22,358 bases of DNA from a virus. Shown here one piece after another: positions 1 to 22,358 of the stretch (positions within the stretch are counted from its first letter, which is position 1; each line of letters begins with the position of its first letter). The notes under the pieces were generated by a model. The model was not told the DNA's origin, made no database searches, and worked only from the letters and a program-made list of their open reading frames with translations. The stretch covers positions 1 to 22,358 of IMG/VR virus record IMGVR_UViG_3300005528_000219. The stretch is one strand, 5' to 3'. The translations under genes were made by a program, and so were the position numbers.

Positions 1-306
1 GGAAAATTCGACATATCAAAATGGATCAGACCAGTAGATTTTGCATTCGAAATAATTGATGATTTTAAACCTTTGGTATTCAAACGAGGAGATCCACTGT
101 TTTATATCAGATTTAATACTGAAAAATCTGTTAACTTAAAAAGAATAGAATTGAATGACGATATAATTAAACTTGCAAGCACTAGTATTCGACTTAAAAA
201 ATATTTTCCATTCAACTCTCTAAAACAAAATTATGAATTTGCAAAACCATTAATTAACCTATACAATAAATCTTTATTTAAGAAAAAGTGTCCGTTTAAA
301 TTTTAA
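1..306 (+). CDS. C-terminal part of a phage hypothetical protein (5' cut by window edge)
   Basis: The frame is open from base 1 to a TAA at 304-306, so about 101 C-terminal residues are present and the start lies outside the window. The TTG at 73 is an internal codon, not the start. The visible part resembles the C-terminal third of the protein at 11038-11781: both have a G-x-I-x-x-(W/F)-x-x-P segment, a hydrophobic strand, then a G-(D/T)-P-L-(F/Y) motif, and both end in a Lys/Phe-rich tail with a late C-P-F. It is therefore probably a paralog of that family, which I recall only as uncharacterised in marine T4-like phages. The next gene starts one base after the stop. Function unknown. Confidence 0.75.
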   Translation, partial: GKFDISKWIRPVDFAFEIIDDFKPLVFKRGDPLFYIRFNTEKSVNLKRIELNDDIIKLASTSIRLKKYFPFNSLKQNYEFAKPLINLYNKSLFKKKCPFKF

Positions 307-307
307 T

Positions 308-1027
308 ATGAAATCTTTAATAAGTGCGGGTATATTATCTACATTTGTTTTTTCTACCAATGTATATGCGTTAGATATATCATTCGGTACTGGTGAAGAT
401 AAAGATTGTAATATCGCTAGAGCATTTGCAATTAATAATGCGATTGATCATCATGCTGAAAAAGAATTCGAAGTTATTAAGAGACAAACATGTAGGGAAA
501 CAAACTCGACTGGGGTTTCTTGTGAATTTATTAAGAGAACAGAGGTAGAATCTAATGGTGTGTTGAAAAAAGTTTTAAATGAACGAGTAAGGAAAAATAA
601 ACATACTTGTTTAGTTGATGTAAAAATAGAAATTGAACCATCTAGAATATTGCGTGGAGATATTATTAATGCAAAAGAGATTGCGATAGATGGTGAGCGT
701 TACAATTTTGATATTATAACAAAAGAACCTTTATATGTTTATTTGTTCAATGCATATCAAAATACAATTAAACTAATGTATCCATATGACAATTCTAGTA
801 ATTTGTTGCATGGAAGTTTAAGCCTACCAGATGGTAATTGGTGGCAAGCAGATTTACCAAAGGGAGTCAATCAAAGTGAGGAAACACTTATGGCTGTATT
901 CTCTAAAGAAAAAATTTCTTTTGGTAAACATATGGACAAAGATGAAATTTATCGCCAAATTGCATCAATGCCCATGTATTCAAGAAGAGTAGTATATCAC
1001 AATTTTGTAATAAAACGGAGAAAGTGA
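308..1027 (+). CDS. Exported protein with DUF4384-like C-terminal domain
   Basis: A 239-residue protein starting with a Sec-type signal peptide: basic MK, a hydrophobic stretch, and a probable cut after VYA near residue 22. The N-terminal half resembles domains in LPP20/FlgT-like envelope proteins, with repeated Ala and a 'CLVDVKIEI' strand. The C-terminal half (from about residue 135) has the DUF4384 pattern of a 'LYVYLFN' strand, 'MYPYDN', 'LP', and a final 'AVFSKEKI' strand. Four or more cysteines lie between the signal and residue 105, which fits an oxidising periplasm. It sits directly before a lipoprotein gene (1-nt gap), so the two probably act together in the envelope. The role is unknown; host-envelope modification or a secretion-like complex is possible. 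Family assignment comes from pattern memory. Confidence 0.7.
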   Translation: MKSLISAGILSTFVFSTNVYALDISFGTGEDKDCNIARAFAINNAIDHHAEKEFEVIKRQTCRETNSTGVSCEFIKRTEVESNGVLKKVLNERVRKNKHTCLVDVKIEIEPSRILRGDIINAKEIAIDGERYNFDIITKEPLYVYLFNAYQNTIKLMYPYDNSSNLLHGSLSLPDGNWWQADLPKGVNQSEETLMAVFSKEKISFGKHMDKDEIYRQIASMPMYSRRVVYHNFVIKRRK

Positions 1028-1028
1028 A

Positions 1029-1685
1029 ATGAGAACCAAAATGATTATGACATATATCCTCGCTTGTAGTCTTGGGTTAATAACGGCAGGTTGCACAACA
1101 TTTAGTAAAGATCCTAATAAGACTGTAGAAATTCCAGCAAACAAACTGGATAATATTCCGCAGTGGTATCTAGCAAAAGATCCAGAAGACAAGAAACACA
1201 TTGTTGTTGTAGCTACAGACATATCTCGTGATATGCAGTTTGCAATTGACAAAGCAACACTTAACGCAAAGATTCAATTAGCATCTAGGTTAAAAACAGA
1301 TGTTGATTCTCTAATGCGTGAATCTACAACCGAATCAGGAAACACTGGCTCTGGTAATGTTGAACGAGAAATTGATCGTGTATCAAAAGTTCGTGTTAAA
1401 CAAGCACTTGGATTCTTTAAACGAGAGAATGTTGCAGTGTTTAGAGAAGGAGATAACTATCGTGCATATGTACAATACAAAATTTCTATTGAAGATGTAC
1501 ATCAGTTTACACGAAAGGGAGACAACAAATCTCGTGAAGATCGTTTAAAAGAATTGGATGGAGAGAAAGTATCTTCTGCGCCCAATGTTGACTTGTTAGA
1601 TGTTAATAATGAAGAATATAAACGTCTCCGTGCTGAAGCATTACAAAAACCAAATGCTGTCGTACAAAGATATACAATTCAATAA
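1029..1685 (+). CDS. LPP20-like outer-membrane lipoprotein
   Basis: A 218-residue protein with a lipoprotein signal: basic N-terminus, hydrophobic core and a lipobox LITAGC with the acylated Cys at residue 22. The following 'IPQWYLAKDPED', the Ala-rich 'DKATLNAKIQLASRLKTDV' helix and the 'YRAYVQYKISIE' strand match the LPP20 family (surface or periplasmic lipoproteins of unknown mechanism). The Asp-Pro-rich stretch after the lipobox probably forms a linker. The start has a purine-rich SD (AGAAAG) just upstream and lies 1 nt after the previous gene, so the pair is likely co-translated. Phage-encoded envelope lipoproteins can act in exclusion or host-surface remodelling, but nothing here fixes the role. 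Confidence 0.75.
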   Translation: MRTKMIMTYILACSLGLITAGCTTFSKDPNKTVEIPANKLDNIPQWYLAKDPEDKKHIVVVATDISRDMQFAIDKATLNAKIQLASRLKTDVDSLMRESTTESGNTGSGNVEREIDRVSKVRVKQALGFFKRENVAVFREGDNYRAYVQYKISIEDVHQFTRKGDNKSREDRLKELDGEKVSSAPNVDLLDVNNEEYKRLRAEALQKPNAVVQRYTIQ

Positions 1686-1686
1686 T

Positions 1687-2115
1687 ATGAAACAGAAGTG
1701 GATTGACGCATTTATGGATACAGCTGAGAGATTCGCTCAGCTGTCCAGTGCTAAAAGACTGCAGGTCGGTGCGGTTGTCGTAAAAGACAATCGTATCATC
1801 TCAATTGGATATAATGGTATGCCATCTGGTTGGGACAATAATTGCGAACAAATAGTACAACATTCAGATGATACAGTCGAGTTAAAGACAAAAGATGAAG
1901 TAATCCATGCTGAAGCCAATGCAATTAGTAAACTAGCAAAAAGTGGAGACAGCGGCAATGGCGCATATCTATTTTGCACTCATGCACCTTGTATTCATTG
2001 TGCAAAGATCGTATATGGTGCAGGGATAAGTAAAGTGTTCTATCGTGATTCTTATCGAGACGATAGTGGTATTGATTTTTTAACTAAATGTAACATTGAA
2101 GTTACTAAAACATAA
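1687..2115 (+). CDS. dcd: Deoxycytidylate (dCMP) deaminase
   Basis: A 142-residue zinc-dependent deaminase that converts dCMP to dUMP and feeds dTTP synthesis, as in T4 gene cd. Visible motifs are 'KRLQVGAVVVKDNRIISIGYNG' near residues 23-44, the zinc/proton-shuttle motif H74-A-E76-A-N, and the second zinc motif P101-C102-x-x-C105. The length fits the family. I chose ATG 1687 (MKQKWID) because upstream in-frame starts overlap the lipoprotein gene and lack family similarity. It follows the previous stop by 1 nt. The symbol follows common phage usage; some annotations use cd or comEB instead. Confidence 0.93.
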   Translation: MKQKWIDAFMDTAERFAQLSSAKRLQVGAVVVKDNRIISIGYNGMPSGWDNNCEQIVQHSDDTVELKTKDEVIHAEANAISKLAKSGDSGNGAYLFCTHAPCIHCAKIVYGAGISKVFYRDSYRDDSGIDFLTKCNIEVTKT

Positions 2116-2126
2116 AGGAAATTTAA

Positions 2127-2672
2127 ATGAAGACAGTAGGAGATAAACTCGATTCATTCGTTGTTACTGGAGTTCGTCCTGGACAACCACAAGACGCATT
2201 TTTTGATATTACGGAGAAATCATTTGAGGGAAAGTGGAAAGTAATCGTTTACTATCCAAAAGATTTTACATTCGTATGTCCTACAGAAATTGTAGCATAT
2301 GATAAATTGTTTCAAGATTTTACAGATCGTGACGCAGTTCTCTTGACAGGTAGCACTGATAATGAGTTTTGTAAAGTTGAATGGCAAAGATCACATGCTG
2401 AATTAAAACAAATTAAACATATTCAATTTGCTGATACTCAGCGTGAGTGGGATAAATCCTTGATCGATCAACTTGGTGTGTTCTATAATCCAGCAGGTGC
2501 TGCTTTGCGTGCTACATTTATTGTAGATCCAGAGAATGTAATTCAGCATGTGACTGTGAACAATCTAAATGTAGGTCGTTCACCTGAAGAGACATTGCGT
2601 ATCCTTGATGCACTTCAAACTGGCGAGCTATGCGCATGTAATCGTACTGTTGGTGGAGAAACACTTAAATGA
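2127..2672 (+). CDS. ahpC: AhpC-type 2-Cys peroxiredoxin
   Basis: A 181-residue peroxiredoxin that reduces H2O2 and organic peroxides. The peroxidatic site is PKDFTFVCPTE with Cys51, and the C-terminal 'ELCACN' holds Cys169 and Cys171. This three-cysteine arrangement is the one known from AhpC proteins reduced by AhpD (Mycobacterium type) rather than the usual AhpF-dependent type. The AhpD gene is found two genes downstream, which supports that reading. An AAGGAA SD precedes ATG 2127. The stop overlaps the next start (ATGA), so translation is coupled. Peroxiredoxin genes are uncommon in phages; it may protect the infected host or virion DNA synthesis from oxidative damage. Confidence 0.95.
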   Translation: MKTVGDKLDSFVVTGVRPGQPQDAFFDITEKSFEGKWKVIVYYPKDFTFVCPTEIVAYDKLFQDFTDRDAVLLTGSTDNEFCKVEWQRSHAELKQIKHIQFADTQREWDKSLIDQLGVFYNPAGAALRATFIVDPENVIQHVTVNNLNVGRSPEETLRILDALQTGELCACNRTVGGETLK

Positions 2673-3082
2673 TTGATTGTATGATCATTGGAGATAGTAT
2701 CGCAGTTGGTGTGGCGATGGCTAGACCTGATTGTGTAAGTTATTCTCGTGGTGGATGGAACAGCTGGCAATGGAATAAAGATTATTTGTCAGTGGCTTCT
2801 ACTCGTCAGCCAAAAACTTTAATTATTAGTCTGGGTGCTAATGATCATAAGGGTGTTAAAACAGAACAAGAGTTGCGAAAAATGCGTGCTGCTATAAAAG
2901 CAGATCGTGTCTTCTGGATTAGTCCAGGAGCAGAAAGAAAACCTGTTCCTCAAGAAGCAATAGAAAAAATTGCTAAAGAATATAATGATGTAGTTCTTCC
3001 AAGACCTACTCAACATATGAGTTCTGATGGAATACATCCCACAGGTCGTGGATATAAATTATTAGGAGATCAAACAAAATGA
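2669..3082 (+). CDS. SGNH/GDSL-type hydrolase-like protein
   Basis: A short (137-residue) SGNH-hydrolase fold. Block I has G8-D9-S10 with the candidate nucleophile Ser10, block III is the G56-A-N58-D motif, and block V is D120-G-I-H123-P with the Asp/His pair. A Gly-Gly near residues 28-29 could supply the oxyanion Gly. It is much shorter than most SGNH esterases (180-250), so it is a minimal single-domain form. No signal peptide. It lies between ahpC and ahpD with ATGA overlaps at both ends, so it is co-translated with the peroxide genes. Substrate unknown; a deacylase or lipid-peroxide role is only a guess. Confidence 0.82.
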   Translation: MIDCMIIGDSIAVGVAMARPDCVSYSRGGWNSWQWNKDYLSVASTRQPKTLIISLGANDHKGVKTEQELRKMRAAIKADRVFWISPGAERKPVPQEAIEKIAKEYNDVVLPRPTQHMSSDGIHPTGRGYKLLGDQTK

Positions 3083-3585
3083 GTTTTATTGACTCTGTTA
3101 AAGAAGCATTACCAGAATACGCAAAGGATACTAAATTAAATATTGATTCAGTTCTTTTACGTAGTACTCTAGATGCAGATGAGGCGATGGGTTGTGCAGT
3201 TGCTGCATTAGCAGCAACTGGTAATGGTAAGTTATTAAATTTACTACTTGCTGATGCACCATCTGATGCTACTGCTGCAATGACTGCTGCAAGTTTGATG
3301 GCGCAGAACAATGTTTGGTATCCATATGTTGAGATGACGAATGATCCTAATCTAAAAGGATTGCCAGCACAATTAAGAATGAATGCCATTACTACTAGTG
3401 GTGGTACAACAAAAGGTAGATTTGAAGCGTATTCTCTTGCTGCAAGTATTGTTGGCAAATGTCATTTTTGTGTGAAGGCACATTATGATGGACTAAAAAG
3501 ACTAGGTTACACTGTTGAACAATTGCGAGACATTGGACGAATTGCTGCAGTTATGAATGCATGTGCAAAAGTATTAAATAATTAA
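3079..3585 (+). CDS. ahpD: AhpD alkylhydroperoxidase / AhpC reductant
   Basis: A 168-residue AhpD-family protein. The N-terminus 'EALPEYAKDTKLNIDSVL' is typical of true AhpD. The catalytic set is visible: Glu116, the redox pair Cys128-x-x-Cys131 (CHFC) and His135. In characterised systems AhpD takes electrons from a lipoyl protein (SucB with Lpd) and reduces the AhpC disulfide. The three-cysteine AhpC encoded 400 bp upstream is the matching partner. The length is close to the bacterial 170-180. The start overlaps the SGNH gene by 4 nt. It ends the operon; a promoter region starts 5 nt after the stop. A phage-encoded AhpC-AhpD pair is unusual and looks functional. Confidence 0.93.
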   Translation: MSFIDSVKEALPEYAKDTKLNIDSVLLRSTLDADEAMGCAVAALAATGNGKLLNLLLADAPSDATAAMTAASLMAQNNVWYPYVEMTNDPNLKGLPAQLRMNAITTSGGTTKGRFEAYSLAASIVGKCHFCVKAHYDGLKRLGYTVEQLRDIGRIAAVMNACAKVLNN

Positions 3586-3589
3586 AATT

Positions 3590-3618
3590 TTGACAAAAAT
3601 AACATTTTCAGATAAATT
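3590..3618 (+). promoter_or_regulatory. Candidate sigma70 promoter P1
   Basis: TTGACA at 3590-3595, a 17-nt spacer, then TAAATT (4/6 of the -10 consensus) at 3613-3618. It begins just after the ahpD stop and would fire rightward into the tRNA leader region. It is weaker than the promoter at 3682. Confidence 0.5.
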
Positions 3619-3622
3619 TTTG

Positions 3623-3630
3623 TCTAAATA
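3623..3630 (+). promoter_or_regulatory. Candidate T4-type late promoter (TCTAAATA)
   Basis: TCTAAATA differs by one base from the T4 late -10 motif TATAAATA and resembles CTAAATA-type late motifs of T4-like marine phages. It overlaps the downstream side of P1, so the same leader region could be read early and late. Short motif, modest support. Confidence 0.35.
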
Positions 3631-3643
3631 GATATAGAAGTAT

Positions 3644-3672
3644 GGATAACCCTGCAAGCAATAGGGTTATCC
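3644..3672. repeat. Perfect 10-bp inverted repeat between promoters P1 and P2
   Basis: GGATAACCCT (3644-3653) and AGGGTTATCC (3663-3672) pair perfectly around a 9-nt loop. No T-run follows, so it is not a standard intrinsic terminator. It ends 9 nt before the -35 of P2 and could be an operator or a hairpin in P1 transcripts. Confidence 0.6.
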
Positions 3673-3681
3673 AGAAACTGC

Positions 3682-3710
3682 TTGACAAATAACCAAATTT
3701 AGGGAATAAT
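3682..3710 (+). promoter_or_regulatory. Strong sigma70-like promoter P2 of the tRNA-array leader
   Basis: TTGACA (3682-3687), a 17-nt spacer, and AATAAT (3705-3710, 5/6). Transcription should start near 3716-3718. The -10 and the bases after it (AATAATCTCT, then a pyrimidine-rich run ending TATT) are nearly the same as in the promoter of the ATPase gene at 16954-16982, so this is a recurring promoter type of this genome. Confidence 0.75.
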
Positions 3711-3720
3711 CTCTTCTATT

Positions 3721-3843
3721 ATGAAACTCAGATCGATATCCACTGTAGCAAAGCATTTACCACCAACAAGTGGTTGGACATGCTCACGCCCACAGTTTGG
3801 ATATGCCATTGAGAATGATACTGGGGGTTTGGCAAGTAGATAG
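3721..3843 (+). CDS. Putative 40-codon leader peptide containing all 20 amino acids
   Basis: ATG 3721 to TAG 3841-3843 encodes 40 residues beginning MKLRSISTVAK. Every one of the 20 amino acids occurs, including single Trp, Cys, His, Tyr, Phe, Gln, Glu, Asn and Asp. The ATG is about 3-5 nt from the predicted start of P2 RNA and has no well-placed SD, so translation would be leaderless or nearly so. The last codons form the 5' arm of the hairpin at 3825-3870, and the stop codon falls in that hairpin's loop. This is the layout of leader peptides in amino-acid operon attenuators. It could also be a chance ORF in a structured untranslated RNA; no homolog is known to me. Confidence 0.4.
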   Translation: MKLRSISTVAKHLPPTSGWTCSRPQFGYAIENDTGGLASR

Positions 3844-3870
3844 AGATACATCTGTATACTTACCAAACCC
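3825..3870 (+). promoter_or_regulatory. Candidate antiterminator hairpin
   Basis: GGGTTTGGCAAGTA (3825-3838) pairs with TACTTACCAAACCC (3857-3870) at 13 of 14 positions (one C-A mismatch). Its 3' arm contains AAACCC (3865-3870), which is also the first part of the terminator stem, so the two hairpins exclude each other. The 5' arm lies within the last codons of the leader ORF, so a ribosome reaching the stop at 3841 would cover it. Confidence 0.6.
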
Positions 3871-3900
3871 TCTGAGATGAAAATCCAGAGGGTTTTTTGT
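3865..3900 (+). terminator. Intrinsic terminator before the tRNA array
   Basis: AAACCCTCTG (3865-3874) and CAGAGGGTTT (3886-3895) form a 10-bp stem with an 11-nt loop, followed by TTTTGTTTT. This is a standard rho-independent terminator lying between promoter P2 and the first tRNA, so RNA from P2 reaches the tRNAs only by read-through. Confidence 0.8.
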
Positions 3901-3905
3901 TTTAT

Positions 3906-3920
3906 TGCTCTTTAAAAATT
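3906..3920 (+). promoter_or_regulatory. rrn-type boxA antitermination site
   Basis: TGCTCTTTAAAAATT matches the bacterial rRNA-operon boxA (TGCTCTTTAACA) at 11 of 12 positions. In rRNA leaders boxA RNA binds NusB-NusE and makes RNA polymerase resistant to Rho. Here it sits just after the terminator and 12 nt before the first tRNA, the right place to protect a long untranslated transcript. Confidence 0.6.
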
Positions 3921-3931
3921 CGGGATTCTGT

Positions 3932-4007
3932 AGGGGATTCGCCAAGTTGGTAAGGCATCGGATTTTGATTCCGACATGCGGTGGTTCGAGTCCATCATCC
4001 CCTGCCA
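3932..4007 (+). tRNA. tRNA-Gln(TTG)
   Basis: Acceptor AGGGGAT pairs with ATCCCCT, discriminator G, CCA encoded. The anticodon stem TCGGA/TCCGA closes a loop TTTTGAT with TTG at positions 34-36. First gene of the array; reads CAA and, by wobble, CAG. Confidence 0.95.
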
Positions 4008-4046
4008 AACAAATGTGCATTTGCACGAGGAAGTGTGCATCTGTTT
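4007..4046. repeat. Hairpin filling the Gln-Lys tRNA spacer
   Basis: AAACAAATGTGCA (4007-4019) pairs with TGTGCATCTGTTT (4034-4046) at 12 of 13 positions, counting two G-U pairs. The left arm begins on the last base of the tRNA-Gln CCA and the right arm ends one base before tRNA-Lys, so the whole spacer folds and brings the two tRNA ends together. Probably a processing signal. Confidence 0.6.
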
Positions 4047-4120
4047 GGGGGTATAACTTAGTGGTAAAGTAGTAGGCTTTTAACCTATTAACCAGAGTTC
4101 GATTCTCTGTGCCCCTACCA
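4047..4120 (+). tRNA. tRNA-Lys(TTT)
   Basis: Acceptor GGGGGTA/TGCCCCT (first pair G-U), discriminator A, CCA encoded; anticodon loop CTTTTAA gives TTT. Reads AAA/AAG, heavily used in the AT-rich genes here. Confidence 0.95.
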
Positions 4121-4128
4121 AATTCAGT

Positions 4129-4204
4129 GGTGTCTATAGTGTAGTGGTCTGCACTTCTTGCTGTGAACGAGAGAGTATGAGTTCGATCCTCATTAGACAC
4201 CCCA
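4129..4204 (+). tRNA. tRNA-His(GTG)
   Basis: Anticodon loop CTGTGAA (GTG). The acceptor GTGTCTA/TAGACAC is extended by an encoded G at position -1 (4129) opposite C73, the identity pair required by bacterial HisRS. CCA encoded; the next tRNA starts 1 nt after it. Confidence 0.95.
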
Positions 4205-4205
4205 T

Positions 4206-4281
4206 GCAACTCTAGCTGATGTGGTCATAGCGGTGGTCTGAAGAGCCATTGAAACAGGTTCGATTCCTGTGGGTTGCACCA
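4206..4281 (+). tRNA. tRNA-Phe(GAA)
   Basis: Acceptor GCAACTC/GGGTTGC, A73, CCA. Loop CTGAAGA gives GAA; the anticodon stem GTGGT/GCCAT uses two G-U pairs. Position 37 is G rather than the usual A, so the common i6A-type modification would be absent. Confidence 0.88.
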
Positions 4282-4290
4282 AAAGATTTT

Positions 4291-4365
4291 ACCGATGTAG
4301 CTCAGTGGTAGAGCAGTGTCTTGATAAGGCATTGGTCGGTGGTTCAATCCCACTCATCGGTACCA
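4291..4365 (+). tRNA. tRNA-Ile(GAT)
   Basis: Acceptor ACCGATG/CATCGGT, A73, CCA. Loop TTGATAA gives GAT, reading ATC/ATT. D-arm and T-arm are regular. Confidence 0.94.
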
Positions 4366-4371
4366 AGATAC

Positions 4372-4446
4372 GCTTCGTTAACTCAGCGGTAGAGTGTCTC
4401 CCTTACAAGGAGAAGGTCGGCAGTTCGATCCTGTCACGAAGCACCA
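4372..4446 (+). tRNA. tRNA-Val(TAC)
   Basis: Acceptor GCTTCGT/ACGAAGC, A73, CCA. A strong anticodon stem TCTCC/GGAGA with loop CTTACAA (TAC). Confidence 0.95.
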
Positions 4447-4451
4447 ATACT

Positions 4452-4525
4452 GGGGGATTAGTTAAATGGGATAACATTGGCTTTGCAAGTCAAGATTGAG
4501 AGTTCGATTCTCTCATCCTCCACCA
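4452..4525 (+). tRNA. tRNA-Ala(TGC)
   Basis: Acceptor GGGGGAT/ATCCTCC includes G3-U70, the AlaRS identity pair. Loop TTTGCAA gives TGC; A73, CCA encoded. One nt separates it from the next tRNA. Confidence 0.95.
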
Positions 4526-4526
4526 T

Positions 4527-4601
4527 ACCCGATTGGTGAAATGAATATCACATCTTGCTACGAACGAGAAGTTGGGAGTTTGATTCTCTCATTGGGTGCC
4601 A
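4527..4601 (+). tRNA. tRNA-Arg(ACG)
   Basis: Acceptor ACCCGAT/ATTGGGT, discriminator G, CCA. The anticodon loop CTACGAA is the same as in E. coli tRNA-Arg(ACG), the normal substrate of TadA, so A34 is probably edited to inosine by the host. Confidence 0.93.
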
Positions 4602-4608
4602 AAATTAT

Positions 4609-4700
4609 GGAGAGTAATGCAGGTGCGTTGGTGCGCCGACCAGCCTTGAAAACTGGGTTCTCAGAAATGGGATGGGGTTCGACTCCTCTGCTCTCCGCCA
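4609..4700 (+). tRNA. tRNA-Ser(TGA)
   Basis: A 92-nt class II tRNA with a long variable arm. Acceptor GGAGAGT/GCTCTCC, discriminator G, CCA. Loop CTTGAAA gives TGA; the innermost anticodon-stem position is a C-A mismatch. Confidence 0.93.
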
Positions 4701-4709
4701 TTATACATA

Positions 4710-4717
4710 CATAAGTA
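4710..4717 (+). promoter_or_regulatory. Candidate late promoter (CATAAGTA)
   Basis: CATAAGTA is close to the T4-type late motif nATAAATA (one base off in the core) and lies 20 nt before the oxygenase start at 4737. Similar GATAAGTA and GATAAATA motifs occur at 6959 and 10619. Confidence 0.35.
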
Positions 4718-4736
4718 GATAACAAAGGAGATACTT

Positions 4737-5309
4737 ATGAATTTAGATGTTGATCAAAAAATTGTTGGTGACATGCCACTAGAGTTAATTAATAATCTTC
4801 TTAGTTCAATTGATGAAGAAGATTGGTATGCTGGTGATTATCGTCAACGTGTTGGTAATATGAGTGATTGTAATTCAATACCAATTTATCACACTCCTTT
4901 GTGCGCTTCTGGTAGATGTGATATGGAACCAATCAGAAGTATACGCAAAGAAAAAATGTACAATAAGTTTTTTCCACTTGTTGAGCCGATATTAGAAGAG
5001 TTAAGAAAGTATTATGAGTTTAGACAGTACTCTTGTTTTATGGCAAGATTACATCCAGGTGGAATAATTGGTGAACATATTGATCGTGGTAGTTTCTTAG
5101 AACTCTGTCATCGTGTGCATGTACCACTAAAATCTAATTCAAAAATAAGATACGTAATTGATGGAAAATCTTATTATTGGGAACCAGGAAAGATTTATGA
5201 GTTTAACAATACTAAAATGCATGGCGTATATAATGAATCAGATGAACATCGAATTCATTTAGTTGTAAATTTGTATAATCTTACTGACGAACAACTAGAA
5301 AAAGATTAA
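4737..5309 (+). CDS. Aspartyl/asparaginyl beta-hydroxylase-type Fe(II)/2OG dioxygenase
   Basis: A 190-residue oxygenase on a double-stranded beta-helix fold. Visible are the iron ligands H114-x-D116 ('GEHIDRG') and distal H162 ('KMHGVYN'), plus R172 ('EHRIHLV') placed to hold 2-oxoglutarate. 'ARLHPGG' and 'RVHVPLKSN' match the Asp/Asn beta-hydroxylase/AspH pattern. Such enzymes are frequent in T4-like marine phages, where targets are unknown; hydroxylation of a protein or of an amino-acid derivative is likely. A consensus AAAGGAG SD lies 6 nt before ATG 4737. The gene is an island inside the tRNA array, with tRNA-Ser(GCT) starting 1 nt after its stop, so it shares transcripts with tRNAs. Confidence 0.85.
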   Translation: MNLDVDQKIVGDMPLELINNLLSSIDEEDWYAGDYRQRVGNMSDCNSIPIYHTPLCASGRCDMEPIRSIRKEKMYNKFFPLVEPILEELRKYYEFRQYSCFMARLHPGGIIGEHIDRGSFLELCHRVHVPLKSNSKIRYVIDGKSYYWEPGKIYEFNNTKMHGVYNESDEHRIHLVVNLYNLTDEQLEKD

Positions 5310-5310
5310 T

Positions 5311-5398
5311 GGAGAGTTGGCAGAGTGGTTAATGCAGCAGTTTGCTAAACTGTCGTTTCGAAAGAGGCGCATAGGTTCGAATCCTATACTCTCCGCCA
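5311..5398 (+). tRNA. tRNA-Ser(GCT)
   Basis: An 88-nt class II tRNA. Acceptor GGAGAGT/ACTCTCC, discriminator G, CCA. Anticodon stem CAGT/ACTG with loop TTGCTAA (GCT); reads AGT/AGC. The acceptor resembles that of tRNA-Ser(TGA) upstream. Confidence 0.95.
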
Positions 5399-5402
5399 AA
5401 TT

Positions 5403-5494
5403 AGTGGGTTAGTTTAACGGTAAAACAGCGGATTTATATCCCGTGTGCAACAGATAATTGGCCAATATGGGTTCGACTCCCATACCCACTACCA
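5403..5494 (+). tRNA. Atypical tRNA, apparent anticodon TAT (Ile?)
   Basis: A 92-nt tRNA-like gene. Acceptor AGTGGGT/ACCCACT, A73, CCA, regular D-arm (GTTT/AAAC) and T-arm (ATGGG/CCCAT). The anticodon stem GCGGA/CCCGT has an A-C mismatch next to the loop TTTATAT, which gives TAT. The variable region is about 22 nt (GTGCAACAGATAATTGGCCAAT is split over 5439-5460) but makes no clear stem; a class I body with this insert is abnormal. Amino-acid identity is uncertain, and it may be non-functional or specialised. Confidence 0.65.
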
Positions 5495-5499
5495 GATAT

Positions 5500-5581
5500 G
5501 CCCCTGTGGACAAATTGGTAAAGTCACCTCTCTCAAACAGAGGAGTATGATATCTCCGTTCGAATCGGAGCAGGGGCACCA
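5500..5581 (+). tRNA. tRNA-Leu(CAA)
   Basis: Class II, 82 nt. Acceptor GCCCCTG/CAGGGGC, A73, CCA. Stem CCTCT/AGAGG with loop CTCAAAC (CAA). A consensus promoter starts 2 nt after its CCA. Confidence 0.94.
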
Positions 5582-5582
5582 G

Positions 5583-5611
5583 TTGACATGCAAGATTGTT
5601 TGTGGTATAAT
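5583..5611 (+). promoter_or_regulatory. Perfect-consensus sigma70 promoter inside the tRNA array
   Basis: TTGACA (5583-5588), exactly 17 nt, TATAAT (5606-5611): a full consensus match. The predicted start is near 5617-5619, only a few bases before tRNA-Leu(TAA) at 5621. The spacer shares a TGCAAGATT block and TATAATAGT with the promoter at 5960-5988, so the two look duplicated. Confidence 0.85.
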
Positions 5612-5620
5612 AGTGTTATT

Positions 5621-5703
5621 GCGAGTGTGGTGAAATTGGTAAACACAGGAGACTTAAAATCTCCCGCTTCGGCTTGTCGGTTCGAGTCCGACCATTCGCA
5701 CCA
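5621..5703 (+). tRNA. tRNA-Leu(TAA)
   Basis: Class II, 83 nt. Acceptor GCGAGTG/CATTCGC, A73, CCA. Stem GGAGA/TCTCC with loop CTTAAAA (TAA), reading the AT-rich TTA codon. First gene after the consensus promoter, with almost no 5' leader. Confidence 0.95.
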
Positions 5704-5704
5704 T

Positions 5705-5779
5705 ATCCCCATAGTATAATGGATAATACAGTAGTCTTCTAAACTACGAATAGAGGTTCGATTCCTCTTGGGGGTGCCA
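5705..5779 (+). tRNA. tRNA-Arg(TCT)
   Basis: Acceptor ATCCCCA/TGGGGGT, discriminator G, CCA. Stem GTAGT/ACTAC, loop CTTCTAA (TCT), reading AGA, the frequent Arg codon in these genes. Confidence 0.94.
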
Positions 5780-5786
5780 AAAATTT

Positions 5787-5863
<77 letters not shown>

Positions 5864-5868
5864 AATAT

Positions 5869-5943
5869 GCACAGGTGACTGAATGGTAAGGTAGCAGTCT
5901 GCAAAACTGATGTTCGTGGGTTCGATTCCCACCCTGTGCTCCA
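5869..5943 (+). tRNA. tRNA-Cys(GCA)
   Basis: Acceptor GCACAGG/CCTGTGC with U73, the CysRS identity base, then CCA. Loop CTGCAAA gives GCA. Confidence 0.94.
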
Positions 5944-5959
5944 AGTTGCAAAACAGTTG

Positions 5960-5988
5960 TTGTCTTGCAAGATTAGTTGTAGTATAAT
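5960..5988 (+). promoter_or_regulatory. sigma70-like promoter, twin of 5583
   Basis: TTGTCT (5960-5965), 17 nt, TATAAT (5983-5988). The spacer TGCAAGATTAGTTGTAG closely matches that of the promoter at 5583, and both continue TATAATAGT. Transcription should start near 5995 and run through the structured spacer into tRNA-Glu. Confidence 0.75.
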
Positions 5989-5994
5989 AGTTTA

Positions 5995-6120
5995 TTCAAA
6001 AGTCCTCTCTAAGTCGTGTGTGAATTCATACGCCTGAGGCAAGCGTGGCATAGGATGTTGCAATTCGCCTACACACCTCCCATGCAAGCAAGTTTGGTAG
6101 TTCTTGATAAAAACTGCCAC
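5995..6120 (+). ncRNA. Structured non-tRNA spacer RNA between promoter and tRNA-Glu
   Basis: About 125 nt transcribed from the promoter at 5960 before tRNA-Glu. It ends in a clear hairpin, GGTAGTT (6096-6102) with AACTGCC (6112-6118), and also has ACGC/GCGT and GTGTG/CACAC complements. Base composition is more balanced than in the AT-rich genes. A frame open from GTG 6016 runs on through tRNA-Glu, so coding is unlikely. A leader or stable small RNA is the best description; no known family is recognised. Confidence 0.4.
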
Positions 6121-6123
6121 TAT

Positions 6124-6198
6124 GCACGATTCGTCTATCGGTTAGGACACTGCCCTTTCACGGCAGGAAGAGGAGTTCGATTCTCCTATCGTGTACCA
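6124..6198 (+). tRNA. tRNA-Glu(TTC)
   Basis: Acceptor GCACGAT/ATCGTGT (first pair G-U), A73, CCA. Stem CTGCC/GGCAG with loop CTTTCAC (TTC). One nt separates it from tRNA-Tyr. Confidence 0.93.
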
Positions 6199-6199
6199 T

Positions 6200-6285
6200 G
6201 GGTTGTGAGAAGCATTGGTGACTTCAGCAGACTGTAAATCTGTCGCCTTATGGCATACGGGGTTCGATTCCCTGACAACCCACCA
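6200..6285 (+). tRNA. tRNA-Tyr(GTA)
   Basis: Class II, 86 nt, as expected for bacterial tRNA-Tyr. Acceptor GGGTTGT/ACAACCC, A73, CCA. Loop CTGTAAA gives GTA; the variable arm can pair. Confidence 0.95.
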
Positions 6286-6293
6286 GAATTTAA

Positions 6294-6370
6294 GGTGCGT
6301 TAGTTCAGTTGGTTAGAATACTTGCCTGTCACGCAAGTGGTCAGGGGTTCGAGTCCCCTACGCATCGCCA
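6294..6370 (+). tRNA. tRNA-Asp(GTC)
   Basis: Acceptor GGTGCGT/ACGCATC with one G-U pair, G73 (an AspRS identity base), CCA. Stem CTTGC/GCAAG with loop CTGTCAC (GTC). Confidence 0.95.
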
Positions 6371-6373
6371 GTT

Positions 6374-6447
6374 TGCGGAGTAGAGAAATGGTATCTCGAG
6401 AGTTTCATATGCTCTAGTTGATGGTTCGATTCCGTCCTCCGCTACCA
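6374..6447 (+). tRNA. tRNA-Met(CAT) with unpaired 1-72
   Basis: Acceptor TGCGGAG/CTCCGCT leaves a T-T mismatch at 1-72, a hallmark of bacterial initiator tRNA, but the anticodon stem AGAGT/GCTCT lacks the three G-C pairs of initiators. Loop TTCATAT gives CAT; A73, CCA. It could be initiator-like or an elongator with a frayed end. Confidence 0.85.
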
Positions 6448-6452
6448 AACGT

Positions 6453-6547
6453 GCCAGCGTTACTGGCTAGTGTGATCCGCACGACGAGAAGCAGATTGAC
6501 AACTGCAGGATGGTTCTCCCTTTGAATGGGGCATGAGTAAAATCATG
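6453..6547 (+). ncRNA. Hairpin-rich spacer upstream of the small ORF at 6533
   Basis: Three hairpins follow each other: GCCAG/CTGGC (6453-6467); GAGAAGCAG (6486-6494) with CTGC (6503-6506) and TTCTC (6514-6518) around a 7-nt bulge; and CATGA/TCATG (6532-6547), which would bury the ATG at 6533. It is clearly richer in G+C than the protein genes nearby. Possibly a structured leader; no known family. Confidence 0.35.
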
Positions 6548-6652
6548 GGTCGACCTAACCAGCGTTGGCAACACGAGAGTCCTTGTGATGGCGAGTGGGT
6601 GGAAGGCATGTGTGATGGAGAAACTGGTGCGATGTACACAATCCAGAAGTAA
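6533..6652 (+). CDS. Possible 39-aa small protein in the tRNA array
   Basis: ATG 6533 to TAA 6650-6652, beginning MSKIMGRPNQRW. It is hydrophilic, with two Trp, two Cys and a repeated 'CDGE' (residues 18-21 and 28-31). A GGGG run 2-5 nt before the ATG is badly spaced as an SD and the ATG sits in a hairpin. Base composition differs from neighbouring genes. It may be a real small gene or chance coding in a structured RNA. Confidence 0.3.
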   Translation: MSKIMGRPNQRWQHESPCDGEWVEGMCDGETGAMYTIQK

Positions 6653-6659
6653 ACTGATG

Positions 6660-6668
6660 TGCTATAAT
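6660..6668 (+). promoter_or_regulatory. Candidate extended -10 promoter before tRNA-Leu(TAG)
   Basis: TGCTATAAT: a perfect TATAAT (6663-6668) with the TGn extension, and no good -35 box 17 nt upstream. The predicted start near 6675 leaves about an 18-nt leader before tRNA-Leu at 6693. Confidence 0.5.
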
Positions 6669-6692
6669 TACCACGATCACAAGGAAGCATTT

Positions 6693-6775
6693 GCCCTGAT
6701 GGTGGAATTGGTAGACACGCTGGTCTTAGAAGCCAGTGCTTAGGCGTGAGAGTTCGAGTCTCTCTTGGGGCACCA
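6693..6775 (+). tRNA. tRNA-Leu(TAG)
   Basis: Class II, 83 nt. Acceptor GCCCTGA/TTGGGGC with two G-U pairs, A73, CCA. Stem CTGGT/GCCAG with loop CTTAGAA (TAG), reading CTN. Its CCA is the first part of a long inverted repeat. Confidence 0.94.
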
Positions 6776-6885
6776 TAATGAAATAGATTAACGAGAGCAT
6801 CATACTCCTGCCAGAGAAGTATGCTCAAGTCGGTTGGCAGACTGAGCGGATACTATATTATCCCGTTTAGTCTATTTCATTATGG
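6773..6885 (+). ncRNA. Structured spacer RNA bounded by a perfect 15-bp inverted repeat
   Basis: CCATAATGAAATAGA (6773-6787) and TCTATTTCATTATGG (6871-6885) are perfect complements. The left arm starts with the CCA of tRNA-Leu and the right arm ends on the first two bases of tRNA-Met. Inside, GAGC...ATACT (6795-6806) pairs with AGTATGCTC (6818-6826); its loop has CTGCCA (6808-6813), complementary to TGGCAG (6835-6840), a possible pseudoknot. A third hairpin uses 6840-6852 with 6859-6872 (13 bp, one bulge). No known RNA family is recognised. Confidence 0.65.
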
Positions 6886-6958
6886 TGATGTAGTTCAGTG
6901 GTAGAACATCTGCTTCATACGCAGTCGGTCGGTGGCTCGATTCCACCCATCACCACCA
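6884..6958 (+). tRNA. tRNA-Met(CAT), elongator-like
   Basis: Acceptor GGTGATG/CATCACC, A73, CCA. Loop TTCATAC gives CAT. The fully paired acceptor suggests an elongator. Its first two bases also belong to the inverted repeat of the upstream spacer. Confidence 0.92.
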
Positions 6959-6966
6959 GATAAGTA
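6959..6966 (+). promoter_or_regulatory. Candidate late promoter (GATAAGTA)
   Basis: GATAAGTA directly follows the tRNA-Met CCA and lies 11 nt before tRNA-Asn. It is one base from nATAAATA. Low-specificity motif. Confidence 0.3.
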
Positions 6967-6977
6967 GTAAAGAGTAT

Positions 6978-7052
6978 TCCGAGATAGCACAGCGGTAGTG
7001 CAGTTGACTGTTAATCAATTGGTCGTAGGTTCGATCCCTACTCTCGGAGCCA
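6978..7052 (+). tRNA. tRNA-Asn(GTT)
   Basis: Acceptor TCCGAGA/TCTCGGA, G73 (AsnRS identity), CCA. Stem GTTGA/TCAAT, loop CTGTTAA (GTT). Confidence 0.95.
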
Positions 7053-7057
7053 AATTT

Positions 7058-7131
7058 GCCCCATTAGCATGAAGGTCGTGCAGTCGCCTTGTAAGCGACA
7101 GGTGATAGTTCAATTCTGTCATGGGGCACCA
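7058..7131 (+). tRNA. tRNA-Thr(TGT)
   Basis: Acceptor GCCCCAT/ATGGGGC with the G1-C72, C2-G71 pairs used by ThrRS; A73, CCA. Stem GTCGC/GCGAC, loop CTTGTAA (TGT). Confidence 0.95.
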
Positions 7132-7138
7132 GTTTTAT

Positions 7139-7216
7139 CCGAGTGTAGCGCAGTCTGGTTAGCGCATCTGCTTTGGGAGCAGAGGGTCGTAGGTTCGAAT
7201 CCTACTACTCGGACCA
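7139..7216 (+). tRNA. tRNA-Pro(TGG)
   Basis: Acceptor CCGAGTG/TACTCGG, A73, CCA. Stem TCTGC/GCAGA with loop TTTGGGA (TGG), with G37 as is usual for Pro. The D-arm 'GCGCAGTCTGGTTAGCGC' is Pro-like. Confidence 0.95.
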
Positions 7217-7221
7217 AAATT

Positions 7222-7297
7222 GCTCCAGTAACTCAGCTGGTAGAGTAACTGATTAGTAATCAGTAAGTCGGGAGTTCGAATCTCTCCTGGAGCACCA
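7222..7297 (+). tRNA. tRNA-Thr(AGT)
   Basis: Acceptor GCTCCAG/CTGGAGC keeps G1-C72 and C2-G71, A73, CCA. Stem ACTGA/TCAGT with loop TTAGTAA gives AGT. An A34 Thr tRNA is rare in bacteria and is not a standard TadA substrate, so it may read ACT directly. Confidence 0.88.
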
Positions 7298-7314
7298 TGA
7301 TAAGGAAAACTAAA

Positions 7315-7512
7315 ATGTCAGACAATACACCTTTAACATTTAAAGAACAGTGGGAACAAAAGAAACTACTTAAACGTGTTAAGAAGAAAGCGAAGAAAAA
7401 TCTTCAAGCACAAGGATTTGGCAGAAGGGAAGCAACGAAACAAGTAAATGCTGCTTTAAATAGAATCTCTTCTAACAAACCTATTAAACGTGCAGCAGGT
7501 AGAGGTGGATAA
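7315..7512 (+). CDS. Small basic phage protein, 65 aa
   Basis: I chose ATG 7315 (MSDNTPLTF), which has an AAGGAAAA SD, over the ATG at 7297 that lies in the CCA of tRNA-Thr. The protein is strongly basic: two Lys clusters (KKLLKRVKKKAKK near residues 15-27) and a 'KRAAGRGG' tail, so it may bind nucleic acid. No family recognised. The stop overlaps the next start by one base. It is the first protein gene after a run of 16 uninterrupted tRNAs. Confidence 0.75.
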   Translation: MSDNTPLTFKEQWEQKKLLKRVKKKAKKNLQAQGFGRREATKQVNAALNRISSNKPIKRAAGRGG

Positions 7513-7736
7513 TGAGTGATGGTGGTAAAGGTAGCAAGCCAAGACCATTTTCAGTTGATCAAAAAACTTTTGATAATAACTGGGATGCTATTTTTGGTAA
7601 GAAAATAGATAATACAGGTGTGTTAAAAAATGAGTATCAAGATATTTTGTCAACAGAAGATTGTTTTGAAATCGAAGACAGAATCACTAGATATAATGAA
7701 GAAACTCAAGAAGTAAAGAAAGTAGTATCTCGATAG
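7512..7736 (+). CDS. Conserved small phage protein, 74 aa
   Basis: Begins MSDGGKGSKPRPFSVDQ; the 'KGSxPRPFSVDQxTFDxNWDxIFG' block recurs in aquatic phages (from memory; function unknown). Hydrophilic, no cysteine pair motif, no membrane segment. It is coupled to the gene before it (shared base at 7512). Its last 10 bases (7727-7736) overlap the 5' acceptor strand of tRNA-Trp, so the final codons are constrained by tRNA structure. Confidence 0.8.
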   Translation: MSDGGKGSKPRPFSVDQKTFDNNWDAIFGKKIDNTGVLKNEYQDILSTEDCFEIEDRITRYNEETQEVKKVVSR

Positions 7737-7800
7737 TGTAATGGCAGCATATCTGTCTCCAAAACAGCAGGTGGGGGTTCAAGTCCCTCTCGGGATGCCA
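7727..7800 (+). tRNA. tRNA-Trp(CCA)
   Basis: Acceptor ATCTCGA/TCGGGAT, G73 (TrpRS identity), CCA encoded. Loop CTCCAAA gives CCA. The 5' end overlaps the preceding protein gene by 10 nt, so cutting out the tRNA destroys that mRNA's 3' end. Confidence 0.93.
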
Positions 7801-7809
7801 GAAAATAAA

Positions 7810-8052
7810 ATGGAAACACTTGAACAATATATTCTATTAGAGAATAGATACCCACATGTCGCAAAGAATATCAAATTATTCTGGGGATCTAGTTATCTTC
7901 CAGATTACATAACGAATCTTATGCTTGATACAAGAAATGGAAAAAGAAAAGGATTTCCACCAGATGATGCGAAAGCATTGACAGACTTACTAAAAATACA
8001 TGATGATGTGTATCCAAGATACATAAAATATGAAATATGGGATAACGAATAA
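7810..8052 (+). CDS. Hypothetical protein, 80 aa
   Basis: Start ATG 7810 (METLEQYILLENRYPHVAK) was chosen because upstream in-frame codons lie in tRNA-Trp. The ATG at 7795 is also in frame but inside the tRNA. The protein is a soluble alpha-type sequence: 'KNIKLFWGSSYLPDYITNLMLDTRNGKRKGFP' in the middle, acidic 'PDDAKALTDLLKIHDDVYP' near the end. It resembles small conserved proteins of T4-like phages but I cannot name the family. tRNA-Gly(GCC) starts 2 nt after the stop. Confidence 0.75.
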   Translation: METLEQYILLENRYPHVAKNIKLFWGSSYLPDYITNLMLDTRNGKRKGFPPDDAKALTDLLKIHDDVYPRYIKYEIWDNE

Positions 8053-8053
8053 T

Positions 8054-8129
8054 GCGGGTGTAATTCAGTTGGTAGAATGTTTGCTTGCCAAGCAAAATGT
8101 CACGAGTTCGAGTCTCGTTACCCGCTCCA
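8054..8129 (+). tRNA. tRNA-Gly(GCC)
   Basis: Acceptor GCGGGTG/TACCCGC, U73 (GlyRS identity in bacteria), CCA. Stem TTTGC/GCAAA with loop TTGCCAA (GCC). It begins one base after the upstream stop codon. Confidence 0.95.
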
Positions 8130-8161
8130 AATAATTAACAAAAAGAAAGTGAGCATTTATC

Positions 8162-8644
8162 ATGAAACCTATCGATATCGATGAAGTTAAAACATTCATC
8201 GAGGCGCAGAGTCCCGAGACAAAGATCTACATTGGTGGAGACTCAGAACGATTCTTGATAGGTAAAGATTGGTATGCTGACTACACACTTGCCATCGTTG
8301 TTCATATCGATGGTAAACATGGATGTAAAATCTTTGGAGAAGTTCATCGTGAACGTGACTATGATCAAAAGAGAGATCGTCCTCGTATGCGTTTGATGAA
8401 TGAGGTTTACAAAATCGCAGAGTTATATCTTAAGATGCAAGATGTGCTAGAAAGTCGCAATGTTGAAGTTCATTTGGATATTAATCCAGATGAGAAGTAT
8501 GGAAGTTCTTGTGTAGTACAAGAGGCAGTTGGTTATATTCGTGGTATGTGTAATGTTGTGCCAATGGTTAAACCAAGAGCATTCGCTGCGTCATATTGTG
8601 CAGATAGATTAAAACATATTATGGCAGAAAGAAAAGTTGCATAA
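8162..8644 (+). CDS. DUF458 / YkuK-type RNase H-like protein
   Basis: A 160-residue protein of the predicted RNase H-like DUF458 family (B. subtilis YkuK). Visible signatures: 'IYIGGDS' at residues 22-28 with the first acidic residue D27, 'IVVHIDGKHGC' near 45-55, 'VEVHLDINPDEKYGSS' near 100-115, and 'AFAASYCADRLKH' at the end. Asp residues on these strands would form the metal site. Substrate unknown; an RNA or RNA-DNA nuclease role is inferred from fold only. AAAGAAAG provides a weak SD. The stop overlaps the glycosyltransferase start. The position after tRNA genes might hint at RNA turnover. Confidence 0.82.
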   Translation: MKPIDIDEVKTFIEAQSPETKIYIGGDSERFLIGKDWYADYTLAIVVHIDGKHGCKIFGEVHRERDYDQKRDRPRMRLMNEVYKIAELYLKMQDVLESRNVEVHLDINPDEKYGSSCVVQEAVGYIRGMCNVVPMVKPRAFAASYCADRLKHIMAERKVA

Positions 8645-9501
8645 TGATTCCAAAAATAATTCATCAGATAATGCCACGAGACAAATCAAAGTGGCATCCA
8701 ATCTGGAAAAGATGTCATCCATCTTGGAAAGTTCAGTTTCTTGACGATGAATTTGAGTACAAGATTTGGTATGATGATGAATTACATAAAATTATAGAGG
8801 AGTCTTATCCACAATATCTGGAAATGTTCAATGCATTTCCAAGACACATTCTTAAAATTGATTTTGCTCGATTTTGTATTCTGCATAAGTACGGAGGTAT
8901 CTATGCAGATTTAGACATTTATTGCTATAAGAATTTTTATAAACATCTAAAAGATTTTGATGTTTATCTAATTGGTTCTGCTGTTCCACAAGACAGATCT
9001 GTAGAAAATGCATTGATGATATCGAAACCGAATTGTAGTTTCTTTGTAGAGTGTATGGAAGAAACTAAAAAACAATTTCTAAATTTTAAAAATGATATAG
9101 ATTTTTCAAAACATTTAAACATAACAGAATTTGATCATAAAGCATATACTAGTTTTATCGGTAACACAACTGGTATTTACATGGTATCCAATATCTATGA
9201 GAAATTAAAAAATAATCCTAGTTTGAAGATTGGAATTTTAAATTCCATGCTGTTTCAACCACCACCATCATACTATGACACAAACTTAATGACTAAACAT
9301 ATGTGTAGTAATTGGTGGGGAAATGAAGAGATAGAATTAGCAGAGCATTTGTTTGAGACTAAATACGATGATGTGGAAGCAAAAACCAGAGATGATTTCG
9401 TCGGAGTTTTCTATTCTAGAGGTAAATTAGAAGGATTAGTGTCAATAGAAGATTTTGATTTTTACACCAATTATTATATTGAAGAGGTAACAGATGACTG
9501 A
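8644..9501 (+). CDS. GT32-type glycosyltransferase (Gly_transf_sug / OCH1-like)
   Basis: A 285-residue sugar-nucleotide glycosyltransferase. The N-terminus 'IPKIIHQIMP' is the typical GT32 start. The core 'KIDFARFCILHKYGGIYADLD' at residues 71-91 holds the DxD metal/UDP-sugar site D89-x-D91. A later 'NALMISKPNCSFF' and 'TGIYMVSNIYEKL' match the acceptor side of the fold, and 'HMCSNWW' near residue 220 fits the conserved His region. No signal peptide or membrane segment. Phage GT32 enzymes may decorate virion proteins, host glycans or modified DNA; the target is not visible. Coupled by overlaps to DUF458 and the cupin. Confidence 0.87.
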   Translation: MIPKIIHQIMPRDKSKWHPIWKRCHPSWKVQFLDDEFEYKIWYDDELHKIIEESYPQYLEMFNAFPRHILKIDFARFCILHKYGGIYADLDIYCYKNFYKHLKDFDVYLIGSAVPQDRSVENALMISKPNCSFFVECMEETKKQFLNFKNDIDFSKHLNITEFDHKAYTSFIGNTTGIYMVSNIYEKLKNNPSLKIGILNSMLFQPPPSYYDTNLMTKHMCSNWWGNEEIELAEHLFETKYDDVEAKTRDDFVGVFYSRGKLEGLVSIEDFDFYTNYYIEEVTDD

Positions 9502-9946
9502 ACCCAATCGCCCAGAAGTAAAGATTTTAGCAGTTAGTAACGTATATACTCGATTGATGCATTTTAAGAAAAAAGGTGATTTTGAGTTGGGGCATTATCA
9601 TACTTACGACCACGGAACATTGTTGTCTTCTGGTAAACTACTGGTAGAAATGTTCGATAAGGAAAACAATTTAGTTGGAGCTAAAGAATTTACTGCACCA
9701 AGTTTTATTATGGTGAAGAAAAACAATACTCATAAATTAACAGCACTAGAGGATAATACTATCGCTGGATGTATCCATGCTCTTAGAACTATTGATGACG
9801 AGATCGTAGATCCAGAATTTATTATTGAAGAAACTGAATTGGCTGACGATATTAGAGTGACACCACATTTACCTAGAATAGCTGATGTGTATAAAGATAA
9901 AGGTATTGAGTTTGTTCCCTTAACTAAAATGAAATCTGATGAATAA
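9494..9946 (+). CDS. Cupin-fold protein
   Basis: A 150-residue single-domain cupin. The metal motif 1 is visible as H34-x-H36-x3-H40 with the following Gly/Leu strand, and motif 2 supplies H80 after 'FIMVKKNNTH'. The fold suits small-molecule binding, isomerisation or dioxygenation. Position between a glycosyltransferase and a 2OG oxygenase suggests a shared modification pathway, possibly sugar-related. Overlaps both neighbours by 8 nt, so all three are translated together. Confidence 0.78.
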   Translation: MTEPNRPEVKILAVSNVYTRLMHFKKKGDFELGHYHTYDHGTLLSSGKLLVEMFDKENNLVGAKEFTAPSFIMVKKNNTHKLTALEDNTIAGCIHALRTIDDEIVDPEFIIEETELADDIRVTPHLPRIADVYKDKGIEFVPLTKMKSDE

Positions 9947-10616
9947 TATATTAGCATTCAAAAGTTTTTCTCCATTTTTACCTGAGATAGAAATACCTGT
10001 TTACATTTCTACATTAGAAGAAAAATATTTAGAAAAACTTTTACAATTTTGTTTGAATAAAATTCCTAGTATATTTAAAGAAACTGATGAGAATTTAATA
10101 CCACCTGGAAAAACATCTCCTCCACCTGCTCATTGGTTAACTAATAGAGGTTGGCAATACAATATTCTTGATAATCAAGACGAATCAATTGTTTATTTAA
10201 AACAACACATATTAAAATCTTATCATGAGTATTGTGAAGATAATGATGTTACACCAGAAAAAATTTATGCGCATGGATGGTTAAATGAATGTCCTACTGG
10301 AACAAAAATTCACCCTCATAATCATGAACATGTTTTAGACGGAAATAATCCTCTGGAACTTTCTTATCTTTCTGGAAATGTTTGCATTCGTACTAAAAAT
10401 ACTGTGACTAATTTTAAAAGTCCATTTGTAAATATGTGGGCTCCGATTAACAATGAGAGTGGAAAGGTATATATTTTCCCATCTTATGTGACACATTCGA
10501 CTTCAGAGAATAACGAAGAAGAAACAAGGATCACTTTAGCGTTCGACTTAATAACAGAATACATATATAACCTAAATTCGGATCATTATAATGGCACTTT
10601 TTGCGAGTTAAAATAA
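9939..10616 (+). CDS. 2OG-Fe(II) oxygenase (2OG-FeII_Oxy_5-like)
   Basis: A 225-residue protein with the pattern of the phage 2OG-FeII_Oxy_5 family: 'AHGWLNECPTGTKIHPHNHEH' at residues 111-131 with candidate iron ligands in H125-P-H127-x-H129, 'YLSGNVCIRT' near 143-152, 'VYIFPSYVTHST' with distal ligand H186, and R197 in 'ETRITLAFDL' for 2-oxoglutarate. The exact ligand set (His replacing Asp) cannot be fixed by eye. Such genes are frequent in T4-like marine phages with unknown substrates. It overlaps the cupin gene by 8 nt and ends just before a late-promoter-like motif and tRNA-Gly(TCC). Confidence 0.8.
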   Translation: MNNILAFKSFSPFLPEIEIPVYISTLEEKYLEKLLQFCLNKIPSIFKETDENLIPPGKTSPPPAHWLTNRGWQYNILDNQDESIVYLKQHILKSYHEYCEDNDVTPEKIYAHGWLNECPTGTKIHPHNHEHVLDGNNPLELSYLSGNVCIRTKNTVTNFKSPFVNMWAPINNESGKVYIFPSYVTHSTSENNEEETRITLAFDLITEYIYNLNSDHYNGTFCELK

Positions 10617-10618
10617 TA

Positions 10619-10626
10619 GATAAATA
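10619..10626 (+). promoter_or_regulatory. Candidate T4-type late promoter (GATAAATA)
   Basis: GATAAATA fits nATAAATA exactly. Transcription would start near 10631-10633, i.e. at or just inside the first bases of tRNA-Gly(TCC), so its product would be a late mRNA for 10728 rather than intact tRNA. It marks the start of probable late genes. Confidence 0.55.
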
Positions 10627-10629
10627 TAT

Positions 10630-10705
10630 GCGGATATGGTGTTAACGGTAGCATGACTGCCTTCCAAGCAGACGGAGAGGAGTTCGAATCTCCCTATCCG
10701 CTCCA
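10630..10705 (+). tRNA. tRNA-Gly(TCC)
   Basis: Acceptor GCGGATA/TATCCGC, U73, CCA. Stem ACTGC/GCAGA with loop CTTCCAA (TCC), reading GGA, very common in the glycine-rich gene downstream. Last and most isolated tRNA of the set. Confidence 0.95.
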
Positions 10706-10727
10706 ATCATAAATCAAGGAGAAAGTA

Positions 10728-11021
10728 ATGGCATTTACACATAAAACAGTAACAGAATGGAATGTTAGTGCTCAAGAGCAAAGAGCTATTCCAGAGTTAA
10801 TGGAAGAAAGAACAGAGTGGCTTAAACAAGCAGTTGAAGATGGAAAAACAGATACTGTAATAGGAACTGCGTTAAGTGATGATGAGGATGGTTCTGCTCA
10901 AAATGCGATAGGAGAAAGAGTTTGGAATAATCAAACTTCTGCTCAGAGTTGGAAAACTTTTGTTGAAGAACTTGCAACAAAGCACAATAAACAGGTTACT
11001 GTAACTATTTCTGAACTTTAA
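10728..11021 (+). CDS. Hypothetical protein, 97 aa
   Basis: Begins MAFTHKTVTEWNVSAQEQRA, with a perfect AAGGAGAAAG SD. Acidic, Trp-containing, with a central acidic linker 'LSDDEDGSAQ' and a beta-like 'KQVTVTISEL' end. No membrane segment. It follows a late-promoter motif, which suggests a structural or assembly role. No family recognised. Confidence 0.78.
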   Translation: MAFTHKTVTEWNVSAQEQRAIPELMEERTEWLKQAVEDGKTDTVIGTALSDDEDGSAQNAIGERVWNNQTSAQSWKTFVEELATKHNKQVTVTISEL

Positions 11022-11037
11022 TTATCATGATTTTGTT

Positions 11038-11781
11038 ATGTTTATTTTTAAAAGAAATAAAGTAGTTTTGGATACGTTCACAGATAATGTGAACGTATTT
11101 CATTATGCAAAACCTGAAAAGGCAATTCGTTATTTCCCTGAGTGGTGGAAAACTATTCCAGTAAAAACTCAGTCTTTAACACCATATGGTTTACAATATG
11201 ATATTGATACAATGGCTAGTTGTCCTGGTTTTATTGATCATTTTAAGAATAGTATTGTGTTACCTTTATGGTCTGATCTTATTATTGAGACTAGTGATAA
11301 CGGAGATTACAAATATAAGTACGCAGATGATTCTAGTCCACCAATTGTTTCTCATTCAGATAAACAATATGGATTTTTTTTTCAGGATAAAATACATCTA
11401 AAAATTTGTTATCCTTGGTTATTTCAAGAAAAAACTGGGATTAATTTTGTTTGTGTAGAACCAACTTGGAATCTTTTAAATAAAGAGTTCCCAGGTAAAA
11501 TCTTACCAGGAACAGTACAGTACCAAATGAATGTTAGTGGTAACATTAACATGTTTTTCCCAAAGATAAATAATAGAATAAAACTAGAATTTGGTACTCC
11601 GCTTTATCAATTGTTTCCTCAAAGTGAAAAAGATATTGAAATAAAAACTCATTTAGTTAGTAGCGAGGAATATAAAAATTTGAATAAGATATCCAGTTAC
11701 AGATTTAAGTTTAATAAAAATTATTCTTTTAAAAAGAAAACTTTTGGCACTTGCCCTTTTAACTCTATTTTGAAAAAATGA
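11038..11781 (+). CDS. Conserved phage protein, paralog of the gene at position 1
   Basis: A 247-residue soluble protein. Notable segments are 'YFPEWWKTIPV' near residues 32-42, 'MASCPGFIDHF' and 'VLPLWSDLIIE' near 59-84, and 'GNINMFFPK...LEFGTPLYQLFP' near 169-198. The last third resembles the partial protein at 1-306. I recall the PEWWK/CPGF architecture from uncharacterised T4-like marine phage proteins, often in several copies. No catalytic motif is evident, though conserved Trp and Cys could bind a ligand. Weak SD. The stop overlaps the next start (ATGA at 11778). Confidence 0.8.
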   Translation: MFIFKRNKVVLDTFTDNVNVFHYAKPEKAIRYFPEWWKTIPVKTQSLTPYGLQYDIDTMASCPGFIDHFKNSIVLPLWSDLIIETSDNGDYKYKYADDSSPPIVSHSDKQYGFFFQDKIHLKICYPWLFQEKTGINFVCVEPTWNLLNKEFPGKILPGTVQYQMNVSGNINMFFPKINNRIKLEFGTPLYQLFPQSEKDIEIKTHLVSSEEYKNLNKISSYRFKFNKNYSFKKKTFGTCPFNSILKK

Positions 11782-12128
11782 AAGATATAAGGTTTAATAC
11801 AACTAGCGGATTTATTGAATCAATTGGTAGAAGTTCTACATCATTAGAATTTATTGAATGGTGGGGGAAGGAAGGAATGCAATTTGATTTTTATAATCCT
11901 ATGGATGACGAGGTTAAGACTATCTCTTTAACAAAAGATGAGATTCATGCTCTCGTCACAGCAACTATAGCCTCTAACTTTGTTGATGTTGATTCTGCTA
12001 AAAAAGATGCGGAAGAAATGAAAGTCGAATCTGATAAAAGAAGAGAAGAGTATGAAAAGAATAAAAACCTAGCTCTTTTACCAGACCAAATAACTGGTCT
12101 AGGAAACTTAGATAGATTAAACTTTTAA
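11778..12128 (+). CDS. Hypothetical protein, 116 aa, coiled-coil C-terminus
   Basis: Begins MKDIRFNTTSGFIESIGRS. The N-terminal half is globular with 'EFIEWWGKEGMQFDFYNP'; the segment around residues 72-98 (KKDAEEMKVESDKRREEYEKNK) is a highly charged helix or coiled coil. Coupled to the gene before it and followed 12 nt later by the adhesin gene with an AGAGGAA SD. Possibly a tail or adhesin-associated protein by context only. Confidence 0.72.
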   Translation: MKDIRFNTTSGFIESIGRSSTSLEFIEWWGKEGMQFDFYNPMDDEVKTISLTKDEIHALVTATIASNFVDVDSAKKDAEEMKVESDKRREEYEKNKNLALLPDQITGLGNLDRLNF

Positions 12129-12140
12129 CTAGAGGAATAA

Positions 12141-13361
12141 ATGATAGAAGATAATAATTTTTACAGATCAGTGTTAATGAGTAGAATCATTGCTCTGGTT
12201 GGAGGTGCTGGATTAGAAGCAGCAGAACGATGGCTTCAGACTCCACACAAAGATTTTAATTTTAGAACCCCAGAGTCTTTTTTAAATGCTGCAGAGTGGA
12301 TGACAGTAAGAGATTGGTTAGTAGATAATGTCTCTGGACAGTTTTATAATGACGTTGATTACTATGCAGTAGCACAAAACTCAGAACAATATACAACAAG
12401 TCTCGTAACTGGAGAAGGTATGGACGCATTCGAAGACCTAAGAAATAGACATATTATTGCCACAGGTGGAACTAGATCAGTTTTAAATTTTCATCAGAGC
12501 AAACCCAAAACAAATGCATCATATATTATCCATACATTTACTTCTAGTGGAACTTTTAGGGTTGAACGTGGTGGTAGAATAGAATTCATCATCGTCGGTG
12601 GAGGTGGTGGTGGAGGTGCTGGATCTGCCTCACATGCTGGAGGTGGTGGTGGAGGCGGACAAGTAATTATTGGCTCTACTGTAATTACTGCTAATCCATA
12701 TAATATCGTTGTTGGAGCAGGTGGTGCTGCTGGAAATGATATTGGAGATGCAAGAGTAAACACAAATGGTGGAAACAGTATCGCATTTGGATTTACTGCT
12801 TTTGGTGGTGGTGCTGGCGGAACTGCTATCACAGTAATGAACACTGGTGTAGCACTTACTAATGCGACTGGTGGTGGAGGTAGTTCTCAAACTGGTTCTA
12901 CTGCAGGAGCAGTAGGTATAAATGGTCGTGGATTTGCAGGTGGCAATGGAATGACTGCATTTCCTGCTGGCGGTGGTGGTGGTGGCGCAGGTGGGGCTGG
13001 TGTTGTAGCAACTGGAACTAACGCAGGAAATGGTGGAATTGGTAAATCAAATAGGATTGTAGGAATTTTACCTATACCATATAGTGGTGGTGGGGAAAAT
13101 GATTTCTTTACAGGAACAGAAATTTTTTATGGTGGTGGAGGTGGTGGTGGTGCTTGTGGACCTGGACCATCCTCTGCACCAATTTTAGGTGGAGTTGGTG
13201 GGAGAGGTGGTGGCGGATCCGCACCAAATTCTAATAATCAAGGTGCAGGAGCAGCTGGGCAAGCCAACACTGGTGGTGGTGGCGCAGGTGGTTCTGGTAA
13301 TTTTGTTGGTGGTGCAGGTGGTTCTGGAATCGTTATAATTCGATATTTGGTAGGTATTTAA
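12141..13361 (+). CDS. Glycine-rich adhesin with DUF2384-like N-terminal domain
   Basis: A 406-residue protein. Residues about 10-65 ('LVGGAGLEAAERWLQTPHKDF', then 'FRTPESFLNAAEWMTVRDWL') resemble the DUF2384/MbcA-ParS antitoxin C-terminal domain, and this module recurs in the next gene. From about residue 115, 'YIIHTFTSSGTFRV' followed by 'EFIIVGGGGGGG' opens a glycine-rich domain that ends in 'GIVIIRYLVGI', the pattern of phage tail adhesins and fibre tips. Alternating Gly runs and short variable loops probably form polyglycine-II helices, with host contact by the loops, as in gp38-type adhesins. No signal peptide. Gly-repeat DNA makes this a likely site of loop exchange and host-range change. 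Confidence 0.82.
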   Translation: MIEDNNFYRSVLMSRIIALVGGAGLEAAERWLQTPHKDFNFRTPESFLNAAEWMTVRDWLVDNVSGQFYNDVDYYAVAQNSEQYTTSLVTGEGMDAFEDLRNRHIIATGGTRSVLNFHQSKPKTNASYIIHTFTSSGTFRVERGGRIEFIIVGGGGGGGAGSASHAGGGGGGGQVIIGSTVITANPYNIVVGAGGAAGNDIGDARVNTNGGNSIAFGFTAFGGGAGGTAITVMNTGVALTNATGGGGSSQTGSTAGAVGINGRGFAGGNGMTAFPAGGGGGGAGGAGVVATGTNAGNGGIGKSNRIVGILPIPYSGGGENDFFTGTEIFYGGGGGGGACGPGPSSAPILGGVGGRGGGGSAPNSNNQGAGAAGQANTGGGGAGGSGNFVGGAGGSGIVIIRYLVGI

Positions 13362-13362
13362 T

Positions 13363-13713
13363 ATGATAATCGATCCATTAAGCGAAAACTTTAAAAAAAG
13401 TGGACTGTGGCAAAGACTACTCGAGCACGTAGGTGGTGATGAGCAGAGTGCAATTAGATGGTGGGACACACCATTAGGTTGTGATCCTTTTTTTGGTAGA
13501 ACACCAAGAGATCTTATGACTGCTAACGAATGGGATACTGTTCGTGTATTCCTTGAGTCTAGAAATCCAGTTAGTGGTGCCATATACAATTATGGTATAT
13601 CTGATCAATATATTGGCATGAATCCGACTCAAGACATGAATTCATTAAATCAATACTACTATACTAAAACCGCTGAAGTAGTTTATCCAAAGACAAAGCG
13701 ACCAAGAAAATAA
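13363..13713 (+). CDS. DUF2384-like domain protein, paralog of the adhesin N-terminus
   Basis: A 116-residue protein. 'LLEHVGGDEQSAIRWWDTPLG' and 'FGRTPRDLMTANEWDTVRVFL' align with residues 15-62 of the adhesin upstream, and both continue with 'VSGxxYN'. The GRTPxxLM signature is that of DUF2384 domains in Xre/ParS-type antitoxins. No DNA-binding N-terminus is visible, so use as a structural docking module is more likely than antitoxin activity. It starts 1 nt after the adhesin stop and has no strong SD, so coupled translation is expected. Confidence 0.75.
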   Translation: MIIDPLSENFKKSGLWQRLLEHVGGDEQSAIRWWDTPLGCDPFFGRTPRDLMTANEWDTVRVFLESRNPVSGAIYNYGISDQYIGMNPTQDMNSLNQYYYTKTAEVVYPKTKRPRK

Positions 13714-13729
13714 AACAGGTGAAGATATT

Positions 13730-14008
13730 ATGCATCCTTTGATTAAACAGTTATACAATCAGTCATATAAACATGAAGATGGTGCCAAAGTATGGCACGA
13801 CCAAATTTTTGATATCGAAGCATTTGCACAGCGTATCGTATTTCGCTGTGCAATGACTGCCAAAACAGCACTTGCAGAAGGTAGAGATCCGTACGAAGAA
13901 ATACTTACAAAGTATGGAACAGAAACGCAAGTCGCATCAGAATCACGCACATTGCAGATAAAAAATGGTGAGTGCCCAGAGGTGGGTGAACCAAACGAAC
14001 TAATTTGA
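13730..14008 (+). CDS. Hypothetical protein, 92 aa
   Basis: Begins MHPLIKQLYNQSYKHEDGAK with an AGGTGAAG SD. The sequence is mostly helical ('DIEAFAQRIVFRCAMTAKTAL') with an acidic, Pro/Glu-rich tail. It opens the train of small genes and is 7 nt from the next start. No recognised family. Confidence 0.75.
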   Translation: MHPLIKQLYNQSYKHEDGAKVWHDQIFDIEAFAQRIVFRCAMTAKTALAEGRDPYEEILTKYGTETQVASESRTLQIKNGECPEVGEPNELI

Positions 14009-14015
14009 GATTGCA

Positions 14016-14369
14016 ATGGAAGCATACGATCCAATTACTGGTTCGATAGTACCTCTCAATACAGAAGCAAAACAATATACACCATATACAGTTGGCGAAG
14101 ATACAAGATTGGTAGAATTAGTTGTCTTTCAACGTGGAAAAAGAGTAGAATGTTATGAGTGGGATGAAGATCTTTGGATTGAGTCTGCAACGGATATGTT
14201 TGCTCTTACTTCGCCGAAAATGCAAGATAAACGTGTAAGGATTATCGATAGCAAAAAGTGGATGAGGGGTAAAAAGATAGAGTTAGCACCCATTCTAAAA
14301 TGTTTCGTCTGCGGTAAACCTACATGTCGTGGTGAATGCGACGAGGATAGATTCTTAGGATTAATATGA
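14016..14369 (+). CDS. Small protein with C-terminal four-Cys zinc-knuckle motif
   Basis: A 117-residue protein. The body has 'VELVVFQRGKRVECYEWDEDLW', and the C-terminus has C96-x2-C99-x4-C104-x3-C108, a likely zinc site. No enzyme motif. A stop-start overlap (ATGA at 14366) couples it to the Cys-rich peptide downstream. It could be a nucleic-acid- or protein-binding regulator; unproven. Confidence 0.75.
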   Translation: MEAYDPITGSIVPLNTEAKQYTPYTVGEDTRLVELVVFQRGKRVECYEWDEDLWIESATDMFALTSPKMQDKRVRIIDSKKWMRGKKIELAPILKCFVCGKPTCRGECDEDRFLGLI

Positions 14370-14488
14370 ATTGCTGCAATCATAACTGTCGTCAGGGTAG
14401 AGACTGTCCGTATCGTATAAATTATTGGGAGGAGAGAATCAGACCATGGATATTAAAGATTATCAAAAGATGCCAGAGAAGGCACTAA
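14366..14488 (+). CDS. Cys-rich 40-aa protein, CNxxCxQGRDCP type
   Basis: Begins MNCCNHNCRQGRDCPYR. The 'CNxxCxQGRxCPxR' signature recurs in small proteins of betaproteobacterial phages and prophages (from memory; function unknown). A tryptophan- and Lys/Arg-rich C-terminus follows. It overlaps the upstream gene by ATGA and the downstream gene by 43 nt, and lacks an independent SD, so it is read by coupling. Confidence 0.65.
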   Translation: MNCCNHNCRQGRDCPYRINYWEERIRPWILKIIKRCQRRH

Positions 14489-14655
14489 CATTTGAAGAGT
14501 GGAAGGGAAGCGTAGCACCACCTGTAGATGATGAATTTATGAAATCTGTGCAAAGAATGCATGGAGTTGACTACAAGAAAGAATTTGACGAGATGTTACG
14601 TAAAGAATACGAAGAGTATCTAGACAATCTAAATGGAAGTTGGTTATTAAAATGA
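14446..14655 (+). CDS. Hypothetical acidic protein, 69 aa
   Basis: I chose ATG 14446 (MDIKDYQKMPEKALTFEEW), which has GGAGGA 12 nt upstream, over a TTG at 14425. It is helical and acidic, with 'YKKEFDEMLRKEYEEYLDNL' near the C-terminus. The start lies inside the Cys-rich gene; the stop overlaps the YdcH-like gene by ATGA. Confidence 0.72.
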   Translation: MDIKDYQKMPEKALTFEEWKGSVAPPVDDEFMKSVQRMHGVDYKKEFDEMLRKEYEEYLDNLNGSWLLK

Positions 14656-14840
14656 TCACTAAAGAAAAACTTGAGCATCATATCTCGCATCTTCAAGAAC
14701 AGCATCGTGCGTTGGATAAAGAAATCACAGAGTTGGATTGTCACTGGGATGAGTCGGTCGAGTGTCATAAATTAAAAAAGAAACGACTTAAATTAAAAGA
14801 CGAAATCGAAAAGTGTCGAAAACAATTAACTTTATTGTAG
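14652..14840 (+). CDS. YdcH-like (DUF465) coiled-coil protein
   Basis: A 62-residue protein. 'LEHHISHLQEQHRALDKEI' followed by 'LKKKRLKLKDEIEKCRKQL' is the helical-hairpin signature of YdcH/DUF465 proteins, small and of unknown function in proteobacteria and some phages. ATG 14652 overlaps the previous stop. The predicted form is an antiparallel two-helix coil. Confidence 0.8.
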   Translation: MITKEKLEHHISHLQEQHRALDKEITELDCHWDESVECHKLKKKRLKLKDEIEKCRKQLTLL

Positions 14841-14923
14841 GAGTTGCGATTACATTTGGACTGCTAATGTTAGTAATTCCAGGGATCGGTATTCTTTTTG
14901 GATTGTTGAGGAAACTACTATGA
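14813..14923 (+). CDS. Predicted 36-aa single-pass membrane peptide
   Basis: GTG 14813 gives MSKTINFIVG, then one hydrophobic segment to residue 33 and a basic 'RKLL' end. It overlaps the YdcH-like gene by 28 nt and the next gene by ATGA. No strong SD; the start is uncertain, with an ATG at 14864 too late to keep the full membrane segment. Confidence 0.5.
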   Translation: MSKTINFIVGVAITFGLLMLVIPGIGILFGLLRKLL

Positions 14924-15087
14924 GTAATTTTGCACGCTGGATCATCGGACTATTAACAGTAGTATTTTTTCCTTTTACAATTGCAATACTAGCTGCCTAT
15001 GCCATACTCTATAAAATTCCAGTATTCGTCGGATATATCGTAGAGGATATCATAAATGGAGTAAGAGAGAAGTGGTCGGAGAAATAA
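14920..15087 (+). CDS. Predicted 55-aa membrane protein
   Basis: Begins MSNFARWIIG; one long or two short hydrophobic segments (about residues 7-40) precede a charged tail 'EDIINGVREKWSEK'. It is coupled to both neighbours by overlaps. A GAGG sits 8-11 nt before the ATG. A holin-like role is possible but nothing specific supports it. Confidence 0.62.
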   Translation: MSNFARWIIGLLTVVFFPFTIAILAAYAILYKIPVFVGYIVEDIINGVREKWSEK

Positions 15088-15158
15088 TAATTGCAATTAT
15101 TGTTGCAGCATTTATAGGATTTTTAATCTACTGTGGAGATCATTTAAACGATGAGTGA
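15072..15158 (+). CDS. Possible 28-aa membrane peptide
   Basis: GTG 15072 opens a frame with a single hydrophobic segment (EIIIAIIVAAFIGFLIY) and a short acidic tail, ending at TGA 15156-15158. GGAG lies upstream and the frame overlaps both neighbours. It fits the tiny-membrane-gene pattern here but is short. Confidence 0.4.
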   Translation: MVGEIIIAIIVAAFIGFLIYCGDHLNDE

Positions 15159-15357
15159 TGCAAAGATTATCATTATCAAAGATTTGCTCGATACCAAAGC
15201 GAGAAAAGAACGAGAGTTAGCCTATTATCAAGAAGAATTACGTAAGTTAGAAGAAAAAATGCACTGGCTACGTATGGAAATTAAACTAACCAGTGATATC
15301 ATAAACATGATCGAAAAAGAGAAAATGGTCGATATAATGGAAATGATAAAGAAATGA
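15151..15357 (+). CDS. Coiled-coil protein, 68 aa
   Basis: Begins MSDAKIIIIKDLL; residues 15-50 form a heptad-like Glu/Lys-rich coil ('RKERELAYYQEELRKLEEKM'). Hydrophilic, no membrane segment. Coupled to the next gene through ATGA at 15354. Unknown function. Confidence 0.7.
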   Translation: MSDAKIIIIKDLLDTKARKERELAYYQEELRKLEEKMHWLRMEIKLTSDIINMIEKEKMVDIMEMIKK

Positions 15358-15512
15358 AACTTATACAGTATAGAGACGCTGGTCTGCATACCTATACCTA
15401 CTTCTGGGTAAACGAGGATAATAAAGTAATAAGTCCTTACTTTGATACTGCGGCAGAGGCAGAAAAATGGATGCAATCTTGGGAAGAGTGGAAACCGAGT
15501 AGAGATCTATGA
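15354..15512 (+). CDS. Hypothetical protein, 52 aa
   Basis: Begins MKLIQYRDAGLHTYTYFWVN, a beta-type sequence followed by a helix 'TAAEAEKWMQSWEEWK' rich in Trp. It overlaps both neighbours by 4 nt (ATGA), which supports expression despite the small size. No family recognised. Confidence 0.68.
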   Translation: MKLIQYRDAGLHTYTYFWVNEDNKVISPYFDTAAEAEKWMQSWEEWKPSRDL

Positions 15513-15847
15513 AATTCTGGAGTGAATTATCGCATAACGATAAAATTTCTGTCTTACTTGGATTGCTCGGTGTCTCAGTATTTACAATTATTATACTCTA
15601 TGCATTCCTAGTATCTCGTGGAAACGATGTTGACTACTTTAAGTCTCGTATTGATATGGTCGATCAACGAACTCTCTATATGGACTCAAAGATCGATAAA
15701 ATGAGTGAGAAACTTGCAGATTATCGATCGCAGTTAAATGAGTTACGTAGAAAAGAGGACGAACTCGAGAAACGTCTAGATGCATATGGTCACTGGATCG
15801 AGTACTGGAAAACTTTACCACAACTACCAAAACCACCAAAAAGATGA
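15509..15847 (+). CDS. Membrane-anchored coiled-coil protein (i-spanin-like topology)
   Basis: A 112-residue protein with one N-terminal membrane helix (about residues 14-36, 'ISVLLGLLGVSVFTIIILY'). A long coiled coil follows (about 45-92, with 'KMSEKLADYRSQLNELRRKE'), then a Pro-rich end 'PQLPKPPKR'. This is the topology of phage inner-membrane spanins (Rz), which span the periplasm during lysis. No matching embedded Rz1 is seen; the next gene is not a lipoprotein. The spanin idea is topology-based only. Confidence 0.65.
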   Translation: MKFWSELSHNDKISVLLGLLGVSVFTIIILYAFLVSRGNDVDYFKSRIDMVDQRTLYMDSKIDKMSEKLADYRSQLNELRRKEDELEKRLDAYGHWIEYWKTLPQLPKPPKR

Positions 15848-16008
15848 GCGTCTGGATTCTTGTAGTCATTCTAAATGGACAGTCTGCAGACTTTCCTACA
15901 CATCACAAGACTAATGCATCCTGCGAAGAACATCGTAAACTTGTCGAACGTGCTCTAAAGCAAGCAGAATCCACTGCCACAGTACGTTGCGAGTGGCGTA
16001 CTCTATAG
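15844..16008 (+). CDS. Hypothetical protein, 54 aa, two cysteines
   Basis: ATG 15844 overlaps the previous stop. It begins MSVWILVVILNG, a short hydrophobic N-terminus, then a hydrophilic helix with C27 and C49. It may be exported or anchored, with a disulfide, but there is no lipobox. The pattern resembles small phage proteins with a paired-Cys helical hairpin. Confidence 0.6.
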   Translation: MSVWILVVILNGQSADFPTHHKTNASCEEHRKLVERALKQAESTATVRCEWRTL

Positions 16009-16036
16009 TCTATTCTTATTTCCTCGGGTCGAAAAA

Positions 16037-16264
16037 ATGAACAACACAATAAAATCAAGAGATAATGATTTCGAAGTCTTACCAATGGACGAATACAGTG
16101 GTCTACCATCTCCAGAAGCATATGAAGATAAGACAGTCGATCACGATGATCCAGAGAGAATCGAATTCGAGAGAAAAAGAAATGCATCATTGGAAGAGTA
16201 TCGTAAACAAGCGATGGAACTCTGGAATGATTCCTGCACGAGTGTAAGAAAAGAAAATGTATGA
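16037..16264 (+). CDS. Hypothetical acidic protein, 75 aa
   Basis: Begins MNNTIKSRDNDFEVLPMDEY. Acidic, Pro-containing N-terminal half and a helical C-terminal half ('RIEFERKRNASLEEYRKQAMELW'). No clear SD; a 28-nt gap separates it from the previous gene. ATGA at 16261 couples it to the next gene. Confidence 0.62.
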   Translation: MNNTIKSRDNDFEVLPMDEYSGLPSPEAYEDKTVDHDDPERIEFERKRNASLEEYRKQAMELWNDSCTSVRKENV

Positions 16265-16425
16265 AGTACTATTGCAATTGTTGGTTATGCACGAGAGCAA
16301 AGACTAAGAAAGCACTTGCCAGAGAGAAAGAAAAGCGTTTATTTAGGTGTCGCTCTCGCATGGTGGACAGACTCGAGGAAAAATCGGAAATGCAACGAAT
16401 ACAAGCGAACAGGCATGGCGTATAA
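16261..16425 (+). CDS. Cys-rich basic protein, 54 aa
   Basis: Begins MKYYCNCWLCTRAKTKK: an N-terminal C5-x-C7-x2-C10 cluster plus C30, followed by a long Arg/Lys/Glu helix. Overlaps 4 nt upstream and 11 nt downstream. Possibly a metal- or nucleic-acid-binding peptide. No known family. Confidence 0.55.
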   Translation: MKYYCNCWLCTRAKTKKALAREKEKRLFRCRSRMVDRLEEKSEMQRIQANRHGV

Positions 16426-16708
16426 AGAAAAAATCTGCCCAAAGTGCCAAGCCAAGCATAATAAGCGTGGTGAGTTCTGCTCTCGTAGCTGTGGTAATAC
16501 ACGAAAGCACACGAAGGAAACGAAACAGAAAATCGCTGATGCACAACGAGCATACCTGACTAGTGGCACTGAACCTGCTGAAGTCGCCAAGCATAACTTT
16601 ATCTCTAAGCGTAATAATGGTGATCCTGATCCGATTCCACCGATGAAACCGATTGATCTCGGTAGTGGGCGATTTGTTCAAGATGGTGATATTTGGGAAG
16701 AAGCCTAA
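16415..16708 (+). CDS. Zinc-finger protein with NUMOD3-like motif, 97 aa
   Basis: ATG 16415 (MAYKEKICPKC) fits the overlap with the previous gene; an earlier in-frame ATG at 16316 would overlap it deeply. C8-x2-C11 and C22-x3-C26 form a zinc site, followed by 'HTKETKQKIADAQRAY', the helix seen in NUMOD3 DNA-binding modules of phage homing endonucleases. No nuclease catalytic domain is present. It may be a DNA-binding regulator or a remnant of a homing enzyme. Confidence 0.72.
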   Translation: MAYKEKICPKCQAKHNKRGEFCSRSCGNTRKHTKETKQKIADAQRAYLTSGTEPAEVAKHNFISKRNNGDPDPIPPMKPIDLGSGRFVQDGDIWEEA

Positions 16709-16722
16709 TTGCAATATTGCAA
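16709..16722. promoter_or_regulatory. 14-bp perfect palindrome, possible operator
   Basis: TTGCAATATTGCAA lies between the stop of the zinc-finger gene and the -35 box at 16730, 7 nt upstream of it. A palindrome in this place suits a dimeric regulator. No T-run of terminator type follows on the + strand. Confidence 0.4.
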
Positions 16723-16729
16723 AAAAGAT

Positions 16730-16758
16730 TTGACATTTATTTGACTTTGAGCGAGAAT
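16730..16758 (+). promoter_or_regulatory. Candidate sigma70 promoter of the 48-aa ORF
   Basis: TTGACA (16730-16735), 17 nt, GAGAAT (16753-16758, 4/6). The predicted start is near 16765, with the ORF at 16788. Confidence 0.55.
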
Positions 16759-16787
16759 TCGGTGTTACCCTTTGATATGGAATAAAC

Positions 16788-16934
16788 ATGTTTGAACTTA
16801 AAATCACTACCGAGCTAAACGAAGTAGTTACTTACTTTGGAGACGCTGAGACTGTCTCTGAGACCGTAAGAGAGTGGTTACTTACTTCCGATGAGACCCC
16901 TATCTATGGGCTAGAAATAACCCCCAAAGACTGA
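16788..16934 (+). CDS. Hypothetical protein, 48 aa, monocistronic
   Basis: ATG 16788 to TGA 16932-16934, beginning MFELKITTELNEV. Alternating hydrophobic strands and a 'ETVSETVREWLL' helix give a compact alpha/beta look. It has its own promoter upstream, and a terminator hairpin overlaps its stop, so it is a single-gene unit, which suggests an early-expressed host-takeover factor. The SD is weak (GGAA). Confidence 0.65.
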   Translation: MFELKITTELNEVVTYFGDAETVSETVREWLLTSDETPIYGLEITPKD

Positions 16935-16942
16935 GGGTTTTT
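16917..16942 (+). terminator. Weak intrinsic terminator
   Basis: AACCC (16918-16922) pairs with GGGTT (16935-16939) and is followed by TTT. The short stem, which includes the stop codon in its loop region, could end the 48-aa gene's transcript before the next promoter. Confidence 0.45.
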
Positions 16943-16953
16943 CCAGAAATCTG

Positions 16954-16982
16954 TTGTCGGAAATTCGCAATTAGAGAATAAT
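16954..16982 (+). promoter_or_regulatory. sigma70-like promoter of the AAA+ ATPase gene
   Basis: TTGTCG (16954-16959), 17 nt, AATAAT (16977-16982) followed by CTCTCTTATT, nearly the same as the tRNA-leader promoter P2 (AATAATCTCTTCTATT). Confidence 0.72.
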
Positions 16983-17014
16983 CTCTCTTATTGAATGATT
17001 ATGAAGGAATGTGA

Positions 17015-17911
17015 ATGAAAGTCTCTGCTGTTGAATTTGATGCTAAATCGGGTAACTATTTCGCTATGGTCGGTTCCAAGAAAATCAAGTCTTACTCGAA
17101 AGCATACGTCGAGCGTCGTGTAAAAGCGATGGTTGGCGACATTGAGACTGCAGTCGCTGTTGCCACTGAAAAGCAGAATCGCTACGGCATTAATGAGCGA
17201 TTCGGGTTTGTTGAGAAACTGGTCACGATGGTTGCGACTGGTGTTCAACCCTCTGCTGTCATTACTGGTGAAGGTGGTCTGGGTAAGACCTACACTGTGA
17301 CCAAGACTTTGGAAGCCCATGGCTACAAAGACATCTCTGATCTGGCTGACTTTCAAGTTGGTTCGATTATCAATACTCGGAAATGCTTTACGATGGTAAA
17401 GGGTTTCTCGACTGCCAAGGGTCTGTATCGGACTCTCTTCGAAAACAACAAGTCCATTATCGTGTTCGATGACTGTGACGCTGTTCTGAAAGATCCCGTC
17501 GCACTGAATCTTCTGAAGGGTGCACTCGACTCTTACGGTAAACGCATCATCTCCTGGAATGCCGATATGCGTGACGAAGACCTCCCTCGCTCCTTTAACT
17601 TCGAAGGTCGTGTGATCTTTATCTCGAACATGGATCAAGATCGTATCGATCAAGCCATTCGTAGTCGTTCGATGATGATTGATCTGTCGATGACTCTCGA
17701 CCAGAAGATCGATCGCATGGAGTTTATTGCAAAGAGTGATGAATTCCTGCCTGAGTATGATGACATCTCTAAGAGTGATGCCCTCTCTCTGATTCGTGAA
17801 CTGAAGACCGAATGCAAAGAGATATCTCTCCGTACTCTGATCTCTGTTACGAAGATTCGTGCCAGTAACAAAGACTGGAAAGACCTTGCTACCTACATGT
17901 TGACTGCCTAA
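17015..17911 (+). CDS. AAA+ family ATPase
   Basis: A 298-residue P-loop ATPase. Walker A is G85-E-G-G-L-G-K91-T92, Walker B 'SIIVFDDCD' ends at D152-D153, sensor 1 is S204-N205 in 'VIFISNMD', and 'RSRS' near residues 218-221 may be the arginine finger. The N-terminal 60 residues ('NYFAMVGSKKIKSYSKAYVERR') look like a small beta/alpha adaptor. Resembles single-domain AAA+ proteins of T4-like marine phages with unknown role (DNA remodelling or chaperone). Preceded by a promoter and an AAGGAA SD. G+C at silent positions is clearly higher than in the neighbours (CTG, GGT, GAC, ATC codons), unlike the AT-ending codons around it, so strong expression or separate origin is possible. Confidence 0.85.
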   Translation: MKVSAVEFDAKSGNYFAMVGSKKIKSYSKAYVERRVKAMVGDIETAVAVATEKQNRYGINERFGFVEKLVTMVATGVQPSAVITGEGGLGKTYTVTKTLEAHGYKDISDLADFQVGSIINTRKCFTMVKGFSTAKGLYRTLFENNKSIIVFDDCDAVLKDPVALNLLKGALDSYGKRIISWNADMRDEDLPRSFNFEGRVIFISNMDQDRIDQAIRSRSMMIDLSMTLDQKIDRMEFIAKSDEFLPEYDDISKSDALSLIRELKTECKEISLRTLISVTKIRASNKDWKDLATYMLTA

Positions 17912-17922
17912 GGAGATTGATT

Positions 17923-18132
17923 ATGATGCGAGTAATTGTGAATGGTGTGTCCTTCTATACTACAGAGAGTAGAGTAAAGAGTGGTGTGGGCTCTGATACT
18001 ACAGTCAATTCAGCGATTCGTGCTGTGTATGGTCTACTGAAGAAGAAGGAACAAGGGATTGCAAGTCGAGTGGCAGTATATAATCACAAGATGCAACAGC
18101 AATATTTCGATGTGCAAATTGATAGACTGTAA
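17923..18132 (+). CDS. Hypothetical protein, 69 aa
   Basis: ATG 17923 (MMRVIVNGVSFYTTESRVK) was chosen because AGGAG lies 7 nt upstream; ATG 17926 is also possible. A beta-hairpin start is followed by a helix 'NSAIRAVYGLLKKKEQ'. Basic and soluble. Likely co-transcribed with the ATPase. Confidence 0.72.
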   Translation: MMRVIVNGVSFYTTESRVKSGVGSDTTVNSAIRAVYGLLKKKEQGIASRVAVYNHKMQQQYFDVQIDRL

Positions 18133-18143
18133 GGAGTGTTATA

Positions 18144-18383
18144 ATGGGTTATTTTAGTAATTTGTCTGTGGATATTATAGAGGCATATGAGGATGGTATG
18201 GACATTACATTAATTGCTACAAAAATGGGTGTATCACCAGAAGAAGTACGTGATATAATAGAAGCATACGAGGACGGTAATTACGATGCTGATCCTGGTG
18301 AGATGGATGGGGATTTTGATTCTGCCATGGCATCTGCTGGTTTCGGTACAGACGAAGATTATGGTTATTATGGTGATGAGTAA
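18144..18383 (+). CDS. Small acidic protein with helix-turn-helix-like repeat, 79 aa
   Basis: 'IIEAYEDG' occurs twice (about residues 11-18 and 38-45), separated by 'MDITLIATKMGVSPEEVRD', which resembles the helix-turn-helix of short sigma-like or transposase-like proteins. The tail is very acidic and Gly/Tyr-rich. A strong AAGGAG SD precedes ATG 18144. A DNA mimic or a transcription modulator is conceivable. Confidence 0.72.
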   Translation: MGYFSNLSVDIIEAYEDGMDITLIATKMGVSPEEVRDIIEAYEDGNYDADPGEMDGDFDSAMASAGFGTDEDYGYYGDE

Positions 18384-18478
18384 TCTGTAGAGGGATAGGG
18401 GCATTATCTGTATTTCAAGGGACTCCTACCTCATCTCCTAAGCCGACTTTAACCCCACCACACATTTATATCAAAGTC

Positions 18479-18649
18479 ATGATTCAATTTCTAATCTCTG
18501 CGGGACTCCTGTTCTTAGGATTTTTCTTTCTTTTTACAGGATCCTATTGGTGGGCACTTCTTGCATTTGCTTGTTCGATATCCATTACAATTACAATTCT
18601 TTGTATTCTTGCAGTAATAATGTTTTCGTTGTCTTTAATTGTATTTTGA
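18479..18649 (+). CDS. Predicted 56-aa membrane protein with two TM segments
   Basis: ATG 18479 to TGA 18647-18649. Two hydrophobic helices (about residues 3-20 and 25-56) are separated by 'TGSYWW'. It has few charges and a weak SD. Holin-like or exclusion peptide roles are possible, unproven. The last codons contain the -35 of the next promoter. The stretch 18384-18478 upstream shows no gene. Confidence 0.6.
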   Translation: MIQFLISAGLLFLGFFFLFTGSYWWALLAFACSISITITILCILAVIMFSLSLIVF

Positions 18650-18657
18650 TGTATAAT
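18629..18657 (+). promoter_or_regulatory. sigma70-like promoter of the HNH gene
   Basis: TTGTCT (18629-18634), 17 nt, perfect TATAAT (18652-18657), followed by CTCTATAG. Same TTGTC -35 and CTCT start as other promoters here. It overlaps the end of the membrane-protein ORF. Confidence 0.75.
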
Positions 18658-18685
18658 CTCTATAGGGTTGCATGATATGAAATCC

Positions 18686-18701
18686 ATTTTTTGCAAAAAA
18701 T
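18686..18701. promoter_or_regulatory. 16-bp perfect palindrome in the HNH leader
   Basis: ATTTTTTGCAAAAAAT is a complete palindrome, 28 nt after the -10 box and 45 nt before the HNH start. It may be an operator or an RNA hairpin; the A/T runs make chance more likely than for a mixed sequence. Confidence 0.4.
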
Positions 18702-18746
18702 TCCCGAGAAAAATTTTTGATGTCTAACCTTTGTTATGGAGTTTTT

Positions 18747-19157
18747 ATGAAAAAAGCGATGTTGCATGGTAGAGTTCTTAAAGACTATTATGTGGATAAT
18801 GATGGCTATATTTGGAAACTAAAGGATAATTATTATCGTAGTGTTTCTACATGTATCGGTGGCGGAAACAGATACCCTAGAGTAAGTCTATATGAAGCAT
18901 ATAGTGATGGTGCGATAAAAACATCTACATATGCACATAAGATTGTGTGTGAGACTTTTCATTCATTTCCGATTCCCGAAGGAGTCACAAAGAAAGAATG
19001 GGATAATACGCCAGAGTCGGTTAAGATTAGACTTAATGAATTATATCAAGTCAATCATATAGATCATGATCCAGAGAATTATCATCCATCTAATTTAGAA
19101 TGGGTAACCGTAAAACAGAATCAAAGAAAATATCAGGAACATAGTCGGAGAAAATAA
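18747..19157 (+). CDS. HNH homing endonuclease
   Basis: A 136-residue free-standing HNH nuclease. The motif runs from 'AHKIVCETFH' (residues 70-79) to 'VNHIDHDPENYHPSNLEWVT' (about 103-122), with His and Asn residues for a single metal. An N-terminal 'DGYIWKLKDNYYRSV' strand pair resembles NUMOD4-type modules. ATG 18747 (ATGGAG SD) was chosen over a TTG at 18717. Own promoter upstream. Such genes are mobile and often cut near conserved phage genes; no intron is seen here. Confidence 0.85.
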   Translation: MKKAMLHGRVLKDYYVDNDGYIWKLKDNYYRSVSTCIGGGNRYPRVSLYEAYSDGAIKTSTYAHKIVCETFHSFPIPEGVTKKEWDNTPESVKIRLNELYQVNHIDHDPENYHPSNLEWVTVKQNQRKYQEHSRRK

Positions 19158-19253
19158 ATGAAGCACATCGAAACTTTTTTGGTATTTTGTGTAATTCAAC
19201 CAGCGTTATTGCTATTTGCTATCTTTGTTTTTATTAGTGGATTTTGGAGTTAA
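19158..19253 (+). CDS. Possible 31-aa membrane peptide
   Basis: ATG 19158 directly after the HNH stop gives MKHIETFLVF with a single hydrophobic helix and ends FWS at TAA 19251-19253. One base separates it from the next gene. Short, but fits the pattern of tiny membrane genes in this genome. Confidence 0.45.
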   Translation: MKHIETFLVFCVIQPALLLFAIFVFISGFWS

Positions 19254-19254
19254 T

Positions 19255-19461
19255 ATGAAAGAACAATATTTTAATTTTTTGGATGCCCTAAGAGACAGTG
19301 GACAGACTAATATGTTTGGTGCTGGTCCATGGCTACAGCGAGCATTTGGACTGGAACGACACGAAGCAAAAGACATTGTATTAGAATGGATGAATACCTA
19401 TGGCGAACGTAAAGCAAGGAAACTCGACAAGACCACCACAGTGGTGGAAACATCTACGTGA
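19255..19461 (+). CDS. Conserved small phage protein, 68 aa
   Basis: Start ATG 19255 with a GGAG SD. The 'YFNFLDALRDSGQTNMFGAGPWLQ' and 'FGLERHEAKDIVLEWM' segments are typical of a family I recall in many tailed phages (function unknown). It overlaps the next gene by 62 nt. Confidence 0.8.
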   Translation: MKEQYFNFLDALRDSGQTNMFGAGPWLQRAFGLERHEAKDIVLEWMNTYGERKARKLDKTTTVVETST

Positions 19462-19534
19462 ATGGAAGCGAGTCTTCTGGAAGAAAGAACGTAAGGCACA
19501 GAAGAAAGATATCAAACAACGGAGTGAAGAATGA
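19400..19534 (+). CDS. Basic 44-aa phage protein (WWKHLREWKRVFWKKE type)
   Basis: ATG 19400 to TGA 19532-19534. The 'PQWWKHLREWKRVFWKKERK' helix, highly Lys/Arg/Trp-rich, resembles small proteins of betaproteobacterial phages. It overlaps the upstream gene deeply and the lipoprotein start by ATGA. Confidence 0.6.
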   Translation: MANVKQGNSTRPPQWWKHLREWKRVFWKKERKAQKKDIKQRSEE

Positions 19535-19719
19535 GGATTGTGCTACTTTGTTTATTGTTGACAGGGTGTTCACACTACAAACATAGTGTGCAAATGAAAG
19601 ATTTGTATATCGATAACTCTGTAAATAATTTTTCAGGAAATCCTTGTACTCTCTGGCTTAACGATCGTTGTATAATTGTAAAGCCAACTCCAAGAGATCC
19701 AGAAAGGACATCGAAATGA
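19531..19719 (+). CDS. Small lipoprotein, 62 aa
   Basis: Signal MRIVLLCLLLTGC has a lipobox LLTGC with Cys13, so a mature chain of 50 residues is expected. Cys39 and Cys47 may form a disulfide. Size and type would suit an outer-membrane spanin (Rz1), but it has only two or three Pro and lies 3.7 kb from the coiled-coil protein at 15509. ATGA overlap at the start and 4-nt overlap at the end. Confidence 0.72.
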   Translation: MRIVLLCLLLTGCSHYKHSVQMKDLYIDNSVNNFSGNPCTLWLNDRCIIVKPTPRDPERTSK

Positions 19720-19910
19720 AAGGTCTTGAACTTGATTGGGAAACGGCAGATCGTATTACTTTACTCTGCCTAAAAGATCAACTAAATTATCTAACAGAAG
19801 AATTACGTACACATCGTGAAGATGGGCATTGGATGCATCCAGAAGATGTAATGAAGTCAGAAGAATATATTCCTGCATTAAAACTCTTAATTGCTTACTA
19901 CGGAGGATAA
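19716..19910 (+). CDS. Conserved small phage protein, 64 aa
   Basis: ATG 19716 with AAAGGA upstream. 'LELDWETADRITLLCLKDQLNYL' then 'HWMHPEDVMKSEEYIPALKLLIAYYGG' matches a phage family I recall (function unknown), helical with a conserved C-terminal YYGG. Confidence 0.8.
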   Translation: MKGLELDWETADRITLLCLKDQLNYLTEELRTHREDGHWMHPEDVMKSEEYIPALKLLIAYYGG

Positions 19911-20087
19911 ATGAGACCGATAGTAGTTCGTTGTCGTAACAAGATTGTAATTCATATTGATCGTTATTATAGACCACTTGCGATCTATCGTGATTCGACT
20001 TGTTTCTCTGATCCAGATCCACGTTTTGAGTATATTAGTGAGGAACAATGGAAAACATTACAACGAACTCTTTGGAGTGAAGAATAG
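19911..20087 (+). CDS. Hypothetical protein, 58 aa
   Basis: Begins MRPIVVRCRNKIVIHIDRYY directly after the previous stop; GGAGG lies 5-9 nt upstream. Beta-rich, with Arg/Tyr clusters and a final helix 'EEQWKTLQRTLWSEE'. No family recognised. Confidence 0.65.
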   Translation: MRPIVVRCRNKIVIHIDRYYRPLAIYRDSTCFSDPDPRFEYISEEQWKTLQRTLWSEE

Positions 20088-20096
20088 GAGATAATT

Positions 20097-20270
20097 ATGT
20101 GGCGTTATGTATTTAATAATCTACAAGTAAAAGTGGCAATGACAGTAGATGCCGAAGATGATGAGATAGCATGGGCAGAGTTAAAGAAACTTTGGAATAA
20201 AGCAGCAGAACTAAAGATTGATTTACCACCAATTGACACGTTTGCAATCGTGCACAAAACAATATTATGA
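20097..20270 (+). CDS. Hypothetical protein, 57 aa
   Basis: Begins MWRYVFNNLQVKVAMTVDAED, with an AGGAG SD. A beta hairpin, an acidic helix ('DDEIAWAELKKLWNKA') and a hydrophobic end. Its stop overlaps the next start. Confidence 0.68.
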   Translation: MWRYVFNNLQVKVAMTVDAEDDEIAWAELKKLWNKAAELKIDLPPIDTFAIVHKTIL

Positions 20271-20470
20271 AGCCTAAGATTTTAGAGATATTCGAGAAGC
20301 ATAACATATCTGTTGAATATGAACAGGCAGAATCTATTATAAACGATATTATTGAAGAATGCATATTTACATTCTTAATGAACTATCAAGGCAAACTAAA
20401 TCCGATTGAGTTAAAACAACTATTGGATGAACAATTTGGTATTAATCTATTTTATTATAAAGATGAGTGA
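20267..20470 (+). CDS. Hypothetical protein, 67 aa
   Basis: Begins MKPKILEIFEKHNISVEYEQ. Mostly helical ('ESIINDIIEECIFTFLM'), slightly acidic. Overlaps 4 nt with the gene before and 8 nt with the one after. Confidence 0.68.
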   Translation: MKPKILEIFEKHNISVEYEQAESIINDIIEECIFTFLMNYQGKLNPIELKQLLDEQFGINLFYYKDE

Positions 20471-20684
20471 TATGAATAATATGCAACTTGAGGAATTATC
20501 TTACGAGATCGATGATCTTTTACTTGGATTGTCAAATAAGTATCATTGCTCTGGATTATCTCTCTGTTCAATCCTAATCGCTCGTATGATGAGACTCTCT
20601 ATGGAGACTGGTTCTCTTGATGATCTTAAATCAATTATGGCACTTGCCACGCAACACAAAGAAGAAAAGAAAGTTTTACAATGA
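20463..20684 (+). CDS. Hypothetical helical protein, 73 aa
   Basis: ATG 20463 (MSDMNNMQLEELSYEIDD) is chosen; 20472 is an alternative. 'LSLCSILIARMMRLSMETG' is an amphipathic helix. The organisation (helix, loop with HCS, helix) resembles small conserved phage proteins. Overlaps the phosphoesterase start by ATGA. Confidence 0.68.
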   Translation: MSDMNNMQLEELSYEIDDLLLGLSNKYHCSGLSLCSILIARMMRLSMETGSLDDLKSIMALATQHKEEKKVLQ

Positions 20685-21592
20685 AAATAGCAGTATGTTC
20701 AGATATTCATCTTGAGTTTGGTCCAATCACTCTCGAAAATAATGAGGGTGTGGAAGTGCTCATTCTCTCAGGCGATATTTGTGTTGCTAGGGATCTACTT
20801 GATCACGATGATCCGATGCCATCTGAAAAGTCTAAAAAGGTGCACGAGTTCTTTTATAACTGTGCAAATAAGTTTCCTTTTGTAATCTATGTGGCAGGTA
20901 ATCATGAGCACTATCATGGTGACTTTGCGCACACGCTAAAGGATCTCAAACGTAAACTCAAGTATCTGCCCAATCTACAGGTTCTTGATAAAGAGTCGTG
21001 GATGCTACATGAAGAAGTAGTATTCGTCGGTGGTACACTATGGACTGATATGAATAAAGAAGATGCTTTAACTCTTTATCAAATTAAAGGTTACATGAAT
21101 GACTTTCGCTGTATTAAAAACAGCAATCGTATGGTCACTTACAAATCACCAAAATATAAAACCGATGAGGAAGGTAAGTTGGTTTATGAGAACGATAAAC
21201 TTATTGAGATTGGTATGAATGTCTCCGAACGTGTCTCTACATTCTGTCCTGAAGACACAGTAGAAGATCATAAGAAGATGCTTGATGTAATTGACAAAGT
21301 CTACAATGAAACTCCTCCATGGATAAAGATTGTTGTGGTTGGTCATCACGCACCAAGCAAACTTTCTACACATCCTCGCTACGCAGATGAGGTAATTACC
21401 AATGGTGCGTACTCTTCTGATCTATCTAACTTTATGCTTGATCGTCCAGGAATTAAACTTTGGACACATGGGCATACTCATGAAGAGTTTGACTACATGA
21501 TTGGTGATTGTCGTGTTGTTTGTAATCCTCGTGGTTATGACGGATATGAAGCACGTGCTGATAATTTTAAACTAAAGGTAGTAGAAGTATGA
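20681..21592 (+). CDS. Calcineurin-like metallophosphoesterase
   Basis: A 303-residue phosphoesterase with all five metal motifs: D8-x-H10 ('CSDIHLEF'), G-D32 ('LSGDICVA'), G-N74-H75-E ('VAGNHEHY'), G-H-H ('VVVGHHAPSK') and G-H-T-H ('WTHGHTHEEF'). These bind two metal ions and cleave phosphomono- or diesters. No signal peptide, so it is cytoplasmic. The substrate may be a nucleotide, RNA end or phosphoprotein. Similar enzymes are common in phages, where some heal RNA ends. Coupled to neighbours by 4-nt overlaps. Confidence 0.9.
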   Translation: MKIAVCSDIHLEFGPITLENNEGVEVLILSGDICVARDLLDHDDPMPSEKSKKVHEFFYNCANKFPFVIYVAGNHEHYHGDFAHTLKDLKRKLKYLPNLQVLDKESWMLHEEVVFVGGTLWTDMNKEDALTLYQIKGYMNDFRCIKNSNRMVTYKSPKYKTDEEGKLVYENDKLIEIGMNVSERVSTFCPEDTVEDHKKMLDVIDKVYNETPPWIKIVVVGHHAPSKLSTHPRYADEVITNGAYSSDLSNFMLDRPGIKLWTHGHTHEEFDYMIGDCRVVCNPRGYDGYEARADNFKLKVVEV

Positions 21593-21924
21593 GTGATTAT
21601 TATCCAGATAAGTGGGTTGTTATCAAGATTAGTATGCCAAACTCTACATCAATTCATAAAATTTTTGCTTGTTGGTATGGTGGTTGGGCTGGTGCAGATT
21701 CTTGGAAACTAAACAGTGGGATTACCAAAGCAACTCTCAGGGGGTGTGTTTATTCTTTTGAGGGTAGTTCTGGTTCTGTTTATGATTGTCATAAAGATTA
21801 TTATGGGACAAACATGTATGGGCATGGTGTACTAAACAATCTGATTGATAAAATTACAAAAGCAGGTGGTAAGTGTGATATTCTTCCATCTGATACAAAC
21901 TGGTTGGAGATAAATTATGAATAA
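21589..21924 (+). CDS. Conserved phage hypothetical protein, 111 aa
   Basis: Begins MSDYYPDKWVVIKISMPNS. 'KIFACWYGGWAGADSWKLNSGI' and 'FEGSSGSVYDCHKDYYGT' recur in a phage family I recall as uncharacterised. Beta-rich, Trp/Tyr/Gly-rich, soluble. Overlaps both neighbours (4 and 8 nt). Confidence 0.8.
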   Translation: MSDYYPDKWVVIKISMPNSTSIHKIFACWYGGWAGADSWKLNSGITKATLRGCVYSFEGSSGSVYDCHKDYYGTNMYGHGVLNNLIDKITKAGGKCDILPSDTNWLEINYE

Positions 21925-22105
21925 TTGGACAATTAAATTGGAAGAAGATCCAAAAACTGGAGATTTAATCATGCCACTACCACCTGATCTTCTAAATCAG
22001 GTGGGATGGGATTTTGGTGATACATTAATTTGGGAGGATATGCAAAATGGAAGTTGGTCACTTAGAAAGAAAGACGATGGAACACCTACAGATTCCTCTG
22101 AGTGA
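21917..22105 (+). CDS. AbrB/MazE-like small protein, 62 aa
   Basis: 'KTGDLIMPLPPDLLNQVGWDFGDTL' with 'SWSLRKK' is the swapped-hairpin (SpoVT-AbrB/MazE) pattern: a strand, 'P..LL...GW..GDTL', then a strand. Proteins of this kind bind DNA as dimers or act as antitoxins; no toxin gene is beside it. Starts 8 nt inside the previous gene. Confidence 0.75.
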   Translation: MNNWTIKLEEDPKTGDLIMPLPPDLLNQVGWDFGDTLIWEDMQNGSWSLRKKDDGTPTDSSE

Positions 22106-22220
22106 TACTGAAGAAGCTGTTTTACATTTGTTAAAGCGAGTAAAACAATTAGAATCAGAAAATCAATCACTAAAAGAAGAAAATAAACAATTAAGATGGT
22201 CTTTGACGGAGCATGATTAA
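22047..22220 (+). CDS. Small coiled-coil protein, 57 aa (or 47 aa)
   Basis: Two starts are possible: ATG 22047, which has GGGAGG 9 nt upstream but overlaps the AbrB-like gene by 59 nt, or ATG 22077. The C-terminal part is a leucine/Glu/Lys coil ('LKRVKQLESENQSLKEENKQL'), a good leucine-zipper-like dimerisation helix. No DNA-binding region is obvious. Confidence 0.6.
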   Translation: MEVGHLERKTMEHLQIPLSDTEEAVLHLLKRVKQLESENQSLKEENKQLRWSLTEHD

Positions 22221-22222
22221 AT

Positions 22223-22358
22223 ATGACACTACCAAATGAAAGAAGAGTTGCTGTTTTACGCACAGAGGACTTTTTAAAAGATCTATTAAATCCTCAAAAA
22301 ACGCCAAGAGTGCCAAAAGAAATTCGTCAACGTGCGTCTGCATGTTTGAGACATTATC
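22223..22358 (+). CDS. BPSL0761-like protein, start only (cut by window edge)
   Basis: ATG 22223 opens a frame that runs off the window end. 'MTLPNERRVAVLRTEDFLKD' followed by 'NPQKTPRVPKEIRQRA' matches the BPSL0761 family, common in Burkholderiales genomes and their phages, function unknown. It supports a betaproteobacterial link. At least 45 residues are present. Confidence 0.7.
   Translation, partial: MTLPNERRVAVLRTEDFLKDLLNPQKTPRVPKEIRQRASACLRHY

Follow-up and report, generated by a model that had tools for sequence, protein, structure and literature searches.

The window, meaning the whole analysed stretch of 22,358 bases, is a virus record in which ARAGORN identified 28 tRNAs that together serve all 20 amino acids. 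Directly ahead of its main tRNA array, a promoter, a short open reading frame (ORF), two overlapping stem-loops, and a boxA-like element were located, and these features, together with those of the array itself, are as follows.

3682 to 3710, plus strand: promoter P1, TTGACA-17-AATAAT, 11/12 matches, 10 nt before the ATG
3721 to 3843, plus strand: leader ORF of 40 codons with stop TAG at 3841-3843, its peptide containing all 20 amino acids
3825 to 3870, plus strand: hairpin 1 (predicted antiterminator), arms 3825-3838 and 3857-3870, the 5' arm being the end of the leader ORF; from folds and paired changes
3865 to 3898, plus strand: intrinsic terminator, stem 3865-3874 with 3886-3895, T-run 3893-3898; from folding, conserved in relatives
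3906 to 3920, plus strand: boxA-like element TGCTCTTTAAAAATT, between the terminator and the first tRNA, the single exact site in the window
3932 to 4007, plus strand: tRNA-Gln(UUG), first gene of the putatively controlled array (ARAGORN)
3932 to 8129, plus strand: main tRNA array, with tRNAs for all 20 amino acids (ARAGORN)
4607 to 4700, plus strand: probable tRNA-Ser(UGA), read by eye, absent from the ARAGORN and Rfam lists
5583 to 5611, plus strand: internal promoter, perfect 12/12 consensus, directly 5' of tRNA-Leu(UAA); from the promoter scan

The first 13,306 bases of the window recur unchanged within an IMG/VR contig of 161.7 kb that carries a gene for a T4-type major capsid protein (PF07068, E 1.4e-142), and such a capsid protein was found in three of the seven contigs tested among those bearing relatives of the window leader (hereafter family 1). 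Genes for a dCMP deaminase, an AhpC-like peroxiredoxin, an SGNH/GDSL hydrolase, and an AhpD-like CMD protein lie in a run upstream of the module (1600-3585); relatives of the AhpD-like protein are very common in viral contigs, with at least 598 confirmed among at least 600 candidate stretches. A gene of the aspartyl/asparaginyl beta-hydroxylase family (PF05118) is located inside the tRNA array, at 4737-5309. A perfect inverted repeat, GGATAACCCT/AGGGTTATCC, occupies 3644-3672, directly before the module promoter, and similar repeats were seen by eye 5' of second promoters in some relatives, which suggests that the repeat is part of a repeated hairpin-promoter cassette.

A preliminary description of this DNA had proposed a translation-sensing attenuator composed of the TTGACA-17-AATAAT promoter, a 40-codon ORF ending in a stop at 3841, a hairpin of 13/14 bp at 3825-3870 whose 5' arm is the end of that ORF, and an intrinsic terminator sharing AAACCC with the hairpin, and all four elements proved to be present. 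Hairpin 1 pairs GGGTTTGGCAAGTA (3825-3838) with TACTTACCAAACCC (3857-3870) through 13 of 14 positions with one C.A mismatch, the terminator pairs AAACCCTCTG (3865-3874) with CAGAGGGTTT (3886-3895), and the shared AAACCC lies at 3865-3870. The segment 3823-3900 folded at -31.7 kcal/mol, compared with -16.45 ± 3.25 kcal/mol for shuffled sequences (n = 200; z -4.69; 0 as stable), and the fold of the whole leader, 3711-3931, which had been recommended as a check, gave a z of -3.38 with 0 of 200 shuffles as stable. Two states were predicted for the window: the free RNA at -31.7 kcal/mol and the terminator alone at -18.3 kcal/mol. A consensus terminator scan of the window did not list the terminator at 3865-3898, which is visible by folding, probably because 11 nt separate its uninterrupted arms and the scan accepts loops of 3-8 only. 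An upstream stem was also predicted within 3711-3931 and does not pair with the 5' arm, an observation that bears on the question of a protector (1:2) stem for the window sequence only.

The module was found on 80 viral contigs in IMG/VR, with 58 distinct leaders. These contigs came from two DNA-pattern scans and one profile scan; 56 were recovered through the terminator pattern, which holds no peptide information, and 24 more through the peptide, the 62 loci of the profile scan comprising 36 already in the set and 26 new contigs, two of which were dropped as truncated (L149, L173). The leader ATG was kept in 80/80 loci, with conservation at the peptide level and leader lengths of 37-44 aa. 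A tRNA was within reach at 73 of the 80 loci, and the first one was tRNA-Gln(UUG) in 74/74 entries with a tRNA within 600 nt (the phage of the window being counted twice, as the window and as L087), while 7 further entries had none in the sequence available. Since the sequence upstream of the module varies between lineages (by eye) and the first tRNA is always Gln, the module seems to travel with the array.

The promoter scored at least 10/12 in 75/80 family-1 loci. P1 stands only 10 nt before the ATG in the window, so its mRNA should be nearly leaderless, and the distance of 6-11 nt from the -10 box to the ATG in 78/80 loci indicates that family-1 mRNAs in general are leaderless or nearly so; an SD-like 4-mer was absent in 77/80 loci. 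Beyond the terminator, TGCTCTTTAAAAATT at 3906-3920 is a boxA-like element, resembling the antitermination motif of rRNA operons and lambda. The core TGYTCTTTAAMAATT occurred with at most one mismatch in 33 of 44 distinct terminator-tRNA spacers and with at most three in 44/44, figures for which the background tally sampled the same loci, real sites included. By sequence, a boxA-like site thus lies upstream of stable-RNA genes, as in the rRNA type. The near-leaderless start, the boxA-like site, and the 20-amino-acid content of the leader go beyond what had been described before.

The relatives, which had been named as the place to look for compensatory changes, with loss of both stems as the outcome that would speak against an attenuator, conserved both. 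Folded singly, each stem formed in 42/42 distinct family-1 segments, with paired changes. GGGTTT/AAACCC alternates with GGGTTTT/AAAACCC through T/A insertions in both arms; in L187, both hairpin-1 arms are wholly replaced, GGGTGGGAT pairing with ATCCTACCC with one G-U; and the terminator stem appears as CTCTG/CAGAG, CTCTA/TAGAG, or CTCGA/TCGAG. Pairs were not counted on the MAFFT alignment because the two arm types are out of register there, and the pairing evidence accordingly consists of folds and arm swaps. Among 22 distinct pairs of hairpin-1 arms, cognate arms paired at -17.57 kcal/mol vs -14.13 kcal/mol for swapped ones, with 19% of foreign 3' arms on average pairing at least as well as the cognate; for 14 distinct terminators, cognate halves gave -16.64 kcal/mol vs -15.03 kcal/mol for swapped ones. 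The predicted folds and paired changes together describe a mutually exclusive antiterminator and terminator with a common strand. The minimum free energy (MFE) structure of the free RNA was the antiterminator in 45/48 distinct family-1 segments (3/48 departing from it), and the RNA past a ribosome at the stop had the terminator as its MFE structure in 48/48, so that the attenuator reading gained support from the relatives, the switching itself being inferred. Free RNA favoring the antiterminator makes readthrough the predicted default of an untranslated transcript. In family 1, the 5' arm begins 4-8 codons ahead of the stop, which is the position of a ribosome finishing the ORF.

The peptide encoded by the window leader, MKLRSISTVAKHLPPTSGWTCSRPQFGYAIENDTGGLASR, contains all 20 amino acids, and the set is complete at residue 33, before the arm. 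Among the 58 distinct leaders, 35 contain 20 amino acids and 23 contain 19. Of these 23, 21 have no Val, one has no Gln, and one has no Cys; a tRNA-Val lies downstream in 23 loci whose leader has no Val. Random 35-codon windows (200,000, taken from 288 long reading frames in these phages, each running from ATG to stop over 150 codons or more on one strand or the other, and not all of them necessarily genes) reached 20 amino acids with P = 1.75e-4 and at least 19 with P = 1.0e-2. Shuffling residues within alignment columns gave a mean of 18.36 amino acids vs 19.60 observed, and 0 of 5000 shuffles reached the observed value, a result that held at every redundancy cut tried, including 13 leaders below 70% identity; relatedness therefore does not explain the completeness. 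Residues shift while the set stays, with Cys found at five alignment columns among 38 leaders. Several amino acids occur in exactly one copy (Cys in 56/58 leaders, Trp in 57/58, His in 57/58, and Tyr in 58/58). In 58/58 leaders, the full set was complete upstream of the hairpin arm, in a region from which a stalled ribosome would not block the arm, and 0 of 503 single-copy residues fell in the arm part vs 71 expected by length, in part because of the base-pairing constraint on the arm. The last sensing codons of the window leader, E31, N32, and D33, are no further than a ribosome width from the 5' arm, and stalls there may therefore be poorly read.

At the codon level, the window leader covers 25 of 27 tRNA species before the arm, compared with a mean of 17.1 for random windows (0/3000 reaching 25). 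The number of distinct codons per leader exceeded synonymous resampling in 40/40 distinct DNA leaders (mean 31.8 vs 29.6), although these 40 are related and, among the 12 listed, one fell below 0.05, and tRNA-species coverage under synonymous resampling was significant in 0/16 loci. Completeness at the level of isoacceptors, which would be a stronger claim, is therefore not claimed.

A second family of leaders was found before tRNA arrays at 84 loci on 81 contigs (three contigs counted twice), with 62 distinct leaders of 46-52 residues. It was first met in an amino-acid-filtered scan of short ORFs (136 of 5144 ORFs passed, nested starts counted), enlarged by three scans of IMG/VR, and recovered again by an architecture-only scan without the amino-acid filter. 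A profile comparison of the two families detected no homology (probability 0.14%). All 20 amino acids are present in 58 of the 62 distinct family-2 leaders and 19 in the other 4, and 0 of 5000 column shuffles (with 49 of the 62 distinct leaders) reached the observed completeness. Pairing and folds were analyzed for 69 of the 84 loci, comprising 49 distinct leaders and 48 distinct segments. In 49/49 leaders, the ORF end (AGGGTCC, GGGGTCC, or AGGGTTCC) is able to pair with the 5' strand of the terminator that follows; the whole set precedes the arm in 46/49, three losing one amino acid without the arm part. The MFE structure of the free RNA was the antiterminator in 47/48 segments (the exception being 1/48), and the terminator was the MFE structure past a ribosome at the stop in 48/48. 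The arm begins 7-12 codons before the stop, and only part of it would lie under a ribosome that has reached the stop. SD-like sites occur in 78/84 loci, which makes near-leaderless initiation a trait of family 1. A tRNA lies 265-1030 nt downstream in 80/84 loci, and a T4-type capsid protein was found in two of the eight family-2 contigs tested, of 345 and 383 kb.

Long hairpins were predicted between attenuator and first tRNA in several family-2 loci (L009 7361-7710; L016 ~10100-10450; L038 ~5060-5410), with a recurring core, GGGAACG..GGGCGGCCTACCGGATGG in L009, recognized by eye; Rfam returned tRNA and tmRNA matches only for these three loci. Beta-type or permuted tmRNA genes (RF01850, RF04321) are carried on contigs of tRNA-array phages (L009 284-761; L022 430-853).

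The relation between leader and downstream genes was traced with the architecture alone, that is, with any short ORF that can pair through its end with the 5' strand of the following terminator. Applied to all strands with at least three tRNAs, this gave 187 matches, of which 175 belong to the two families and 10 are further distinct ones. Two of the ten were left out of the exact test, as they resemble translated tRNA-gene sequence by eye (L208 4187, L190 5039); L022 and L023 are complete, leaving six incomplete leaders to be tested. L071 repeats L068. These six list 70 of the 71 amino acids of the tRNAs in their own sub-arrays, the single missing one comparing with 12.2 expected (exact P 7.0e-11); random ORF windows left 19.4 uncovered, and 0 of 20,000 did as well. 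With all ten matches included, 3 were uncovered vs 15.2 expected (P 3.9e-9), and with downstream tRNAs counted past the next leader, 9 were missing vs 18.2 expected (P 8.8e-10). Some phages have two attenuators with differing lists, each before its own part of a split array (L068 599 and 2412; L078 8931 and 10550). The second leader of L068 (2412) holds, before the arm, exactly the 16 amino acids that have tRNAs following, and it omits Cys, Asp, Glu, and Tyr, whose tRNAs lie upstream behind another leader. The second leader of L078 (10550) lists 16 of 17, omitting Asp, Glu, and Tyr, which belong to the preceding sub-array, and Val, which is downstream and forms the single exception. In L024, the leader omits Asp, Glu, Leu, Pro, and Val, and none of these five tRNAs is downstream in the available DNA, all being in the other array. 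Within the two families, the leader contains 710 of 734 downstream tRNA amino acids in family 1 (56 loci) and 929 of 929 in family 2 (77 loci). Regulatory codons cognate to the product of the genes that follow are thus present in both families and in six other leaders.

On this evidence, we consider it likely that the module is a ribosome-mediated transcription attenuator that controls a phage tRNA array, with a leader selected to hold at least one codon for each amino acid of the array. RNA polymerase would initiate from the promoter at 3682, and a ribosome would begin at or within a few bases of the RNA 5' end. When all aminoacyl-tRNAs are plentiful, the ribosome would reach the end of the ORF in time and cover the 5' arm of hairpin 1, leaving AAACCC free to form the terminator, and transcription would stop before the tRNAs. 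When any charged tRNA is short, the ribosome would stall or lag upstream of the arm; the free arm would then capture AAACCC in hairpin 1, no terminator would form, and polymerase would continue into the tRNA genes. The boxA-like element would probably recruit host Nus factors that help polymerase through the long structured array. The benefit to the phage may be the replacement of tRNAs destroyed by host anticodon nucleases. In the window, the leader would probably sense a shortage of any tRNA and switch on the phage's own replacement set. The sensed input, which the preliminary description had lacked, is supplied by the amino-acid content of the leader and its relation to the tRNAs downstream.

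The same architecture might instead act as a timer of global translation speed, in which a race between ribosome and polymerase over 40 codons measures the mean elongation rate and an even amino-acid content merely makes the sample unbiased. The narrow range of leader lengths (37-44 codons), the nearly constant single copies of Cys, Trp, His, and Tyr without runs, and the first leaders of the two split arrays (L068 599 and L078 8931), which name 16 amino acids each and 11 beyond their own five before the next leader, would all fit such a device. We nevertheless regard it as unlikely, as a mean-speed timer does not predict that the second leaders, L068 2412 and L078 10550, omit amino acids whose tRNAs stand before them. 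Chance, meaning an ordinary terminator downstream of an arbitrary ORF in which all 20 amino acids occur by accident, can practically be dismissed. All 20 amino acids occur in 31 of 2479 distinct short ORFs (35-52 aa, loci L006-L082), so a single such ORF alone proves little; however, the architecture-only scan of the same 2479 ORFs gave 15 matches (counting nested starts), 6 of them with the complete set, and conservation in 80 and 84 loci refutes a chance origin.

Two further explanations place the function in the peptide. The ORF could encode a micro-protein, with hairpin and terminator merely ending its mRNA and the tRNAs being transcribed from other promoters; the conserved peptide, with invariant M, L, W, R, and G in 15 leaders, and a promoter-like site (at least 9/12) between terminator and tRNA in 21 of 44 distinct spacers are in keeping with this. 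Residues change position, however, while the amino-acid set stays complete, and this property is common to two leader families without detectable homology; four leaders had no PHROGs match at E 10, and the phage of the window has no good promoter past the terminator (best 6/12). Moreover, the RNA arm is read in two frames in both families: GGGTTT in frame 2 in 74 family-1 loci and frame 0 in 5, and the family-2 core in frame 1 at 62 loci (43 distinct leaders) and in frame 0 at 22 (19 distinct leaders), which indicates that the RNA is kept and not the peptide end. We therefore judge a micro-protein to be very improbable. The chances appear slimmer still for a nascent-chain arrest peptide of the TnaC/SecM type that responds to a single ligand or condition. 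Control of attenuators by arrest peptides is known, and family 1 has a conserved GW..(S/T)R core, yet family 2 shares the architecture and the completeness without that core, and the C-terminal end tracks the RNA arm and changes frame with it.

Control by the putative attenuator would be only partial, given the perfect internal promoter at 5583, from which the later tRNAs can be made without the attenuator, and the promoter-like sites in those 21 of 44 spacers.

In the structural features tested, the module would work like an amino-acid-operon attenuator, the race model of which has been set out for trp and his (PMC1183508). The trp, his, ilv, and thr attenuators share with it a short leader ORF with regulatory codons cognate to what the operon supplies, an exclusive antiterminator and terminator with a common strand, and a terminator before the structural genes. 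The phage module differs in that it controls tRNA genes, in a phage, and its leaders draw on as many as 20 amino acids, many in a single copy, whereas amino-acid-operon leaders have runs of one kind. Family 1 is nearly leaderless, and no protector (1:2) stem was seen in the one sequence examined, from which the untranslated RNA is predicted to read through; the untranslated default of the trp operon is the reverse. T-box riboswitches respond to uncharged tRNA by switching between terminator and antiterminator, as the phage module is predicted to respond to tRNA supply, but they bind the tRNA directly and use no translation; Rfam gave no T-box model at threshold in the window (27 matches, all tRNA). 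A boxA-like TGYTCTTTAAMAATT between promoter and stable-RNA genes is also a feature of rRNA operons and lambda nut, but the phage site lies after a putative attenuator. What is new is an input that takes in all the amino acids of the array together, an output consisting of tRNA genes, and the occurrence in phages.

The preliminary description had known of no phage tRNA array under such control, and a search of the open-licence PMC literature likewise showed no similar system among the papers listed. The matching passages of PMC10221431 deal with attenuators of virulence and with the title of a talk. The reasons for which phages carry sets of tRNAs, and the circumstances in which these come into use, remain under debate (PMC10264068). 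The proposal in that paper that phage tRNAs serve as counter-defence against host anticodon nucleases offers a reason for a phage to replace tRNAs lost during infection; the paper concerns anticodon-loop mutations, its passages on this subject describe no control of array expression, and 'attenuat' and 'promoter' occur 0 times in its main text.

Among cultured phages, DNA searches gave matches at tRNA genes or their immediate surroundings (best 40 of 613 and best 20 of 63 records), and leader queries in tblastn found either nothing or weak matches, with best E values of 0.5 and 2. In seven named tRNA-bearing phages, one stretch each (L091, L289-L294), three architecture matches were found, none within 1.5 kb before a tRNA, and a profile search of genome contigs with the family-1 alignment confirmed 0 relatives among 40 candidate stretches. 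By these searches, in which the architecture scan covered portions of a few cultured genomes, the module is seen only in uncultivated contigs. A 24-nt near-copy of the boxA stretch, a match to leader DNA at E 0.8 among the best 20 of 61 records, is present in Klebsiella phages; in the two inspected, both Sugarlandvirus (L295 1501-1524; L296 1501-1524), it stands ahead of genes for small proteins, and no tRNA is annotated within 1.5 kb of it.

A broader reading, to which we give about an even chance, is that these are 'checklist' attenuators, in which each leader lists at least the amino acids of the tRNAs that follow, so that the loss of any one tRNA, for example through a host anticodon nuclease, would switch on the array that replaces it, and that such a device originated, or was put together anew, on more than one occasion among T4-like phages and phages whose genomes exceed 340 kb. 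The complete-set leader ORF with its overlapping terminator is a searchable signature for regulated tRNA arrays in other genomes, and the module is a candidate for a natural RNA that senses translation capacity as a whole. That a leader lists the amino acids of its array suggests selection on sensing tRNA supply during infection, and the question of why phages have tRNA sets, and of when these come into use, becomes directly testable with a small reporter.
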